64,000 bases of DNA from Mesorhizobium sp. CAU 1732 (GTDB taxonomy: Bacteria; Pseudomonadota; Alphaproteobacteria; Rhizobiales; Rhizobiaceae): positions 162,001 through 226,000 of the forward strand of contig NZ_JBDQQR010000002.1 of NCBI RefSeq assembly GCF_039888675.1, in the 5' to 3' direction. Shown here piece by piece: positions 1-64,000 of the stretch (the first letter of the stretch is position 1; each line of letters begins with the position of its first letter). The position numbers and the translations under genes were made by a program. The notes under the pieces were generated by a model. That model did not search any database. It was given only the letters and a program-made list of their open reading frames with translations, and was not told where the DNA came from.

Positions 1-471
1 GAGGAAGCGCTTCGGCTTCTCGTCGTCGCCGGTATCGACATTGACCGCCACCACTTCGAAGCGGTCGTCGCCCATGTCCTTCTGCAACTGGTTCAGCGCC
101 GGCATCTCGTGACGGCAGGGCGCGCACCATGTGGCCCATAGATTGACCAGCAGCGTCTTGCCGGACAGATCGGCGATCGTCATCGGCGCGCCGTCGGGTG
201 CGTTGAAGGCGAGCCCCGAAAGATCCTGCGGCGGGCTCGCACCGAGCATCGCCGCGACCTCGCCCTGCGCGGCGTCGCCGGCGGCCTTTGCGGCCTCGAT
301 TTTCGCCGCGCATGCGTTTTCGGCAGCCGGGTCGGCGGCCGACATTTCAGGCGCGTTGTTGCCAGACATGCCGCCCATCACGTATACGCCGATCGCGCCG
401 GCCGTCAGGCCCGCAACGACCGCGATTGCGATCAGGCGCGACGTGGGCAGGTGGAATGGTCCGTTTGCCAT
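1..471 (-). CDS. tlpA: TlpA-family thiol:disulfide interchange protein (C-terminus cut by window)
   Basis: Membrane-anchored thioredoxin-like oxidoreductase that acts on the periplasmic side. An N-terminal hydrophobic segment (about residues 12-33) is followed by a linker and a thioredoxin fold with the redox motif WCAPC at residues 115-119. About 157 residues are visible; the gene runs off the left edge, so its true end is unknown. The ATG at 471 gives a short n-region before the membrane segment, as expected. It diverges from argH with only 39 bp between start codons, an arrangement common in Rhizobiales. Family members reduce cytochrome c or copper-chaperone thiols; which substrate applies here cannot be read from sequence. 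Confidence 0.88.
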
Positions 472-510
472 GGATGTGTCCAGTCAGTTTCCGGGGGCCG
501 GGTTATCACG

Positions 511-1914
511 ATGAGCGAGAAAAAGGCCAGCAACCAGATGTGGGGCGGACGATTTGCCTCGGGTCCAGCAGCGATCATGGAAGCGATCAACGCATCCATC
601 GGCTTCGACAGGAAGCTTTACGCGCAGGACATTCGAGGCTCCATCGCCCACTCTGAAATGCTTTCGGAAACGGGCATAATTTCCGGCGAGGATCAAAAGA
701 AGATCGCTCACGGGCTGAACACGATCCTGTCAGAGATCGAGGCCGGGACGTTCGAATTTTCCACGAAGCTCGAAGACATCCACATGAATGTCGAGGCACG
801 GCTGGCCGAGATCGTCGGCCCGGCGGCCGGGCGGCTTCACACCGCACGCTCGCGCAACGACCAGGTGGCGGTCGACTTCCGCCTCTGGGTCAAGGAAGAA
901 CTGCAGCGCACCGACACGGCGCTCGTCGGGCTGATCGACGCCTTCCTCGAGCGTGCGCAGGAGCATGCGGCGACCGTGATGCCGGGCTTCACGCACCTCC
1001 AGACCGCGCAGCCCGTCACCTTCGGCCATCATTGCATGGCCTATGTCGAGATGTTCGGCCGCGATCTGTCGCGCGTGCGCGACGCGATCGAGCGGATGGA
1101 CGAAAGCCCGCTCGGCGCAGCGGCTCTGGCCGGCACCGGCTTCCCGATCGACCGTCACCGAACGGCCAAGGCGCTCGGCTTTCGCGAGCCGACGCGTAAC
1201 TCGATCGACAGCGTTTCGGATCGCGATTTCGCGCTTGAATTCATGTCGCTCGGCGCGATCTGCGCCACGCATTTGTCGCGCCTCGCCGAAGAGATCGTCA
1301 TCTGGTCGACGCCGCAATTCGGCTTCGTGCGCCTGTCCGACCAGTTCTCGACCGGCTCCTCGATCATGCCGCAGAAGAAGAACCCTGACGCAGCCGAACT
1401 CGTTCGCGCCAAGACGGGACGCGTGACCGGCCATCTGATCGCGCTTCTGACGGTCATGAAGGGCCTGCCGCTCGCCTATTCGAAGGACATGCAGGAAGAC
1501 AAGGAGGCCGTCTTCGACGCCGCCGAAACGCTCGACCTGATGATCGCCGCGATGACCGGCATGGTCACCGACATGACGATCAACACCGCAGCCATGAAGA
1601 AGGCCGCCGGTTCCGGCTACTCGACAGCAACCGATCTTGCCGACTGGCTGGTGCGCGAGGCGGGCCTGCCGTTCCGCGAGGCCCATCACGTCACCGGACG
1701 CGCCGTGGCGCTCGCCGAGAGCCGCAAGGTGCCGCTGGAGCGTCTTTCGCTCGAAGAACTGCGCGAGATCGACAGCCGTATCTCGGCCGAGATTTTCGAC
1801 GTCCTGTCGGTGTCCTCGTCGGTCAAGAGCCGCGCATCGTTCGGCGGCACCGCACCCCAGGAAGTGCGCCGCCAGATCCGCTACTGGAAGAAGCGCCTGA
1901 AACGCGACGCTTGA
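511..1914 (+). CDS. argH: argininosuccinate lyase
   Basis: Last step of arginine synthesis: cleaves argininosuccinate to arginine and fumarate in the cytosol. The 467-residue length fits the family. Near residue 283 lies the fumarase/aspartase superfamily signature [11 protein letters not shown], whose serine is the catalytic base. The N-terminal NQMWGGRF motif is typical of ArgH. The ATG at 511 was chosen over an upstream in-frame ATG at 451, because the upstream extension would overlap the divergent tlpA start and lacks homologous character. lptM and lysA follow on the same strand, a conserved rhizobial order that suggests co-transcription of arginine and lysine genes. Confidence 0.97.
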
Positions 1915-1986
1915 CGCGCGTCAGGGGATGCGCGGCCTGAAAAAACTCGCTAGAAACGCGTCACGACAATTCTGACGGACAAGCTC

Positions 1987-2196
1987 ATGCGCGCCGGAAC
2001 TATCATCAGGACCACAATGCTGATCGCGGCTGTCGCCGTCGCTGTCTCCGCCTGCGGGCGGCGCGGCGATCTCGACACGCCATTCGAAGCGCAGCAGAAC
2101 GCGCGCAAAGAGGCTGAGCGCAACGACCAGCCTCTGCCGCCGGAGCCGACCCCACCTGTGCGCGACCGGCCCTTCGTTCTCGACCGGCTGATCTAA
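1987..2196 (+). CDS. lptM: LptM-like small lipoprotein
   Basis: Tiny predicted lipoprotein of 69 residues. After a basic start and hydrophobic stretch, a lipobox (VSAC, Cys23) is followed directly by GRRG, and the rest is proline- and charge-rich. LptM (YifL) in enterobacteria binds and matures the LptDE lipopolysaccharide translocon in the outer membrane. The CGRRGDL start of the mature protein and the place between argH and lysA are typical of the rhizobial member. Function is inferred from family; size and lipobox are seen. lysA starts 20 bp downstream. Confidence 0.85.
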   Translation: MRAGTIIRTTMLIAAVAVAVSACGRRGDLDTPFEAQQNARKEAERNDQPLPPEPTPPVRDRPFVLDRLI

Positions 2197-2216
2197 ATCC
2201 GCGAAAGACTGCGCCC

Positions 2217-3485
2217 GTGAACCATTTCGACTATCGCGACGGCGTGCTGCACGCCGAGGATGTTTCGGTGCCTGCGATCGCGGCTGCCGTGGGAACGCCG
2301 TTCTACTGCTATTCGACCGCCACGCTGACCCGTCACTACACCGTCTTCGCCAAGGCCTTTGCGGAGCTCGACGCTCTGGTCTGCTACGCGATGAAGGCCA
2401 ATTCCAACCAGGCGGTGATTCGCACGCTGGCGAAGCTTGGCGCGGGCGCCGACGTCGTCTCGGAAGGCGAGTTGCGCCGTGCGCTGGCAGCCGGCATCCC
2501 GCCGGAAAAGATCCTGTTCTCCGGCGTCGGCAAGACGGCGGCCGAGATGGACTTCGCGTTGGCCGCCGGCATTCACTGCTTCAACGTCGAATCGAAGCCC
2601 GAACTGGAGCTCCTGTCCGCGCGCGCGGTCGCGGCAGGGCGTATCGCGCCCGTTTCCTTGCGCATCAACCCCGATGTCGACGCGAAGACGCACAAGAAGA
2701 TTTCGACCGGTAAGGCGGAAAACAAGTTCGGCATCGCATGGCGCGATGCGCGCGAAGCCTATGCGCGCGCGGCCACCCTGCCGGGCCTGCGCATCACTGG
2801 CATCGACATGCATATCGGCAGCCAGATCACCGAATTGCAGCCCTTCGACGATGCGATCAAGCTCCTGGTGGAACTGACGCGGACGCTGCGCGACGAGGAC
2901 GGGCACGACATTCGCCACGTCGATGTCGGCGGCGGGCTGGGCATCCCCTACCGCCTCGACAACAATCCGCCTCCCCTGCCCGACGCCTATGCCGAGATCG
3001 TGCGCAAGCACATGAAGCCATTGGGCCTCAAGACGATCTTCGAGCCGGGCCGCCTGATCGCCGGCAATGCGGGCATCCTCGTTTCCGAAGTCATCTTCGT
3101 GAAGGAAGGCGACGCGAAGAATTTCCTGATCGTCGACGCGGCGATGAACGACCTGATTCGTCCGACGCTCTATGACGCGTTTCACGAGATCATGCCGGTC
3201 GTCCAGCCGGCCGCCGATGCGCCGCGCATGATGGTCGACGTCGTCGGGCCGGTCTGCGAGACCGGAGACTATATCGGGCAGGATCGAGACCTGCCGAGGC
3301 TCGCCTGGGGCGACCTGATTGCGGTCGCCACGGCTGGTGCCTACGGCGCCGTGCAGGCAGGAACCTACAATACGCGCCTGCTGGTGCCCGAAGTGCTCGT
3401 GAACGGCGATCGCTTCCACGTCGTGCGCCCTCGCCCCACCTATGACGATCTGATCGGCCTCGATTCGGTGCCCGACTGGCTCTGA
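2217..3485 (+). CDS. lysA: diaminopimelate decarboxylase
   Basis: Final step of lysine synthesis: PLP-dependent decarboxylation of meso-diaminopimelate. The 422 residues form the alanine-racemase-like barrel plus C-terminal beta domain. The PLP lysine is in YAMKANSN near residue 60, the phosphate-binding glycine loop is GGGLGIPY near 238, and EPGRLIAGNAG follows. Close to the C-terminus CETGDYIG supplies the cross-dimer active-site cysteine. The start is GTG at 2217, giving MNHFDYRDG, which matches the usual family N-terminus. It lies 20 bp behind lptM, so one argH-lptM-lysA transcript is likely. Confidence 0.97.
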   Translation: MNHFDYRDGVLHAEDVSVPAIAAAVGTPFYCYSTATLTRHYTVFAKAFAELDALVCYAMKANSNQAVIRTLAKLGAGADVVSEGELRRALAAGIPPEKILFSGVGKTAAEMDFALAAGIHCFNVESKPELELLSARAVAAGRIAPVSLRINPDVDAKTHKKISTGKAENKFGIAWRDAREAYARAATLPGLRITGIDMHIGSQITELQPFDDAIKLLVELTRTLRDEDGHDIRHVDVGGGLGIPYRLDNNPPPLPDAYAEIVRKHMKPLGLKTIFEPGRLIAGNAGILVSEVIFVKEGDAKNFLIVDAAMNDLIRPTLYDAFHEIMPVVQPAADAPRMMVDVVGPVCETGDYIGQDRDLPRLAWGDLIAVATAGAYGAVQAGTYNTRLLVPEVLVNGDRFHVVRPRPTYDDLIGLDSVPDWL

Positions 3486-3615
3486 ACCGGCCGCACCGAT
3501 CGCCGAACCGTCCATCACGATTTGGTGGCCTGCCTCGCCATCGCCGCGTTTACTGTTATCCTAGGAGCGCGATGCGGCGCATGCGGGCGCCGTCGCCGAG
3601 CCTCGAAAGGGTCTG

Positions 3616-6213
3616 ATGTCGGAGACGGGCAAGGACAATCGCAGTTCATGGATGGAGCGCGGGCTTCTGGCGCATCTGGGCCGGACGCGCGGCAGCGTTC
3701 GCGCCGCGATCGTGCTCGAACGGCTCTGGCCGCTCTGCCTGCCGCTGCTGATCGTCGCCAGCCTGTTCCTGAGCCTGGCCTGGCTCGGTGTGTTTCGGAT
3801 CGTTCCCGAATGGGCGCGCCTCGTCTTGTTGGCAGGCCTTGGCATGGCCGCCATCGCAAGCCTCGTGCCCCTACGCCACTTCCGGAAACCGTCCGCATCG
3901 GAAATCGACGGCCGCATCGAGCGCGCGAACAAGCTTGAACACGCGCCGGTCCGCACCCAGACCGACACGCTCTCCTCGACATCGCAGGACAGTTTTGCGC
4001 AGGCGCTCTGGCGCGAGCACCAGAAGCGCATGGCGGAACGTCTCGACCGCCTCTCGGGCGACATGCCGCGCACACGCGTGCCCGAACGCGACCCATGGGG
4101 CCTGCGCACCATCGTGGCCCTGCTGCTGGTCGTCGCCTTCGCATTCTCCTTCGGTTCTCTCGGCGGCTCGCCCGTGGACGCGTTCCGTACCCACGCGCGC
4201 TCCGATGCCGTGCCGCCACGCATCGATGCGTGGGTGACGCCACCCGCCTATACGGCGAAGCCTCCCATGTTCCTGAACGCCCAAGTAGGGGACGAAGCGC
4301 CCGTCTTCCGCGTGCCCGCAGGCAGCGCGATCGCGGTTCGGGTGACGGGCGGCGCGGGCGACGAAGCGCTCTCGTTTCTCGACGCACACACTGGCGAGGC
4401 GGCTGCGGTCGCGGTAGCCGACGCCGCCGCGCCAGGCGCGACGCCGCAGCCACAGCGCACGCAGGCGCCGCTTGCACGGCAGTTTGCCGGCACGCTCGAT
4501 GCGGACGGCATGTTGACGCTGCAATCGGGCGACAGCGAACTGCAGCGCTGGGCTTTCAACGTCATACCCGACACCCCGCCCGTGATCCGATTCGCGGGCG
4601 AGCCGAAGCGCGCGGTCAACGGCGCGCTCGAACTCACCTACGAAGTCGAGGATGACTACGGCGCATCCTCGGGGCAGGCCGTCATCGTGCAGGCGGACGA
4701 ACCCGCCTCGGACGCACATCCGCTCTACGAAGCGCCGGAGATGCAACTGACGCTGCCACGCCGCAATGGCCGCGACATTGCCGCGCGCACCGTGCGCGAT
4801 CTGTCGGAGCACCCATGGGCCGGCGCGCGCGTGGATTTGACGTTGAAGGCGGTCGATGGAGCGGAGCAGGAAGCGTCGAGCGAGACCAAGACGATCATCC
4901 TGCCTGAACGCCCCTTCGCCAACCCGCTGGCCAAGGCGCTGGTCGAGCAGCGACGCATCCTCGCACTCGATGCGAACCGCAAGCCGCACGTGCTCAACCT
5001 CATGGATGCGGTGACGCTTCGGCCTGAAGACACGTTCGACAACATGTCCCACTATCTGGGCATCATGTCGGCCCGCAGCCGCCTTGCGATGGCTGAAAGC
5101 GACGATCAGCTTCGCGAAGTCGCCGACTATCTCTGGGAAATGGCGCTGCAGATCGAGGACGGCGCGCTGTCGGACGCCGAGCGGCGGCTGCAACAGGCTC
5201 AGGAAGCGCTCAAGCAGGCGCTGGAGAACGGCGCGAGCGACGAGGAAATCGACGAACTGATGGCCGAGCTGCGCGAGGCAATGCGCGACTTCCTGCGCGA
5301 ATTCGCGGAACGCGCCCAGCAGAACCCCGAGATGGCGATGCCCATGCCCCAGAACGGGCAGGAGCTGAGCCAGAGCGACCTCGAACGCATGATGGACCAG
5401 ATCGAGGACCTCGCGAAGTCAGGGTCCCGCGATGAGGCTCAGGAGCTTCTGTCGCAGCTTCAGGACATGATGAACAATCTGCAGGCCGGTCGCCAGCCGC
5501 AACAGGGTCAGGGCCAGCAGCAGAGCGAAATGCGCCAGCAGATGGACCAGCTCGGCGAACTGATGCGCCGCCAGCAGCAGATGATGAACGAGACTTTCCG
5601 CCTCGACCAGATGCAGCGCGGGGAGCGTCAGCCCGGCCAGCAGGGCGAACAAGGAGAGCAGGGCCAGCAAGGTCAACAGGGGCAACAAGGTCAGGACGGG
5701 CAGCCGATGACGCCCGAGGAGTTTGCCGAGGCCCTGCGACAGTTGCAGGAGGGCCAGGGGCAGCTCCAGCAGGATTTGCAGGCGCTCACCGAAGCGCTCG
5801 AAGGCATGGGCCTTGAGCCCGGCGAAGGTTTTGGCGATGCGGGCGAAGCCATGGGCCGCGCCGAGGGCTCACTTGGCGAGGGACAGGGCGAGCGCGCGGT
5901 CGGCGAGCAGGGACAGGCGCTGGAAGCGCTTCGCCGCGGCGCTCAGGACATGATGCAGCAGATGCAGCAAGCCCAGCAGGGCGAGGAAGGCGGCAGCGAA
6001 CAGGGCGGACGCCAGCAGAGTTCGGATCGCGATCCGCTCGGCCGCCCGCGCGCCACGACCGGTCCGGATTTCGGTAATTCCGTCGATGTTCCCGACGAGA
6101 TCGACGTGCAGCGCGCGCGCCAGATTCTGGAAGAAATCCGCCGCCGGCTCGGCAATTCGCTGAGCCCGCAACTGGAGCGCGACTATCTGGAGCGGCTGCT
6201 GGAAATGCGGTGA
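3616..6213 (+). CDS. TIGR02302 / DUF4175 family membrane protein
   Basis: Large alphaproteobacterial envelope protein of 865 residues and unknown biochemical role. Hydrophobic segments lie near residues 36-58, 63-82 and 160-182, followed by a periplasmic-looking beta-rich region. The C-terminal half is a long coiled coil very rich in Gln and Glu, with GQQGEQG-type low-complexity repeats near 670-700. It ends with a conserved-looking helix (QILEEIRRRLGNSLSPQ). TIGR02302 proteins typically sit next to lysA in Rhizobiales, as here. The ATG at 3616 precedes MSETGKDN. No enzymatic motif is visible, so no reaction is assigned. Confidence 0.88.
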   Translation: MSETGKDNRSSWMERGLLAHLGRTRGSVRAAIVLERLWPLCLPLLIVASLFLSLAWLGVFRIVPEWARLVLLAGLGMAAIASLVPLRHFRKPSASEIDGRIERANKLEHAPVRTQTDTLSSTSQDSFAQALWREHQKRMAERLDRLSGDMPRTRVPERDPWGLRTIVALLLVVAFAFSFGSLGGSPVDAFRTHARSDAVPPRIDAWVTPPAYTAKPPMFLNAQVGDEAPVFRVPAGSAIAVRVTGGAGDEALSFLDAHTGEAAAVAVADAAAPGATPQPQRTQAPLARQFAGTLDADGMLTLQSGDSELQRWAFNVIPDTPPVIRFAGEPKRAVNGALELTYEVEDDYGASSGQAVIVQADEPASDAHPLYEAPEMQLTLPRRNGRDIAARTVRDLSEHPWAGARVDLTLKAVDGAEQEASSETKTIILPERPFANPLAKALVEQRRILALDANRKPHVLNLMDAVTLRPEDTFDNMSHYLGIMSARSRLAMAESDDQLREVADYLWEMALQIEDGALSDAERRLQQAQEALKQALENGASDEEIDELMAELREAMRDFLREFAERAQQNPEMAMPMPQNGQELSQSDLERMMDQIEDLAKSGSRDEAQELLSQLQDMMNNLQAGRQPQQGQGQQQSEMRQQMDQLGELMRRQQQMMNETFRLDQMQRGERQPGQQGEQGEQGQQGQQGQQGQDGQPMTPEEFAEALRQLQEGQGQLQQDLQALTEALEGMGLEPGEGFGDAGEAMGRAEGSLGEGQGERAVGEQGQALEALRRGAQDMMQQMQQAQQGEEGGSEQGGRQQSSDRDPLGRPRATTGPDFGNSVDVPDEIDVQRARQILEEIRRRLGNSLSPQLERDYLERLLEMR

Positions 6214-6240
6214 GGCCTCGGGCCCGCCGCGTAGCCGACC

Positions 6241-6861
6241 CTACCGCACCGACGGCAGGGGCCGCAGCACGCTGAGAAGCGCACCGTAGGGTGCGAGCAT
6301 CAGCAGCCCGATCACGATCTTCACCGTGAAATCGCCGAGCGCAAGCGACACCCACAGCGGGACGTCCGCGCCGAAGAACGGCACCGCGAAGCCGAGCGAC
6401 CCGTCTTCCAGCCCGAACCCGGTATCCAGGAAGGCGAAGCGGGCGGCAAAGGCGAGCGAGAAGAAGATGATCGTGTCGATGATCGAGCCAAGCACCGACG
6501 AAATCAGCGGCGCCTGCCACCAGACCCTGTGACGCAGCCGGTCGAACACATAGACGTCGAGAAGCTGGGCGACGAGAAAGGCGGAGCCAGACGCGATCGC
6601 GATGCGCGGCGACGCCAGCCAGATCGACAACACGACCGCGATGGCAAAGCCGACATAGACCACCTTGCGGGCGGCCGCGGGGCCATAGCGCCTGTTGGTC
6701 AGGTCCGTGACGAGGAAGGCCACCGGATAGGTGAACGCACCCCAGGTCAGAAGATCCTGCAGGCCAAAATGCTGGAACGGGAACTGGACGAGGAAATTGG
6801 AGGCTGCGACGACCGCTGCCATTGCGGCCACGAAGGGCCAGACCGAGACTTGCCGGGTCAT
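6241..6861 (-). CDS. yhhQ: queuosine precursor transporter (VUT / YhhQ family)
   Basis: Six-helix inner membrane transporter of 206 residues in the vitamin-uptake-transporter (DUF165) family. Members import the queuosine precursors preQ0 or preQ1 for tRNA modification. Family marks include the polar FLVTDLTNRRYG segment near 49-60 and the intramembrane GSIIDTIIFF stretch near 125. The ATG at 6861 is embedded in the candidate preQ1-I riboswitch described separately, which independently supports a queuosine role. It lies downstream of rpmB on the same strand. An SD-like AGGA overlaps the 3' edge of the riboswitch P1 stem. Confidence 0.9.
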   Translation of the reverse strand: MTRQVSVWPFVAAMAAVVAASNFLVQFPFQHFGLQDLLTWGAFTYPVAFLVTDLTNRRYGPAAARKVVYVGFAIAVVLSIWLASPRIAIASGSAFLVAQLLDVYVFDRLRHRVWWQAPLISSVLGSIIDTIIFFSLAFAARFAFLDTGFGLEDGSLGFAVPFFGADVPLWVSLALGDFTVKIVIGLLMLAPYGALLSVLRPLPSVR

Positions 6862-6888
6862 TTTTTTATCCTGGGTAATGGAACCAGT
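6859..6888 (-). promoter_or_regulatory. candidate preQ1-I riboswitch overlapping the yhhQ start codon
   Basis: Read on the minus strand, P1 is CTGG (6887-6884) pairing with CCAG (6874-6871). The loop is TTC, then CAT (6880-6878), then TAC. After P1 comes GATAAAAAA and then the ATG start codon. The loop CAT can pair with that ATG to form the pseudoknot helix P2. The order P1, TTC, three P2 bases, L2 ending in C, P1', an A-rich L3 and P2' matches the Bacillus queC and Thermoanaerobacter preQ1-I aptamers base class by base class. Ligand binding would then hide the start codon. The caveat is a P1 of only four clear pairs. Confidence 0.78.
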
Positions 6889-6889
6889 C

Positions 6890-6907
6890 GGCGGGCGAAT
6901 GCCCGCC
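6890..6907 (-). other. GC-rich hairpin between rpmB and the riboswitch
   Basis: A seven-pair stem (GGCGGGC with GCCCGCC) closes a four-base loop one base upstream of the riboswitch on the minus strand. No T-run follows, so it is not a classical intrinsic terminator. It may mark the rpmB 3' end, as a processing or stability element, or insulate aptamer folding. Confidence 0.4.
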
Positions 6908-6935
6908 GCAAGATCGAAAGTCGAGAGTGCTGGCC

Positions 6936-7232
6936 TTAGGCGGCCTGCTGCTCCGCGAGCTTCTTGGTGATCTGCTTCTTGAGCAGGCGCGCGCGCTGCG
7001 ACAGGTCATCGGTGCCTGCCTTGACGAGGAACGCGTCGAGACCGCCGCGATGCTCGACCGTGCGAAGCGCATTGGCCGAAATGCGCAGACGCACGTTCTG
7101 GCCGAGCGCCTCGGAGATCAGCGTCACGTCGCAAAGATTCGGCAGGAAGCGGCGCCGGGTCTTGTTGTTGGCGTGGCTTACATTGTTGCCGGTCATCACG
7201 GCCTTGCCGGTCAGTTCACAAGCGCGGGACAT
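6936..7232 (-). CDS. rpmB: 50S ribosomal protein L28
   Basis: Protein L28 of the large ribosomal subunit, 98 residues, which is the usual alphaproteobacterial length. The N-terminus [20 protein letters not shown] is diagnostic of bacterial L28, followed by the basic [12 protein letters not shown] segment. The start at 7232 is set by this motif; an in-frame upstream extension to 7403 has no family character. It diverges from a DUF3108 gene, a frequent rhizobial neighbour. Confidence 0.97.
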
Positions 7233-7478
7233 GTCATGCACCTTCGTTACGTTACAGGGCCATACCGAACTACCGCACCATGTGATACGGCGCGCGGGTA
7301 GTTTCAGGCGGCCTTCTGGAAAAAGTTGCCGTTCCATAGTGGCATTTGGCGCGGCGGTCAAGCGCAAGCTGCCATCTGAACTGCGCGCCGGCCGCCTCTC
7401 CACACCTCATAGAATGGGCGCATTCGCCGGGCAACACCCATCGAGAGGGATATTGCGCACAGCCACAGGGAGCAACCT

Positions 7479-8252
7479 ATGTCGCACTCATGGTCGGGTC
7501 TCGCCATCCTTGCCGCTCTCGTCCTGCCGGTATCCGAGGCTGCGGCGAAGCAGGAATCCTATCGCGCCGATTATTCCGTGACGCTGCTCGGCCTGCCGGT
7601 CGCCAGGGCGAGCTTCGACAGCACGTTTTCCGGGGATCGCTTCAGCATCAACGGCTCGCTGGCGAGTTCGGGCATCGCGCGGCTGTTCGAACGGACAGAC
7701 GGAACGACAAGCGCCAGGGGGTCGGTCACCAAGGACGGCGTAAGGCCGCAATCCTTCGTTGCGGACTACACATCCGGCAAGAAGAAGGCGCGCACGACCA
7801 TCGCATTTTCAGGCGACCGGATCACCAAGGTCGAGAATACCCCGACGCCCAGACGCGGTGGCGACTGGATCCCCGTTCCCGGCGATCAATTGAAGGCGGC
7901 ACTCGATCCGCTTTCCTCCACGCTGATACGCACGACCGATCCATCCAAGGTCTGCAACCGCACCATCCGGGTTTTCGACGGCGAGATGCGGGCGGACCTC
8001 AAGTTGACGCACCGCGAGACCGGAGCGATACGTGGCTTCACCGGGGAAGGCGTCACGTGCGACGCGCGTTTCGTGCCTGTCGCCGGTTATCGCAGGGGAC
8101 GCAGCCAGATCGAGTTCCTGAAGAACCGGAGCCGGATCCAGATCGCCTTCATGCGCCTCGGCGAAACCGGTTTCTACACGCCGGTCGATGCGTCCATCGG
8201 CACGCAGGTCGGCACGTTGCGCATCAGGCTGAGCAGCCTCCAGCCGCGCTGA
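7479..8252 (+). CDS. DUF3108 domain-containing periplasmic protein
   Basis: Secreted protein of 257 residues. A signal peptide is seen at residues 1-23 (hydrophobic core, cleavage near AAAK), and the remainder is a beta-rich DUF3108 domain starting at SYRADYSVTLLGLPVA. Two cysteines (in VCNRT and VTCDA) could form a disulfide. Members accompany rpmB in Rhizobiales, but their biochemical role is not established. There is no catalytic motif. The ATG at 7479 is preceded by CACAGGGAGCAACCT, a plausible SD. Confidence 0.82.
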   Translation: MSHSWSGLAILAALVLPVSEAAAKQESYRADYSVTLLGLPVARASFDSTFSGDRFSINGSLASSGIARLFERTDGTTSARGSVTKDGVRPQSFVADYTSGKKKARTTIAFSGDRITKVENTPTPRRGGDWIPVPGDQLKAALDPLSSTLIRTTDPSKVCNRTIRVFDGEMRADLKLTHRETGAIRGFTGEGVTCDARFVPVAGYRRGRSQIEFLKNRSRIQIAFMRLGETGFYTPVDASIGTQVGTLRIRLSSLQPR

Positions 8253-8364
8253 CGGAACCTGCGGCTGCTGGCCGATCACAGCCGGCAACCAGCGTAGCGC
8301 CTCTTGCGACATCTCCGCCGTGCCGCTAACCCTGCCCCGGAGATTTCCTGGAGTGACGACGAAT

Positions 8365-9246
8365 ATGGCGCGTGCAACGCTGATCGGCTTTTCGGCTGTG
8401 GTTATGTGGGCGTTGCTGGCGTTGCTCACCGCGCGCTCTGGCGCGGTCCCGCCGTTCCTGTTGTCCGCGCTGACATTTGCGATCGGCACGGCCGTCGGGC
8501 TGGCGATGCGCGTGGTCGCCAAACCCGCGCCGCACCCGCCCATACCGCCGATCGTGTGGCTCGTCGGCATCGGCGGGCTGTTCGGCTATCATTTCTTCTA
8601 CTTCACCGCGCTGCGCAACGCGCCTGCGGTCGAGGCAAGCCTCATTGCCTATCTCTGGCCGCTGCTCATCGTCGTCGGTTCGGCGCTCCTGCCCGGCGAG
8701 CAATTGCGGTGGCATCATGTGGCCGGCGCATGCCTGGGCCTGCTCGGGGCGTTCCTCATCGTCACCAATGGCGGCAATCTCACCTTCGATGGCGAATACG
8801 TCTTCGGTTATGCGATGGCAGGCATTTGCGCGCTCCTGTGGACGGCCTATTCGCTCCTGTCACGTCGTTTCCCGGCCGTTCCGACGAGCGTGGTCACATG
8901 GTTCTGCGCCGCAACCGCGGCGCTGTCCCTGATCTGCCATCTGCTGCTCGAAGAAACCGTCTGGCCAGCAGGGGCCGGCGAATGGCTCGCCGTCGCGGGC
9001 CTGGGCCTGATGCCGGTGGGCGCTGCCTTCTACGCGTGGGACCACGGGGTGAAGCACGGCAACATCCAGGTTCTGGGCGCATCGAGCTATGCCGCCCCGC
9101 TTCTGTCCACGCTTGTGCTGATCGTGGCCGGTGCCGCAGCGGCCAGCACGAACATCCTGCTTGCCTGCGCCCTGATCACCGCCGGCGCGGTGCTCGCCGC
9201 GAAATCGATGCTGTTCGGCGGCACGACCGGCAAGGCGGGCCAGTGA
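8365..9246 (+). CDS. EamA/DMT-family transporter
   Basis: Ten-helix drug/metabolite-family exporter of the inner membrane, about 293 residues, with two five-helix EamA repeats. It resembles the YddG aromatic amino acid exporter branch (FGYHFFYFTALRNAPAVEASLIAYLWPL region). The ATG at 8365 with a GGAG upstream is preferred to an in-frame start at 8320. Its stop overlaps the start of the next gene (TGATG), so translation is probably coupled. The substrate cannot be deduced. Confidence 0.85.
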   Translation: MARATLIGFSAVVMWALLALLTARSGAVPPFLLSALTFAIGTAVGLAMRVVAKPAPHPPIPPIVWLVGIGGLFGYHFFYFTALRNAPAVEASLIAYLWPLLIVVGSALLPGEQLRWHHVAGACLGLLGAFLIVTNGGNLTFDGEYVFGYAMAGICALLWTAYSLLSRRFPAVPTSVVTWFCAATAALSLICHLLLEETVWPAGAGEWLAVAGLGLMPVGAAFYAWDHGVKHGNIQVLGASSYAAPLLSTLVLIVAGAAAASTNILLACALITAGAVLAAKSMLFGGTTGKAGQ

Positions 9247-9911
9247 TGCCTTTCGCGGGCGGCATCGAAGATCTCTCCAACGGCACGCTGATATTCTCGG
9301 CGATATCGGCGTTTTTCTATCTTGCCGCGTTGAGGCAGCCGCCATCATGGCGGCGCACCGTGGCCAAGACCGCAGCGACGGGCCTGCTGGCCGTGCTTGC
9401 CGTCATGGAAGGCGGACCATGGCTGTTGGTGGCGGCGCTCGCCCTGAGTGCCGCAGGTGACGCGTTCCTGTCGCAGGACGGCGAGCCGGCATTCCTGAGC
9501 GGATTGGGTAGCTTCCTGCTCGCTCACGTCGCCTATGTCGCGCTGTTCGTGATGACAGGCGCGGGCATCGAAATCCTGACCGCGCAGACATGGCGGATTC
9601 CGTTGCCGGTGATCGTTCTCATCGCCTCGGTTCCACTCATTTTGAGGCTCATTCCGGCCGTCGGCGATGCGCTGCGCATACCGGTTGCGGTCTACGTTGC
9701 AGCGATTCTCGCCATGATGATCGCGTCAGCCATGGTGCCCGCCCCGATCATCATGATCGGCGCCGCGCTGTTCGTCGCGTCCGATGCGATCCTTGCGAGC
9801 GAGCGCTTCCTGCTCGGCGCATCGTCATGGCATCGCATCTGGACCGGGCCGGCGGTGTGGGTGCTCTACTATCTCGCCCAACTGGCAATCACGCTGGGCT
9901 TCCTGATCTGA
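9246..9911 (+). CDS. lysoplasmalogenase, YhhN family
   Basis: Membrane protein of 221 residues with about eight predicted helices. YhhN/TMEM86 proteins hydrolyse the vinyl-ether bond of lysoplasmalogens. Conserved acidic residues sit in SAAGDAFLSQ and FVASDAILASERF, the places expected for the active-site aspartates. The start overlaps the transporter stop by one base. Its 3' end overlaps the convergent DUF985 gene by 23 bp. The enzymatic role is family-based; the natural lipid substrate here is unknown. Confidence 0.83.
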   Translation: MPFAGGIEDLSNGTLIFSAISAFFYLAALRQPPSWRRTVAKTAATGLLAVLAVMEGGPWLLVAALALSAAGDAFLSQDGEPAFLSGLGSFLLAHVAYVALFVMTGAGIEILTAQTWRIPLPVIVLIASVPLILRLIPAVGDALRIPVAVYVAAILAMMIASAMVPAPIIMIGAALFVASDAILASERFLLGASSWHRIWTGPAVWVLYYLAQLAITLGFLI

Positions 9912-10332
9912 CAGGCGGCGTCCAGTCCGGTGGAGCAAGCTCGAACGCGGAAAACGAAAAGCCCGGCGCGACGGTACAGCCGACAAGCGTCCAGTCGCCA
10001 GTTGTCTCGGCGGCCTGCCAGACATTGGCAGGCACCACGCCCTGCGGCCGCTGGCCGGCGCCAAGATCGATCCCCAGGCGAATAAGATCGGTCTCCGCAT
10101 CACCCTCCCGCCACAGGCTGAGATCGAGCGGCGCTCCGGCATGGAAGTGCCAGATCTCCGTCGCGTCCTTCACCCGGTGCCAGTGCGAGCAATCGCCCTT
10201 CTCCAGCAGGAAATAGATCGCCGTCGAGTGGCCGCGCTCGCCGCCCTCGGCGTCGCGGAACATCTCGACATACCAGCCGCCCTCGGGATGACGCTGCATG
10301 CCAAGCGCGGCGATGATCTCCGCAGCCGTCAC
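9889..10332 (-). CDS. DUF985 cupin-domain protein
   Basis: Small cupin of 147 residues. Visible marks are [12 protein letters not shown] near residue 15, a [18 protein letters not shown] metal-site-like segment and [13 protein letters not shown], giving several histidines in the cupin barrel. DUF985 members resemble epimerase or isomerase cupins, but the reaction is unproven. Its start overlaps the gloB stop by four bases, so the two form an operon on the minus strand. Confidence 0.85.
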
Positions 10333-11096
10333 GCCAGATCCTTGCGCTTGCGGATTTCCGCGAACACCTCTGCGTCGGTCGCGCGCTCCATGCCGAGATT
10401 GCGGCGAATCGCCGGGTCATGCGCACGCAGGAACGGGTTGGTTGCGAGCTCGACGCCGATCGTCGTGGGCAGTGTCGGCTTGTCATCCGCACGCAGAGCC
10501 TCGATCTCCTTTGCACGCTTCGTCAGCGCAGAGTTGGTCGGGTCGATCGTCACCGCGAAGCGGGCATTGGACAGCGTATATTCGTGGCCGCAATAGACCG
10601 TCGTCGCCGCCGGCAACGCCGCGAGCTTGGCGAGCGACGCATGCATCATTGCCGGCGTTCCCTCGAACAGCCGCCCGCATCCGAGTGCAAAAAGCGTATC
10701 GGCCGCGAACAGGACGCCAGATTTCGGCAAATAGTAGGATACGTGGCCCGCCGTGTGCCCCGGCGTCTCGATAACACGCACCTCCTCGTCTCCGAGCTGG
10801 AACGAATCGCCCTCGGAGACCTGCCGGTCGATGCCGGGAATCTTCGACGCCTCCGCCTTCGGGCCAATGATCGTCAGCCCGAAGCGTTCCTTCAGCGCCA
10901 GATTGGCCTCGACATGGTCGCCATGGTGATGCGTCGTCAGGATCATCGTTGGTTGCCACCCGGTGCGCTGGATCGCCTCGAGAATCGGGCGTTCCTCGGG
11001 TGCGTCGATGATCGCGGTAGCGCCGGTCGCCTTGTCGTGCACCAGAACCCCGAAATTGTCGCTGCGGCACAGGAATTGTTCGATCTCGACGGCCAT
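10329..11096 (-). CDS. gloB: hydroxyacylglutathione hydrolase (glyoxalase II)
   Basis: Hydrolyses S-lactoylglutathione to lactate and glutathione, completing methylglyoxal detoxification. The 255-residue metallo-beta-lactamase fold carries the binuclear zinc motif TTHHHGDH near residue 54, then GHTAGH, and YCGHEYT with the glutathione-binding region after it. The C-terminal substrate domain contains NPFLRAHDP. The ATG at 11096 has an ideal AAGGAG at the right spacing, so a longer in-frame start at 11132 is rejected. Confidence 0.95.
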
Positions 11097-11209
11097 GTCT
11101 GTCTCCTTGATGTTCATTGGACGATAGAACAATGGCCGCGTCGCCGAAACCGGATTTCCTGGAAGACGGCTTTCTTGAGTTCGACGCCGCCTGTCGATAC
11201 GGTCGCGCC

Positions 11210-11968
11210 ATGCTGTCGGACATCATCGATCTGCGGTCGTTCTATTCGTGCACGCTTGGCCGGCTGGCGGAGCGTTCGATCACGATGGCGTTGTCTTCAG
11301 TGTGGGCGACGCTGCCCAACGAGCGCCTCGTCGGGTTGGGCTACACGCTGCCCTGGCTGGAACGGTTCGGCACGGACGCCGAGCGCGTCTTCGCCTTCAT
11401 GCCCGCCATGCAGGGCGCGGTGAACTGGCCGCCCGCCGGACCTTCCGCGACCGCACTCGTCTTCGACGAGGAACTGCCGCTGTTCGATTCGTCCATCGAC
11501 CGCATCCTTATGGTTCATGCCCTCGAACACACGGAGAACCCACGCGAGACGCTGATGGAAATCTGGCGCGTGCTTGCGCCGGGCGGACGTCTCGTCGTCG
11601 TCGTGCCGAACCGGCGCGGCATGTGGGCGCGATTCGAGCATACGCCCTTCGGCAATGGCCGCCCATTCTCGCGCGGGCAGCTCAACGCGCTCCTGCGCGA
11701 CACGAACTTCACGCCGGGTTCATGGGCGGACGCGCTTCACTTCCCGCCCTCGAAACGGCGCTGGATGATGCGGCTGCACGCACTTTTCGAGCGCGCCGGC
11801 AGACGGTTCTGGCCGATATTCGCGGGCGTGATCGTGGTCGAGGCGCAGAAGCGGCTCTACCAGGGCATCCCGGTAGCGGCCCGGTCGTCACGGCGGGTGT
11901 TCGTGCCGGTCATGAGCCCGCAAGGTGCGACCCGCGCCATGCGAAACGCCGAGACCGGCGGCTCCTGA
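11210..11968 (+). CDS. class I SAM-dependent methyltransferase
   Basis: Putative methyltransferase of about 252 residues. The post-I region [41 protein letters not shown] matches the methyltransferase_11 fold. The N-terminal glycine-rich SAM loop is degenerate. The start at 11210 ([12 protein letters not shown]) fits relatives; in-frame ATGs at 11117 and 11132 overlap the gloB promoter region. It diverges from gloB, a conserved rhizobial pairing. The methyl acceptor is unknown. Confidence 0.8.
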
Positions 11969-11972
11969 CCGC

Positions 11973-12476
11973 ATGGCTGTCCGCCCGATCGTTCGCTATC
12001 CTGACCCCGCGCTGCGAAACCCATGCGCAGCCGTCGATACGTTCGACGGCGACCTCCGCGCGCTCGCCGACGATCTGCTCGACACCATGCGCGCGGCACC
12101 CGGCGTCGGCATCACCGCAGCTCATATCGGCGTTCTCAAGCGCGTAACGGTGATCGAACTGTCGCGGGAGGATGGCGTGCGCGTCTATGTGAATCCGATC
12201 ATCGAAAACGCGTCGGACGAGACGGCCCGCCACACCGAAGGCAGCGTTTCGATGCCGGGTGTGACCGACGAGATCGAACGCCCTGCCCGCATCCGTGTCC
12301 GCTACCAATCGCTGACCGGCGAGCACGTCACGGAGGATGCCGACGGCTTCCTCGCAACGTGCATCCAGCACGAAATCGACCAGCTCGACGGTATCTTCTG
12401 GCTCCAGCGCCTCTCGCGCCTGAAACGCGACCGCGCGATCAAGCGCTGGGAGAAGATGCTGCGCGCGCCGGGCTGA
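11973..12476 (+). CDS. peptide deformylase-like protein lacking two metal ligands
   Basis: 167-residue protein with the deformylase fold and all three motif positions, but with altered key residues. Motif 1 is GVGITAAHIG (canonical Q replaced by H51). Motif 2 reads EGSVS, with Ser91 where the metal-binding Cys should be. Motif 3 is HEIDQ, keeping His133 and catalytic Glu134 but with Gln137 for the second metal His. True deformylases bind Fe/Zn through Cys, His, His. An ordinary deformylase reaction is therefore doubtful, and a true def gene must lie elsewhere. It starts 5 bp after the methyltransferase. Confidence 0.88.
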   Translation: MAVRPIVRYPDPALRNPCAAVDTFDGDLRALADDLLDTMRAAPGVGITAAHIGVLKRVTVIELSREDGVRVYVNPIIENASDETARHTEGSVSMPGVTDEIERPARIRVRYQSLTGEHVTEDADGFLATCIQHEIDQLDGIFWLQRLSRLKRDRAIKRWEKMLRAPG

Positions 12477-12497
12477 TCGCTTCAACCCGGCCAAGCC

Positions 12498-13400
12498 CTA
12501 CAATTCGTACGTGGTCGTCTGGTAGACCTGATTGATCCAGTTGCCGAACAGCAGATGCGCGTGCGAGCGCCAGCGATTGAGCGGCGGGCGGCTCGGGTCG
12601 TCGTCGGGATAATAGCCGTGCGGCACGTCGATCAGTGTGCCGAGCGCGATGTCGCGGTCGTACTCTTCCTTGAGCGACGTCGAATCGTACTCGATATGAT
12701 TGAACATATAGAGCCGGTTGCCGGTCTTCTCCGCCAGCATGCAGGGGCCGGTCTCCTCCGATTCCATCAGCAGTTCCAGGCCCTGGCCGGACGGAATATC
12801 GCTGCTGCGAACCTCGGTCCACCGCGAGACGGGTATGGCGAAATCGTCGGAGAACCCGGTGAGATAGGGCGACGCGGGCGCATTGTTGCCATGGCGGAAA
12901 ACGCCGAACGCCTTTTGCTCCAGCGTGTATTTCGGAATGCGGTGGAAGTGCCAGGCAGCGGCCATCGCCCCCCAGCAGATGAAGAACGACGAATGCACGT
13001 TGGTCTTCGTCCAGTCGAGGATGCGCGTCAGTTCCTCCCAGTAGGTGACGTCCTCGAAAGCCAAAAGTTCGATCGGCGCGCCGGTGACGATGAAGCCGTC
13101 GAACTTGCGCGATTTGACCTCATCCCACGTCTGATAGAAGGAGATCAGGTGATCCTCGGACGTGTTCTTGGCCTTGTGGTTGCCGATGCGCACCAATGTA
13201 AGCTCGACCTGCAGCGGCGTGGCACCGATCAGCCGGGCAAACTGCGCCTCGGTCCTGATCTTGTTCGGCATGAGGTTGAGCAGACCGATCTGCAACGGCC
13301 GGATATCCTGCCGCAGCGCGGTCTGTTCGTCCATCACGGACACGCCCTCGCGCACCAGGATGTCGCGGGCGGGAAGCTGGTCGGGGATCTTGATGGGCAC
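12498..13400 (-). CDS. metA: homoserine O-acyltransferase MetA (probably acetyltransferase)
   Basis: Activates homoserine for methionine synthesis. The 300 residues match Met[15 protein letters not shown] at the N-terminus, the nucleophile Cys in [13 protein letters not shown] near residue 142, and the His/Glu pair in MFNHIEYD near 235. Family members use acetyl- or succinyl-CoA; most alphaproteobacterial MetA proteins use acetyl-CoA, so the name metAA may apply. The GTG at 13400 gives the canonical MPIKIP start. A SAM-II riboswitch and an intrinsic terminator lie upstream on the same strand, explaining repression by S-adenosylmethionine. Confidence 0.95.
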
Positions 13401-13412
13401 TGCAAACACTCC

Positions 13413-13448
13413 AAAACAAAAAGACCGGCGGCGAAATCGCGGCCGGTC
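13413..13448 (-). terminator. intrinsic terminator in the metA leader
   Basis: On the minus strand GACCGGC (13448-13442) pairs with GCCGGTC (13429-13423), followed by TTTTTGTTTT. It sits between the SAM-II aptamer and the metA start, so ligand-dependent termination is plausible. Confidence 0.85.
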
Positions 13449-13467
13449 CAACGGACTTGTTGCAATC

Positions 13468-13524
13468 GGCCCTTTAGCAAGTTGTTTTACGTGGCTGCAA
13501 GCCGACCGGCCAAATCACCACGGA
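13468..13524 (-). promoter_or_regulatory. SAM-II riboswitch upstream of metA
   Basis: The minus-strand leader carries the SAM-II hallmarks in order: CGTGGTGATTTGG, CCGG, CTTGCAGCCACG, AAACAA, then TTGCTAAAGGG. CGTGG pairs with CCACG as P1, and the TGATTT and GCTAAAGGG segments form the pseudoknot that holds SAM. This is the standard metA control element in Rhizobiales. The full match to the motif and its placement make the call secure without a covariance search. Confidence 0.95.
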
Positions 13525-13611
13525 TCAGGCCTGCTTTTAGGACGCCGTGGACTTTGCGTCAACGCCAAACCTTGGTAGAGCAGGCCGCCTTTCAAAGCTG
13601 GATCGCCCACA

Positions 13612-14715
13612 ATGACCATCAAGTCTCGCCCTCAGCCCCGCCCCGGCGTCATGGACATCGACGCCTACGTGCCCGGCAAGAGTCATGCGCCGGAGGGTGT
13701 CGCGAAGGTCCACAAGCTGTCGGCCAACGAGAATCCGCTCGGGCCCTCGCCAAAGGCGGTGGAAGCCGCGCGCGCGGTGGCCTCGAACCTCCAGCTCTAC
13801 CCGGACGGGGCTGCAACGCGGCTGCGCGAGGCGATCGCCGCCAGGCACGGGCTCAACGTCGCAAACATCATGATCTTCAACGGCTCCGACGAAGCGCTGG
13901 CGCTGCTGGCGCGCGCCTATGTCGGCGAGGGCGACGAGGGCATCTACAGCGCGCACGGTTTCCTGGCCTACCCGATCTATATCCGCTCCGTTGGCGCCAC
14001 ACCGGTCCCCGCCAAGGAGACCGACGAGCGCAGCGACGTGGATTCGATCCTCGCCGCCGTGACCGAACGCACGCGAATCGTCTACCTCACCAATCCCAAC
14101 AACCCGACCGGCACCTATCTGCCGTTCGAGGAAATCCGCCGCCTGCATGCCGGCCTGCCGAAAAGCGTGCTGCTGGTGATCGACGCCGCCTATGCTGAGT
14201 TCGTGCGCCGCAACGACTACGAGGCCGGTGTCGAACTGGTCGCCGGGAACGAAAACGTCGTCATGACCCGCACCTTCTCCAAGGCTTATGGGCTCGGCGG
14301 CGCACGGATCGGCTGGATTTATGCGCCGTCGCACGTCATCGAGGCGCTGGAGCGCGTGCGCGATCCGTTCAACGTCAACGCCGTCGCCATCGAGGCGGGC
14401 GTCGCGGCCTTGCACGACCGTGACCACGTCGAGCGCTCCGTCGGCCACAACGAACAGTGGCTGCGCTGGACGAGCGAGGAACTGGAGAAGCTTGGACTGC
14501 GGGTGACCCCCAGCGTGACCAACTTCATCCTGATCCATTTTCCCGAAGACGAGCGATATTCGGCGGCGAAGGCGGACGAGTATCTCGCCGCGCGCGGCTA
14601 TCTCCTGCGCCGTGTTTCCGCCTACGGCTTCCCCAACGCCCTGCGCATGAGCATCGGCACCGAGGAAGCCAATCGTGGCGTTATCGCCGCTCTGACCGAA
14701 TTTCTGAAAGCCTGA
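13612..14715 (+). CDS. hisC: histidinol-phosphate aminotransferase
   Basis: PLP-dependent fold-type I aminotransferase of 367 residues, converting imidazole acetol phosphate to histidinol phosphate. HisC enzymes near tyrC in Rhizobiales may also serve tyrosine and phenylalanine synthesis. Motifs: [13 protein letters not shown] near residue 36, [20 protein letters not shown], and the PLP lysine in [17 protein letters not shown] near 225. tyrC begins 4 bp after the stop, so this looks like an aromatic amino acid operon, and aromatic transamination is a reasonable second role. Confidence 0.94.
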
Positions 14716-14719
14716 CCCC

Positions 14720-15655
14720 ATGCCCGAAACCATGTTCGACAGGATCGCCCTCATCGGCATCGGCCTCATTGGCTCGTCGATCGCCCGCGTGATCCGCCGC
14801 GAAGGCCTTGCGGGCGAGATCGTCATCTCGACCCGCAGCACCGCGACGCTCGAGCGCGCCCGCGAGCTTGGCCTCGGCGACGCTTACGAATCCGATCCCG
14901 CAAAAGCGGCGCAGGATGCCGATCTCGTGATCGTCTCGGTTCCCGTCGGATCGTCCGGCGATGTTGCCGCCGCCATTGCATCGTCGCTCAAGCCGGGCGC
15001 GATCCTCACCGATGTCGGCTCGACCAAGGCGTCCGTCATCGCACAGATGCAGCCGCATATCCCTGAAGGCGTGCACTTCATCCCCGGTCATCCGCTGGCC
15101 GGCACGGAAAAGTCCGGTCCGGATGCGGGCTTCGCGGACCTCTTCGAAAACCGCTGGTGCATCCTGACGCCAGTGGATGGCACCGACCCCGAAGCCATCG
15201 AGCGCCTCTCGGCTTTCTGGCGCGCCTGCGGCTCCAACATCGACACGATGGACCCGCAGCACCACGACATGGTGCTCGCGATCGTCTCGCATCTGCCGCA
15301 CATCATCGCCTACAACATCGTCGGCACGGCCGACGATCTGGAGACGGTCACGAAGTCGGAAGTCATCAAATACTCGGCGTCCGGCTTCCGCGATTTCACG
15401 CGCCTCGCCGCCTCCGATCCGACCATGTGGCGCGATGTCTGCCTGCACAACAAGGACGCGATCCTCGAAATGCTGGCGCGTTTCTCCGAGGATCTGGCGT
15501 CGCTTCAGCGCGCGGTGCGCTGGGGCGACGGCGACAAGCTGTTCGACCTGTTTTCGCGCACACGCACCATCAGGCGCTCGATCATCGACGCGGGACAGGA
15601 AGTCGATTCACCGGATTTCGGGCGTCAGGTCGCCGCGCACCCCGAGAAGCGCTGA
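14720..15655 (+). CDS. tyrC: prephenate/arogenate dehydrogenase (TyrA/TyrC family)
   Basis: Tyrosine branch enzyme, 311 residues, oxidising prephenate or arogenate with NAD(P). The N-terminal Rossmann loop is IGIGLIGSSIAR near residue 11. The catalytic motif FIPGHPLAGTEKSGPDA carries the conserved His and Ser; HHDMVLAIVSHLPH follows with a second conserved His. It is translationally close to hisC. Preference for prephenate versus arogenate cannot be set from sequence, so cyclohexadienyl dehydrogenase is the safest name. Confidence 0.93.
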   Translation: MPETMFDRIALIGIGLIGSSIARVIRREGLAGEIVISTRSTATLERARELGLGDAYESDPAKAAQDADLVIVSVPVGSSGDVAAAIASSLKPGAILTDVGSTKASVIAQMQPHIPEGVHFIPGHPLAGTEKSGPDAGFADLFENRWCILTPVDGTDPEAIERLSAFWRACGSNIDTMDPQHHDMVLAIVSHLPHIIAYNIVGTADDLETVTKSEVIKYSASGFRDFTRLAASDPTMWRDVCLHNKDAILEMLARFSEDLASLQRAVRWGDGDKLFDLFSRTRTIRRSIIDAGQEVDSPDFGRQVAAHPEKR

Positions 15656-15660
15656 GCGTT

Positions 15661-16662
15661 TCAGAGCGGCGGGATCGATCCAAGCGAGAGAAAGCCGAGG
15701 CTGATCTCGCCCTTGGAGATGCGAAGCGGCAGGGTCGGCGCGGTGCCCATGGCGGACATTGCCGAAAACCCCATGCCGATCTCGCGGCGCGCGTCGGGAA
15801 TAAGGTCGGCCAGCACGCGCCCGATCGCCTGCGGATTGCGCAACGTCACTTCGAGATCGGCATCGATCAGGCCGTCTTCATCGATCGACACAGGCCCCGT
15901 GACGGTAGCGCCGGTCTGCTCGTCGAGATTCAGGCTGATCGTCCTGATGGTCCCGGACGTGCCACGCAGGCTCGCAAGGCTGGAGGCCGCCAGACGCACG
16001 CCATCGGCAATGGATACATCGACCACGCCATCGAGCGGCGGAATGGGTATGGTTGCCCCTTCCAACTGTTCGCCGAGCTGCAGATCGGTGAAGCGCGAGG
16101 CCAGGTCGAGATCCGCCCCGGCGGGCCGCATATGGAATTCAAAGACCTTGGCGCCGGCCAGAAGCGGCGACGCCGCGCCGTTGGCTTCATCGCGGCGCAC
16201 GGCCAAATCCTGCGCTTCGAGCGATACGCGCTCCGGCAGGTCCGTGGTCAGGCGGACACTTGCGCGCATGCTCGTCCAGTTGAGATCGAGCGCGTTCAGG
16301 CCTGGGATCTCCAGGCTCGCGGGGCCATCCAGCTCGCCGACGACATGCTGGGGTGAATAAACCTGCGCTGCCGAGCGAAACTGGCGTGCGCGGAAACTGA
16401 CGCCCGCGCGGGCGTCCACGAACATGACGGAACGGCAGAACACGCCGATGCGGAACGGATAGCCCTTCGCCTCGGCATTTTCGCAGCTCGCGCGGCGTCC
16501 GTCGCGATTGATGGTCGCCACGTTCGCATTGACCTGCTCGACCAGTCTGTCGCCCAGATAGTTCCAGCCGAACGTATAGCCGACGACCACCAGGACGATC
16601 GCGACGGCGAACCAGAAGAAGCGCCGGCTGTAGTTGGTTTTCTTGTCTGCGCTTGACGCCAT
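15661..16662 (-). CDS. DUF2125 domain-containing protein
   Basis: Alphaproteobacterial protein of 333 residues, anchored by one N-terminal helix (about 14-33) with the rest probably periplasmic. Two cysteines occur in RASCENAEAKGYPFRIGVFCRS, the typical DUF2125 opening. Function is unknown. The ATG at 16662 was chosen because it places a short basic stretch before the membrane helix; the longer in-frame start at 16785 would overlap the divergent gene. It converges on tyrC with a 5-bp gap. Confidence 0.83.
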   Translation of the reverse strand: MASSADKKTNYSRRFFWFAVAIVLVVVGYTFGWNYLGDRLVEQVNANVATINRDGRRASCENAEAKGYPFRIGVFCRSVMFVDARAGVSFRARQFRSAAQVYSPQHVVGELDGPASLEIPGLNALDLNWTSMRASVRLTTDLPERVSLEAQDLAVRRDEANGAASPLLAGAKVFEFHMRPAGADLDLASRFTDLQLGEQLEGATIPIPPLDGVVDVSIADGVRLAASSLASLRGTSGTIRTISLNLDEQTGATVTGPVSIDEDGLIDADLEVTLRNPQAIGRVLADLIPDARREIGMGFSAMSAMGTAPTLPLRISKGEISLGFLSLGSIPPL

Positions 16663-16725
16663 GCCGTCGCTCTCGTTACCCCTCGCCCGTGTCTTCCACG
16701 AACGCTGTGACTCTGGATTGGCGAT

Positions 16726-17274
16726 ATGGGCGATTTTTGGGTGTTTGGCTATGGCTCGCTGATATGGCGGCCAGGGTTTGCCCATACCGAAACGCGCAGG
16801 GCACGCCTCAATGGCTATCGCCGGGCCTTGTGCGTCCGGTCACACGTCCATCGCGGCACACCGGAACGGCCGGGCCTCGTTCTCGGGCTCGACCGCGGCG
16901 GCTCGTGCATCGGACTCGCCTTTCGCGTCCCCGCTGACCTTGCCGACGAAGTGATGACCTATCTGCGCGAACGGGAACTCGTCACCGACGTTTATCTGGA
17001 AAGACGGCTCCCCGTGCGGCTGGACGACGGCGCGATCGTGGAGGCCGTCACCTATGTCGTCGATCGCCATCACATCCAGTATGCCGGCCGCATCGACGTC
17101 GAGGACGCGGCACACATCGTCTCCGGCTCGGCCGGGCGCTCAGGCGCCAATGAAGACTATGTGATCAACACCGTCGCGCACCTGCGCGCGCTCGGCATCC
17201 GCGATCACTGGCTGGAAGGTGTCGCCGCGCGGATCACGCCTGTTGAGGCGGCGGTTCGACACCCAGCGCCCTGA
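16726..17274 (+). CDS. ChaC-like gamma-glutamylcyclotransferase
   Basis: Cytosolic enzyme of 182 residues that degrades glutathione to 5-oxoproline and Cys-Gly, by family. The substrate-binding loop YGSLIWRPGF is at residues 9-18, and LRERELVTDVYLERRLPV holds the conserved catalytic-glutamate region. It diverges from the DUF2125 gene, and its last 41 bp overlap the 3' end of the convergent acyltransferase. Confidence 0.9.
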   Translation: MGDFWVFGYGSLIWRPGFAHTETRRARLNGYRRALCVRSHVHRGTPERPGLVLGLDRGGSCIGLAFRVPADLADEVMTYLRERELVTDVYLERRLPVRLDDGAIVEAVTYVVDRHHIQYAGRIDVEDAAHIVSGSAGRSGANEDYVINTVAHLRALGIRDHWLEGVAARITPVEAAVRHPAP

Positions 17275-18034
17275 GCCGCGCGACGGCGGTGGGAGGCATC
17301 TGCGGCGGGTTTTCCGACTGTGCTGCCTCGATCAGCAATTCGTCGCAGACGGCTTCGGTCTCGGCGATCAGCCGTGCGTGGAACGCGTCCTTGTCGAGGC
17401 CCGGCTCGATCGGCGGCAGGAAGCGGGCATGGATGACGCCGGGAAAGCGCAGAAACTTGCGCCGCGGCCAATAGAGCCCTGCGACGTGCGCGACGGGCAC
17501 CACGGGTACGCCGAGCGTCGCGTAGATTTCCGCAATGCCCCATTTGTAGGCGGGATCGTCGCCCGGCGCGCGGCGCGTGCCTTCTGGATAGATGATGAGC
17601 TGGCGATTGTCCGCCATACGCGATTTCGCGATCCTGAGCGCGTCCTTGAGCGCCTTGGACCGGCTGCCGCGATGGATCGGGATCATCTTCATCTTGCCGA
17701 CATACCAGCCGAAGAGCGGAATCCACATCAGCTCGCGCTTGAGGATGTAGACCGGGTCCTTGAGGTAGGGGAAGAACGCCATCGTATCCCAGAAGGACTG
17801 GTGTTTCGGCGCGAGAATGAACGGTCCTTCGGGCAGGTTCTCCATGCCCTCGATGCGGCTTTCGGTGCCGGCAATCCATTCCTGAAGCTTGAGGCTGGAC
17901 CGGGCCCAGAATTTCGGCACGAACCACGCCATGTGGCGCGGCGCGAGGAAATAGTAGGGCGTCCAGAACAACATCTGGAGGATCAGGCTGACGTAGAAGG
18001 CGACGTTGAACGCCAGCGATCGAAAGACGAGCAT
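17234..18034 (-). CDS. plsC: 1-acyl-sn-glycerol-3-phosphate acyltransferase (PlsC family)
   Basis: Membrane-bound acyltransferase of 266 residues for phosphatidic acid synthesis. An N-terminal hydrophobic segment (8-32) is followed by the HX4D motif KHQSFWD near residue 77 and the PEGTR substrate motif near 149. It is the last gene of the minus-strand series ftsE-ftsX-ydcF-plsC, the order seen throughout Rhizobiales. Related enzymes may acylate other lysolipids, so the exact substrate is inferred. Confidence 0.9.
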   Translation of the reverse strand: MLVFRSLAFNVAFYVSLILQMLFWTPYYFLAPRHMAWFVPKFWARSSLKLQEWIAGTESRIEGMENLPEGPFILAPKHQSFWDTMAFFPYLKDPVYILKRELMWIPLFGWYVGKMKMIPIHRGSRSKALKDALRIAKSRMADNRQLIIYPEGTRRAPGDDPAYKWGIAEIYATLGVPVVPVAHVAGLYWPRRKFLRFPGVIHARFLPPIEPGLDKDAFHARLIAETEAVCDELLIEAAQSENPPQMPPTAVARLRALGVEPPPQQA

Positions 18035-18110
18035 TAGTATTCCGGCCCACGAAGTGTCATGCGACCGTGGTTACACCATGCCGGAAAAAACGCAAATTAT
18101 GGCGACAGAC

Positions 18111-18923
18111 TCAGTACGACGAACTGTGGAGCCCGGCGCTCGAGGCGTCTATCGTCGCCACGCCGATACCGTCGGCCGGCTTGGGCAAAAGCCCACGCGC
18201 GACGGAGGCGAGATACTTCGTATATTCCATGAACAGGACGCGCAGGGCGTCGCCGCTTTTCATCCATTCGCCCTTGTCGAGCGGCGTGTTGACGACGGGA
18301 TAGGGCAGCAGGACCGTCTCCCCGACCATCCGCTTCAACTCGAGCAGGCTGCGCGGCATGTGATAGTTGTTGGTCACGACGATGACCGTGCCATAGGCGT
18401 GGCTCGTGACCCATTTCGCGCTCTCCTCGGCATTGCCGATCGTATCCAGCGCGGCGCGATCGATGTCGATGCAGCATGAAAACAGCTTCTCGTCACCGCC
18501 CGTCACGCGTTGCAGGTCCTTCATACGCGCGGATGGGTGGACGCCGCTGATCAAGAGGCGCTTGCCCTTGCCCGACTGCAACAGTTCCAGCGCCGCGTCG
18601 ATGCGCGCCTGTCCGCCTGTCAGTACAATGATCGCATCGGCACTGCCTTGCAGTTCCGGCGTCGTCAGGCGAGCCACATGCGTCGAGAAGGCTGCGAAGC
18701 CGCCGAGGAACGCCAGTCCACCCGCGATGAGGCACACCACGGCGAGGCCAACGGCACGCAGCGCGCCGCGACGCGGCGGTTGCTTGCCATTCTCGTTCGC
18801 GCCCAACGCATGCTGCGGCGCGCCTGTCGGTCCGGACACCTTCATGGTGTCATGGTTAACCCCGAATTGCCGCATTGGATAGCCGGATTGTTCGGAATGC
18901 GGCTGCAGCACGTCAGCCGTCAT
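18111..18923 (-). CDS. YdcF family protein (DUF218)
   Basis: Protein of up to 270 residues with one transmembrane helix (about 57-80) and a DUF218 domain beginning ADAIIVLTGGQARIDAALELL. VVTNNYHMPRS is the second conserved DUF218 block. Members such as SanA and ElyC affect envelope integrity. The start at 18923 overlaps the ftsX stop by 11 bp; a start near 18845 (MKVSG) is also possible. Context with ftsEX and plsC suggests an envelope role. Confidence 0.85.
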   Translation of the reverse strand: MTADVLQPHSEQSGYPMRQFGVNHDTMKVSGPTGAPQHALGANENGKQPPRRGALRAVGLAVVCLIAGGLAFLGGFAAFSTHVARLTTPELQGSADAIIVLTGGQARIDAALELLQSGKGKRLLISGVHPSARMKDLQRVTGGDEKLFSCCIDIDRAALDTIGNAEESAKWVTSHAYGTVIVVTNNYHMPRSLLELKRMVGETVLLPYPVVNTPLDKGEWMKSGDALRVLFMEYTKYLASVARGLLPKPADGIGVATIDASSAGLHSSSY

Positions 18924-19899
18924 GGTGTCTGGTGTCGATGTCGCTCAGGTAGGACACGACGGTCAGATGCGAGGTCGCCGCCGTGAGCACACCGATGGCC
19001 GCCACGACCAGCGCAACGCCCAGATAGCCTGCGGCGCCGATGGCGAAATTGCCGAAGAGCGCAGTCGCCTGATCGGCCTGCGGGGTCGCCATGTTGCGCG
19101 AGGACCACCACGAAAATCCGATGAAGACGATGACCGCAGCGACACCACCGGCCGCCGCGCCCTTCATGCCGGTCAGAAGAAAATGCTGGCGGAATTCGGC
19201 CGCAATGAAGCGCGCCTCCGCCCCGACGAAGTGCAGGACCTCGATGATGTGGCCATTGCCGGCCATCGCGCCGCGCGTCGCGAAGACGACGGACAGCACG
19301 GTCGCCGCCAGCATCAACATGAGAACCGACACGCCGATCGTCACCGTCGTCCGCGCCATGGCGATAAGCCGGTCGACCCAGGTCCGATGATCGTCGAGCG
19401 ACGCCTGCGGCACTTCTGCGGCAAGTGCCGCGCGCACCGCTGCGAAGTCTGGCGGGCCGGCCGGATCGATGGTCACGATGACGAGACGGGGGACGGGCAG
19501 TTCGTCGATGTCGAGGCCGGCACCGAGCCAGGGCTCCAGCAGGCGCACGGTTGCCGCGCGGTCGACGATCGCGGCTGAACGGACGCCGGCAAAGCCGGAC
19601 GCTACGCGCTGCGCGGACGCCAGTGCCGCATCCATGTCCAGTCCGTCGGCCGGCTTGATCTGGATCGTCGCCTCACGCGCGATCTGCGACTGCCATGTCG
19701 CGGCCGTGTCGCGCACCAACGTCACCGCGCCGAGCGTCAGGCACGACAGGAACGTCATGATCGCGATCACCAGAATGAGCGCGCTGCCCGCGACATTGTA
19801 GGGTGGCACGATCGGCGCCATCTTGCGCGGCACGCGCTCCACGCTGCGCGCCACGGCCTCGTGTTCGGCATCCTCTTCGATGGGCAGCGCCTCAGTCAT
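18913..19899 (-). CDS. ftsX: cell division protein FtsX
   Basis: Permease-like subunit of the FtsEX divisome complex, 328 residues. Four membrane helices are visible, one near 35-58 and three in the C-terminal half, with the extracytoplasmic domain between the first two. FtsX transmits ATPase-driven changes to periplasmic peptidoglycan hydrolases. Its start overlaps the ftsE stop by 8 bp, typical of coupled ftsE-ftsX. Sequence conservation is lower than in FtsE, as usual. Confidence 0.92.
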   Translation of the reverse strand: MTEALPIEEDAEHEAVARSVERVPRKMAPIVPPYNVAGSALILVIAIMTFLSCLTLGAVTLVRDTAATWQSQIAREATIQIKPADGLDMDAALASAQRVASGFAGVRSAAIVDRAATVRLLEPWLGAGLDIDELPVPRLVIVTIDPAGPPDFAAVRAALAAEVPQASLDDHRTWVDRLIAMARTTVTIGVSVLMLMLAATVLSVVFATRGAMAGNGHIIEVLHFVGAEARFIAAEFRQHFLLTGMKGAAAGGVAAVIVFIGFSWWSSRNMATPQADQATALFGNFAIGAAGYLGVALVVAAIGVLTAATSHLTVVSYLSDIDTRHHDG

Positions 19900-20551
19900 A
19901 GATGTCGAGCCTCCCGCCGGACAGGATCATGCGGCGCGCATCCACCTGCTCCATCAGCCCGAGATCGTGCGTTGCGATGACGACGGCTGTGCCGAGGCGA
20001 TTGAGTTCGAGAAACAGCCGCAGAAGACGGCGCGCCAGGGGCGGATCGACATTGCCGGTGGGCTCGTCCGCCAGAAGGATTTCAGGCTGCTCGATCAAAG
20101 CGCGCGCGATCGCCGCACGCTGCTTTTCGCCGCCCGACAGGACGGGCGGCAAAACATGCATGCGCTCGCCGAGGCCGACCCATTTCAGGAGTTCAATCAC
20201 GTCGTTGCGATAGGAGGCTTCCTCCCGGCCGCGAACGCGCAGCGGCAACGCGACGTTTTCGTAGGTGGTCATGTGCTCGAGCAGGCGGAAATCCTGAAAC
20301 ACGACGCCGATGCGCCGGCGCATCAGCGGCAGTTCCTTACGCGTGATTCGCGACCGGTCCTTGCCGAAGACGGTAATCAGCCCCCGCGTCGGCTTCAGCG
20401 AGAGAAAGAGAAGGCGCAGAAGCGTCGTCTTGCCCGCGCCCGATGGACCGCTCAGGAACTGAAACGACCGCTCGGGCAGGTGAAATGAGATATCGCGCAG
20501 GATTTCCGGACCCATGCCGTAACGGAGGCCGACATTTTCGAAGCGGATCAC
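19892..20551 (-). CDS. ftsE: cell division ATP-binding protein FtsE
   Basis: ABC-type ATPase of the divisome, 219 residues. Walker A GPSGAGKT is at about 35-42, the signature motif LSGGEKQR follows, and Walker B ILLADEPTGNVDP carries the FtsE-typical GNVD. The H-loop is in IATHDL. It heads the ftsE-ftsX-ydcF-plsC series; the upstream 181 bp to the divergent gene hold the promoters of both sides, but I see no clear operator. Confidence 0.95.
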   Translation of the reverse strand: MIRFENVGLRYGMGPEILRDISFHLPERSFQFLSGPSGAGKTTLLRLLFLSLKPTRGLITVFGKDRSRITRKELPLMRRRIGVVFQDFRLLEHMTTYENVALPLRVRGREEASYRNDVIELLKWVGLGERMHVLPPVLSGGEKQRAAIARALIEQPEILLADEPTGNVDPPLARRLLRLFLELNRLGTAVVIATHDLGLMEQVDARRMILSGGRLDIYD

Positions 20552-20732
20552 TGGAATTCCTTGCGTCTAGGGCGTGTGCCGGCGGCGGCATAGCGGACCA
20601 TCTGGCGACCTGACCTTCCATCCGCATGGTTAATGCCGGGTTAATTTCCGTGCTGCGGCCCCGGATCGGCAGCGAAGCGTTAACCAATTGACGGTACCCG
20701 GATAGGAGCAGCGCCAAAGGACGGCCGGCCGC

Positions 20733-21356
20733 ATGAGAGATCACGACAAGGCACGCCCGGTTTCCGGCGAAATCATGACCGATCCGCAGGCTCGGCGCGA
20801 CAATGCGCAGCCGACGGACTTTTCCGAGGCGGAATACGAAACGCTCGACCCGAGATCCGCTTTGCAGCCGGCCCAGCAGTCGACCGCAACTCCGCCGGCT
20901 GTCGGGATGGACACACTGCGATTCGCAGCGGCGGCGGAAATCGACGACGGCCGCCAGGGCGGCCCCTTGTTCTGGGGGTTCAGCCTGACGCTGGTCGCAC
21001 TCGCATTCTGGGTGTCCGGCGGACATGCCTTGATGCGACAGGCCGTGATCGGCGTCCCGTCCCAGATGGCGCAGCCGCTCAGAATTGCCGAGGTGAAGAG
21101 CCGCATCGAACTCCAGGGCGGACGCGAAATCCTGTTCGTCGAAGGACAGGCGCAGAATCACAGTGATCAGGAATTGCCCCTGCCGCCGATCGAAATCTCC
21201 GTGATCGCGACGGATGGCGAGACGACACGCTATTTTCTGGGGACAAGAGGCACCGAGCTCAAGCCCGGAGGCCGCTACGCCTTTTCCAGCCGCCTGGAGC
21301 CTCCTACCAACGGGGTCAAGACCGTTGCGGTCAATTTCCAGGAGGACATCCGCTGA
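20733..21356 (+). CDS. single-pass membrane protein with DUF3426-like C-terminus
   Basis: Protein of 207 residues in the slot that in many Rhizobiales holds an MJ0042 zinc-ribbon protein between ftsE and hpt. Here the N-terminus has no cysteine pair at all. One hydrophobic helix (about 83-103) precedes a beta-rich extracytoplasmic domain containing ILFVEGQAQNHSDQELPLPPIEISV. The stop overlaps the hpt start. A second in-frame ATG (MTDPQARR) lies 14 codons in. Function is unknown. Confidence 0.75.
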   Translation: MRDHDKARPVSGEIMTDPQARRDNAQPTDFSEAEYETLDPRSALQPAQQSTATPPAVGMDTLRFAAAAEIDDGRQGGPLFWGFSLTLVALAFWVSGGHALMRQAVIGVPSQMAQPLRIAEVKSRIELQGGREILFVEGQAQNHSDQELPLPPIEISVIATDGETTRYFLGTRGTELKPGGRYAFSSRLEPPTNGVKTVAVNFQEDIR

Positions 21357-21898
21357 TGCCAGTCGTTCGCGGCAAGGATATCGAGGTTCTGTTCAGCGCA
21401 TCCGCGATTGCCCGCCGCAATCTCGAGTTGGCGAAGGATATCGCCGGACGTGAATATGACGATCTTCTCGTCATCTCGATTCTCAAAGGCTCGTTCATCT
21501 TTGCAGCCGACCTGATCCGGGCAATGCACGACACCGGCCTGTCGCCGGAAGTCGAGTTCATCTTCATCTCGAGCTATGGCGCCGGCACGACGAGCGGCGA
21601 GGTCAGGGTGCTGCGCGACATCGACAACGAAGTCGCCGGGCGCGACGTCCTCCTGATCGACGACATCCTCGAATCCGGCAAGACGCTGAAATACACCCGC
21701 GAACTCATGCTCTCGCGCGGAGCCAAGAGCGTCTCGATCGCCGTGCTGCTCGACAAGCATTCGAAGCGCCAGACCGATCTCACGGCCGACTTCGTCGGCT
21801 TCGACTGCCCCGACTATTTCGTCGTCGGCTACGGGATGGACGTGGCGCACGCGTTCCGCGAACTGCCCTTCGTCGGCATCGTCAAGGGAGACGCTTGA
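21356..21898 (+). CDS. hpt: hypoxanthine phosphoribosyltransferase
   Basis: Purine salvage enzyme of 180 residues joining hypoxanthine or guanine to PRPP. The PRPP loop VLLIDDILESGKTLKY near residue 98 is diagnostic, preceded by LLVISILKGSFIFAADLIR and followed by DYFVVGYGMD. It overlaps the preceding membrane-protein gene by one base and is 3 bp from cpdR, an order conserved in Rhizobiales. Confidence 0.95.
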   Translation: MPVVRGKDIEVLFSASAIARRNLELAKDIAGREYDDLLVISILKGSFIFAADLIRAMHDTGLSPEVEFIFISSYGAGTTSGEVRVLRDIDNEVAGRDVLLIDDILESGKTLKYTRELMLSRGAKSVSIAVLLDKHSKRQTDLTADFVGFDCPDYFVVGYGMDVAHAFRELPFVGIVKGDA

Positions 21899-21901
21899 GG
21901 C

Positions 21902-22264
21902 ATGGCGCGCATCCTGATCGTCGAGGATGACGACTCGGTGCGGACCTTTACGGCTCGCGCCATCGCTGCCGCCGGGCACGAGGTGGAGACGGCCGAAGAC
22001 GGCGATCTCGGCCTGTCGAGCATCCGCGAAGCGAACGGCCAGTACGACCTGGTCCTGTCCGATATCCGCATGCCGGCCATGGACGGCATCGAAATGGCAA
22101 AGCGCGCCGCAAGCGAATTCCCCGGCATCCGCATCCTTCTCATGACGGGCTATGCGGAACAACGCGAGCGTGCGGCGGACTTGGCCGACATCATCGTCGA
22201 TGTGGTCCCAAAGCCATTTTCGCTGGTCGAGATCCGCAACAAGGTTCAGCAGGCGCTGGCGTAA
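21902..22264 (+). CDS. cpdR: single-domain response regulator CpdR
   Basis: 120-residue receiver-only protein. Acidic pocket VEDDDS near residue 7, phospho-acceptor Asp in SDIRMPAMDG near 52, conserved Thr in LMTGYAE and Lys in VPKPFS are all present. In Caulobacter and Sinorhizobium, unphosphorylated CpdR directs ClpXP proteolysis of cell cycle factors and is controlled by the CckA-ChpT relay. The hpt-cpdR neighbourhood matches rhizobial cpdR1. No DNA-binding domain is present. Confidence 0.9.
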   Translation: MARILIVEDDDSVRTFTARAIAAAGHEVETAEDGDLGLSSIREANGQYDLVLSDIRMPAMDGIEMAKRAASEFPGIRILLMTGYAEQRERAADLADIIVDVVPKPFSLVEIRNKVQQALA

Positions 22265-23419
22265 CTACTCCACCAGCCTGAATTCCAGATAGAGCGACCG
22301 CTGCAGGAAAGACTGGTTGTCGTCGGACATCAGGCTGATCATCGTCGCGCCATCGGCGCGTTTCCAGACGTCCATCGCTTCCATGTTGTCGATCTGATAG
22401 GCCAAATCGGCTTCCAGCACCACGTCGCCATCGATCAGCGCACCGCTGACAATGTTCGCGCCGTCGAAGCGACGAATGCGTATTCCCACGCCCCGCGTGA
22501 CCGACAGGCGTCGCTCCAGCAACAGCAGATCGCCATTGGGCAGAAATGCTCCGTCCGTTACGTCGAAATCCTCGCTGCGAACGACTTTGAAAATCCCTTT
22601 CTGCGGGCCATCGAGGATCGCGGCGAAAATGTTGCCGCTGCCGTCCACGCTGCGTTCGGCGACGACGACCGTCGCGCCCGCAAGCGGACTGTCATCGGGA
22701 GCGCGCGCGATGGTTTCCAGACCCTGATTGTAGCGAAGTTCGGCCGGCGGAATGATGAAATCGAGGCTGTCGATCGGCCCTTTCATGTCCTTCGGATCGA
22801 TCCTGAACTGCTCGACCCGCGCCAGACGCTCGAACGCGACCGTCGCAATGCCGTCGTGAACGCTAAGACCCTCCGCGTCCTTGCCTTCCTTGTCATAGAT
22901 GATCCGGCCGCCCTCACCTGCGATCGGGTGTATGCGCACGCGCTCGACGCCGATGGGAACCATGGCAGCGTCGCGCGCGATCGTACCGAAGACGAAATAG
23001 CCGTGGTCCGCCACGCCCAGAAATTCTTCGCCCGGCGTCAGGAAGCGCAGACCGGACACCTGGCCGAACTCCCGGTCCGAGGACCGCATCGTCAAGCCGC
23101 CGACGAACTCCAGCGCGCCGAAGACCGTGTCGCTCGAACCAAGCCGGAAATTCGGTATCGGACTGGACTGGACATCGACGTCACGAATGGCAGCGTTCTG
23201 GGCAAGAACCGGCAAGGGCGCGATCAAGAGGGCGGTGGCAAGAGCTAATCCCTGAAAGCCTGCATTCCTTCGCGCCCCCCTTTGTCCTGCCGGACGCCCT
23301 GGCCCGAGACCCGCGGCCCGGGCCAGGGCGTCCGGCAGGACAAAGGGGGGCAACATAGGGCACAGAGTTCTGCGTATTGCCAAACAGGCCCGGAGTAGGA
23401 CGCTGAAAAGCGACCTCAC
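22265..23419 (-). CDS. esterase-like activity of phytase family protein
   Basis: Secreted beta-propeller-like protein of the phytase-like esterase family. A signal-like segment (RRN, then [18 protein letters not shown]) precedes the mature protein starting near [10 protein letters not shown]. Motifs such as [26 protein letters not shown] and [16 protein letters not shown] fit the family. The start is uncertain: a GTG at 23419 overlaps the cobT stop, and an ATG lies at 23356. Either way the coding 5' end reads straight through a perfect 32-bp inverted repeat, adding about 25 residues with no family character. Confidence 0.78.
23275..23350. repeat. perfect 32-bp inverted repeat (palindromic element)
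   Basis: Arms 23275-23306 and 23319-23350 are exact reverse complements around a 12-base centre. The outer ends are CCCCCC/GGGGGG, followed inward by TTTGTCCTGCCGGACGCC. As RNA it would be a very stable hairpin. It lies between the cobT stop and the signal peptide of the phytase-like protein. The outer sequence resembles dispersed palindromic repeats that I recall from Mesorhizobium-type genomes; that link is from memory. Confidence 0.93.
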
Positions 23420-25308
23420 CGCCTGCCCGCGCTGCGCCGCATCTCGCGCTGGCTCTCTTCACCGAAGAGCGCGGCGAGTTGCTCGGTCATCGCGCCGGCC
23501 AGTTCCTCGGCATCGACGATGGTGACGGCGCGGCGATAGTAGCGGGTCACGTCGTGGCCGATGCCGATCGCCAGCAGTTCCACCGGCGAACGCGTCTCGA
23601 TGAGTTCGATGACCGCCCGGAGATGCCGTTCGAGATAGTTGCCCGGATTGACCGACAGCGTGGAATCGTCGACCGGAGCGCCATCCGAAATCATCATCAG
23701 GATCTTACGCTGCTCGGGGCGCGCGATGAGCCGGTTGTGGGCCCAGAGAAGCGCCTCGCCGTCGATGTTTTCCTTGAGCAGGCCCTCGCGCATCATCAGA
23801 CCGAGGTTGCGGCGCGAACGCCGCCAGGGGGCGTCGGCGGATTTGTAGATGATGTGGCGCAGATCGTTGAGGCGTCCGGGATTGGCCGGCTTGCCCTCCT
23901 TGAGCCACTTCTCGCGCGCCTGCCCGCCCTTCCACGCCCGCGTCGTGAAGCCGAGAATCTCGACCGACACGCCGCAGCGCTCGAGCGTCCGCGCGAGAAT
24001 GTCCGCGCAGGTGGCGGCAACCGTGATCGGGCGCCCGCGCATCGATCCGGAATTGTCGATCACCAGCGTCACGACCGTATCGCGGAACTTGGTGTCGCGC
24101 TCCATCTTGAACGACAGCGGCTGCATGGGGTCGATGACGACGCGCACGAGGCGCGCGGGGTCCAGCGTGCCCTCTTCGAGGTCGAAATCCCACGACCTGT
24201 TCTGCTGCGCCATCAGGCGGCGCTGAAGGCGGTTCGCGAGACGCCCCACCACGCCCTGCAGGTTCGACAATTGCTTGTCGAGGAACGCGCGCAGACGCTC
24301 CAGTTCCTCTTCGTCGCACAACTCTTCCGCGCCGACGGTCTCGTCGAACGTGGTCGTGAAGACCTTGTAGTCGATTTCCTTGGGAAGGTTTGCGAACGGA
24401 TTGTCCTGCCGCTTCGCCTCGCCAGGAGTCTCGGCGTCGAGATCGTCGTCGTCGGAGAGTTCGTCGGCGCTCGCATCGGAGCTCTCCGTCTCACCAGTCT
24501 CCTGATCCTCGCTGGCAGCGTCGGAATCCTCCGACTGCGAATCCTCGGAACCGGAATCGTCCTCGCCACCCTCTTCCGACTGTTCCTCGCCCTGCGGCTG
24601 GTTCTCGTCGTCGTCCTCGGATTCCTGCTCCTGCTGGTCTTCGCCGAGTTCCTCGGCCATTTCCATCGACGCGAGCATATCGCGCACGACACGCGCGAAG
24701 GCCTGTTGATCGTCAAGCTTTTCGGACAGGCCCGCGATGTCGCCGCCCGCCTTCTCCTCGATCCACTTGCGCCAGAGATCGACGACGCGCGCGCCGGATT
24801 TCGGTGCCGGACGGCCGGTCAGTTTCTCGCGCACCATCAGCGCGACGGCTTCCTCGATCGGCGCGTCGGCCTGGTCGGCGACGTCGGCAAGATTGGCCTT
24901 GGTGTATTTGTCCTCGAGCATCGAGCCGATATTATCGGCGACGCCTGCCATCATGCGCGAGCCGATCGCCTCGACGCGAGCCTGTTCGACGGCATCGAAG
25001 ATCGCGCGCGCCTGCTTGCCCTCCGGCGCGAGGCGCGTGTGGATGCGGGCGTCATGGCATGCTCGGCGCAAGGCCATGGAATCGCCGAGACCACGCGTGA
25101 CGGCGATGTCGGCGGCACTGGCTTTCTTGGGCAGATCGGGCAGCCGCGCACGCGCACCGGCAAGCGCCGGCTTCTCCTTGGCGAAGGCGACCTCGAGCTC
25201 GTTGTCGCCGGCCATGGCGCGCATGCACACGGACACCGCCCGCTTGAAGGCGTCGGTGTCGCCGCCCTTGCCGGACTTATTGCGCGTGTTGTCGCCCGGG
25301 CCGGCCAA
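23416..25308 (-). CDS. cobT: cobaltochelatase subunit CobT
   Basis: Subunit of the aerobic CobNST cobaltochelatase that inserts cobalt into hydrogenobyrinic acid diamide during B12 synthesis. It has 630 residues. A central stretch (about 225-310) is extremely acidic, and the C-terminal von Willebrand A domain carries the MIDAS motif DNSGSMRG near 420. It lies directly behind cobS with a 3-bp gap, so the two AAA/VWA partners are co-expressed, like MgCh subunits I and D. cobN is not in this window. Confidence 0.96.
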
Positions 25309-25311
25309 CGT

Positions 25312-26298
25312 CTACCCCAGCACCACGTTGGCGGCGCTCTCCGGCAGTTCTTCGCCGAATGCGCGCTGGTAGAATTCGGCAACGACCGAGCGCTCCAGTT
25401 CGTCGCACTTGTTGAGGAAGGTCAGGCGGAAGGCGAAGCCGACATCGTTGAAGATTTCGGCGTTCTCGGCCCACATGATGACCGTGCGCGGGCTCATGAC
25501 CGTCGACAGGTCACCATTGATGAAGGCCGAGCGCGTCATGTCGGCGACGCGGACCATCTTGTTGACCGTGTCGCGACCCTTTTCGGTGCGGAAATGCTTG
25601 GCCTTGGCCAGCACGATCTCGACTTCCTTGTCGTGCGGAAGGTAGTTGAGCGTGGTCACGATGGACCAGCGGTCCATCTGCGCCTGGTTGATCTGCTGGG
25701 TGCCGTGATAGAGGCCCGTCGTATCGCCGAGGCCGACCGTGTTGGCTGTCGAAAACAGGCGGAACGCCGGATGCGGACGGATGACGCGGCTCTGGTCGAG
25801 CAGCGTCAGGCGGCCCGACGATTCCAGCACGCGCTGGATGACGAACATCACGTCCGGGCGGCCGGCGTCGTACTCGTCGAAGACCAGCGCGACATTGTGC
25901 TGATAGGCCCAAGGCAGGATGCCGTCGCGGAATTCCGTGACTTGCATGCCTTCCTTGACCACGATCGCGTCCTTGCCGACGAGATCGATACGGCTGACAT
26001 GGCTGTCGAGATTGATACGGACGCAGGGCCAGTTGAGCCGCGCAGCGACCTGCTCGATATGGGTCGACTTGCCGGTGCCGTGGTAGCCCGACACCATGAC
26101 GCGGCGGTTGTAGGCGAAGCCGGACAGGATCGCCAACGTCGTCTGGCGATCGAACAGGTAATCCGGATCGATATCGGGAACGTTCTCGTTGGAACTCGAA
26201 TAGGCCGGCACGACCATCGAGGAGTCGAAACCGAAGGTTTCCTTCACCGGAACCGTCGTGTCGGGAAGGTTGGCTATGTCGCGATCGACCTTGTTCAT
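25312..26298 (-). CDS. cobS: cobaltochelatase subunit CobS
   Basis: AAA+ ATPase of 328 residues that drives cobalt chelation with CobT and CobN. Walker [11 protein letters not shown] is near residue 72, Walker [12 protein letters not shown] near 136, and sensor residues lie in [12 protein letters not shown]. The N-terminus ([13 protein letters not shown]) and the C-terminal [11 protein letters not shown] are typical. A J-domain gene lies upstream on the same strand, 77 bp away, the usual rhizobial order. Confidence 0.96.
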
Positions 26299-26375
26299 GA
26301 TGTCTCCACACGCGGAACCGTTCGTTCCGCCGGCATATTCTCAAAATTCGGAGGCGTATCTAGCAGACGCAGCGA

Positions 26376-26996
26376 CTAACACAAACCCGCTTGTTTCAAC
26401 ACGCGGTAGGCCTGCAGCACGTCGCGGAAGCGGTCTTCCGAACCTCTGTCGCCGCCATTCGCATCCGGATGGTGGCGCTTCACGAGTTCCTTATAGCGCG
26501 CCTTGATGTCCGCGCCAGTCGCCTTTGCATCAAGACCAAGCGTTTCCATCGCCTTGGCCTCAAGCGACTTCAGCTTGCGCTCGCGCGGGCGATTGGGATC
26601 GCGCGTCGCGCCACCGAAGACGCTGTGCGGATCACGCATGCGGTTATAGTAGCCCGCATTGCCCGAACGCTTTTGCGCGAAGTCAGGGTTCGAGGTCGCC
26701 TGGGCACCCGTTCCCATCTTCCAGGTCGGCCGGTGCCCGGTCATCGCTTCCTTCTGGAAACGCGCGACATCCGTATCGGGCACGCCGGAGAAGTAGTTGA
26801 AACCCTTGTTGTACTCGCGCACGTGATCGAAGCAGAATCGGAAATATTCGCCCTCGCGCATACGACCGACGGGCGCCCTGTGGGTGCCCGGCTCGTGGCA
26901 GCCATCCCACTGGCAGACCGGCGCGCGCGACTGCGCCTCCGCCTTCTTGTCCGGGCGGACCTTTATCTTGTCGAAATATTTCGAATACGCTGTCAT
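26376..26996 (-). CDS. J-domain protein (DnaJ-like)
   Basis: 206-residue protein with a C-terminal J domain, not the usual N-terminal one. The HPD motif occurs in KRHHPDANGGDRGSEDRF near residue 178. The N-terminal part has CQWDGCHEPGTHRAPVG with paired cysteines and histidines, possibly metal-binding. The ATG at 26996 gives MTAYSKYFDKIKVRP, the standard start. Relatives precede cobS in Rhizobiales. It probably recruits a DnaK-type partner; its client is unknown. Confidence 0.9.
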   Translation of the reverse strand: MTAYSKYFDKIKVRPDKKAEAQSRAPVCQWDGCHEPGTHRAPVGRMREGEYFRFCFDHVREYNKGFNYFSGVPDTDVARFQKEAMTGHRPTWKMGTGAQATSNPDFAQKRSGNAGYYNRMRDPHSVFGGATRDPNRPRERKLKSLEAKAMETLGLDAKATGADIKARYKELVKRHHPDANGGDRGSEDRFRDVLQAYRVLKQAGLC

Positions 26997-27153
26997 CCGA
27001 ACTCGGAGTAGGATTTTGTGGATCGTATCGCGGCAACCCACCAATTATGGGTGCTTCGCCGTGCGATACAAGAATTGACATTTGCAGGATGATCGCTCAC
27101 CCCGCATGAATCATGCGAGGTGCTTCGGCGCTCGCCCCATATGGTGAAGGGAA

Positions 27154-27462
27154 GTGTCCTTGTCCATCCAGTCGACGATCGAAAACAAACTCTCCAAGGC
27201 ATTCGCCCCGGAACGGGTGTCCGTCATTAACGAGAGCCATCTCCATGCCGGCCATCACCACAGCGGCTCGGACCACCACGATGCGTTCGACGGTACCGGA
27301 GAAACGCATTTTCGTGTCCGCATCGTGGCAGAGGCGTTTTCAGGCATGAGCCGCATCGACCGCCACCGTGCCGTGAACGAACTTCTGGCGCCGGAACTCG
27401 AGGCCGGTGTTCATGCCCTCGCGATCGAGCCGGCCGCGCCGGGTGAGAAGACCCGGTGGTGA
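27154..27462 (+). CDS. bolA: BolA family protein
   Basis: 102-residue BolA-like protein. After the helical N-terminus (ENKLSKAFAPERVSVINESHLHAGHHH), THFRVRIVAEAFSGMSRIDRHRAVNELL is the core with the invariant C-terminal His region. BolA proteins pair with monothiol glutaredoxins in iron sensing and Fe-S handling. The GTG at 27154 has a GAAGGGA upstream. It diverges from the J-domain gene. An extra His-rich stretch (HAGHHHSGSDHHD) is notable but common in rhizobial members. Confidence 0.92.
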   Translation: MSLSIQSTIENKLSKAFAPERVSVINESHLHAGHHHSGSDHHDAFDGTGETHFRVRIVAEAFSGMSRIDRHRAVNELLAPELEAGVHALAIEPAAPGEKTRW

Positions 27463-27468
27463 TACCTG

Positions 27469-27536
27469 CTACCAGATCGTGGTGACGTGCGGGTAGCGCC
27501 TGATCCTTTCGTCCGCGGTGACTAGCGGGACCATGG
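27469..27536 (-). pseudogene. C-terminal remnant of a VapC-like PIN-domain toxin
   Basis: Minus-strand reading just after the corC/hlyC-like stop gives VPLVTADERIRRYPHVTTIW then a stop. This is the characteristic end of VapC-family PIN nucleases (active-site Asp followed by IRRYPHV.TIW). Only about 22 residues remain; there is no start, no N-terminal catalytic residues and no antitoxin gene, because the region upstream is the intact CorC/HlyC-like gene. Confidence 0.6.
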
Positions 27537-28808
27537 TCACACTTGTTCCGCGGGCCTGATCCGTATCCGCGTGATGCGGTTCTTGTCGCGCTTCATCACG
27601 ATGAAGCGCTTGCCGTGGAACGTGAAGGCCTGCCTCTCCTTTGGGATCGACTGCGTCTCGTGGATGACGAGGCCCGCGATCGTCGTCGCCTCCTCGTCGG
27701 GGAGGTTCCAGTCGAGTGCGCGGTTCAGATCGCGGATCGGCACGGAACCGTCGACCACGACCGAGCCATCGGCCTCCTGCTTGACGCCCTGAACATCCAA
27801 ATCGTGTTCGTCGGCGATCTCGCCGACGATCTCCTCGATGATGTCTTCGAGGGTAACGAGGCCTTCCACTTCGCCATATTCGTCGACGACGATGGCGAAG
27901 TGCGATTTTCGCCGCAGGAATGCGTTGAGTTGGTCCTGAAGCGTGGTCGTATCGGGCACGAACCACGGTTTGGAGGCCACTTTCGTGATGTCGATGCGCG
28001 AGAAATCGTTGCCGACGTCGTTGAGTGCCCGAAGCAGGTCTTTGGCATGCACCACGCCGACGATGTTCTCGGTGCTGCCCTTCCAGATCGGCATGCGCGT
28101 GTGCGGGCTCTGCAGGATTTCGCGGACGAGCGTTTCAGGCGGCTCATCCGCGCTGACCGACCGCATGTTCATGCGGTGGATCATGATGTCGGAGACTTCG
28201 AGTTCGTGCAGATCGAGCAGGCCGCCCATGCGGTCGCGATCCTGCTTGATGAATGACCCTTCCCTGTGAAGAACGGCAACGGTCCCTCTCAGTTCCTCGT
28301 GTGCCGACAGCATGCCGTCATTTATGGAAAGGCTTACGCCGAAGATGGATAGCATGTTGCGCACGATCCAGTTCACGGCACTCGAAAGCGAGCCGAACAG
28401 GAACACGGTGAGCCGCGCAAATGGTGAGACGAACAGAGCGAACTGTTCTGGCTTGGCGAGCGCCCAGGACTTCGGAAGGATTTCCGAGAAAATCACCAGC
28501 GTCACAGTCATGCCGATCGTGGCATAAACGACGCCGCTTTGCCCGAAAAGTGAAAGCAGCACGCTCGTTGCGAGCGAAGATGCGAGGATATTAACCAGGT
28601 TGTTGCCGATCAGCAGGGCGCCGACGAGCCTGTCCTTTCTCTCGATCAGTCGCTCGACGACGGCGGCTCTTCGGTCGCCTTGCGCTGCCAACGAGTGAAG
28701 ACGGGCCCGCGACACGGCCGTCATTCCCGTCTCGGTTCCCGAGAACAGGAACGAAAGGCAGACGCAAAACACTATTATGCCGATAGTGATCCAGATTTCC
28801 GGCGTCAT
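27537..28808 (-). CDS. CorC/HlyC family transporter-like protein (CNNM, CBS, CorC_HlyC)
   Basis: 423-residue membrane protein with an N-terminal CNNM/DUF21 domain (four hydrophobic segments in residues 1-150), two CBS domains (about 205-325) and a C-terminal CorC_HlyC domain. Signatures are FSGTETGMTAVSRARL and DEYGEVEGLVTLEDIIEEIVGEI. Family members take part in magnesium or cobalt efflux; older annotations say hemolysin. Its start overlaps the aroB stop (ATGA), so it is the third gene of aroK-aroB-corC. Confidence 0.93.
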   Translation of the reverse strand: MTPEIWITIGIIVFCVCLSFLFSGTETGMTAVSRARLHSLAAQGDRRAAVVERLIERKDRLVGALLIGNNLVNILASSLATSVLLSLFGQSGVVYATIGMTVTLVIFSEILPKSWALAKPEQFALFVSPFARLTVFLFGSLSSAVNWIVRNMLSIFGVSLSINDGMLSAHEELRGTVAVLHREGSFIKQDRDRMGGLLDLHELEVSDIMIHRMNMRSVSADEPPETLVREILQSPHTRMPIWKGSTENIVGVVHAKDLLRALNDVGNDFSRIDITKVASKPWFVPDTTTLQDQLNAFLRRKSHFAIVVDEYGEVEGLVTLEDIIEEIVGEIADEHDLDVQGVKQEADGSVVVDGSVPIRDLNRALDWNLPDEEATTIAGLVIHETQSIPKERQAFTFHGKRFIVMKRDKNRITRIRIRPAEQV

Positions 28809-29932
28809 CGGTCGAGAATCTCCCTCAGAAAGGCAAGCACCTCAGAAGCCGGCACATCGTTGGCAACGAACGACCTCCCCACGCCGCGCGTGAGGATAAA
28901 GGTGAGCGCTCCACGCGAGACCTTCTTGTCCTGCGCGATGTAGTCGAGCAGGCGCTCGGCATCCGGCAGGTCGCCAGCGATGTCGGCAATCGCCACCGGC
29001 AGCCCGACCTTGGCCAGATGCGCTTCGACACGGTGCGCGTCGTCCATGCTGCACAGGTTCATGCGGCTGGAAAAGCGGTGCGCCAGCGCCATGCCGATCG
29101 CGACGCCCTCGCCGTGAACCAGCCTGGCGCTGTCGTAACCGGTCGCCGCCTCCAGCGCATGGCCGAACGTGTGACCCAAATTGAGAAGCGCGCGATCGCC
29201 GGTCTCGAACTCGTCGCGGGCGACGACCTCTGCCTTCGCGCGACAGGATTCGGCGATGGCTTGAATGCGCGCGGCACCGCCGGCAAAGACCTCCTGCCAG
29301 TTCGCTTCGAGCCAGGAAAAGAAGTCCGGCCGGTCGATCAGGCCGTACTTCGCGACCTCGGCGTAGCCGGCACGAAACTCCCGTTCCGGCAAGGTGTCGA
29401 GTACGTCGGTGTCGGCGAGCACGAGGGAAGGCTGCTGAAAAACGCCGACGAGATTCTTTCCGCGCGCGGTGTTGATACCAGTCTTCCCGCCCACGGAGGA
29501 ATCCACCTGCGCCAGAAGCGATGTCGGCATCTGCACGAATTTCATTCCGCGCCGCACGATGCCGGCCGCGAAGCCCGCAAGATCGCCCACCACCCCGCCA
29601 CCCAGCGCGATGACGACGTCGCCCCGCTCCAGCCGTGCTTCCAACACGCCATCAACGACGCTCTCCAGCGAGGCGAAGCTTTTGCTTTTCTCGCCCGGCG
29701 TGATCGCGATCGTGGTCGATGCGATCCCCGCGGAGGCCAGCGCGTCGGACAAGGCCTGCGCGTGATGACGTGCGACATGCTCGTCGGTCACGATCGCGGC
29801 GCGTACTCCCGGCAGCCGCGCGGCGAGCTCTGTTCCAGCGCGCGCCATGAGCCCGCGTCCGATCAGGATATCGTAGGACCGCGAACCGAGTTCAACACGG
29901 ACGGTCTCGTCCACTGTGTCTGTAGAGATCAT
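28805..29932 (-). CDS. aroB: 3-dehydroquinate synthase
   Basis: Second shikimate pathway enzyme, 375 residues, NAD- and metal-dependent. It shows GEKSKSF, the NAD-binding loop [13 protein letters not shown], the [13 protein letters not shown] substrate segment and the zinc-ligand region [12 protein letters not shown] with [10 protein letters not shown]. The ATG at 29932 overlaps the aroK stop by four bases, which fixes the start despite a long in-frame upstream extension. Translational coupling of aroK and aroB is conserved in Rhizobiales. Confidence 0.97.
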
Positions 29933-30531
29933 TCTGGCCTCGTATGGGCAGCGGATGTGATGCGTTCGAGATGGTCGCCGAGTGCCTGCAACGCTTCGTC
30001 GGCGATGATTTCGCGCTTGGTGTCGCGGGTTTCCACCGTAACGTCGGCCAAGGCATAGACGGGATAGCGATCCTGCATCAGTTGCTGCATGACACCACGC
30101 GGATCGGCGTTTTTGAGAAGCGGCCTGTTCTGCTTCTTGGCCACGCGTTCCATGAGAACGTCGAGATCGGCCTTGAGCCACATGGATATGCCGTATGAGC
30201 CGATCGCTTCCCGCGTCTGCGCATTCATGAACGCGCCACCGCCGGTCGAGACAACCCGTGGTCCTTCCCGCAGCAAACGTTCGATGACCCTCTGCTCCAG
30301 AGCCCGGAACTCGGGCTCGCCGTAGCGCTCGAACAGTTCCGGCACGCTCATGCGCGACACGGTCTCGATCTCATGATCGCTGTCGACGAAGGGAAGGCCC
30401 AGTGTCTGCGCCACCTTCCGCCCTATCGCGGTCTTGCCGGCGCCCATCAGGCCGACGAACACCACGACCCGCTTTTCCAGCATGGTGAGAACCGACGCCG
30501 ATGAGCGGCGTGTCTGTGATACGGTCGTCAT
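29929..30531 (-). CDS. aroK: shikimate kinase
   Basis: ATP-dependent phosphorylation of shikimate. The 200-residue P-loop enzyme has Walker A GLMGAGKT at about 27-34, the shikimate-binding DSDHEIE motif, STGGGAFMN, and the lid [10 protein letters not shown]. The first 15 residues ([15 protein letters not shown]) are an extension common in alphaproteobacteria. It leads the aroK-aroB-corC series. Confidence 0.96.
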
Positions 30532-30777
30532 GATGGCCGGCTCCAGGCTTCAGCCAACGGAAAGCACTTCACATCCGCGTGTGCGATGCGCTGCAGAGTC
30601 CCGTTGGTGAAGGCAGAAGCGGTGCCCATCATATCTCCGTCCCTTTCGGGGCGGTAACGACATGAAAACCACTATCGCGTCAAGCATTGCCGCCGGGTTG
30701 CGTCACCATCCTTGAAATGGCCATGCAGGCGTCCCATAACGAGACGGGCTTGGAATGGATGGAGTTGCGGGAAAGAC

Positions 30778-30927
30778 ATGCCGACACTGTTCAGGTTTTT
30801 GACCACGCTGGCCATACTGGCAGGCTTGATCTATGGCGGCATGTACGCACTGGTATTTTATGTAGAGCCCAACAGGGGTGAGATGACGGTTCGAATCCCG
30901 CCCGAACGTCTAAATCCGGGCAACTGA
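30778..30927 (+). CDS. small membrane protein, unknown function
   Basis: 49-residue protein: MPTLFRFL, then a hydrophobic segment (about 8-28) and the tail EPNRGEMTVRIPPERLNP. The ATG at 30778 is preceded by GGGAAAG at SD spacing, and base composition matches its coding neighbours. Similar short proteins sit between xerD/aroK genes in Rhizobiales. It is divergent from aroK. Beyond membrane insertion, nothing can be assigned. Confidence 0.72.
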   Translation: MPTLFRFLTTLAILAGLIYGGMYALVFYVEPNRGEMTVRIPPERLNPGN

Positions 30928-30941
30928 ATACACGAGCCGGC

Positions 30942-31115
30942 CTATCGAACCAGTGCCATCGCTGCTGCGACGATGACGGCGAGCGCGAGAACACCGAGCG
31001 ATATCCACCAGAACCGTCTGGACTGTGCGGCCGACCGCCGGAAGCGCGGATCAGCAGCGCGATGATCCATCGCCATGCGAGCCGCATTCTGTACCGCGTG
31101 CATCTGCGAAATCAT
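30942..31115 (-). CDS. 57-residue single-pass membrane protein under an EcfG promoter
   Basis: Short protein: a basic, soluble N-terminal part (HAVQNAARMAMDHRAADPRFRRSAAQSRR) and one C-terminal helix (WWISLGVLALAVIVAAAMALV). The ATG at 31115 has GGAGAG upstream; another in-frame ATG lies 8 codons further up. A perfect EcfG promoter motif ends 37 bp before the start. It is therefore a likely general stress response member, possibly a tail-anchored protein. No homologous family is recognised. Confidence 0.72.
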   Translation of the reverse strand: MISQMHAVQNAARMAMDHRAADPRFRRSAAQSRRFWWISLGVLALAVIVAAAMALVR

Positions 31116-31151
31116 CACGTCTCTCCACCCAGATATCAACGTATGCGCAGG

Positions 31152-31176
31152 AACGTATTCCCCTACCTCATGTTCC
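31152..31176 (-). promoter_or_regulatory. EcfG promoter for the 57-residue membrane protein
   Basis: On the minus strand GGAAC (31176-31172), 16 bases, CGTT (31155-31152): an exact match to the alphaproteobacterial EcfG/SigT consensus, 37 bp before the ATG at 31115. Confidence 0.85.
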
Positions 31177-31198
31177 CAAAAAAATCTTCATGTTTGAT

Positions 31199-31223
31199 GG
31201 AACCACATGGTCAATCCTTCGTT
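31199..31223 (+). promoter_or_regulatory. EcfG promoter for the C-rich sRNA
   Basis: GGAAC at 31199-31203, 16 bases, CGTT at 31220-31223. No open reading frame follows; an RNA ending at an intrinsic terminator does. It is divergent from the neighbouring EcfG promoter at 31152-31176. Confidence 0.85.
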
Positions 31224-31229
31224 TAGGTG

Positions 31230-31358
31230 CATGTGGCCTGTTGTTTACAGCCCCTCCAAATCGCCCCCCCCCGACATGGATGGTGAGGCCACACACTGAC
31301 GATACCCCCCAATCGTCTCACTTCAGAGAAAGCTGGTCCACCGACCAGCTTTCTTTTT
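31230..31358 (+). ncRNA. candidate general stress response sRNA with two C-rich loops (GsrN-like)
   Basis: About 130 nt from the predicted EcfG start to the T-run. Helix TGTGGCCT (31232-31239) pairs with AGGCCACA (31286-31293). Inside it TCCA/TCG pair with CGA/TGGA around an all-C loop (31264-31271). A second hairpin GACGAT (31298-31303) with ATCGTC (31312-31317) presents ACCCCCCA. The 3' end is an 11-pair terminator hairpin (31328-31353) followed by TTTTT. No coding frame fits. Exposed C-rich loops under sigma-EcfG control recall Caulobacter GsrN; sequence homology to it is not shown here. Confidence 0.8.
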
Positions 31359-31431
31359 GTCTTGCGTCGGCGAAGGGTTGCGTTGGATAGCGGATTTATG
31401 CGCCACAGACCTGAAGCTGCGAGCAATCCGC

Positions 31432-32415
31432 TCACTCGATCTCGAAATTTCCGGCCGGAACCTCCAGGCGATAGTCGAGCCTGTCGCCGTCAAGGGTGAA
31501 TCCTGCCTTGCCTTCGAGCGACAACGGAACCACACGTTCCAGCGCAACGCTGCCGAACTGCTTGTGATCTTCAAGCCTGGAGGCATTCGTCCGTTCGCTC
31601 CAGGTCAGCACCAGAGTGCTTTCGCCATCCTCCCCCGCCTGAAGGATGCTCACCAGCGTGGCGACACCATGCGGTCGGGCAAGTGCCCCGTAGCTCATGG
31701 AATTGACGACGAGTTCGTGGAGGGCAAGGCCGATGTGCAACGCTGCGTTGGGATTGAGGTAGACGTCGATACCTTCGAAATGCACCCCGTCGTCCGCCTC
31801 GCCGCGAAAACGTGCAATCTGCCCTTCGACCAATGCGCTCAGCATGGCGCCGCGCCAGTTCGATGACGTCACCAAATCCTGGGACGAAGCGAGCGACTGG
31901 AGCCGGCCGCGGAAGCGATCGAGAAACACGTCGATCCGTGACGAATGACGCCCGGTCTGGGTCGCGATACTCTGAATGATCGCCAGCAAATTCTTGGAAC
32001 GATGGCTGACTTCACGCAGGAGCGTGCGCAGCGTCTGTTCGCGATGCTTCCGCTCGGTGATCTCGACGACCGTGGTGACGATGCCGTTTACAGTGCCGTC
32101 GTCGCCGTGGTCGGCATCGATCCACATGTCGAACCAGCGTCCGCCATCCGGCGTGTTGTCCCGGAACTCAAGCGTATCGGGCGTGCCCGTGGCAAGCACG
32201 GCACGCTTGCGGTCCATGATCCGGTCTGCCGACGCCAGGGGTAGAAACTGGCTGTCGATCTTGCCTGTAATGTCACCGCCGGCCCAGCCGTCCGGGATGT
32301 TTTGACCCCATTGAACCTGAAGATCGGGAGACTGGTAGAACACGATGATTCCCGCATTGCGCAACGCATGCAGGAGCCCTCTCCCCAAATCGACACTCTG
32401 CTTTGGGGATCGCAT
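31432..32415 (-). CDS. HWE/HisKA_2-type sensor histidine kinase
   Basis: 327-residue kinase with no obvious membrane segment. Residues 10-120 look like a PAS domain ending in the usual TTVVEITERKHREQ connector. The phospho-acceptor His138 is in REVSHRSKNLLAIIQSIA, and the N box is HELVVNSMSYGALARPHG near 233. Such kinases commonly phosphorylate PhyR or single-domain receivers in the general stress response. The position 0.6 kb from phyR makes it a PhyK-type candidate. The ATG at 32415 starts the family-like region. Confidence 0.87.
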   Translation of the reverse strand: MRSPKQSVDLGRGLLHALRNAGIIVFYQSPDLQVQWGQNIPDGWAGGDITGKIDSQFLPLASADRIMDRKRAVLATGTPDTLEFRDNTPDGGRWFDMWIDADHGDDGTVNGIVTTVVEITERKHREQTLRTLLREVSHRSKNLLAIIQSIATQTGRHSSRIDVFLDRFRGRLQSLASSQDLVTSSNWRGAMLSALVEGQIARFRGEADDGVHFEGIDVYLNPNAALHIGLALHELVVNSMSYGALARPHGVATLVSILQAGEDGESTLVLTWSERTNASRLEDHKQFGSVALERVVPLSLEGKAGFTLDGDRLDYRLEVPAGNFEIE

Positions 32416-32687
32416 GTTGACGCCGTCGTTGCCTCTGCTCGCTATGCTTCCAGCTCCTGTGAGACGCCGCGAACACCTTGCGCGAACATGATGTCCGGGC
32501 GTTCGTCGTTGTCTGTTGATGGATATGGTCGAGGCAAAAGATGATCCATAAATGCAACGCCGCCGAACGATACAAGACAAGGTCCTGCACCATCCGGCGG
32601 GTGACGGAGCGCGAGCTGAGGGGACTGCACGCTTCGCCGCTCGTGGGCGCTGCCTGTGTTGTGGCGCACCGAACTCTCCTCAGCCGC

Positions 32688-32855
32688 TCAACCCACCCGA
32701 CGCATGAGGCCAGCGATCAACGAGATGACCAGGAATGCGAGGAAGATGAAGAAAAGGATCTGCGCCAGGCCGGCTGACGCACCGGCGATGCCGCCGAATC
32801 CCAACGCGCCGGCGATGATCGCGACAACGAGGAAAACAAGCGCCCAGTACAGCAT
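32688..32855 (-). CDS. DUF1328 small membrane protein (YtjA-like)
   Basis: 55-residue protein made of two hydrophobic helices separated by [32 protein letters not shown] is the classic DUF1328 start. The ATG at 32855 has a strong AAGGAG, and a perfect EcfG promoter lies immediately upstream. DUF1328 members are widespread stress-induced membrane proteins of unknown activity. It is the first gene downstream of phyR on the same strand. Confidence 0.92.
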
Positions 32856-32883
32856 GGGTATCTCCTTGGAAATGATGCTGGAA

Positions 32884-32908
32884 AACGTCCATTGACAGTT
32901 TTTGTTCC
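32884..32908 (-). promoter_or_regulatory. EcfG promoter for the DUF1328 gene
   Basis: On the minus strand GGAAC (32908-32904), 16 bases, CGTT (32887-32884), 29 bp before the ATG at 32855. Confidence 0.88.
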
Positions 32909-32998
32909 GGAAACCCACCGTCGGGTGGCAAGTTTCTTGAGCAAAGAGAAGGCCGCTCAACGGCGGCCTTGCTCGATCGAATCATTCGCGCATTTGGA

Positions 32999-33793
32999 TC
33001 AGGCCGCAGCCTTCGCCTGACGATCGAAAAAGAGTGCCTGGCTGATCAGGGCCTTGACCATATCGGGGTTAAACGGCTTGGTCACGAGGAAAGCCGGCTC
33101 CGGACGTTCACCCGTCAAAAGACGCTCCGGAAATGCTGTGATGAAAATGACCGGGACCGGCGCCGAGGCCAGAATCTCGTTCACGGCATCGATGCCGGAC
33201 GACCCATCGGCAAGCTGGATGTCGGCAAGGACCATCTTTGGCTTGGTGCTGGAAAACAGCGCGACGGCTTCCTTGTGGGTGCGCGCGGTGCCCACGACGC
33301 GGTGCCCGAGGCCTTCGACCATCTGCTCGATGTCCATGGCGATCAGCGGCTCATCCTCGATGATGAGAACGTCGGTAGCAACCTGACGCGAAATCTCGTC
33401 GCTGGCTTCCGAGAGAAGCGTGGAGAATTTCGAGACATCGACGCCGAGAACTTCTGCCGCCTCGGATTCGGAGAACCCCTCGACCGCCACAAGCAGGAAC
33501 GACTGGCGCGGAAGCGGTGCAAGCGCGGACAGGTTTGCCGCCGCGCGGCTTTCCCACGAAGGGCTGCTGTCGATATCAGGCACGCGAATGCTCACCGATG
33601 TGAAGAGCTTGGTGAAAACGCGGTAGAGAGCGATCCGATCGCTGGAGAGCTTCGGAAAAACGCTCACGTCTGCAATGATCGCCTCGAGCGTTGCAGCGAC
33701 CAAAGCGTCGCCACTCGCCTGTGAGCCGGTTACAGCGCGGGAAAAGCGCCTCAAAAATGGCAGATGCGGCGCGATCCGTGCGGACAAACTCAT
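32999..33793 (-). CDS. phyR: general stress response anti-anti-sigma response regulator PhyR
   Basis: 264 residues: an N-terminal sigma-like domain (about 1-130, with LPRQSFLLVAVEGFSESEAAEVLG resembling sigma region 4) fused to a C-terminal receiver (VLIIEDEPLIAMDIEQM onward). The phospho-acceptor Asp lies in VLADIQLADGSSG, followed by FITAFPERLL and the Lys in VTKPFNPD. When phosphorylated, PhyR sequesters NepR and frees EcfG. It diverges from nepR-ecfG, the canonical layout, with back-to-back EcfG promoters in between. Confidence 0.97.
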   Translation of the reverse strand: MSLSARIAPHLPFLRRFSRAVTGSQASGDALVAATLEAIIADVSVFPKLSSDRIALYRVFTKLFTSVSIRVPDIDSSPSWESRAAANLSALAPLPRQSFLLVAVEGFSESEAAEVLGVDVSKFSTLLSEASDEISRQVATDVLIIEDEPLIAMDIEQMVEGLGHRVVGTARTHKEAVALFSSTKPKMVLADIQLADGSSGIDAVNEILASAPVPVIFITAFPERLLTGERPEPAFLVTKPFNPDMVKALISQALFFDRQAKAAA

Positions 33794-33852
33794 AATGTGG
33801 CGTCTCCCTCAGGCAGGTACTGTAGCAGAAATGATGCATACTTCGGGCTTAG

Positions 33853-33877
33853 AACGCGTCGATACCAAAAAAGTTCC
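33853..33877 (-). promoter_or_regulatory. EcfG promoter for phyR
   Basis: On the minus strand GGAAC (33877-33873), 16 bases, CGTT (33856-33853), about 60 bp before the phyR ATG. This supports positive feedback of EcfG on its own activator. Confidence 0.92.
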
Positions 33878-33885
33878 AAGAATGT

Positions 33886-33910
33886 GGAACGTTTTCCCGA
33901 CAGCCACGTT
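33886..33910 (+). promoter_or_regulatory. EcfG promoter for nepR-ecfG
   Basis: GGAAC (33886-33890), 16 bases, CGTT (33907-33910). Its -35 element lies only 8 bases from that of the phyR promoter, so RNA polymerases on the two promoters may compete. The leader to nepR is about 105 nt. Confidence 0.92.
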
Positions 33911-34021
33911 TGAATTTCCGACTGATCGTTCCGGTCCGCCGATCTGCGCTATTCGTGCGTTTCGCGTCGAGATTGGAGCAGCCGAAACCGGGCGGCGAAT
34001 TTTGGGGTGAAGAGACACAAT

Positions 34022-34228
34022 ATGAAGCCAAATATCCAAGCAGCTTCCGACGGGCATCTCAAGCCGGGACGAAGCGGTGAACCGCTCGGGTCGAATTCCG
34101 AGATCGGGCGCAAACTCAAGCAATATTATGACGAGATCGTTTCGGAAGATGTTCCCGACAGGTTCGCGGACCTGCTGAAGCAGCTCGAGAAGCGGGAAGA
34201 GTCCGACGCGTCTCGCGAAGGAGCATGA
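34022..34228 (+). CDS. nepR: anti-sigma factor NepR
   Basis: 68-residue anti-sigma factor that holds EcfG inactive. The conserved NepR core is IGRKLKQYYDEIVSEDVPDRFADLLKQLE (residues about 26-54), flanked by disordered-looking ends. The ATG at 34022 follows a GAAGAGA; a GTG 15 bases upstream is an alternative. The stop overlaps the ecfG start (ATGA), ensuring balanced synthesis of sigma and anti-sigma. Confidence 0.95.
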   Translation: MKPNIQAASDGHLKPGRSGEPLGSNSEIGRKLKQYYDEIVSEDVPDRFADLLKQLEKREESDASREGA

Positions 34229-34779
34229 CGATGGCGGATGGTTCGTCTTTCAAGAACGACCTGCTAAGCGCCATCCCGAGCTTGCGCGCCTTCGCGATGT
34301 CGCTGGCACAGAATGCCGACAAGGCAGACGATCTGGTCCAGGAAACACTGGTGAAGGCCTGGGACAAGCAGGCGTCGTTTCAGCCAGGCACGAATCTGAA
34401 GGCCTGGGTGTTCACGATCCTGCGCAACGAGTTCTATTCGCAGATGCGCAAGCGCGGACGCGAAGTGCAGGACAGCGATGGCGTCATCACGGCCCGTCTT
34501 GCGGTTCACCCGAGCCAGCAGGGATCCATGGACCTCGACGATTTCCGGGCAGCTCTCGAAACGTTGCCAGGCGATCAGCGCGAAGCGATCATCCTCATCG
34601 GTGCGTCGGGCTTTTCCTATGAGGAAGCCGCCGAGATTTGCGGATGTGCGGTCGGTACGATCAAGAGCCGGGTCAGCCGGGCGCGCGGCAGGCTTCAGGA
34701 AATCCTCAACGTGGCGGGTGAAGCCGACTACGGACCCGACGCGATCTCCTCTCAGGTCATGGGATCAAACGCCGCCTGA
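34225..34779 (+). CDS. ecfG: general stress response ECF sigma factor EcfG
   Basis: 184-residue ECF sigma factor. Region 2 is SLAQNADKADDLVQETLVKAWDKQASFQPGTNLKAWVFTILRN, and region 4 is LPGDQREAIILIGASGFSYEEAAEICGCAVGTIKSRVSRARGRL. It directs transcription from GGAAC...CGTT promoters, ten of which occur in this window. The start at 34225 has AAGGAG. Its last 28 bp overlap the convergent receiver gene. Confidence 0.97.
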   Translation: MTMADGSSFKNDLLSAIPSLRAFAMSLAQNADKADDLVQETLVKAWDKQASFQPGTNLKAWVFTILRNEFYSQMRKRGREVQDSDGVITARLAVHPSQQGSMDLDDFRAALETLPGDQREAIILIGASGFSYEEAAEICGCAVGTIKSRVSRARGRLQEILNVAGEADYGPDAISSQVMGSNAA

Positions 34780-35165
34780 CTTTTCGCGTTCTGGCGCGAA
34801 ATCGCCCTGCCAAGGGCTTCGATCAGGATTTTTCCCGCATAGGGCTTGCTGATGACCTCGACGCCGGCGACGGCGTCGAACATCCCCTCATTGTGCGCAT
34901 ACCCTGTGGCGAACACGAACGGAATGTCTCGCTCGATCAAGCCGCTAGCGAAGTCGAGCGTGGAATGGCCGCCCAGCATGACATCGACGATTGCTGCGTG
35001 GAACCGCTTGCCGTCAAGCGGGTCGGGCCCGAGTTCCTGCACATTGCGGGCAATGACGACTTCGACCGCACCGTGGTCGTAACACAATTGCTCGACATCC
35101 ATGGCAATCAGGTACTCGTCTTCCATGACGAGCACACGCATGCCGTCCAATCGAATGTCGCGCAA
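34752..35165 (-). CDS. single-domain response regulator, FAT GUY type
   Basis: 137-residue receiver with no output domain. Acidic residues are in VMEDEYLIAMD, the phospho-acceptor Asp in AAIVDVMLGGHS, and the block FVFATGYAHNEGM carries the FATGY hallmark of FAT GUY receivers (such as SdrG) that work in general stress signalling; the Lys is in ISKPYAG. A TTG start at 35165 is preferred: GGAGG stands 7 bases before it and LRDIRLDG is retained. An ATG at 35141 is possible. It is convergent with ecfG, overlapping 28 bp. Confidence 0.85.
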   Translation of the reverse strand: MRDIRLDGMRVLVMEDEYLIAMDVEQLCYDHGAVEVVIARNVQELGPDPLDGKRFHAAIVDVMLGGHSTLDFASGLIERDIPFVFATGYAHNEGMFDAVAGVEVISKPYAGKILIEALGRAISRQNAKSQAAFDPMT

Positions 35166-35315
35166 TGAGATGCCTCCGAAAAACACGGTAAGTGCACCTG
35201 ATGAGCATGAGTTGTCATTTAAAAAAGACGCACACGCAACTGTGGCGCAGATGCTACATTCATCGCATCGCCGGCGCCGAGCTGTGCTTGGTCTGATATA
35301 GAGGTTTGGGGCGTC

Positions 35316-36071
35316 ATGGCTGATATTCCGGTACAATCCGAGCGCAAATATTCGTGCGAGAAATGCCCGTTGATGCGCCGAAAACTGTTCCGGGACTTCA
35401 ACACGAAGGAGTTGTCGTTCGTTTCGCGCTTCAAGCGCGGCGAACTGAGCGTCGACAAGGGCGCCACAATTCTCTCGGAGGGAACACGCAACCCGCATCT
35501 TTATACGGTGCTCGTCGGATGGGGATTTCGGTACAAACTCCTGCCGGACGGGCGCCGGCAGATCGTCAACTTCGTCATGCCGGGCGATCTTGTCGGTCTC
35601 CAAGGCAGCCTGATGGGCGAAATGCAGCACTCGATCGAGGCGCTTTCGCCCATGACCTTGTGCGTGTTCGAGCGCGGGGAGTTGATGTCGCTCTACCACG
35701 AGCATCCCGAACTCGCTTATGACGTCACCTGGATTGCCTCGCGCGAGGAAAGCATGCTCGACGAGAACCTGTTGAGCGTCGGGCGCCGCACCGCCATCGA
35801 GCGCCTTGCCTATCTCGTCGCGTTCCTGGTGAGCCGGGCCAGCGCCGTGGGCCTCATCAACGGCGACACGCTCGAGCTTCCCATCACGCAGCAGCATGTG
35901 GCCGATACGCTCGGGCTATCGCTGGTTCACACCAACAAGACGGTGCGCAAGCTGATCGACCGCAAGATGCTGCGTTGGCGCGATCGGGGCTGCGAGGTAC
36001 TGGATATCGATGGCCTGACGACGCTGGCTCGCTGGGAAGGACCCGGCGAGACGATCCGCCCGTTCATCTGA
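35316..36071 (+). CDS. Crp/Fnr family transcriptional regulator
   Basis: 251 residues: a cyclic-nucleotide-binding-like beta barrel (about 35-140) and a C-terminal helix-turn-helix (LPITQQHVADTLGLSLVHTNKTVRKL near 190-215). Two N-terminal cysteines (YSCEKCPLM) are present, but there is no full Fnr-type four-Cys set, so an oxygen-sensing cluster is not supported. The Crp cAMP-contact motif is absent. Relatives often adjoin rhizobial stress loci. It has no EcfG motif upstream. Confidence 0.9.
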   Translation: MADIPVQSERKYSCEKCPLMRRKLFRDFNTKELSFVSRFKRGELSVDKGATILSEGTRNPHLYTVLVGWGFRYKLLPDGRRQIVNFVMPGDLVGLQGSLMGEMQHSIEALSPMTLCVFERGELMSLYHEHPELAYDVTWIASREESMLDENLLSVGRRTAIERLAYLVAFLVSRASAVGLINGDTLELPITQQHVADTLGLSLVHTNKTVRKLIDRKMLRWRDRGCEVLDIDGLTTLARWEGPGETIRPFI

Positions 36072-36076
36072 CGGCC

Positions 36077-37174
36077 TTACGGCTGACCGTTCTGCGCCGT
36101 GCCAAAGCCGGGCACGATGTTGCGTGCGATCGCAAACACGACCAGCACGGCCGGTATTGCGATGAATCCGCCCACCGGCCCCCAGATCCAGATCCAGAAT
36201 GCCAGGGCGAGGACGACGAGGAACGGGTTGAGCGTGAGTGTTCGCCCCACGACGAGCGGTGTGACGAACTGCGCCTCGATCAGGTTCAGCGACATGTAGA
36301 TCACCAGCGGCATCATGCTTCCGGTGAGCGTCTCGAAGCTTCCCAGCCCGACGATGAACAGAATAGCCGCCATGACGGCCGGGCCGATATAGACCACGAA
36401 GTTCAGAAGGCCCGCGAGCGCGCCCCACAGCCAGGGCGACGGAACGCCGGCGACCCACATCGCCAGTCCGACCGCGAGGCCCAGACCTATATTGATGAAG
36501 GTGATCGAGAGGAGATATTGCGACACGAGCGACTCCACATCGATGAAGATGTGCGCCGTGCGCCAGCGCAAGCGCCGGCTCATGCACAGCCGCAGCACCG
36601 CGATGCGGATGTCATCGCGCGTGGCGATGAAGAAGTAGAGACTGGCGAGGAACAGCAGGATCTGTGCGAACATCGCCGGCGCGAACGTCACCACGCTTTC
36701 AACCGCCGAGCCGTCCTCGACAGACACCGTGACACCCGATCCGCCGGTGATGGTGCGAATCTGTTCCTGCAAGCCGCGTATCGCATTCAGCGGTTCGCTG
36801 AACTGGGCAAGCTGGACCTGCAACTGCTCCCATATCGAGGGAAGCTGCCCGGCCCAGAAGGTAAGCGGGCCGACCAGTGCTGCGGTCAGTGCACTGAGGA
36901 CGGCGAGGAACAGAAGCGTCACAAGTCCCGCCGAGACCCACGTCCCGATGCCCCGCTTTTCGATACGCCGAGCGATCGGCCCCAGCATCAGCCCCACCAC
37001 GACTGCAAGCGAGACGGGCGCGAGCAGGAACCTGCCGGCATGAAGCGCGAAAATGAACGTCACCGCGCCGATCAGCACGATGGAAATCTGCGCGCTCCGC
37101 GAGAGACCGATCTCGAAATTCGACCGCGGCGGCAGCCGGACGATCGGGGGTTTTTTGAGCTCGAAAGGCTTCAT
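36077..37174 (-). CDS. AI-2E family transporter
   Basis: 365-residue membrane protein with two N-terminal helices, a large extramembrane region (about 120-180) and five or more C-terminal helices, including GALAGLLNFVVYIGPAVMA and LNLIEAQFVTPLVVGRTLTLNP, the family signature. Members include the autoinducer exporter TqsA and Na+/H+ antiporters, so the substrate is open. A GGAAC-N17-CGTT promoter precedes it, placing it in the stress regulon. Confidence 0.9.
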   Translation of the reverse strand: MKPFELKKPPIVRLPPRSNFEIGLSRSAQISIVLIGAVTFIFALHAGRFLLAPVSLAVVVGLMLGPIARRIEKRGIGTWVSAGLVTLLFLAVLSALTAALVGPLTFWAGQLPSIWEQLQVQLAQFSEPLNAIRGLQEQIRTITGGSGVTVSVEDGSAVESVVTFAPAMFAQILLFLASLYFFIATRDDIRIAVLRLCMSRRLRWRTAHIFIDVESLVSQYLLSITFINIGLGLAVGLAMWVAGVPSPWLWGALAGLLNFVVYIGPAVMAAILFIVGLGSFETLTGSMMPLVIYMSLNLIEAQFVTPLVVGRTLTLNPFLVVLALAFWIWIWGPVGGFIAIPAVLVVFAIARNIVPGFGTAQNGQP

Positions 37175-37206
37175 GAAATAAGGTTTTCCGGATTACAATG
37201 TCCCTC

Positions 37207-37232
37207 AACGTCCCGCCGCGCAGCACGGTTCC
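37207..37232 (-). promoter_or_regulatory. EcfG promoter for the AI-2E transporter gene
   Basis: On the minus strand GGAAC (37232-37228), 17 bases, CGTT (37210-37207), 33 bp before the ATG at 37174. Confidence 0.85.
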
Positions 37233-37251
37233 CCTCGCGAACCGGCAATGG

Positions 37252-37276
37252 GGAACCTCGCAGGAGACCGCGCGTT
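37252..37276 (+). promoter_or_regulatory. EcfG promoter for the DUF883-led operon
   Basis: GGAAC (37252-37256), 16 bases, CGTT (37273-37276), 30 bp before the ATG at 37306; divergent from the preceding promoter. Confidence 0.88.
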
Positions 37277-37305
37277 GTGAGGCGGCAACACCCAAGGAGT
37301 TTGAA

Positions 37306-37641
37306 ATGGCGACATCAGCAGCAGGTAAGGCGGTAAAGAGCGGCGCGGCCCGGAGCCCGGAAGATCTGGAAGCGGAGATCGACCGTTTGCGCGATGATGT
37401 GGCCAAGCTGACCGAGCAGCTCACCCGTACGGGCGAGCATTCTGTTTCTGCTGCGAAGCGTGCGGCCAGCGAAGGCGCGGAGCAGTTGCGCGTGCGCGGC
37501 GAAGCCGCTGTCGGCGTCATCAAGCAGAATGCCGACGACCTTGAGCAGCAGCTCACCGAGACGGTGCGCGAGAAGCCGATCACGTCGCTTGCGATAGCGG
37601 CAGGTGTCGGCTTCTTCCTGGCGCTCCTTTCGCGTCGTTAG
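37306..37641 (+). CDS. DUF883-like membrane-anchored stress protein
   Basis: 111-residue protein with an amphipathic, coiled-coil-rich N-terminal part (EDLEAEIDRLRDDVAKLTEQL) and one C-terminal helix ending FLALLSRR. This is the ElaB/YqjD (DUF883) layout; YqjD in E. coli is a stationary-phase, ribosome-associated inner membrane protein. The ATG at 37306 has AAGGAG. The next gene begins within 10 bp. EcfG control is predicted from the promoter upstream. Confidence 0.85.
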   Translation: MATSAAGKAVKSGAARSPEDLEAEIDRLRDDVAKLTEQLTRTGEHSVSAAKRAASEGAEQLRVRGEAAVGVIKQNADDLEQQLTETVREKPITSLAIAAGVGFFLALLSRR

Positions 37642-37650
37642 AACGTGCCT

Positions 37651-38097
37651 ATGCTTGCCACACTGCTGGCGTCCGTCGTGTCCGGCGAAGCGACGGAAGC
37701 GGTATCGCGCCTTCGCCGCTCGCTGCTGATCTACGCAGCGGCCGCGCTGTTCCTGTTTTGTGGCGCGGGCTTCTTGCTGGGCGCGGGTTTTGTCACCGCC
37801 GCTAACGAGCTTGGCACGGTTAACGCCGCGCTGTGGTTCGCCGGCGGCTTCATCGGGCTGGCAATCGTTCTCCTGATCGTCCACCGCATCACGGCGCGGA
37901 TGAAGGCGAAACGCGTGGCCCGCCGTCGCGGAACCGAAGTGAAGGCCGTTGCAAGCGCAACGGCCATCGCGCTGATACCGACGCTTCTGGCCGGGCGCGG
38001 CCGCGCGGTCGTGTTGATTGCGCCTGCGATCGCCGCCCTCGCCTACGCCGTCTACCGCGAAAACTCGCGCGCTCCGCGCACTCGCGACGGCGACTGA
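37651..38097 (+). CDS. phage-holin-family-like (DUF1469/YqjE-type) membrane protein
   Basis: About 148 residues with two adjacent helices (near 28-50 and 62-82) and a basic C-terminal tail. The pairing with a DUF883 gene mirrors the E. coli yqjD-yqjE order, which supports a YqjE-like assignment despite holin-family naming. Starts possible are GTG 37645 or ATG 37651. There is no evidence of phage genes nearby. It is the second gene of the EcfG-driven operon. Confidence 0.78.
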   Translation: MLATLLASVVSGEATEAVSRLRRSLLIYAAAALFLFCGAGFLLGAGFVTAANELGTVNAALWFAGGFIGLAIVLLIVHRITARMKAKRVARRRGTEVKAVASATAIALIPTLLAGRGRAVVLIAPAIAALAYAVYRENSRAPRTRDGD

Positions 38098-38179
38098 AGC
38101 ATCCGCTTCGCACACGTTTGGAACCTTGACCTCCCCGGCACATTGCCGGGGAGAGGACCTCATATATTTGGAGACACCG

Positions 38180-38392
38180 ATGACGAAAATCGTTGACAAG
38201 GACAAGGCCCGTCAGGGGCGTTCTGGAACGCATCTCCTGACGATCCTGATCTGCGCGCTTCTACTTGCTATCGTCGTCTGGTGGGGCGTCGGCATGTTCG
38301 GCGAATCCATCGCACCCGAAGATCCGGTCGGTGGCGCGCCGACGGACCAGCCCGCGGAGCAGGCCACGCCTCCCGCCGCGCCGGCTCAGTAA
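38180..38392 (+). CDS. small single-pass membrane protein with Pro/Ala-rich tail
   Basis: 70 residues: a basic cytosolic start (TKIVDKDKARQGRSG), one helix (about 18-40) and an acidic, proline-rich tail. It is probably the third gene of the DUF883 operon. In the 82-bp gap a hairpin (CCCCGGC pairing with GCCGGGG, 38134-38152) and a near EcfG motif with CATT instead of CGTT occur, so it could be transcribed separately. The ATG at 38180 follows GGAGACACCG. No family is recognised. Confidence 0.75.
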   Translation: MTKIVDKDKARQGRSGTHLLTILICALLLAIVVWWGVGMFGESIAPEDPVGGAPTDQPAEQATPPAAPAQ

Positions 38393-38399
38393 GCGTAAA

Positions 38400-39299
38400 T
38401 CAGGACTGCCGGGGCGCCAGCACCTTCAGGGCGCCCGGCAGGATTTCCAGTTCGGTTACTTCACTCAGCTTGCACAACTCTCCATCCATCGCGCAGCCAA
38501 GTCGCTTGTGATGCGAGGCAAGCTTTACCGTGACCGTCTTCGCGCTGAAGATATCGACCTGGTCGTTCGCGCGCCAGCGCCCCAGCGCCATGTTGAAGAA
38601 GAACCGGGCAAGATCGCGCTTGCGGCGCGCGCGCGTTACATAGACGCCGAGCACCCCGCCATCCGGCGTGTCAGCGTAGGGAAGATGACCCTCGCCGAAG
38701 AGATTGTTCGTCACCCCGATACCCGCGGTCGAGAACGTCATCTCCTTGCCGTCGATGGTCATCGCAACCCGGATGCGCGGCGGCCGGAAAAACGTCCCGA
38801 AGCCCGCCTGCACCGACGCGCGAATTTTGCCGAGCCGCGATGCAAACTCCCGCTTTTCACGAAGCTTGATCAGCTTGGCATGCATTCCGATCGAAAACTG
38901 GTGGATGAAGATGCGGCCGTTGGCGCTCGCGAGATCGACTGCGCGCACCTCGCCATCCGCAAATGACGCCACAGCCTGATCGAGTTGGAGCGGGATCGCC
39001 AGGCTGCGGGCAAACAGGTTCATCGTGCCGGCCGGCAGGATCGCAAGAACCTTCTTCGATCCGTTGAGCTTTCCGGCAGCGGACGACACGGTGCCATCGC
39101 CGCCGCCCACCATGATGACGTCACACCTGCTCCTGAGCGCCGTGTCGAGTGTGGCTTCGATCTCGGAGCCGGGAACGATGTCAACCTTTACGGTGTGTCC
39201 GGCATCTTCCAGCGTCTGTCGCATCCGTGTGGAAAATTGGTCGAGGTCGAGCGTACGCAACGTCCCGCCATCGCGGTTGAGAATGACCTGAAAGCGCAT
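38400..39299 (-). CDS. diacylglycerol kinase family (lipid kinase)
   Basis: 299-residue soluble lipid kinase with the DAGK catalytic domain. The nucleotide loop VGGGDGTVSSAAG is near residue 65, and PAGTMNLFARSL follows near 89. The C-terminal beta domain contains FIHQFSIGMHAKLI and CAMDGELCKLS. Members phosphorylate diacylglycerol, ceramide or related lipids. It is convergent with the EcfG operon. A GGAAC-N16-CATT sequence upstream is one base short of the EcfG consensus. Confidence 0.88.
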   Translation of the reverse strand: MRFQVILNRDGGTLRTLDLDQFSTRMRQTLEDAGHTVKVDIVPGSEIEATLDTALRSRCDVIMVGGGDGTVSSAAGKLNGSKKVLAILPAGTMNLFARSLAIPLQLDQAVASFADGEVRAVDLASANGRIFIHQFSIGMHAKLIKLREKREFASRLGKIRASVQAGFGTFFRPPRIRVAMTIDGKEMTFSTAGIGVTNNLFGEGHLPYADTPDGGVLGVYVTRARRKRDLARFFFNMALGRWRANDQVDIFSAKTVTVKLASHHKRLGCAMDGELCKLSEVTELEILPGALKVLAPRQS

Positions 39300-39409
39300 G
39301 CGTGACGATCCCTCCGCAGTGCTGGACTGCCAGTGGTCACAGCCCGGACCAATGCGCGTGCGCCATGTTTGTTCCGCTCTTTATCAGGCAGCAATGCCAA
39401 GCAAAAAAC

Positions 39410-39434
39410 GGAACCAGACGGGGGTGGTCACGTT
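39410..39434 (+). promoter_or_regulatory. EcfG promoter for the PRC-barrel protein gene
   Basis: GGAAC (39410-39414), 16 bases, CGTT (39431-39434). The leader to the ATG at 39525 is about 84 nt. Confidence 0.86.
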
Positions 39435-39524
39435 GTCAGGATGTGAAGGTCGCGCCCTGCCTCCCCTGCAAAGTTTGGCGTGAGCGCGACCGTGCAAAGA
39501 AACAATGCACTAGGAGAGTATATC

Positions 39525-40529
39525 ATGATCCGCAATCTTTTGGCGACTACCGCGATTGCCACGCTCGTTTCGACCGGCGCAGCCTTCGCACAGACGGCTC
39601 CGGCCCCCGCTGCCCCGACCGAGGCTACCCCTGCACCGCAGGTGAAGCAGGCCGATGGCTACCTCGCCTCCAACCTGATCGGCGAGACCGTCTACAATGG
39701 CACCGGCGACGACGCCGAGAACATCGGCGAGGTCAATGACCTCGTCGTGGATGCCGAAGGCAACGTGCAGGCCATCGTGGTCGGCGTCGGCGGCTTCCTC
39801 GGCATCGGCCAGAAGAACGTCGCACTGGAGTTCGGTCTCGTTGAATGGACCGAACGGGACGGCGAAGAGTACATGGTCGTAGAGACGACCCGCGAGGCTC
39901 TTGAAGCCCAGGCGGAGTTCGACACGGCAGCCTTCCGGCCACAGCCGGCTGACGCCGAAGTCGGCAACACGCAGCCCGCTACCGCTGAGGATCTGGCATC
40001 CGCACCCGCGACAGACGAGGCTGCAGATGACGCCGCTCCGGCTGACGGCATGGCCGCTGCTCCCACGGATGAGGCCCCTGCCGGCGATACCGCAGTTGCT
40101 CCAGTCCCCGCAGCGCCAACCGACACGACGGCCGCCGCCCCTGCTGATGACACGGCGACGACCGACGAAACGGAAACCGCAGCGATCGATCGGTCGACGC
40201 TCAACGAGGTGAGCGACGTCAGCGCCGACAATCTCGTGGGCACGACCGTCTACGGCGCCAATGACGAGAACGTCGGTGAAATCGGCGACGTGATCCTGTC
40301 GGGCGATACGGTCGACGCCGTGATCATCAATGTCGGCGGCTTCCTCGGCATCGGCGAGAAGGAAGTAGCGGTGGGCATGGACAACCTCGCATTCCTCTCG
40401 GACGAGGATGGCGATATGTACCTCTACACCTCGCTCACCAAGGAGCAGCTTGAGGCACAGCCGGCCTATGATGAGGCGACCTTTGCCGAGAACCGCGACG
40501 AACAGGTTCTGATTGTTCCGGCTCAGTAA
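39525..40529 (+). CDS. secreted protein with two PRC-barrel domains
   Basis: 334 residues. A signal peptide (1-22, cleavage at AFA-QT) is followed by two PRC-barrel domains (about 43-135 and 232-325) joined by a long Ala/Pro/Asp/Thr-rich linker. Both barrels carry the same block VGGFLGIG followed by KNVAL or KEVAV, showing an internal duplication. Related periplasmic PRC proteins are prominent stress-induced proteins in Rhizobiales; their ligand is unknown. The EcfG promoter and downstream terminator make it a single-gene unit. Confidence 0.9.
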   Translation: MIRNLLATTAIATLVSTGAAFAQTAPAPAAPTEATPAPQVKQADGYLASNLIGETVYNGTGDDAENIGEVNDLVVDAEGNVQAIVVGVGGFLGIGQKNVALEFGLVEWTERDGEEYMVVETTREALEAQAEFDTAAFRPQPADAEVGNTQPATAEDLASAPATDEAADDAAPADGMAAAPTDEAPAGDTAVAPVPAAPTDTTAAAPADDTATTDETETAAIDRSTLNEVSDVSADNLVGTTVYGANDENVGEIGDVILSGDTVDAVIINVGGFLGIGEKEVAVGMDNLAFLSDEDGDMYLYTSLTKEQLEAQPAYDEATFAENRDEQVLIVPAQ

Positions 40530-40552
40530 GCCAGCAACGCAAACCACGAAGA

Positions 40553-40577
40553 GGCCCGCCATTGCGCGGGCCTTTTT
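40553..40577 (+). terminator. intrinsic terminator after the PRC-barrel gene
   Basis: GGCCCGC (40553-40559) pairs with GCGGGCC (40566-40572) across CATTGC, followed by TTTTT. Confidence 0.93.
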
Positions 40578-40610
40578 CCGTTTCAACGGACGACATTCTC
40601 ATAATAACAA

Positions 40611-40637
40611 GTGAACAATTCCCCTCTCATTGTTCAC
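40611..40637. promoter_or_regulatory. inverted-repeat operator candidate upstream of the mhqO-like gene
   Basis: GTGAACAAT (40611-40619) and ATTGTTCAC (40629-40637) are perfect 9-bp arms with a 9-bp spacer, 113 bp before the ring-cleaving dioxygenase start. The size and symmetry suit a dimeric regulator such as a MarR-family protein, the class that controls mhq operons in Bacillus. No regulator gene adjoins it. Confidence 0.6.
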
Positions 40638-40749
40638 ATTTTCAGCACGGTCCATAGCGCGTTCCGGTACTTTCCTTTCCTGTCCGCTTACCGACATATG
40701 AACCCAACGCCGCCGTGAGCGGCAAGGATCAGTCGGAAGGAGCAGCACC

Positions 40750-41685
40750 ATGCTGAACCAGATCAAGGGTCTCCATCACGTCACGTCGATGGCGCGCGAT
40801 GCACGCGAGAACAACGACTTCTTTACCCACAAGCTCGGTCTTCGCAGGGTCAAGAAGACCGTCAACTTCGACGCGCCGGACGTCTACCATCTCTACTACG
40901 CCGATGAGTTGGGCACGCCGGGCTCGGTGATGACCTACTTTCCGTTTCCCAACATCGGACGCGGCCGGCCCGGCACCGGCGAAGTCGGCACCACAGTGTT
41001 TTCCGTACCGGAAGGCACGCTGGGCTTCTGGGAAGAGCGGCTTGCCGGCCAGGGCGTCACCGGCCTGAAGCGCAGCGAGATCTTCGGCCAGAAGCGACTG
41101 GCCTTCGATGGGCCGGATGGCGACGGCTTCGCGCTGGCAGAGGTCAGGAACGACGACCGTGCCCCGTGGACGAATGGCGGCGTCGGCGACGCTGAGGCCA
41201 TCCGCGGGTTCCACTCGATCACCATGCGCTTGCAGGACGGTGGCGCGACCGCCGAACTTCTCAAATTCATGAATTACGAGGAAATCGAGAAGTCGGGCAG
41301 TGTGCGTCGGTTCGCGATCAAGGGTGACGGCAACGGCGCCGATATCGTCGATGTCGAGACGCTGCCCGTCGTCAGCCATGCGCGGCAGGGTGCGGGTTCC
41401 GTCCACCATGTCGCCTTCGCGGTCGAAAACCGCGAGAAGCAGTTGGAAGTCCGCAAGGCGCTCATGGAAACCGGCTATCAGGTCACGCCGGTGATCGACC
41501 GCGATTACTTCTGGGCGATCTATTTCCGTACGCCGGGTGGCGTCCTGTTCGAAGTCGCAACCAACGAACCTGGTTTCGACCGCGACGAGGATACCAGGCA
41601 TCTCGGTGAGGCACTCAAGCTGCCGAGCCAGCACGAGCATTTGCGCCAATACCTGGAGCAGCACCTCCAGCCGCTGGACGCCTGA
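40750..41685 (+). CDS. VOC-family ring-cleaving dioxygenase (MhqO/LinE-like)
   Basis: 311 residues formed by two vicinal-oxygen-chelate modules. The first opens with GLHHVTSMARDARENNDFF, the second with SVHHVAFAVENREKQLEV; VLFEVATNEPGF carries the expected C-terminal metal-ligand Glu. Members open hydroquinone or catechol rings with Fe(II) or Mn(II). It is followed by an alpha/beta hydrolase and an acetyltransferase on the same strand, like the Bacillus mhqO/mhqD quinone-detoxification genes. The start has AAGGAG. Confidence 0.9.
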   Translation: MLNQIKGLHHVTSMARDARENNDFFTHKLGLRRVKKTVNFDAPDVYHLYYADELGTPGSVMTYFPFPNIGRGRPGTGEVGTTVFSVPEGTLGFWEERLAGQGVTGLKRSEIFGQKRLAFDGPDGDGFALAEVRNDDRAPWTNGGVGDAEAIRGFHSITMRLQDGGATAELLKFMNYEEIEKSGSVRRFAIKGDGNGADIVDVETLPVVSHARQGAGSVHHVAFAVENREKQLEVRKALMETGYQVTPVIDRDYFWAIYFRTPGGVLFEVATNEPGFDRDEDTRHLGEALKLPSQHEHLRQYLEQHLQPLDA

Positions 41686-41696
41686 GGAGACGAGCA

Positions 41697-42317
41697 ATGG
41701 CGATCGACAGCTACATCCACAAGACCGCCGGCGGGAAAGCCGGCGGTCCCCTCCTCTTCGTGTTTCATGGCACGGGGGCCGACGAAAACCAGTTCTTCGG
41801 CTTCGGCCAGGATCTCGTGCCCGGCGCGACGGTCGTCTCGCCGCGCGGCGATGTCTCCGAGCATGGCGCGGCGCGCTTCTTCCGCCGAACCGGCGAAGGC
41901 GTCTACGACATGGCCGACCTCGAACGTGCGACAACGCGGATGGCCGATTTCGTAACCGCTCACGTCGAGCACGCGAAGCCGTCGGCAGTGCTAGGGCTCG
42001 GCTATTCCAACGGCGCGAACATTCTGGCGTCCGTCATCTTCGCAAAACCGGACGTCTTCGACGCGTCCGTGCTCATGCATCCACTGATCCCGTTCGCACC
42101 GAAGATCGCCGGTGATCTGACCAGCAAGCGTATGCTCATCACCGCCGGACGGCGCGATCCGATCTGCCCTCCGGACCTGACGATCGCCCTTGAGGGTCAT
42201 CTGCGCAAAGCAGACGCGGAGGTGGAACTTGTCTGGCACGATGGCGGTCACGATCTTCGCCAGAACGAGGTAATGGCTGCGGCCGAGTTTTTCGCGCCAT
42301 ATCACGCCACGGCATAA
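41697..42317 (+). CDS. alpha/beta hydrolase (phospholipase/carboxylesterase family, MhqD-like)
   Basis: 206-residue serine hydrolase. The nucleophile elbow is GLGYSNGAN near residue 103, with Asp in GRRDPICP and His in HDGGHDLRQNE completing a triad. It starts 11 bp after the dioxygenase, so the pair is probably one operon acting on quinone or catechol derivatives. The precise ester substrate is unknown. Confidence 0.9.
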   Translation: MAIDSYIHKTAGGKAGGPLLFVFHGTGADENQFFGFGQDLVPGATVVSPRGDVSEHGAARFFRRTGEGVYDMADLERATTRMADFVTAHVEHAKPSAVLGLGYSNGANILASVIFAKPDVFDASVLMHPLIPFAPKIAGDLTSKRMLITAGRRDPICPPDLTIALEGHLRKADAEVELVWHDGGHDLRQNEVMAAAEFFAPYHATA

Positions 42318-42339
42318 TTCGATCCATGAGGAGAACACC

Positions 42340-42636
42340 ATGAGCGACGACCTGCACATCGAACTGGAAGATCGCGGCAACAAAGGGCGCTATGTCGTGA
42401 AGGCGCCGGATGGTGCGGAAGCCGAGATGACGTTTACCAGGATTGGCGAACATCAGTTGATCATCGATCACACCGAGGTTCCCGACGCGTTTCGCGGACA
42501 GGGCGTAGGGTTGCGTCTGGTGACGCGCGCCGTCGAAGACGCACGCGCGGACGGCAAGACCATCATCCCGTTGTGCCCCTTCGCCGCCGCCCAGTTCCGC
42601 CGCCATCCCGAATGGGCGGACGTGCTGAAGAAATAG
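42340..42636 (+). CDS. GNAT-like N-acetyltransferase (YjdJ family)
   Basis: 98-residue short acetyltransferase-like protein. The core HTEVPDAFRGQGVGLRLVTRAVEDARADGKTIIPLCPFAAAQFRRHPEW has the acetyl-CoA loop RGQGVG and the conserved CPFAAAQFRRHPE block of the minimal GNAT group. It is the third gene of the dioxygenase cluster. The acceptor is unknown. Confidence 0.88.
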   Translation: MSDDLHIELEDRGNKGRYVVKAPDGAEAEMTFTRIGEHQLIIDHTEVPDAFRGQGVGLRLVTRAVEDARADGKTIIPLCPFAAAQFRRHPEWADVLKK

Positions 42637-42648
42637 GTTTCGCGGCGT

Positions 42649-43197
42649 TTAGTCGACCTTCGTCCGGGATTGAAAGCTCGACGGGCGTTTGGCGCATCGC
42701 CACGCATCGAGGAGCCTGTCGACATTGGTGTCCACGCCGTCGCCGGCATCCAGTTCGAGGTCGTAGAGCTTGCCGACATGAATGGTCTCGAAGTCGCGCT
42801 GTGCGCTGCCTGCCGGCCTGTCGCCGCGCCGAGTCTCGCGATCGATCAGCACGTCAAGCGGGCAATGCACGGCGACGAAGAAGACATCGTGCCGCTCGAG
42901 AAGCCTGCGCAGCATCTCCAGCCATCCGTCCGTATCCAGAATGTGCTCGAGAATGAGGTCATTGCCCGCGTCTGCATAGGCAGCGAGGGACGCGTGGAAG
43001 CCATCGAAAAAGGCGTGTCTCGCATCGGCCCAGGCGAACTCCCCGCTCCGGAAGCGCTCCGTCGGAAGGACGCCTGAGTCACGAAGATGATCGATCGAGA
43101 TATGCCAGAAGGGCTTTTCGATACGCGCCTGAAGTGCCTTGGCGAGCGTGGATTTTCCGCTGCTTGATGCACCATGAAGAAAAATGACTTGCGCCAT
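42649..43197 (-). CDS. P-loop kinase of the chloramphenicol phosphotransferase-like family
   Basis: 182 residues. Walker A GASSSGKSTLAKAL is at about 9-17, followed by FWHISIDHLRDSG and a catalytic-like Asp, then LILEHILDTDGWLEMLRRLL and a lid region RETRRGDRPAGSA. This is the CPT/zeta-like fold; members phosphorylate small molecules. Resistance to chloramphenicol cannot be claimed. The ATG at 43197 directly precedes AQVIFLHGASSSG; an in-frame upstream extension is rejected. It is convergent with the GNAT gene. Confidence 0.85.
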   Translation of the reverse strand: MAQVIFLHGASSSGKSTLAKALQARIEKPFWHISIDHLRDSGVLPTERFRSGEFAWADARHAFFDGFHASLAAYADAGNDLILEHILDTDGWLEMLRRLLERHDVFFVAVHCPLDVLIDRETRRGDRPAGSAQRDFETIHVGKLYDLELDAGDGVDTNVDRLLDAWRCAKRPSSFQSRTKVD

Positions 43198-43340
43198 CGC
43201 ATAGCTCCGCTGGTTCGCGCGGTGATGTAGCACAGGTCTCGCGCGTCCACGCCTGGTTTCCCATCCCATTCGACACGCCCGCGCGCGCCGCGCTATGATC
43301 GGGATGAGGATCGGAGGAGTGCAAGTCGGATGGCGCAGGC

Positions 43341-45182
43341 GTGAACGGACTTTGGCGTCGACATTCCTTCATGCTGGGCGCAGCGGCAGCTTTGCTCTGC
43401 CTGCTGATCGCCGGCTTCGGCTCGCGCGCCATGACTGCCCTCTATCTCGATCAGGCGGCGGCGCGGGGCGAGAATACGCTCGGGCTCGCGGTGACCGCGT
43501 TGCAAGGGCAGCTTGCCCGCTACGAGGCGCTTCCGAAACTGATCGCCGACGATGAAGACATAGAGGCGCTCGTGGCCGACCCCGGCAATGCCGTGCTTGT
43601 CGAGACAGCCAATCTGCAGCTCAAGGCGATCAACGACCTCCTGGAATCGTCCGACATCTACGTGATGCTGCCCGACGGCAACACGATCGCGGCGTCCAAC
43701 TACGACCAGCAGACCTCCTTCGTCGGCGAGAATTTCAGCTATCGGCCGTATTTTCAGGATGCCATCACCGGCGGAGAGGGACGGTTCTTCGCGCTCGGCA
43801 CGACATCTCTGAAACGCGGCTACTATTTCGGCGCCCCGATCCGCAACAATGGCGTGATCGAGGGTGTGGTCGTCTTCAAGGTCGACATCGATGCCATCGA
43901 GCGGTCATGGCGCGGCAGCGATTACGAGATCATCGTCACCGATCCCGAGGGCATCATCTTCATGTCCGGCCGGCAGGACTGGCTGTTCACGGCTGTCCAG
44001 CCTCTGACGGAAGATCGCATCGCCCGAACCGCCGTGACACGCCGCTATGCAGACGCCAACCTCGTCGAACTGCCGGTGACGCGCTCGACCACACCCGACG
44101 GACACGATTTGCTGACCGTGCGCGGCGCGGACGGTGCGCAGGAATACATCGCGATGAGCCAAGCGATGCCCGAAGCCGACTGGACGGTCATGGTCCTGCT
44201 CGACACGGCCAGCCCGCATGCGCAGGCGCTCACGACCATCACCGCGCTGGTGCTGCTGGTCGGGCTGGGCGCGATGGGCGCGATGATCTTCCTGCAACGC
44301 CGCGCCCGCCTTGCCGAACGGTTGCAGGTCCAGCGGGAGGCACAAGTCGAGCTGGAGCGCCGGGTCGAGGAACGGACCGCCGACCTCGCCGCCGTGAACC
44401 GGCGTCTCGAAGAGGAGGTCAGCGAACGCCGCGCCACCGAGGACGTGCTTCGCAAGACGCAGTCCGACCTCGTCCAGGCCGGCAAGCTCGCAGCGCTCGG
44501 CCAGATGTCGGCGGCGCTCTCCCATGAGTTCAACCAGCCGCTCGCGGCCGCCCGCGCCTATGCGGACAACGCCGCGATCCTGATGGAGCGTGGCCGGCAT
44601 GACGAGGCGCGCGACAATATCGGGCGCATCGCCTCATTGGTCGAGCGCATGGCCTCGATCAGCAAGCATCTGCGCAATTTCGCACGAAAGCCGAACCAGA
44701 AGCTCGGCAGCGTCCCGCTGCGGGATGTCTTCGACGACACGCTGGAGATCGTGGCATGGCGGCTGAAGGCCGCCGGCGCCGAACTCGTGATCGATCTCGA
44801 ATCCCCATCCCCCGTGGTCAAGGCCGGATCGGTGCGCCTGCAACAGGTGCTGGTGAACATCATCACCAACGCGGCCGACGCCGTCGAGGGGCTTGCCGAC
44901 AGGCGGATCGATCTGATCGCGCGCCGCGACGGCGCCCATGTCGCCATCAGCGTGCGCGATCGCGGGCCAGGCGTACCGCAGGCGATCGCCGAACGCATCT
45001 TCGATCCATTCTTCTCCACCAAGGGCGTCGGCAAGGGCCTCGGCCTTGGGCTCTCGATCTCCTACAACATCGTCAAGGATTTCGGCGGCGACCTGAAGGT
45101 CGACGCGCATCCGGAGGGCGGAGCGATCGTGACAATCATCCTGGACGCATCCGACGCCGTGCTTCACGAGGCCGCCGAATGA
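43341..45182 (+). CDS. dctB: sensor histidine kinase DctB-type
   Basis: 613 residues. A helix near 10-32 and another near 297-318 flank a double-Cache periplasmic sensor, including SSDIYVMLPDGNTIAASNY and GENFSYRPYFQDAITG, characteristic of DctB. A coiled coil leads to the HisKA domain with the phospho-acceptor His in SAALSHEFNQPLAAARAYADN, then the ATPase boxes NIITNAADAVEG, DRGPGVP and GKGLGLGLSISYNIVKDFGG. The GTG start is at 43341. It overlaps dctD. The ligand is probably a di- or tricarboxylate, judging by the tct genes next door. Confidence 0.92.
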   Translation: MNGLWRRHSFMLGAAAALLCLLIAGFGSRAMTALYLDQAAARGENTLGLAVTALQGQLARYEALPKLIADDEDIEALVADPGNAVLVETANLQLKAINDLLESSDIYVMLPDGNTIAASNYDQQTSFVGENFSYRPYFQDAITGGEGRFFALGTTSLKRGYYFGAPIRNNGVIEGVVVFKVDIDAIERSWRGSDYEIIVTDPEGIIFMSGRQDWLFTAVQPLTEDRIARTAVTRRYADANLVELPVTRSTTPDGHDLLTVRGADGAQEYIAMSQAMPEADWTVMVLLDTASPHAQALTTITALVLLVGLGAMGAMIFLQRRARLAERLQVQREAQVELERRVEERTADLAAVNRRLEEEVSERRATEDVLRKTQSDLVQAGKLAALGQMSAALSHEFNQPLAAARAYADNAAILMERGRHDEARDNIGRIASLVERMASISKHLRNFARKPNQKLGSVPLRDVFDDTLEIVAWRLKAAGAELVIDLESPSPVVKAGSVRLQQVLVNIITNAADAVEGLADRRIDLIARRDGAHVAISVRDRGPGVPQAIAERIFDPFFSTKGVGKGLGLGLSISYNIVKDFGGDLKVDAHPEGGAIVTIILDASDAVLHEAAE

Positions 45183-46537
45183 TGCCAGCAACAGTGCTCC
45201 TCGTCGATGACGAGGAGGAGATCAGGCGCTCGACGTCGCAGACCTTGCAGCTTGCGGGGTTCGACGTCCGCGAGTTCGTCGCCGCCGAAGCCGTGCTCGA
45301 CTATGTGACGCCCGGCTTTCGCGGCGTCGTGGTCAGCGACATCCGCATGCCGGGAATGGACGGCATGACCTTGCTCGCCCGCGTCCGCGACATCGATGCG
45401 GACGTCCCCGTCATCCTCGTGACCGGCCATGGCGATGTCCAGCTTGCCGTTCGCGCCATGCGCGAGGGCGCCTATGATTTCATCGAGAAGCCTTTCACCG
45501 GCAAGCATTTGTCCGACGTGGCGGCCCGCGCGGTTGATCGGCGCGGGCTCGTTCTTGAAAACCGCTTGCTCCGCGCCGCCGCGGGCCAGCGCGACGACGT
45601 GGAATCGCGGCTGCCGGGACGCTCGCCGGCGATGATCGACCTGCGCTACCGGTTGCGTGCCGTCGCCGGCACGGACGCCGACGTGCTGATCGTCGGCGAC
45701 ACCGGCGTGGGCAAGGAAGTCGCCGCGCGCGCGCTCCACGACATCAGCGGCCGCGCCGACCGCCCCTTCGTCGCGATCAACTGCGCCGCACTCCCGGCCA
45801 ATCTGATCGAGAGCGAGCTGTTCGGCCACGAGGCCGGCGCGTTTCCCGGCGCGATACGCGCCCGGTTCGGAAAATTCGAGCACGCGCGTGGCGGCACCGT
45901 ACTTCTAGACGAGATCGGGTCGATGCCGCCCGACCTGCAGGCACGGCTCATTCGCGTGGTGCAGGAGCGCGTCATCGTGCGCTTAGGCTCCAACGAACCG
46001 ATACCGCTGGACATACGCTTCATCGCCACCAGCAAGGTCGATCTCGAAAGCGAGGTCGCGGCCGGGCGTTTCCGCGCCGATCTGCTCTACCGGCTCAACG
46101 TGGTGACGCTGCGCATGCCGCCACTCTCGGCCCGGCGCGAGGACGTTCCGATCCTGTTTTTCCAACTCTTCCGCGAAGCGGCGGGCCGCTATCGCCGCGA
46201 TCCGGTCGACCCGCCCGCCCATGTCGTGGCCGAGATCGCGCGGCGCGACTGGCCCGGCAACGTCCGCGAGTTGCGCAACGCGGCCGACCGCTACGTTCTC
46301 GGGCTCGGCATAGACGGGCTGGAACAGCCGGTCGACGAGGCCGGCGAACGCCTCGCCGATCGTGTCGCGCGGTTCGAGCGTTCCGTGATCGCGGGAACGA
46401 TCGAAGCGCATGGCGGCGTCCTCAAGCCGGTCTATGAAACCCTCGGGATTTCGCGCAAGACCCTCTACGAAAAGATGCAGCGCTACGGTCTGGATCGGGG
46501 CGGGCGCCACGACGACGACGCGTCTGAGCGCGCCTGA
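45179..46537 (+). CDS. dctD: sigma54-family response regulator DctD-type, with GAFPGA motif
   Basis: 452 residues: receiver (Asp in VVSDIRMPGMDG near 56), AAA+ domain (Walker A GDTGVGKE, Walker B GGTVLLDEIGS) and a Fis-type helix-turn-helix at the end (LKPVYETLGISRKTLYEKM). The sigma54-contact loop reads GAFPGA at 220-225, with Pro where activators normally have Thr. Start codons ATG 45179 and 45182 are adjacent; the former overlaps the dctB stop. Candidate binding sites lie just downstream, ahead of tctC. Confidence 0.9.
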   Translation: MMPATVLLVDDEEEIRRSTSQTLQLAGFDVREFVAAEAVLDYVTPGFRGVVVSDIRMPGMDGMTLLARVRDIDADVPVILVTGHGDVQLAVRAMREGAYDFIEKPFTGKHLSDVAARAVDRRGLVLENRLLRAAAGQRDDVESRLPGRSPAMIDLRYRLRAVAGTDADVLIVGDTGVGKEVAARALHDISGRADRPFVAINCAALPANLIESELFGHEAGAFPGAIRARFGKFEHARGGTVLLDEIGSMPPDLQARLIRVVQERVIVRLGSNEPIPLDIRFIATSKVDLESEVAAGRFRADLLYRLNVVTLRMPPLSARREDVPILFFQLFREAAGRYRRDPVDPPAHVVAEIARRDWPGNVRELRNAADRYVLGLGIDGLEQPVDEAGERLADRVARFERSVIAGTIEAHGGVLKPVYETLGISRKTLYEKMQRYGLDRGGRHDDDASERA

Positions 46538-46543
46538 ACGACA

Positions 46544-46569
46544 TGCATGTGTCGAAATCCACACATGCA
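46544..46569. promoter_or_regulatory. DctD-like upstream activating site before tctC
   Basis: TGCATGTGT (46544-46552) and ACACATGCA (46561-46569) form a perfect inverted repeat with spacer CGAAATCC. Its centre resembles the rhizobial DctD-binding site described for dctA (GTGCGGAAATCCGCAC type). It lies 7 bp after the dctD stop and 168 bp before tctC. Confidence 0.65.
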
Positions 46570-46622
46570 ATCGGCGCGATGTTACGCTTTCCACCCATTC
46601 AAGCGCCGAAGTCCGTCATTGC

Positions 46623-46636
46623 CGTGGATTTGCACG
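46623..46636. promoter_or_regulatory. possible second DctD site
   Basis: CGTG, GATTTG, CACG: a shorter inverted repeat with a similar core, centred 73 bp (about seven helical turns) from the first site. Weak alone; no clean -24/-12 promoter was found in the interval. Confidence 0.35.
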
Positions 46637-46737
46637 CGGGAGATCGTTGCATTTACCGCTGGAGCGCTGGCTAGTCTTGATCCAGAGATCGGCGATGGGA
46701 GGAGTTCATCGCCGACTTCAGATCCCAGGAGGAATTC

Positions 46738-47715
46738 ATGAAGAGACTTATCGCGTCCCTGTCCGTTGCCGTCGCTTGCACGGTCCTCGCCCAGGCTGCC
46801 AACGCACAGACCTATCCCGAACGGACCATCAGCGTCATCGTGCCGTTTGCGGCAGGCGGCCCGACCGATACGGTCGCACGTCTCGTCGCCGAGGCGATGA
46901 GCCGCGATCTCGGCCAGCAGGTCATCGTCGAGAATGTCGGCGGCGCGGGCGGAACCATCGGAGCGGCACGCGTCGCGGCAGCCGAAGCGGATGGCTACAC
47001 GCTGCTTCTGCACCATATCGGCATGGCCACCAGCGCCTCGCTCTATCGCAACCTCTCCTACGACGCGCTCAACGCATTCGAATATGTCGGCCTGGTCACC
47101 GAAGTGCCGATGACGATCATCGCACGCCCGGATTTTCCCGCTGACGACCTTCAGGGCCTGATCGAGCACATCAAGGCGAATGCCGACGACGTGACCTACG
47201 CCAATGCCGGCATCGGCGCGGCGTCGCATCTGTGCGGCATGTTGTTCATGAGCGAGATCGAAACCCAGGTGACGACGGTTCCCTACCAGGGCACAGGTCC
47301 GGCCATGACCGACATTCTCGGCGGCCAGGTCGATTTCATGTGCGACCAGACGACCAACACCACCAGCCAGATTTCGTCAGGCGCGGTGAAGGCCTATGCG
47401 ACCACCAGCCCCGAGCGCCTCGAAGCCCTGCCGGACCTGCCGACGGCGGCTGAAGCCGGTCTCGCAAGCATGGAATTCGGCATCTGGCATGGCATCTACG
47501 CGCCGAAAGGCACGCCCGCCGAGGTCACCCAGCGCCTGAGCCAGTCGCTCCAGGTGGCCCTGGAAGACCCGAACGTGGTCGAGCGTTTCGCCTCGCTGGC
47601 GACCCTGCCCGAGCCGAAGGAAAACGCCACCCCCGAAGCCTTGAAGGCGAAGCTCGAAAGGGAGATCGCTCGCTGGAAGCCACTGATCGACTCCGCCGGC
47701 GTCTACGCCGACTGA
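46738..47715 (+). CDS. tctC: tripartite tricarboxylate transporter substrate-binding protein
   Basis: 325-residue periplasmic binding protein (Bug/TctC family). A signal peptide ends near residue 23 (NAQ-TYPER). Family blocks are ISVIVPFAAGGPTDTVAR, VIVENVGGAGGTIGAARVA and VPYQGTGPAMTDILGGQVDFM. It delivers a carboxylate to the TctAB permease. The GGAGGAATTC before the ATG is a strong SD. Regulation by the adjoining DctBD-type pair is inferred from position and the inverted repeats. Confidence 0.95.
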   Translation: MKRLIASLSVAVACTVLAQAANAQTYPERTISVIVPFAAGGPTDTVARLVAEAMSRDLGQQVIVENVGGAGGTIGAARVAAAEADGYTLLLHHIGMATSASLYRNLSYDALNAFEYVGLVTEVPMTIIARPDFPADDLQGLIEHIKANADDVTYANAGIGAASHLCGMLFMSEIETQVTTVPYQGTGPAMTDILGGQVDFMCDQTTNTTSQISSGAVKAYATTSPERLEALPDLPTAAEAGLASMEFGIWHGIYAPKGTPAEVTQRLSQSLQVALEDPNVVERFASLATLPEPKENATPEALKAKLEREIARWKPLIDSAGVYAD

Positions 47716-47788
47716 CCGGATCGAGACATCGGCTGGAGGCGCGGCGATGGATGTCGCCGCGCCGCTTTCTATCAGCAAGGGGACAGGT

Positions 47789-48271
47789 ATGACTTTCAAC
47801 AAGAGCGACCTCGGCGCCGGCGCGGTCTTCGTCGCCATCGGTCTCGGCTTCGGTCTCATGACGCTGTCGGGGCTGGAAATCGGCACGGCACGCCGGATGG
47901 GCCCGGGCTTCTTCCCGATCATGCTCGCGGGGATCCTCATAGCCCTCGGCCTCGCGATCCTCGTGAAATCGATCGGACATGCCGACGTCGAGCGCGGACC
48001 GCTTCCCTGGCGCGGTCTCGTCGTGCTCCTGAGCGTGCCGGTCATTTTCGGCCTTCTCGTTCGTCCGCTCGGACTGGCCCCTGTCCTGCTCATCACCACT
48101 TTCATCACATCCTTCGCCAGCACCCGCATGGGCCTGCTGGCCGCCATCGCGCTGTCTGTCGGCCTGACGATCTTCTGCGTCGTGGTCTTCAATTTCGGCC
48201 TCGGCCTTCCGCTCCGCCTCTTCGGCCCGTTGGTCGAACCGTGGACGCGGTCCATCTTCGGAGTGCGCTGA
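47789..48271 (+). CDS. tctB: tripartite tricarboxylate transporter small membrane subunit
   Basis: 160-residue protein with four hydrophobic helices (near 9-30, 37-60, 77-95 and a long 100-145 region). RRMGPGFFPIMLAGILIALGLAI is the TctB signature. The ATG at 47789, with AAGGGGACAGGT before it, is chosen over an in-frame ATG at 47747. tctA starts 1 bp after the stop. Confidence 0.93.
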   Translation: MTFNKSDLGAGAVFVAIGLGFGLMTLSGLEIGTARRMGPGFFPIMLAGILIALGLAILVKSIGHADVERGPLPWRGLVVLLSVPVIFGLLVRPLGLAPVLLITTFITSFASTRMGLLAAIALSVGLTIFCVVVFNFGLGLPLRLFGPLVEPWTRSIFGVR

Positions 48272-48272
48272 C

Positions 48273-49778
48273 ATGGACCTGATCGCCAATCTCGGCCTCG
48301 GCCTGTCGGTAGCCCTGCAGCCGCACAACCTCGCCTTCTGCTTCCTCGGTTGTCTTCTGGGTACGCTGGTGGGCGTGCTTCCGGGCATCGGGCCGACCGC
48401 GACGATCGCGATGCTGCTCCCCATCACGCTCGGTCTCGACCCCGCCACGTCGCTGATCATGCTGGCCGGCATCTATTACGGCGCGCAGTATGGCGGCTCG
48501 ACCACCGCCATCCTGATCAACCTGCCCGGCGAGTCGTCCTCCGCCGTCACCGCGATCGACGGATACCAGATGGCCCGCAAGGGGCGCGCCGGCATAGCGC
48601 TTGCGACCGCTGCGCTGGGATCCTTCTTCGCCGGAACGGTCGCGACGGTCATCCTGGCCCTCTTCGCGCCACCACTCGCTGCCGCCGCCCTCAATTTCGG
48701 TTCGGCGGAATACTTCTCGCTGATGGTGCTGGGCCTGATCTCGGCCGTGGCGCTTGCGCATGGCTCGATCCTCAAGGCGACGGCGATGATCGTGGTGGGT
48801 CTGCTGTTTGGCCTCGTCGGCTCCGACCTCTATTCGGGCGCGCAGCGTTTCACCTTCGGCATCCCTCAGCTCGCCGACGAACTGAACTTCGTCGCCGTCG
48901 CTGTCGGCATCTTCGGCATCGCGGAAATCCTGCGGAACCTCGAAAACGAGACCGACCGCGACGTCATGGTCAAGAAGGTCACCAACCTCTGGCCGAGCCG
49001 CGAGGATTTCCGGCGCATGGCTGCACCTGTGGTACGCGGAACGGCGCTCGGATCGATCCTCGGCGTGCTGCCGGGCGGCGGCGCCATCCTGGCATCGTTC
49101 GCATCCTATTCGATGGAGAAGAAGCTCTCCAAGACGCCCGAGGAATTCGGCAAGGGCGCGATCGAAGGCGTGGCGGGACCGGAATCGGCAAACAATGCCG
49201 GCGCGCAGACCTCGTTCATACCGATGCTCACGCTGGGCATCCCGTCCAATCCGGTCATGGCGCTGATGATCGGCGCGATGATCATCCAGGGCATCGTGCC
49301 GGGCCCGAACGTCGTCAACCAGAACCCGGAACTCTTCTGGGGCATCATCGCCTCGATGTGGGCGGGCAATCTGATGCTCGTTCTGCTCAACCTGCCTTTG
49401 ATCGGGCTCTGGGTGAAGCTCCTGACGATCCCGTACTATCTGCTGTTCCCGGCGATCATGGCCTTTGCGGCGATCGGCATCTACTCGATCAACTCAAACC
49501 CCTACGATCTCTACACGCTGGCGCTGTTCGGAGCGCTGGGCTACGCGCTCGTCCGCTTCGGATGCGAACCGGCCCCGCTGCTGCTCGGCTTCGTGCTGGG
49601 CCCGATGCTGGAAGAGCACCTGCGGCGTGCGATGATCATCTCGCGAGGCGACCCGATGGTCTTCGTCACGCGGCCGATCAGCGCCACGCTGCTCGCGCTG
49701 GCGGTCATCGTGCTCATCGTCGTGCTGCTTCCCTCGGTGCGCAAGAAGCGCGAAGAGGTGTTCGTCGAGGAAGACTGA
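48273..49778 (+). CDS. tctA: tripartite tricarboxylate transporter large permease subunit
   Basis: 501-residue permease with about 11-12 helices. Hallmarks are LLGTLVGVLPGIGPTATIAMLLPIT, the loop YYGAQYGGSTTAILINLPGESSS and the repeat-like VLPGGGAILASFASY with FIPMLTLGIPSNPVMALM. It uses ion gradients to import the TctC-bound carboxylate. It ends the tctCBA unit. Citrate, other tricarboxylates or aromatic acids are possible substrates. Confidence 0.96.
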   Translation: MDLIANLGLGLSVALQPHNLAFCFLGCLLGTLVGVLPGIGPTATIAMLLPITLGLDPATSLIMLAGIYYGAQYGGSTTAILINLPGESSSAVTAIDGYQMARKGRAGIALATAALGSFFAGTVATVILALFAPPLAAAALNFGSAEYFSLMVLGLISAVALAHGSILKATAMIVVGLLFGLVGSDLYSGAQRFTFGIPQLADELNFVAVAVGIFGIAEILRNLENETDRDVMVKKVTNLWPSREDFRRMAAPVVRGTALGSILGVLPGGGAILASFASYSMEKKLSKTPEEFGKGAIEGVAGPESANNAGAQTSFIPMLTLGIPSNPVMALMIGAMIIQGIVPGPNVVNQNPELFWGIIASMWAGNLMLVLLNLPLIGLWVKLLTIPYYLLFPAIMAFAAIGIYSINSNPYDLYTLALFGALGYALVRFGCEPAPLLLGFVLGPMLEEHLRRAMIISRGDPMVFVTRPISATLLALAVIVLIVVLLPSVRKKREEVFVEED

Positions 49779-49812
49779 TGCATGTCGCCCGGCCGGACTT
49801 GCGCTGGCCGGG

Positions 49813-49950
49813 TCAGCCTTCGAAACGTTCGAGCCACCCCTTGCCGACGCCGCGCTGGCGGATGATCGAAAGCGGGTCTTCGCTGTCGAGACGCGCCAGC
49901 TTGACGAAGGGCCTCTCGACGATCGTCGCCCGCTTCATCAGCTTCACATA
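49813..49950 (-). pseudogene. C-terminal fragment of an unrecognised gene
   Basis: A minus-strand frame of about 46 residues ending in IIRQRGVGKGWLERFEG and a stop. It has protein-like composition (TIVERPFVKLARLDSEDPL) and normal codon use. It is truncated at about 49950, where ABC-transporter sequence begins on the other strand. The family is not recognised. A short intact gene starting at the internal ATG (MKRATIVE) cannot be excluded. Confidence 0.4.
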
Positions 49951-50199
49951 TTGCTCGCCATGTCGGAGCGTATCGCTGTGATGTTCGGCGGGCGGATCGC
50001 GCAGGTCGACACGCCGAAGCAGGTTTATCAGCGGCCGGTGAACCGCCAGGTGGCGGACTTTCTCGGCGGCATGAATTTCGTCAAGGCGCAGATCGTCGAA
50101 GAGCAGGACAAGGCGATCGTGGTCTCAAGACGAACCCGGCACGCCAGGGCGCAGCTTGTCGCAGGTCGGAACCAACGTCGGGCGAAGCCGTTGCGGTAG
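49951..50199 (+). pseudogene. remnant of a PotA-like ABC transporter ATP-binding protein
   Basis: The frame encodes MSERIAVMFGGRIAQVDTPK followed by QVYQRPVNRQVADFLGGMNFVKA, the segment after the H-loop in spermidine/putrescine-type ATPases. Walker A, the signature motif and Walker B are missing, and after about residue 55 family similarity stops. The 3' part (50168-50192) is occupied by an EcfG promoter. There is no permease gene nearby. Confidence 0.75.
50168..50192 (+). promoter_or_regulatory. EcfG promoter for the DUF883-like gene at 50222
   Basis: GGAAC (50168-50172), 16 bases, CGTT (50189-50192), 30 bp before the ATG. It sits in the tail of the ABC remnant. Confidence 0.86.
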
Positions 50200-50221
50200 C
50201 GAATTCAAAGGAGCTTTCGCC

Positions 50222-50536
50222 ATGGCGCTATTTTCAAACAATTCCGACAGTTTCGACGTGAACGACGAGATCGCAGCCCTGCGCAAGGAAGTCGCTTCGC
50301 TCAGCCGCGCACTGTCCAAGCGCGGCGCGGCTGCCTATCGCGGCGCGAGCCACGAGGCATCCGATCTTTATGGAGACCTTGCCGATCGCGTCGTCTCGGC
50401 TTTGCCAGTCATTCGCAAGCGTGCTCATGACATCGAAGATACGATCCGTGACAACCCGCAGCGCACCGTTGCCGCAATCGGTCTGGCAGCCCTGGTCGTG
50501 ACCGCTGCGGTCGTGTTCGCGAACAGCCGCCGCTAG
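50222..50536 (+). CDS. DUF883-like small stress membrane protein
   Basis: 104 residues: an amphipathic N-terminal half (FDVNDEIAALRKEVASLSRAL), a central helix (DLYGDLADRVVSALPVIRKRAHDIEDTI) and a C-terminal membrane helix ending FANSRR. It has the architecture of the DUF883 protein at 37306 (both end in a basic RR after the helix), so it may be a paralogue with low identity. AAAGGAG precedes the ATG. A perfect EcfG promoter predicts general stress induction. Confidence 0.83.
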   Translation: MALFSNNSDSFDVNDEIAALRKEVASLSRALSKRGAAAYRGASHEASDLYGDLADRVVSALPVIRKRAHDIEDTIRDNPQRTVAAIGLAALVVTAAVVFANSRR

Positions 50537-50610
50537 CGAACAGTCGCCGCATAACGCTTGCGGCGGAATGGCGCAGCCACTTTTGCACGACTGCTATGCA
50601 ACTTCTGCAT

Positions 50611-50639
50611 TTGCATTCGCAAGAGGCAGTGCCTATTTT
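50611..50639 (+). promoter_or_regulatory. sigma70-like promoter of the cuckoo-type sRNA
   Basis: TTGCAT (50611-50616), 17 bases, TATTTT (50634-50639), placing the transcript start near 50645, right at the first hairpin. Confidence 0.65.
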
Positions 50640-50644
50640 TGGAC

Positions 50645-50758
50645 TGTCGGTGATCTACCTCCTCCCAGAGAGCCGACACCCTGGCGCGGCGAACCTCCTC
50701 CCTTGTCGCGCTTCAGATTGACCCGCCGGACCTCCTCCCCCGGCGGGTTTTTCTTTTT
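50645..50758 (+). ncRNA. cuckoo-type sRNA with three CCUCCUCCC hairpin loops
   Basis: Three consecutive stem-loops each present CCTCCTCCC in the loop. Stem 1 is TGTCGG (50645-50650) with CCGACA (50673-50678), loop motif 50658-50666. Stem 2 is GCGCGGCGA (50684-50692) with TTGTCGCGC (50703-50711), loop motif 50694-50702. Stem 3 is ACCCGCCGG (50721-50729) with CCGGCGGGT (50740-50748), loop motif 50731-50739, followed by a T-rich tract, so the third hairpin is also the terminator. This is the architecture of alphaproteobacterial cuckoo RNAs (CcsR in Rhodobacter), whose anti-Shine-Dalgarno-like motif acts in stress responses. Confidence 0.92.
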
Positions 50759-50786
50759 CGGGACCACAATCCACGCGCGACAGCGT

Positions 50787-52397
50787 CTAAAACTCTTCCC
50801 AGCCCTCTTCCGCAGCTTCGGACCGGATCGCCAACGCCACACCGCCTGCACCCGTGACACGCGGCAAGGAGGCCGCAGCCGGCCTCGCGGATTTCGGTGA
50901 CGCCCTCGCGACCCTGTCGGGGGCTGTATGCTTGACAGCACCAATCCGGAAACGCCTCAGCTTTGCGCCGAGCTCATTCGCCTCGGCCTTGAGACGCTGC
51001 GATTCGGCTGATGTCTCTTCGACCATCGCTGCGTTCTTCTGGGTGATCTGATCCATCTGGCTGACGGCCGTATTGACCTCGCTGATGCCTTGCGACTGCT
51101 CGGCCGCAGCAGACGCGATACCCGTCATCAGATGATTGATTTCGTGAATGCGCCCGATCATGCTCGCCAGCGCTTCGCCTGCCGCCCCCACCAGCGAAAC
51201 GCCCGATTCGACGTGACCGCCGCTGGCGGAGATCAATTCCTTGATCTCCTTGGCCGAACTCGCGCAACGCTGCGCGAGGCTGCGCACTTCCTGCGCAACA
51301 ACGGCGAAGCCGCGCCCTGCTTCGCCGGCACGCGCCGCCTCGACGCCTGCATTGAGAGCGAGGAGATTGGTCTGGAACGCGATCTCGTCGATAACGCCGA
51401 TGATCGCCGCGATCTCCTGGGACGATTCCTTGATCTTCCCCATGGCGGTGACGGCTTCGGAAACGATCTTTTCGGACTGGCTGGCCTCGTCCTGCGTCGA
51501 CGCCACAACGCCGGACGCCTTGGCGGCGCTGTCGGCGGTGTGCCGGACGCTTTCCGCGAGTTCGTGCAACGCAGCGGAGCTTTCCTCCAGGCTGGCAGCC
51601 TGCTGCTCGGTGCGGCGCGACAGATCGTCGGATGCGGATGCAATGCCTTCCGCGCCTGCGAGGATCGACGACGACGTGCCATGCACTTCCGCAAGCGCCG
51701 CGCGCAACGCATCGACCGCCGAATTGAAGTTTCGCGCCATTTCGGCGAACTCCTCCGGCAAGGCGGCGCTGAGGCGGCTCTCCATGTTCCCGCCCGCAAG
51801 ATCGTTCAAGGCGTCGCCAAGCAGCGCAAGCGCCGCGCGCTGCGCGGTTTCCGCCTTGGCCTTTTCCTCCTCGGCCTGGCGTCGCGCTTCGGCGAGTTCG
51901 TCCAGATAGACGGAAATGGCGTAATCCATGTCGAGCATGGCCGCCTTCACCACAGTCGAAATTTCGGCTGCGAGCCCCGCCGTCTTGCGGCGGCCGAACC
52001 GCGATGGCCAGCGTTTCTCCATCACGGCGCCGATCAGCTTTTCCACGATCAACGCATAGCCGCCGATATACCAGCGGGGCTCAAGCCCGAGGCGGGCATG
52101 CGCCTTGCCGACTGCGGACACGCCGGCAACGTAGCGTTCATCGAATTCGGCAGCCGCGATCAGGTCCCAATGCGATTGCTGACGCTTCTTTGCCGACCCC
52201 ATCAGGCCATCGCTGGCGAAGAAGCGGCTTGTCTGAGGCGTCGCCTGCACCTTGGCGTAGAAATCGTCCAGCGCATCGCCGATCGACCCGGCGATCACCG
52301 GCTGCAGGGCGCGAAGCCGCTCCTTCGCACTCTTGTCGATTCCGATGAAATCCAGGCGCTCGTGCAGAGCGGCCATGTCGTGACTGTGGGTGTTCAT
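50787..52397 (-). CDS. globin-coupled methyl-accepting chemotaxis protein
   Basis: 536-residue soluble chemoreceptor. Residues about 10-170 form a protoglobin-type sensor with the likely haem-ligand His in [19 protein letters not shown]. After a coiled coil and HAMP-like segment comes the signalling domain with the tip [36 protein letters not shown]. The C-terminus is GWEEF, the pentapeptide that docks CheR/CheB. Oxygen or redox taxis is likely. There are no transmembrane helices. The ATG at 52397 is preferred to an in-frame ATG at 52466. Confidence 0.92.
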
Positions 52398-52571
52398 GCC
52401 TGCTTCCAGAGGATGGGTGGTGTCCGGAGAATGTCGAGCATGGTCGACTCTGGCACATGGCATCATGCCACAGTGGCGGCCCGCAGGGGGACTTTGCCTT
52501 CAGAAGCTACAAGACAGTGAAACGGTGAATAGCCGGTTAAGCCGAACCGGCACAGCAGCCCCCGGCAGCCC

Positions 52572-52603
52572 AAAAAACAACCCCGGCGCGAGCCGGGGCT
52601 GTT
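52572..52603 (-). terminator. intrinsic terminator of the small lipoprotein gene
   Basis: On the minus strand GCCCCGGC pairs with GCCGGGG across TCGC, then TTGTTTTTTG. It follows the lipoprotein stop by about 15 bases. Confidence 0.88.
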
Positions 52604-52615
52604 TGTTATGCCGGA

Positions 52616-52753
52616 CTATTGGGCAGGAGGCGGAGCCGCAGGCTGCTCGGTGATGCCGTCGGCTGGTGCTCCTTCTCCACCACCCGGATCGGTGCACGCA
52701 GAAAGCGCAAACATGACCAATCCGATAGCGGGCAAAATGATGCTGAACTTCAT
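52616..52753 (-). CDS. 45-residue lipoprotein
   Basis: Short reading frame: MKFSIILPAIGLVMFALSAC is a complete lipoprotein signal with Cys20 in the lipobox LSAC, and the mature part TDPGGGEGAPADGITEQPAA with PPPAQ is 26 residues long. An intrinsic terminator follows at once, and the codon pattern is typical of the genome. Proline/glycine-rich micro-lipoproteins of this kind are common in Rhizobiales but have no assigned role. The SD (GGGACAC) is weak. Confidence 0.75.
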   Translation of the reverse strand: MKFSIILPAIGLVMFALSACTDPGGGEGAPADGITEQPAAPPPAQ

Positions 52754-53030
52754 GTGTCCCTCACATAACTGTTCTCGCCCCCCGGAGCGTATTCAATCGT
52801 GAGGATCGGCCGAGGCGCAACCGCTGGATGGCTCAAGTTTGCTATCACCCGTTCACATTGCATCAGAACATGCGCCGTTACCGGATGATGCAGCCATCAA
52901 CAAACCGGTCGCATGGTCACGGCTCGCCAAACGGATAGCGGCGGCCGGCAAAGCCTAAGGCCAGAGGCGCCACGGGGCCCCATGAAGCTGATCATGCCCA
53001 GAAAACCGGACGTTAAAGCGCTAGCTTGAA

Positions 53031-53107
53031 TGGTGATCCCGACTGGATTCGAACCAGTGACCCCCAGATTAGGAATCTGGTGCTCTATCCTGCTGAGCTA
53101 CGGGACC
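53031..53107 (-). tRNA. tRNA-Arg (CCT anticodon)
   Basis: 77 nt including an encoded CCA. The acceptor stem GGTCCCG pairs with CGGGATC, the D arm has AGCTCAGCAGGATAGAGC, the anticodon arm CAGATTCCTAATCTG reads CCT, and the T arm has GGTTCGAATCC. It decodes AGG. Confidence 0.97.
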
Positions 53108-53188
53108 ACACGCTAGCGATATAACCGCTTCGATCCGGATCGCCAACTGGTTTGGCGCCCGGATCCATCATCTTCGTGACGAGCGCGA

Positions 53189-54352
53189 CTAACGTCCGAG
53201 CGCCGTTTCGGCGAGCTTCACCCAGTATGAGACGCCATGCGGGATCACCTCGTCATTGAAGTCGTAAGCGGGATTGTGCAGGTTGGCCGTGTCGCCATTG
53301 CCGAGGAAGATGAAGGCGCCCGGCCGTGATTCGAGCATGTAGGAGAAATCCTCGCCGCCCATGACCGGGTTGACGTCCGCCTGCACGTTCGGATCGCCGG
53401 CAACGCCGACAGCCACGCCCGCTGCGAAGGTCGCCTCGTCGGGATTGTTGTAGGTCACGGGATAGTTGACGTCGATGTCGACATGAACGCTCGCGCCGTT
53501 GGCAGCCGCGATGCCTTCGCAGATCGCCCGCATACGCTCGCGCGCCTTTTCGCCGACCTCGGTGCGCAGGGTGCGGATCGTTCCGGCCAGCTTGGCTTCC
53601 TGCGGAATGACGTTGTAGGCATCGCCTGCGTGAAACTTGGTGACCGACACGACGATCGAATCGATCGGATCGATCGTGCGGGCAGCGATCGTCTGCAATG
53701 CCTGCACCATCTGGCTGGCGGCGACGATCGGGTCGATGGTTCCATGCGGCATGGCGGCGTGGCCGCCCTTGCCCTTGATCGTGATCGTGAACTCGGCGGT
53801 CGCCGCCATGATCGGACCTGGGCGGATCGCGAACTGGCCAACGGGAAGCCCGGGCATGTTGTGCATGCCGAAGACGCGCGAAATCCCGAAGCGATCCATC
53901 ATGCCGTCATCGACCATGGCCTTGCCGCCGGCGCCGCCTTCTTCGGCGGGCTGGAAGATGACCGCGACCGAGCCCGCGAAGTTGCGGGTCTCGGACAGGT
54001 ACTTCGCCGCACCGAGGAGCATCGCCGTATGGCCGTCATGTCCGCAGGCGTGCATCCTTCCAGCGGTCTGGGACGCGTAGGGCTTGCCGGTGATCTCGGT
54101 CAGCGGCAGGGCATCCATGTCGGCGCGCAGGCCGATCGTCGGCCCCGCACCGAGATTGCCCTTGATGATGCCGACGACGCCGGTGCGGCCGATGCCCGGC
54201 ACGACCTCGTCACATCCGAAGGCACGCAGCTTCTCGGCGACGAAGGCCGACGTCTGGTGCACGTCGTAGAGCAACTCGGGAATGGTGTGCAGATGCTGCC
54301 GCCATCCGGTCACTTCGTCATGCATTTCAGCTACGCGGTTGATAATCGGCAT
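53189..54352 (-). CDS. M20-family amidohydrolase (hippurate hydrolase/aminoacylase-like)
   Basis: 387-residue metallopeptidase-fold amidohydrolase. Metal-site motifs are RADMDALPL, GRMHACGHDGHTAMLLGAA, FQPAEEGGAGGKAM and GMHNMP, with GGEDFSY near the end. Members deacylate N-acyl amino acids such as hippurate or indole-acetyl conjugates, or act in cysteine/ergothioneine routes. The substrate is open. It diverges from the D,D-carboxypeptidase gene. Confidence 0.92.
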   Translation of the reverse strand: MPIINRVAEMHDEVTGWRQHLHTIPELLYDVHQTSAFVAEKLRAFGCDEVVPGIGRTGVVGIIKGNLGAGPTIGLRADMDALPLTEITGKPYASQTAGRMHACGHDGHTAMLLGAAKYLSETRNFAGSVAVIFQPAEEGGAGGKAMVDDGMMDRFGISRVFGMHNMPGLPVGQFAIRPGPIMAATAEFTITIKGKGGHAAMPHGTIDPIVAASQMVQALQTIAARTIDPIDSIVVSVTKFHAGDAYNVIPQEAKLAGTIRTLRTEVGEKARERMRAICEGIAAANGASVHVDIDVNYPVTYNNPDEATFAAGVAVGVAGDPNVQADVNPVMGGEDFSYMLESRPGAFIFLGNGDTANLHNPAYDFNDEVIPHGVSYWVKLAETALGR

Positions 54353-54555
54353 GTGGATACGACCTCGGCTTGGGCTCGGACTGCATCAACCATCACGTGA
54401 ACTTGCCTCGACGGCTTTGCCATCTTGGCGTCACATAGGCTAAATAGCAGGAACGGATGTTCGGGGCCCCGTTGTTTGGCTTGGATCGGCGGCTGGCACC
54501 GTCACGAAAGACCTTACTGACCGCAGGGCGATCACGGCAAGAGGCGATTTCTGAA

Positions 54556-55659
54556 TTGACGATACGGCGGAAGATTATCACACGCGGTCTTGCGACGGCC
54601 CTGGCGTCGCTGCTGATGGCGAGCGCGTCCCAGGCAGGACCATCCGTGCTCGTCGATCTCGGCACCGGCAAGGTGCTCGAGCAGGAGGACGCGTTCGCGC
54701 CCTGGTATCCGGCCTCGCTCACCAAGCTGATGACGACCTTCGTCACCTTCCGCGCCATCAAGGCCGGAGAGATCACGATGGAATCGCCGATCCGGGTTTC
54801 GGAACGCGCCTCGAAGGAACCGCCGAGCAAGATGGGCTTCAAGCCCGGCTCGGTGCTCACCGTCGACAACGCCATCAAGATTCTGATGGTGAAATCCGCC
54901 AACGACATCGCAACGGCCGTCGCCGAAAGCGTTGGCGGCTCGCGTCAGGCCTTCGTGGAACGGATGAACGCCGAGGCGCAGCGTCTCGGCATGTCGAACA
55001 CGCGCTTCGCCAACGCGCACGGCCTCCATGCCGACGAGCAGATGACGACCGCCCGCGATCTCGCCGTGCTGGCGATGGCGCTGCGCAACGAGTTCCCGCA
55101 ATATGCCGGTTATTATTCGCTCGAGGCGATCAAGTCGGGTGAGTCGCTGATGGAGAACCACAACGACCTCATCATGCGATTCGACGGCGCCAACGGCATG
55201 AAGACTGGTTATACCTGCCCTTCAGGCTTCAACCTGATCGCGTCCGCGACGCGCAACGGACGCACGTTGATGGCCGTCGTGATCGGCGAACCGACGGTCG
55301 AGGCCCGCGCGGACAAGGCCGCCAACCTGCTCGCCAAGGGTTTTGAGACGTCAGGAGACACCGCGCCCTTCCTCGGCCAGCTTCGTCCGAACGGCACCGA
55401 AGCCGCGCAACCGATCAATTTGCGCTCGACGATCTGCACGGAAGAGCACTGGAAGGTGGTGACCGAGGCCCGCGGGCCGGCCGGCAAGCCGGTCTACACC
55501 TCGCCCCACATCAAGGAACCGACGCGCGAGCCGGTGGTTGTCGCAGTCGGGCTCGGTGGCGCGACAGGCCCTGAATCGCCCGCGCCGCGCTATGCCGATG
55601 TCCCGATCCCGACGCCCCGGCCCGATTATGCGCCTGGCGCGATGGCCGAAGGCGGCTGA
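54556..55659 (+). CDS. D-alanyl-D-alanine carboxypeptidase (penicillin-binding protein)
   Basis: Periplasmic PBP5/6-like enzyme trimming peptidoglycan stem peptides. From a TTG at 54556 it has 367 residues: signal peptide TIRRKIITRGLATALASLLM then ASASQA, the serine motif SLTK (54-57), the SAN motif in VKSANDIATA and KTG in GMKTGYT. An in-frame ATG at 54457 would add 33 residues before the signal peptide and is considered less likely. The proline-rich C-terminus lacks an obvious amphipathic anchor. Confidence 0.9.
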   Translation: MTIRRKIITRGLATALASLLMASASQAGPSVLVDLGTGKVLEQEDAFAPWYPASLTKLMTTFVTFRAIKAGEITMESPIRVSERASKEPPSKMGFKPGSVLTVDNAIKILMVKSANDIATAVAESVGGSRQAFVERMNAEAQRLGMSNTRFANAHGLHADEQMTTARDLAVLAMALRNEFPQYAGYYSLEAIKSGESLMENHNDLIMRFDGANGMKTGYTCPSGFNLIASATRNGRTLMAVVIGEPTVEARADKAANLLAKGFETSGDTAPFLGQLRPNGTEAAQPINLRSTICTEEHWKVVTEARGPAGKPVYTSPHIKEPTREPVVVAVGLGGATGPESPAPRYADVPIPTPRPDYAPGAMAEGG

Positions 55660-55664
55660 TCGCA

Positions 55665-56777
55665 GTGACCCATCAGCCGATCGCCGTTTCGATCCTCACC
55701 GGCTTTCTCGGTGCGGGCAAGACTACGCTTCTCAACCGCCTGCTCAAGGACCCCGCGCTCGAAGCGACCGCGGTGATCATCAACGAGTATGGTGAGGTCG
55801 GCATCGATCATCTGCTGGTCGAGAAAGCGACGGACGGCATCATCGAACTGGCCGATGGCTGCATCTGCTGCACCGTTCGCGGCGAACTGGTCGATACCCT
55901 TGCCGACATCGTCGACCGCATGCAGACGGGCAAGATCGCTCCGCTGAAGAGGATCGTCATCGAGACGACCGGCCTCGCCGACCCGGTGCCCGTACTTCAC
56001 GCGGTGATGGGCCACCCTGCTTTGTCGCAGGCCTTCCGGCTGGACGGCGTCATCTGCGTGGTGGATGCGGTCAATGGCGGCGCGACGCTCGACGCCCATG
56101 CGGAAGCCGTGCGCCAGATCGCCGTCGCCGACCGGATCGTCATCGCGAAATCCGACCTTGCCGAAGCCGAGGGCGTGACGGCGTTGCGCACACGCCTGCG
56201 CACGCTGAACCCTTCCGCCGACATGCTGGAAGCCGACGATGGCACGACCGGCGTCGCAGCCCTTTTCGAATGTGGCGTCTACAACCCGGAAACGAAGACG
56301 GCGGATGTACAACGCTGGCTGGGCGAGGCCCGGCAGCATGATCATCATGATCATGCGCATCATCATGACCACGATCATGAGCACGATCACCACCACGCCC
56401 ATGACGATCGCGTGAGGTCGGTCTCGCTTGTGCATGATCGGCCGGTGCCATTTTCCGCCATCGAGATGTTCTTCGACCTGCTGCGCTCGACGCAGGGTGA
56501 AAAACTCCTGCGCATGAAAGGCGTCATCGAACTGGAGGACGACCCGGATCGCCCTCTCGTGATTCACGGCGTGCAGAAGCTGATGCATCCGCCGGCACGC
56601 CTGCCCTCCTGGCCGGACGGGCCGCGCGGCACCCGCATCGTCCTGATCACCTACGACCTGCCGGAAGATTATGTGAGGCGGTTGTTCTCGGCATTCACGA
56701 GCACACCCACGATCGACACGCCGGATCGCGCGGCGATGGAAGAGAACCCGTTGGCCATCGCGGGCTACAAGGCGTAG
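55665..56777 (+). CDS. CobW/COG0523 family GTPase (metallochaperone-like)
   Basis: 370 residues with P-loop GFLGAGKTTLLNRLL (13-27), the metal motif GCICCTVRGEL near 65, and NKxD-like AKSD. A His/Asp-rich stretch (about 223-247, with more than ten histidines) precedes the C-terminal CobW_C domain. COG0523 proteins deliver zinc or cobalt to client enzymes. cobST lies 30 kb away, so a cobalamin role is possible, but the His-rich loop equally suits zinc. GTG start at 55665, 6 bp after the carboxypeptidase stop. Confidence 0.92.
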   Translation: MTHQPIAVSILTGFLGAGKTTLLNRLLKDPALEATAVIINEYGEVGIDHLLVEKATDGIIELADGCICCTVRGELVDTLADIVDRMQTGKIAPLKRIVIETTGLADPVPVLHAVMGHPALSQAFRLDGVICVVDAVNGGATLDAHAEAVRQIAVADRIVIAKSDLAEAEGVTALRTRLRTLNPSADMLEADDGTTGVAALFECGVYNPETKTADVQRWLGEARQHDHHDHAHHHDHDHEHDHHHAHDDRVRSVSLVHDRPVPFSAIEMFFDLLRSTQGEKLLRMKGVIELEDDPDRPLVIHGVQKLMHPPARLPSWPDGPRGTRIVLITYDLPEDYVRRLFSAFTSTPTIDTPDRAAMEENPLAIAGYKA

Positions 56778-56788
56778 CAATCAGGGCG

Positions 56789-57031
56789 TCAGAGCTGGCC
56801 GCGCTCGATCAGGAAGCGGTGTCCACCTTCCACGGCTGAACTTTCGATGAGGCGATGGCCCGCCTCCTGGCAAAAGGCCGGAATGTCGATGACGGCGAGA
56901 GGGTCGGTCGTCTCGACGCAGAGCATGACGCCCGAACGCATGGTCGACAGCCGCTTGCGCGTGCGCAGGACGGGCAGCGGACAGTTGAGCCCTCTCAGAT
57001 CATAGACCGCGACGGCGTCCAAGCGGATCAT
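56789..57031 (-). CDS. tusA: TusA-family sulfurtransferase
   Basis: 80-residue sulfur carrier. The motif LRGLNCPLPVLRTRKRL gives the active Cys in the CPxP signature near residue 17. TusA proteins relay persulfide sulfur for tRNA thiolation and cofactor synthesis. Its start overlaps the L,D-transpeptidase stop by four bases, so they are transcribed together; a functional link between them is not evident. Confidence 0.94.
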   Translation of the reverse strand: MIRLDAVAVYDLRGLNCPLPVLRTRKRLSTMRSGVMLCVETTDPLAVIDIPAFCQEAGHRLIESSAVEGGHRFLIERGQL

Positions 57032-58422
57032 CCGCCGAAGAGGCCGGTAAGGCGCTTGCGCAGGCCAAGGCCGCCGGTTTCCGGGGGTGGCGAATTCGTC
57101 ACCGCCGCGGCCGGCATCACCTCCGCCTCAGCGCCTGCCTGTGTCTGCGCGGTCTGTGTCGCGGCGGTTTGCGGCGCCGGAGTCTGTGGCGCAGCGGGCG
57201 CTGCCGCCGTGGCAATGGCCGGCGCGTCAGGCATCGGCGCAACATCGACGGGCTGAGTATCCGCAGGCGCGCGGCGGAAGGGGAAGAGCGACAGCATCGA
57301 CGGTTTGGACGGAACCGCCTGCGGCGCGACTGCCTGCTGCTGAGCGGCCTGCTGTGCGGCCGGCGCTGGCGTCGGCACCACGGCGACAGTCGTCTCAAGT
57401 ACCTGCGGGGCCGGCTTTTCGGCCACCAGGATTTCGGGCTTGGCAAGCGTCGGCGGCTCGCGCATCACCCGCTCGCCCCGCGCGCGTCGGCGCGACCAAT
57501 CGGCGACGAGCGCTGCCTCTTCCAGCCCGGCGATGGTAGGCGCCGGAGCGGTCGGCTTCTTGAACGTACCGTTTGCCGCCTTGAATGCCGCATCGTAGGT
57601 GTTCTGGTAGCTCTTGTATGCGACCTGCAACGACTGCGGCTGCGTCGTCGCCGGGCATGCGGCCGAAGGCGAGAACGTGCTGCCGTCCGCGGCCATCTGG
57701 TTGAAGACGTAACGCTTCTCGCAGACATCGACCTTGGGCGGGACCTTGGTGATCTCGAAGTGGTCGTAGCCTTCCTTCAGCATGGTCCAGAACGCGTAGT
57801 TCCGGTCCTCCTTGTAGCGGGCCATATTGGCCGCCGTCATGCGGAACGGGAAAGCCTGGATCTGGAATTCGGTCTGTCCGCCGGCGAACGCGTCACGCGC
57901 CAGCGCATAGATCTGTTCGATCTGCCCGTCGGTCATCGAATAGCAGCCAGCCGACGAGCAGGCGCCATGGACCATCAGATGCTGCCCGGTGCGGCCGTTC
58001 GCGCGGTCGTAGCTGTTGGGAAAGCCGATGTTGAACGCAAGATGGTAGCTCGACTGCGGGTTCATCTGGTGCGGTCGGACCGAGTAAAACCCTTCCGGTG
58101 CCTGACGATCGCCTTCCGTGAACTTCGGCCCGAGACGGCCGGACCACTTGCAGATGTCGTAGCTGATCGCGAGGTCGTAGCGCCCGGAGGACTTCTGTTT
58201 CCAGACCTCCAGCGTCGCCTCTTCCTTGAAGATGCGGAGCATGATGGGCGCTGTCGTCGACATGCCCTTGGCGCGCATCGACTGCACGAGTTGTTCCGGC
58301 AACGGCTTGGTGGCCTTGGGGCCGGCGGTGGTCGTCGGCGCGATTTCCTCGAGCGTCCCGTTGCAGCCCGCCAGCGCGAGACCTGCAACCAACAGAACGG
58401 CGCTTGCGATGCTGGTCTTCAT
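57028..58422 (-). CDS. L,D-transpeptidase-family lipoprotein (YafK/YkuD-like)
   Basis: 464 residues. A lipoprotein signal ends at Cys20 (LALAGC). The YkuD-type catalytic region holds His152 and Cys160 in HLMVHGACSSAGCYSMTD, the murein L,D-transpeptidase signature in its YafK-like form. The C-terminal 170 residues are Ala/Pro/Gln-rich low complexity ending in LRKRLTGLFGG. The enzyme would crosslink or hydrolyse peptidoglycan in the periplasm. It precedes tusA. Confidence 0.9.
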   Translation of the reverse strand: MKTSIASAVLLVAGLALAGCNGTLEEIAPTTTAGPKATKPLPEQLVQSMRAKGMSTTAPIMLRIFKEEATLEVWKQKSSGRYDLAISYDICKWSGRLGPKFTEGDRQAPEGFYSVRPHQMNPQSSYHLAFNIGFPNSYDRANGRTGQHLMVHGACSSAGCYSMTDGQIEQIYALARDAFAGGQTEFQIQAFPFRMTAANMARYKEDRNYAFWTMLKEGYDHFEITKVPPKVDVCEKRYVFNQMAADGSTFSPSAACPATTQPQSLQVAYKSYQNTYDAAFKAANGTFKKPTAPAPTIAGLEEAALVADWSRRRARGERVMREPPTLAKPEILVAEKPAPQVLETTVAVVPTPAPAAQQAAQQQAVAPQAVPSKPSMLSLFPFRRAPADTQPVDVAPMPDAPAIATAAAPAAPQTPAPQTAATQTAQTQAGAEAEVMPAAAVTNSPPPETGGLGLRKRLTGLFGG

Positions 58423-58638
58423 TGGATCGTCGTTCTGCCCTGAATGCCAAAAACCGGAAGCGCGCGTTCGTCCGCCGCAACGGTGTATCCCGACACCGAT
58501 ACTGAATCGGTTAACCTTGAAAATCCGTTACCGCAATGTACGTCACCGCGCCGTCACGGCAAAGTCATCGGGGACGACTTTGTTATTGAAAGTAAAGTCC
58601 GGGCAATTTTGTGGCAGGAAATGGGCCGGAACGGCCCG

Positions 58639-59589
58639 TCAGAGCGTGCGGCCCATGGCTAGGAACTTCTCCCGGCGCTGCTCGCGGAAGTCCATATTGC
58701 CCTGGCGCAATTCTTCGAAGCCCTTCGAGATCTGCGCTCCGGCAGCCTCGATGATCGCCTCCGGCGCGCGGTGGGCGCCACCCAGCGGCTCGGCGATGAT
58801 GCCGTCGATGATCTTGAGCTCGAGCAGGTCCTGCGCGGTGATCTTCATGTTCGTCGCCGCATCTTTCGACCGCGTCGTATCGCGCCACAGGATCGAAGCC
58901 GCGCCTTCCGGCGAAATCACCGAATAGATCGAATGTTCGAGCATGTAGACCTGGTTGGCGACGGCGATCGCGATCGCCCCGCCTGACCCGCCCTCGCCGA
59001 TGATCAGCGAAATGCTGGGCGAGCGCAGCGACAGGCAGGCCGACGTCGAGCGTGCGATCGCTTCCGCCTGGCCGCGTTCCTCCGCCCCGATGCCGGGATA
59101 GGCGCCGGCGGTATCGACCAGGCTGATGACCGGGATGCCGAAGCGATCCGCCATCTCCATGACACGCACGGCCTTTCGGTAGCCCTCCGGGCGTGCGCTG
59201 CCGAAATTGTGCTTGAGCCGGCTCTGGGTGTCGTTGCCCTTCTCCAGCCCCAACACGGCAACGGATTCGCCATTGAAGCGGGCGAAGCCGGCGATTACGG
59301 CATTGTCCTCGCCAAAGGCGCGATCGCCGGCAAGCGGCGTGAACTCGGTGAACAGCGCGCGCACATAATCCAGGCAATGCGGCCGGTCGGGATGGCGGGC
59401 GACCTGCACCTTCTGCCACGGCGTCAGCGCGCGATAGGCCTCGCGCAGCGCATCCTTGGAGCGCTTTTCCAGCCGCGATATCTCGTCACCGACATCGACC
59501 GCCTCGCCGTTTTCCGAAAGCTTCTTGAGCTCCAGGATTTTGCCTTCGAGGTCTGCGACCGGCTTTTCGAAATCGAGATAATTGAACAT
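58639..59589 (-). CDS. accA: acetyl-CoA carboxylase carboxyltransferase subunit alpha
   Basis: 316 residues, normal for AccA. With AccD it transfers the carboxyl group from biotin to acetyl-CoA, forming malonyl-CoA. Motifs are YLDFEKPVADLEGKI at the start, RHPDRPHCLDYV, ISLVDTAGAYPGIGAEERGQ and IIGEGGSGGAIAIAVA. The ATG at 59589 gives MFNYLDFEKP, the family start, so an in-frame start at 59607 is rejected. It lies downstream of xerD on the same strand. Confidence 0.97.
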   Translation of the reverse strand: MFNYLDFEKPVADLEGKILELKKLSENGEAVDVGDEISRLEKRSKDALREAYRALTPWQKVQVARHPDRPHCLDYVRALFTEFTPLAGDRAFGEDNAVIAGFARFNGESVAVLGLEKGNDTQSRLKHNFGSARPEGYRKAVRVMEMADRFGIPVISLVDTAGAYPGIGAEERGQAEAIARSTSACLSLRSPSISLIIGEGGSGGAIAIAVANQVYMLEHSIYSVISPEGAASILWRDTTRSKDAATNMKITAQDLLELKIIDGIIAEPLGGAHRAPEAIIEAAGAQISKGFEELRQGNMDFREQRREKFLAMGRTL

Positions 59590-59678
59590 TCGCGCTGCTG
59601 CATCCAAGGGTGTAGTGCGGTGAAGAAGCCTCCGAAAGGCTCGTTCGCGGCCAAAAAGGCCCGCCTCACATAACGATA

Positions 59679-60608
59679 CTAGTGCGGGTCGGCAAGCGGG
59701 TGATGCTTGCTCACCAGTTCGACCAGCCTGTTTTCAAGGACATGTGTATAGATTTGCGTCGTCGATATGTCCGCGTGACCGAGAAGTTGCTGGACGGTGC
59801 GCAAATCCGCGCCGTTCTGCAGCAGGTGGCTGGCGAAGGCGTGGCGAAGGACGTGAGGCGACACCTTGGCCGCCGGAACGCCTGCCCTAGCGGCAAGACC
59901 CTTCAATTCGCGCGCAAAAACCTGCCGCGGCACATGACCGGCCTCGGATGAGGACGGGAAGAGATACGGACTTTCGCCAAACCTTGGCACGCCTTTCCGC
60001 ACGGCAAGCCAGGCCTTGAGGGCGCTTCTGGCCTTGGTCGACAGCGGCACCATGCGATCCTTCGACCCCTTGCCACGCACGACGAAGAAACGTTCGTCGC
60101 GCAGCGCGACGCTGACGGGCAGCGCCACGAGTTCGGACACGCGCAACCCGGTCGCATAGAGCGTCTCGACAAGCGCTTGCAGGCGGATAGCGGCGAGAAC
60201 CGCCGCGTCGTCGGGAGCATCCTTCGTCTCGACCTCCGCCCGTTGCAGAAGTTTCGCGACCGCATCCTCCTGCATCGTCCTGGGCAGGGACCTGCCCTTT
60301 CGCGGCGGATCGATCACGGCGGTCGGGTCGTCGCTGCGAAGGCCTTCGGCATAGAGGAACTTGAAGAACTGGCGCGCTGCCGACAGCATCCGCGCCTGGG
60401 ACGACGACGCGAAGCCCCGCGCCGCGATCTCGTCGATCCATGCCCGCAAATCGGACGAGGTAGCCGTCGCCAGGCCCGCGCCCTTGCGCGCCATATAGCC
60501 GGATGCGTCCTCGAGATCGCGACGATACGCGGCAAGCGTGTTTTCGCTCGCACCGCGCTCGGCGCTCATCATCTCCAGGAAGGCCTCGACCCTCGAACCG
60601 CTGTTCAA
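59679..60608 (-). CDS. xerD: tyrosine recombinase XerD
   Basis: Resolves chromosome dimers at dif with XerC. From a TTG at 60608 it has 309 residues, the normal length, beginning [22 protein letters not shown] stands 7 bases before this TTG, whereas in-frame ATG 60671 would add 21 residues without family character. Catalytic residues are Arg in ATGLRVSEL, Lys in [17 protein letters not shown], and Tyr in STTQIYTHV. It precedes accA, a conserved rhizobial order. Confidence 0.94.
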
Positions 60609-60710
60609 ATCCGGACTCCTTGAACGTGTGGGAGACACTACCGCGCGGCGGCTTTTCAAAGTGTGAACCAAGCCGATTCGAGCGCAAACGCGTGTCCAGC
60701 AAGGCCCGCA

Positions 60711-60736
60711 GGAACTTTTCCGGATGTCAAGTCGTT
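60711..60736 (+). promoter_or_regulatory. EcfG promoter for the 111-residue protein gene
   Basis: GGAAC (60711-60715), 17 bases, CGTT (60733-60736), 24 bp before the ATG at 60760. Confidence 0.82.
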
Positions 60737-60759
60737 AACTGCTCCGAAAGGAACGCGTC

Positions 60760-61095
60760 ATGGAACACATTGCAGCTTTGCTCTTGATCGTCGGATGTTC
60801 GCAGGACCTCGGTGAATGCCGTGAGCTCCCGGCTCCCGTTCCGGTCTACGAGACCTATGAGGAATGTGATGCAGCGCTTCCTGCATCCTATGACGCGCAG
60901 AAGAATTCGGCGGAGCGCGTGTTCGCGCGCTGCATCGACGTCGATCCCGCGATGGAGGAGATGGATGCCGAACTCGTCTGGGACATCACGGCCGAAGGAA
61001 TGTTGGTTGCGGCGGTGGAACCGATTGACGAGTCGGGTGTTCTTGTTGCGTCACATGTTGATCGCGACGAGGCGGAAAGCGTCTCCCAACGATAG
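60760..61095 (+). CDS. hypothetical protein under an EcfG promoter
   Basis: 111 residues. The start EHIAALLLIVGCSQDLGECREL looks like a short hydrophobic segment followed by a cysteine-containing loop (Cys13, Cys20, Cys36, Cys58). The rest is acidic (VYETYEECDAALPASYDAQ). There is no canonical signal peptidase site. The GAAAGGAACGCGTC before the ATG gives an SD. It diverges from xerD, a position conserved in Rhizobiales. Stress induction is inferred from the promoter; function is unknown. Confidence 0.8.
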   Translation: MEHIAALLLIVGCSQDLGECRELPAPVPVYETYEECDAALPASYDAQKNSAERVFARCIDVDPAMEEMDAELVWDITAEGMLVAAVEPIDESGVLVASHVDRDEAESVSQR

Positions 61096-61165
61096 GACTT
61101 GATAGCGCCACACCTCGGCGGCATGGTATCGCCGAAGGGTCATTGCAATCTTATGGAGGCTGGTA

Positions 61166-61420
61166 ATGAAGAAAATGTTGTTGGCAGGTGTTGCCGCGTT
61201 GATGCTCACAGGTTGCACGACCGCTGAGCAGACCGGTGTTGGTGGCGCAGCAGTTGGTGCGGCTGTCGGTGGTCTCGCGACCGGCCGCGTTGGCGGCGCT
61301 CTTGCCGGTGCAGCCGTTGGCGGCGCAGCAGGTTACCTGATCGGCCGTACGGCCGACCGTCCGGGCTGGTGCCGCTATCGCGACCAGTATGGCCGGACCT
61401 ACGAAGCACGCTGCTCGTAA
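61166..61420 (+). CDS. glycine-zipper lipoprotein
   Basis: 84 residues. Lipoprotein signal MKKMLLAGVAALMLTGC with Cys17, then a glycine-zipper region (VGGAAVGAAVGGLATGRVGGALAGAAVGGAAG) and the short tail WCRYRDQYGRTYEARCS with two cysteines. Such YMGG/Gly-zipper lipoproteins insert in or line the outer membrane; the role is uncertain. ATGGAGG provides the SD. A strong terminator follows. Confidence 0.88.
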   Translation: MKKMLLAGVAALMLTGCTTAEQTGVGGAAVGAAVGGLATGRVGGALAGAAVGGAAGYLIGRTADRPGWCRYRDQYGRTYEARCS

Positions 61421-61444
61421 CAGCACGTCCATCCGGACATGGAA

Positions 61445-61476
61445 AAGGGGATCCTCGCGGGTCCCCTTTTTCTTTT
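61445..61476 (+). terminator. intrinsic terminator after the glycine-zipper gene
   Basis: AAGGGGATCC pairs with GGGTCCCCTT across a short loop, then a T-rich tract (TTTTCTTTTC). Confidence 0.92.
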
Positions 61477-61492
61477 CTGCTGGAAATCAGCC

Positions 61493-62275
61493 TTAACCGG
61501 TGCTCATCGCGCCCGGTCCCGGTATCGCGCCGGGCGGGCATTTCCCGAGAATGATCATGCCGAGCACCTCGTCTTCCGTCACGTCCTGCGTCCGCGCGGT
61601 GCCGACGACCCGGCCGTTCTTCATCACGCACACCCGGTCGGCGAGATCGAAGACATCGTGGATGTCGTGGCTGATCAAAAAGATGCCGATGCCGTCTTCC
61701 TTCAACTGTTTCACCAGTTCGCCGACCTGCGCCGTTTCCTGCGGGCCAAGCGCTGCCGTCGGCTCGTCCATGATCAGGATGCGCGCATTGAAATGGATCG
61801 CGCGCGCGATCGCCACCGATTGACGTTGGCCGCCTGAAAGCTTGATCACCGGCTCCTTGAAGCGCTGGAACCGCGGATTGAGCCGGCCCATCACCTCACG
61901 CGTTTCCGATTCCATCGCGACGTCGTCGAGCGTGCCCCATTTGGTGCGCAACTCGCGTCCGAGGAAGAGGTTGGCCGCGGCATCGACGTTATCGGCCAGC
62001 GCCAGCGTCTGGTAGATCGTCTCGATCCCGTACTTCTTCGCCTCGCGCGGATTGCTGATCGACGCTTCCTCGCCATTGACGAGGATCGTCCCCTCGTCGC
62101 GCTTGTAGGCGCCGGACAGGATCTTGATCAGCGTGGACTTGCCCGCGCCATTGTGCCCGAGAAGCGCGACGACTTCGCCGGCATTCAGGTCGATCGACGC
62201 ATCGTCGACGGCATGGATGCCGCCGAACGAGATCGAGATGTTCTTCAGCTCGACGAGAGGGGCGTTTTCAGCCAT
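61493..62275 (-). CDS. xylG: xylose/sugar ABC transporter ATP-binding protein
   Basis: 260-residue single-domain ATPase. Walker [10 protein letters not shown] near 40, Q-loop YQTLALADN, signature [15 protein letters not shown] and Walker [13 protein letters not shown] are present. Sugar ATPases such as E. coli XylG or FrcA are often double-domain (about 500 residues); this short form is the FrcA-type used with XylH-like permeases in Rhizobiales. It lies 9 bp after the permease gene. It ends just beyond a terminator facing the other way. Confidence 0.9.
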
Positions 62276-62284
62276 GGCAGCCTC

Positions 62285-63598
62285 CTATTGAACCCGGTTG
62301 CGATAAAGCGTGTCGAGCCAGACCGCGACGACGAGCGCGAGCCCCACGACGATGTTCTGCAACGGCGTATCGACGCCGAGCAGGATCATGCCGGACGCCA
62401 GCGACTGCATCAGAACCGCGCCGAGCATCGCCCCGGCGATCGTCCCGACACCGCCCGAGAGCGAGGTTCCGCCAATGACGGCCGCCGCGATGACGAGGAG
62501 TTCGTCCAGCGTGCCCTGCGCATTGGTGGCCGCGTTGAGGCGGGCCGTCGAAATCATCGCGCCGATGCCGGCAAGACCGCCCATCAGCATGAAGATCTTC
62601 ATCGTCACCCAGCGGGTGTTGATGCCGGCGAGTGCCGCGGCTTCCGGGTTGCCGCCGATCGCGAAGACGTAGCGCCCGAAACGCGTGCGCGTCGTCAGGA
62701 ACGTCATCGCGATGCCGACCGCCAAGGCGATCAGGACAGGGATGGCAATGCCATGCGCGATGAACAACCCGCCTTCGGGCAGCTCGATGTTGTTCGCCTG
62801 GGCATAGCGGCGAACGATGCCGATCGGCCAGGGATAGGAATTCGCGACCTGAACCGCGGCGAGAATGAGCGCGCACGCGATACCGCCCAGCAGCGCTTCC
62901 GCCCAAACGGGCCGCCGCGGAAACTTGAAGCGCTTGCGTTGCGCGCGCGCGTTGATCAGCATCAGGACCACGAAGGCGCAGGCGAGAAAGCCGACGACCC
63001 AGCTCCATGTCGCGCCGATCGAGCCGTCCGGCCCGCCGCCCATCAGGCGGAAGGTTGCGTCCATGGGAGCGACCGTTCGGCCGCTCGTCACCCACCACGC
63101 CGCGCCGCGCCAGACGAGCAGGCCGCCCAGCGTCACGATAAAGGCGGGAACCGTGAGATAGGCGATGATGAAGCCATGCAGCGCGCCGATCGCGACACCG
63201 ACGCACAGGCCCACGAGCGCGGCCATGATCCAGGTGAACGGATTGCCGAAGCCGATGAGACCCGGCAGGAATTCGGCCTGCGTCACCCCCATGATCATCC
63301 CGGCGAAGCCGAGGATCGAGCCGACCGACAGGTCGATGTTGCGCGTCACGATCACCAGCACCATGCCCGTCGCCATCACGGCGACCGACGATGATTGAAC
63401 GGACAGGTTCCACAAATTGCGGGGCGTCAGGAAGAGCCCGCCCGACAGAAGGTGGAACAGCACCCAGATGATGATCAGCGCGCCGACCATCCCCAGCATG
63501 CGCGTATCGATTTCCGTTGCCTTGAGAAACCGCGCCACTGGTCCGCCGTCGCTCGATCGAGCAACGTCGACAGGCGCTCTTGCGCTTGCATCCGACAT
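62285..63598 (-). CDS. xylH: xylose-type ABC transporter permease
   Basis: 437-residue BPD_transp_2 permease with ten or more helices, longer than most ribose-type permeases, as usual for XylH. Motifs: GMVLVIVTRNIDLSVGSILGFAG, VPAFIVTLGGLLVWRGAAW, GNPEAAALAGINT and GGTSLSGGVGTIAGAMLGAV. It follows the binding-protein gene on the same strand, with a hairpin in the gap. Xylose is the likeliest substrate from family resemblance, not proven. Confidence 0.92.
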   Translation of the reverse strand: MSDASARAPVDVARSSDGGPVARFLKATEIDTRMLGMVGALIIIWVLFHLLSGGLFLTPRNLWNLSVQSSSVAVMATGMVLVIVTRNIDLSVGSILGFAGMIMGVTQAEFLPGLIGFGNPFTWIMAALVGLCVGVAIGALHGFIIAYLTVPAFIVTLGGLLVWRGAAWWVTSGRTVAPMDATFRLMGGGPDGSIGATWSWVVGFLACAFVVLMLINARAQRKRFKFPRRPVWAEALLGGIACALILAAVQVANSYPWPIGIVRRYAQANNIELPEGGLFIAHGIAIPVLIALAVGIAMTFLTTRTRFGRYVFAIGGNPEAAALAGINTRWVTMKIFMLMGGLAGIGAMISTARLNAATNAQGTLDELLVIAAAVIGGTSLSGGVGTIAGAMLGAVLMQSLASGMILLGVDTPLQNIVVGLALVVAVWLDTLYRNRVQ

Positions 63599-63662
63599 GA
63601 AGGTCTTCTCCCATCCGACGCCGCTCAGGGCACGATGCGCCGGGACGTGCAGGTTACTGAAA

Positions 63663-63689
63663 CGCCGCGGTCTTCGTCAAACCGCGGCG
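63663..63689 (-). terminator. hairpin between xylF and xylH
   Basis: CGCCGCGGT (63663-63671) and ACCGCGGCG (63681-63689) form a perfect nine-pair stem. On the minus strand only TTT follows, so it is more likely a partial terminator or mRNA stabiliser that keeps the binding protein more abundant than the permease. Confidence 0.65.
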
Positions 63690-63714
63690 TTCGTTTCTTG
63701 ATCCGCGCTGCGGA

Positions 63715-64000
63715 TTAGTCGCAGGCTGGCGTGGAGCCGGCCGAAACGCCCTGGCAGACCACGTCCTTCGTGACCCAGCCCGCGTCGATCACCACGTCCA
63801 GATTGTCCTTGGTGACCGGAACCGGGGTCAGGAACACCGAGTTCATCTCGATGCCGCCGGGCGTCGTGAACTTGGTGACGTTGGCGATACCGTCCATCGC
63901 GGTGCCGTCGGCGAGCTGCGAGGCGATCTCCGCAGCATTCTTGCCGAGATCGCGCGAGTCCTTCCAGACCGAGACGGTCTGCGTGCCGAGCGCGATGCGG
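63715..64000 (-). CDS. xylF: xylose-type ABC transporter substrate-binding protein (N-terminus outside window)
   Basis: C-terminal 94 residues or so of a periplasmic sugar-binding protein: IALGTQTVSVWKDSRDLGKNAAEIASQLADG, then NSVFLTPVPVTKDNLDVVIDAGWVTKDVVC. This matches the end of XylF-type proteins. The start and signal peptide are beyond the right edge. It is first in the visible xylF-xylH-xylG order. Confidence 0.87.
   Translation of the reverse strand, partial: RIALGTQTVSVWKDSRDLGKNAAEIASQLADGTAMDGIANVTKFTTPGGIEMNSVFLTPVPVTKDNLDVVIDAGWVTKDVVCQGVSAGSTPACD

Follow-up and report, generated by a model that had tools for sequence, protein, structure and literature searches.

In the 64,000-nt stretch of DNA analyzed here (the window; all coordinates count from its first letter), a real and well-conserved element lies beside the phyR-nepR-ecfG stress locus, and we consider it likely to specify a trans-acting small RNA (sRNA) of approximately 130 nt of the GsrN/ReC64 kind, driven by the sigma factor EcfG and using C-rich loops as pairing seeds. 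Judged by sequence comparison, the predicted sRNA of this Aquamicrobium-like organism probably belongs to that known kind of stress RNA. The conserved unit in relatives is a long C-rich loop that is predicted to stand open, not a small eight-C hairpin, and the window appears to fold part of this loop shut. A preliminary description of the element as a rhizobial functional counterpart of GsrN is partly supported by our analysis, being largely right but already proposed in print for ReC64 and by Tien et al. in 2018. Its remark that no gene was expected at this place was too strong because these same reports had placed RNAs there in other rhizobia.

The promoter, two C-loop hairpins, and terminator described for positions 31199 to 31358 are all present (Table 1). 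A near-consensus EcfG site in front, one feature expected of GsrN-like RNAs, occurs here as the exact match that had been claimed. Folding of plus-strand positions 31228 to 31361 gave −50.7 kcal/mol with a z score of −6.9, and none of 200 shuffled sequences folded as well; for the opposite strand, the fold was run on a longer segment (31190 to 31365) and had a z score of −2.8, with 2 of 200 shuffles as good. Some details of the preliminary description required adjustment. The eight-C loop assigned to hairpin 1 is a run of nine Cs (31264 to 31272), eight of which are unpaired in the minimum-energy fold, and the terminator, described with 11 pairs and a T-run, is present but folds with 14 pairs. 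As had been stated, the T-run does point away from the kinase gene, whose end is at 31432 on the opposite strand. An exposed C-rich loop near the 5' end, a further feature of GsrN-like RNAs, is also predicted, with a modeled unpaired probability of 0.88 for the nine Cs and 0.23 for the upstream CCCC at 31251.

Table 1. Predicted sRNA and neighboring features in the window
Feature	Positions	Strand	Basis or comment
EcfG-type promoter GGAAC-N16-CGTT	31199..31223	+	Exact match; same site before the RNA in relatives
Predicted sRNA transcript	31229..31358	+	Start inferred from promoter spacing; fold z score; syntenic RNAs
Hairpin 1, closing helix and C-rich loop	31232..31293	+	Fold; helix kept, sequence turns over
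Loop motif CCCCTCCAAATCGCCCCCCCCC, proposed recognition site	31251..31272	+	Comparison with relatives
Hairpin 2, loop ACCCCCCA at 31304-31311	31298..31317	+	Fold; not universal in relatives
Intrinsic terminator with T-run	31325..31358	+	Fold
Divergent EcfG-type promoter before small membrane protein gene 30942-31118	31152..31176	-	Promoter pattern
HWE histidine kinase with PAS domain, convergent neighbor	31432..32415	-	PF07536, PF08448
phyR, anti-sigma antagonist	32999..33793	-	PF22029, PF22233, PF00072
EcfG-type promoter before nepR-ecfG	33886..33910	+	Promoter pattern
GGGGTGA at nepR ribosome-binding site, candidate pairing site	34004..34010	+	Partner UCGCCCC of loop 1; weak in this genome
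nepR, anti-sigma factor	34022..34228	+	PF18557
ecfG, sigma factor, start overlaps nepR stop	34225..34779	+	PF04542, PF08281; sequence

No Rfam family reached its gathering score over 31199 to 31358. At a lax threshold, the sole plus-strand match was STnc450 (31314 to 31360; 21.6 bits against a cut-off of 37), which covers the terminator and the last part of hairpin 2. An EcfG promoter followed at 30 to 58 nt by six Cs was found once in the organism's own genome, at this element, and the reversed control was also found once.

The neighbors of the element constitute the core of the general stress response: the HWE kinase gene, with which the RNA is convergent, a DUF1328 gene, phyR, nepR, and ecfG. 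The RNA lies approximately 1.6 kb from phyR, in keeping with the proximity to the sigT-phyR locus that marks GsrN-like RNAs, and it shares the ReC64 arrangement of a position downstream of a kinase at the ecfG-phyR locus with its own EcfG promoter. The pattern GGAAC-N16/17-CGTT occurs 11 times in the window against 1.17 expected. These eleven exact promoter-like sites span 28272 to 60736, and several form divergent pairs (31152/31199, 33853/33886, and 37207/37252). The DUF1328 gene (32688-32855, minus strand) is likewise preceded by an EcfG-type promoter (32884-32908).

By BLASTn, the RNA matched its own genome alone (1 of 100), with no relative found in 99 other genomes; BLASTn misses this RNA because its loops are kept while its stems run free. 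We sought relatives by position in 80 named loci around phyR, searching past the kinase gene; 4 of these loci gave no kinase, and that of L080 is doubtful. Genus and family group names were inferred from the named loci. An EcfG promoter with a C-loop hairpin occupied the same position in all eight genomes of the genus (the window, L034, L033, L037, L112, L032, L035/L114, and L113). Among the 80 named loci, C-loop hairpins behind an EcfG-type promoter were present in 12 (L032-L037, L041, L044, L059, L085, L096, and L111), three of them with an imperfect promoter (AGTT for CGTT in L041 and L044; a GGAAC box alone with no −10 match in L096) and one, L037, with no recognized terminator. The other 68, mostly Mesorhizobium, lacked such an RNA here. 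A looser pattern of EcfG promoter plus six Cs was unspecific: it matched 85 of 297 genomes, and these positives were largely unrelated, but three further stress-locus cases (L155, L156, and L157) came from among them. We also scanned 60 other family loci, most from other genera, with a script demanding a promoter, an 80- to 190-nt transcript, a terminator, and unpaired C-runs, and 11 passed. The script missed L037, L041, L044, L096, and L156, which were scored positive by eye; negative loci were scored by the script and by one listing of the 80 named loci.

Two observations on promoters and related RNAs came from these searches. In L111, a tandem pair of EcfG-like promoters (12430-12534; spacing of 104 bases) precedes the Aquibium form of the RNA, and L197 likewise has two, 69 bases apart. 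Furthermore, a second syntenic C-loop RNA with an EcfG promoter occurs in L150, L151, L152, and L154 (genomes G150, G221, G154, and G176), with GACGGGC or AACGGGC pairing with its complement as the stem; phyR was not hit in these stretches. In G150 and G154, the RNA described here is absent from the phyR loci (L186 and L188). An RNA similar to the second kind is found in L153 in a different context, and a pattern search for the second kind in six genomes found none.

Comparison of relatives revealed that loop 1, approximately CCCYCCAAnCGCCCCCC, is the part kept. The strict loop pattern CCYCCAANCGCCCCCC matched 5 of 297 family genomes, each time in this RNA, and the reversed pattern never matched; the window loop has one extra A, which places it outside the strict pattern and not among the five. 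Over 10 non-redundant rows, the arms of hairpin 1 were 0.27 and 0.28 identical and the loop core 0.65. The loops and terminator line up in a MAFFT alignment and hairpin 1 does not, so we used arm swapping and pair tables instead of a covariance model. When arms were swapped among 14 genomes, own partners averaged −24.0 kcal/mol against −15.0 kcal/mol for swapped partners, and none of 10,000 permutations was as good. In only 7 of 14 rows did the own partner rank first among the 14; in L112, where the cut shortened the arm, it ranked 11th. With the loop core held open, all 11 rows formed 11 to 23 pairs around it, and each of the first 12 pairs, counted outward from the loop and not as an alignment-based covariation test, was represented by three to six pair types. 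Holding the core open gave a hairpin loop of 46 nt in the window; those of the 10 relatives were 19 to 27 nt long. The cost was zero in six rows, 0.9 to 5.1 kcal/mol in four, and 8.4 kcal/mol, the highest of the 11, in the window. The unpaired probability of C-runs was at least 0.61 across 14 rows, except for one window run. A lack of loop and stem conservation had been named in advance as grounds for rejecting the proposal; the loops are conserved and each row pairs with itself, but the stem sequence is without conservation.

This pattern of conservation bears on whether the transcript instead encodes a small stress peptide, which we regard as extremely unlikely. Plus-strand open frames do overlap the region (31025-31390), but relatives have predicted transcripts of 109 to 146 nt, and conservation is confined to the loops, with turnover in the stems. 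Considering the terminator, the element could mainly be a terminator or structured 3' region of the kinase gene and not a separate regulator. In several relatives, L112 and L035 among them, the terminator stem is preceded by an A-run and followed by a T-run, so the terminator could also stop kinase transcription. In the window, however, the T-run is confined to the plus strand, and L155 has the RNA, yet no kinase was found in its 9-kb stretch. A terminator also fails to account for the EcfG promoter and for the conserved C-loops, and we judge this explanation very improbable.

The number of C-loops proved to be variable. A long hairpin with a loop C-run of at least five was present in all 18 near loci, window included, as the second hairpin in L111, L156, and L157. 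Another hairpin with a C-run of at least four occurred in 13 of the 18 and was absent in L032, L033, L034, L037, and L113. The two recognition loops of the preliminary description, whose conservation in relatives it had offered as a check, therefore divide into a loop 1 that is kept throughout and a second C-loop that is not constant. Some distant forms (L201, L211, L216, L218, L227, and L240) have an extra C-loop in the terminator.

The comparison with relatives gives good support to the proposal that the predicted transcript is an EcfG-controlled stress sRNA that exposes C-rich loops. In this model, release of EcfG from NepR under stress would lead to transcription of the sRNA, whose stems would expose single-stranded seeds in one long C-rich loop and, in many cases, in an additional short one. 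The seeds would find partners in G-rich parts of mRNA leaders, for the most part close to ribosome-binding sites, and such pairing may raise or lower translation. The predicted pairing with G-rich ribosome-binding sites is plausible. The complement of loop 1, with at most three mismatches, has 79 sites in the own genome (one of them the RNA itself) compared with 20 for a reversed control, and the best sites apart from the RNA itself have two mismatches. We found no clear support for katG as a target: the peroxidase family is present in six of eight genus genomes with no common G-tract near the start, where several starts are unsure, and a GGGGGCG stretch precedes the katG gene of the own genome by 121 bases.

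The sRNA may also have a local target in nepR, in which case it would be a feedback arm of the stress switch. By this account, which we consider possible but unlikely, base pairing of a C-loop with the G-tract at the ribosome-binding site of nepR would prevent the anti-sigma factor from being translated and, through coupling, might do the same for ecfG. All 18 near loci had a G-run of at least four in the nepR ribosome-binding window, which reached at least five in 10 of them, compared with 12 of 89 loci without the RNA. Some loci are one genome reached twice (e.g., L099 and L199), so these counts, like those of the scripted scan and the tree test, are not independent, and an alternative choice of start codon gives 17 of 18. 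Among 16 other genes, the top G-run share in near loci was that of the kinase, at 7 of 17. In a ranking of leader pairing over 17 loci, which leaves out L156, nepR was the best-pairing leader in 7 against 1.6 expected, and the G-tract was the site in 6 of these 7. Furthermore, nepR-sigT mRNA co-eluted with GsrN in Caulobacter (PMC5869019), and beyond this remark our literature search found no account of sRNA control of nepR.

Other results weigh against the feedback account. G-runs can occur without the RNA: a crp-like gene (35316-36071, plus strand, in the window) has a run of at least four in 45 of 63 loci lacking the RNA and in 4 of 10 loci with it. For a tree test, we started from 146 loci and dropped 14 for a missing gene, no usable leader, or an identical row; among the remaining 132 rows, the nepR run was present in 19 of the 29 that have the RNA and in 13 of the 103 that lack it. 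After thinning to 95 rows, mainly Mesorhizobium, an independent-pairs test on the tree was unsupportive (six pairs, median p of 1). The nepR leader of the window itself ranks only 10th of 21, at −3.3 kcal/mol, and the run is missing in 10 of 11 more distant carriers of the RNA (11 of 11 in the scripted scan). Tien et al. also found no evidence for feedback on sigT (PMC5869019). The best local candidate for pairing, nepR, is only suggestive as judged from these sequences. We hold as doubtful the fuller proposal of a stress switch with its own RNA feedback arm, in which the EcfG-made C-loop RNA would pair with the nepR tract and reset the NepR:EcfG ratio, with joint retention of loop and tract across the Aquamicrobium, Aliihoeflea, Chelativorans, and Aquibium lineages despite drift in the stems and the remainder of the leader. 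The tract does make a specific feedback model testable.

Small RNAs of the stress response have been reported from several rhizobia. Eight intergenic regions that harbor sRNA genes are RpoE2-responsive in Sinorhizobium meliloti (PMC3616915), and Tien et al. in 2018 predicted C-loop GsrN-like RNAs beside rhizobial stress loci, naming putative homologues by promoter and position in Rhizobium etli, S. meliloti, Brucella, Agrobacterium, and others (PMC5869019). The main text of a review of rhizobial riboregulation (PMC7143759) names neither GsrN nor ReC64, and our literature search found no such RNA described for Aquamicrobium. Outside Caulobacter, little work has addressed the post-transcriptional side of the general stress response in alphaproteobacteria, and position, promoter, and loops together offer a route to finding more such RNAs. 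To what is in print, our analysis adds the loop-only conservation, the variable loop number, and the nepR tract.

Among known RNAs, alphaproteobacterial ar14 (Rfam RF02344) is also a small RNA but belongs to a separate locus, with no match at 31199-31358; the window holds a copy at 50639-50755 (plus strand, 66.2 bits), and a SAM-alpha riboswitch at 13454-13531 (minus strand, 76.3 bits). PmaR of Agrobacterium resembles the window RNA in its long stem and C-rich single-stranded loop that binds targets, whereas it lies between two hypothetical genes and the passages describing it give no EcfG dependence (PMC6234868). ReC64 of R. etli is likened to the window RNA by position and promoter alone, as a noncoding RNA downstream of a histidine kinase in the ecfG-phyR region with its own EcfG promoter, but its reported length is 88 nt, against approximately 130 nt predicted for the window RNA (PMC3892343). 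It was mapped downstream of the kinase gene tcrY by 5' RACE, with a reporter that was off in ecfG1 mutants (Jans et al. 2013, PMC3892343), gives a Northern band in stationary phase (PMC2881028), and is raised by salt in an RNA-seq study that predicts SigA and RpoH promoters for it (PMC4167512). GsrN pairs through its C-rich loop with katG mRNA (PMC5869019); the RNAs described here have one to three C-loops, and katG is without clear support as their target. BLASTn similarity to GsrN is described as confined to Caulobacteraceae, and the stress-locus position is common to GsrN-like RNAs and the window RNA, except in C. crescentus itself (PMC5869019). GsrN of C. crescentus and its predicted rhizobial homologues share with the window RNA an EcfG/SigT promoter and an exposed C-rich loop (PMC5869019).
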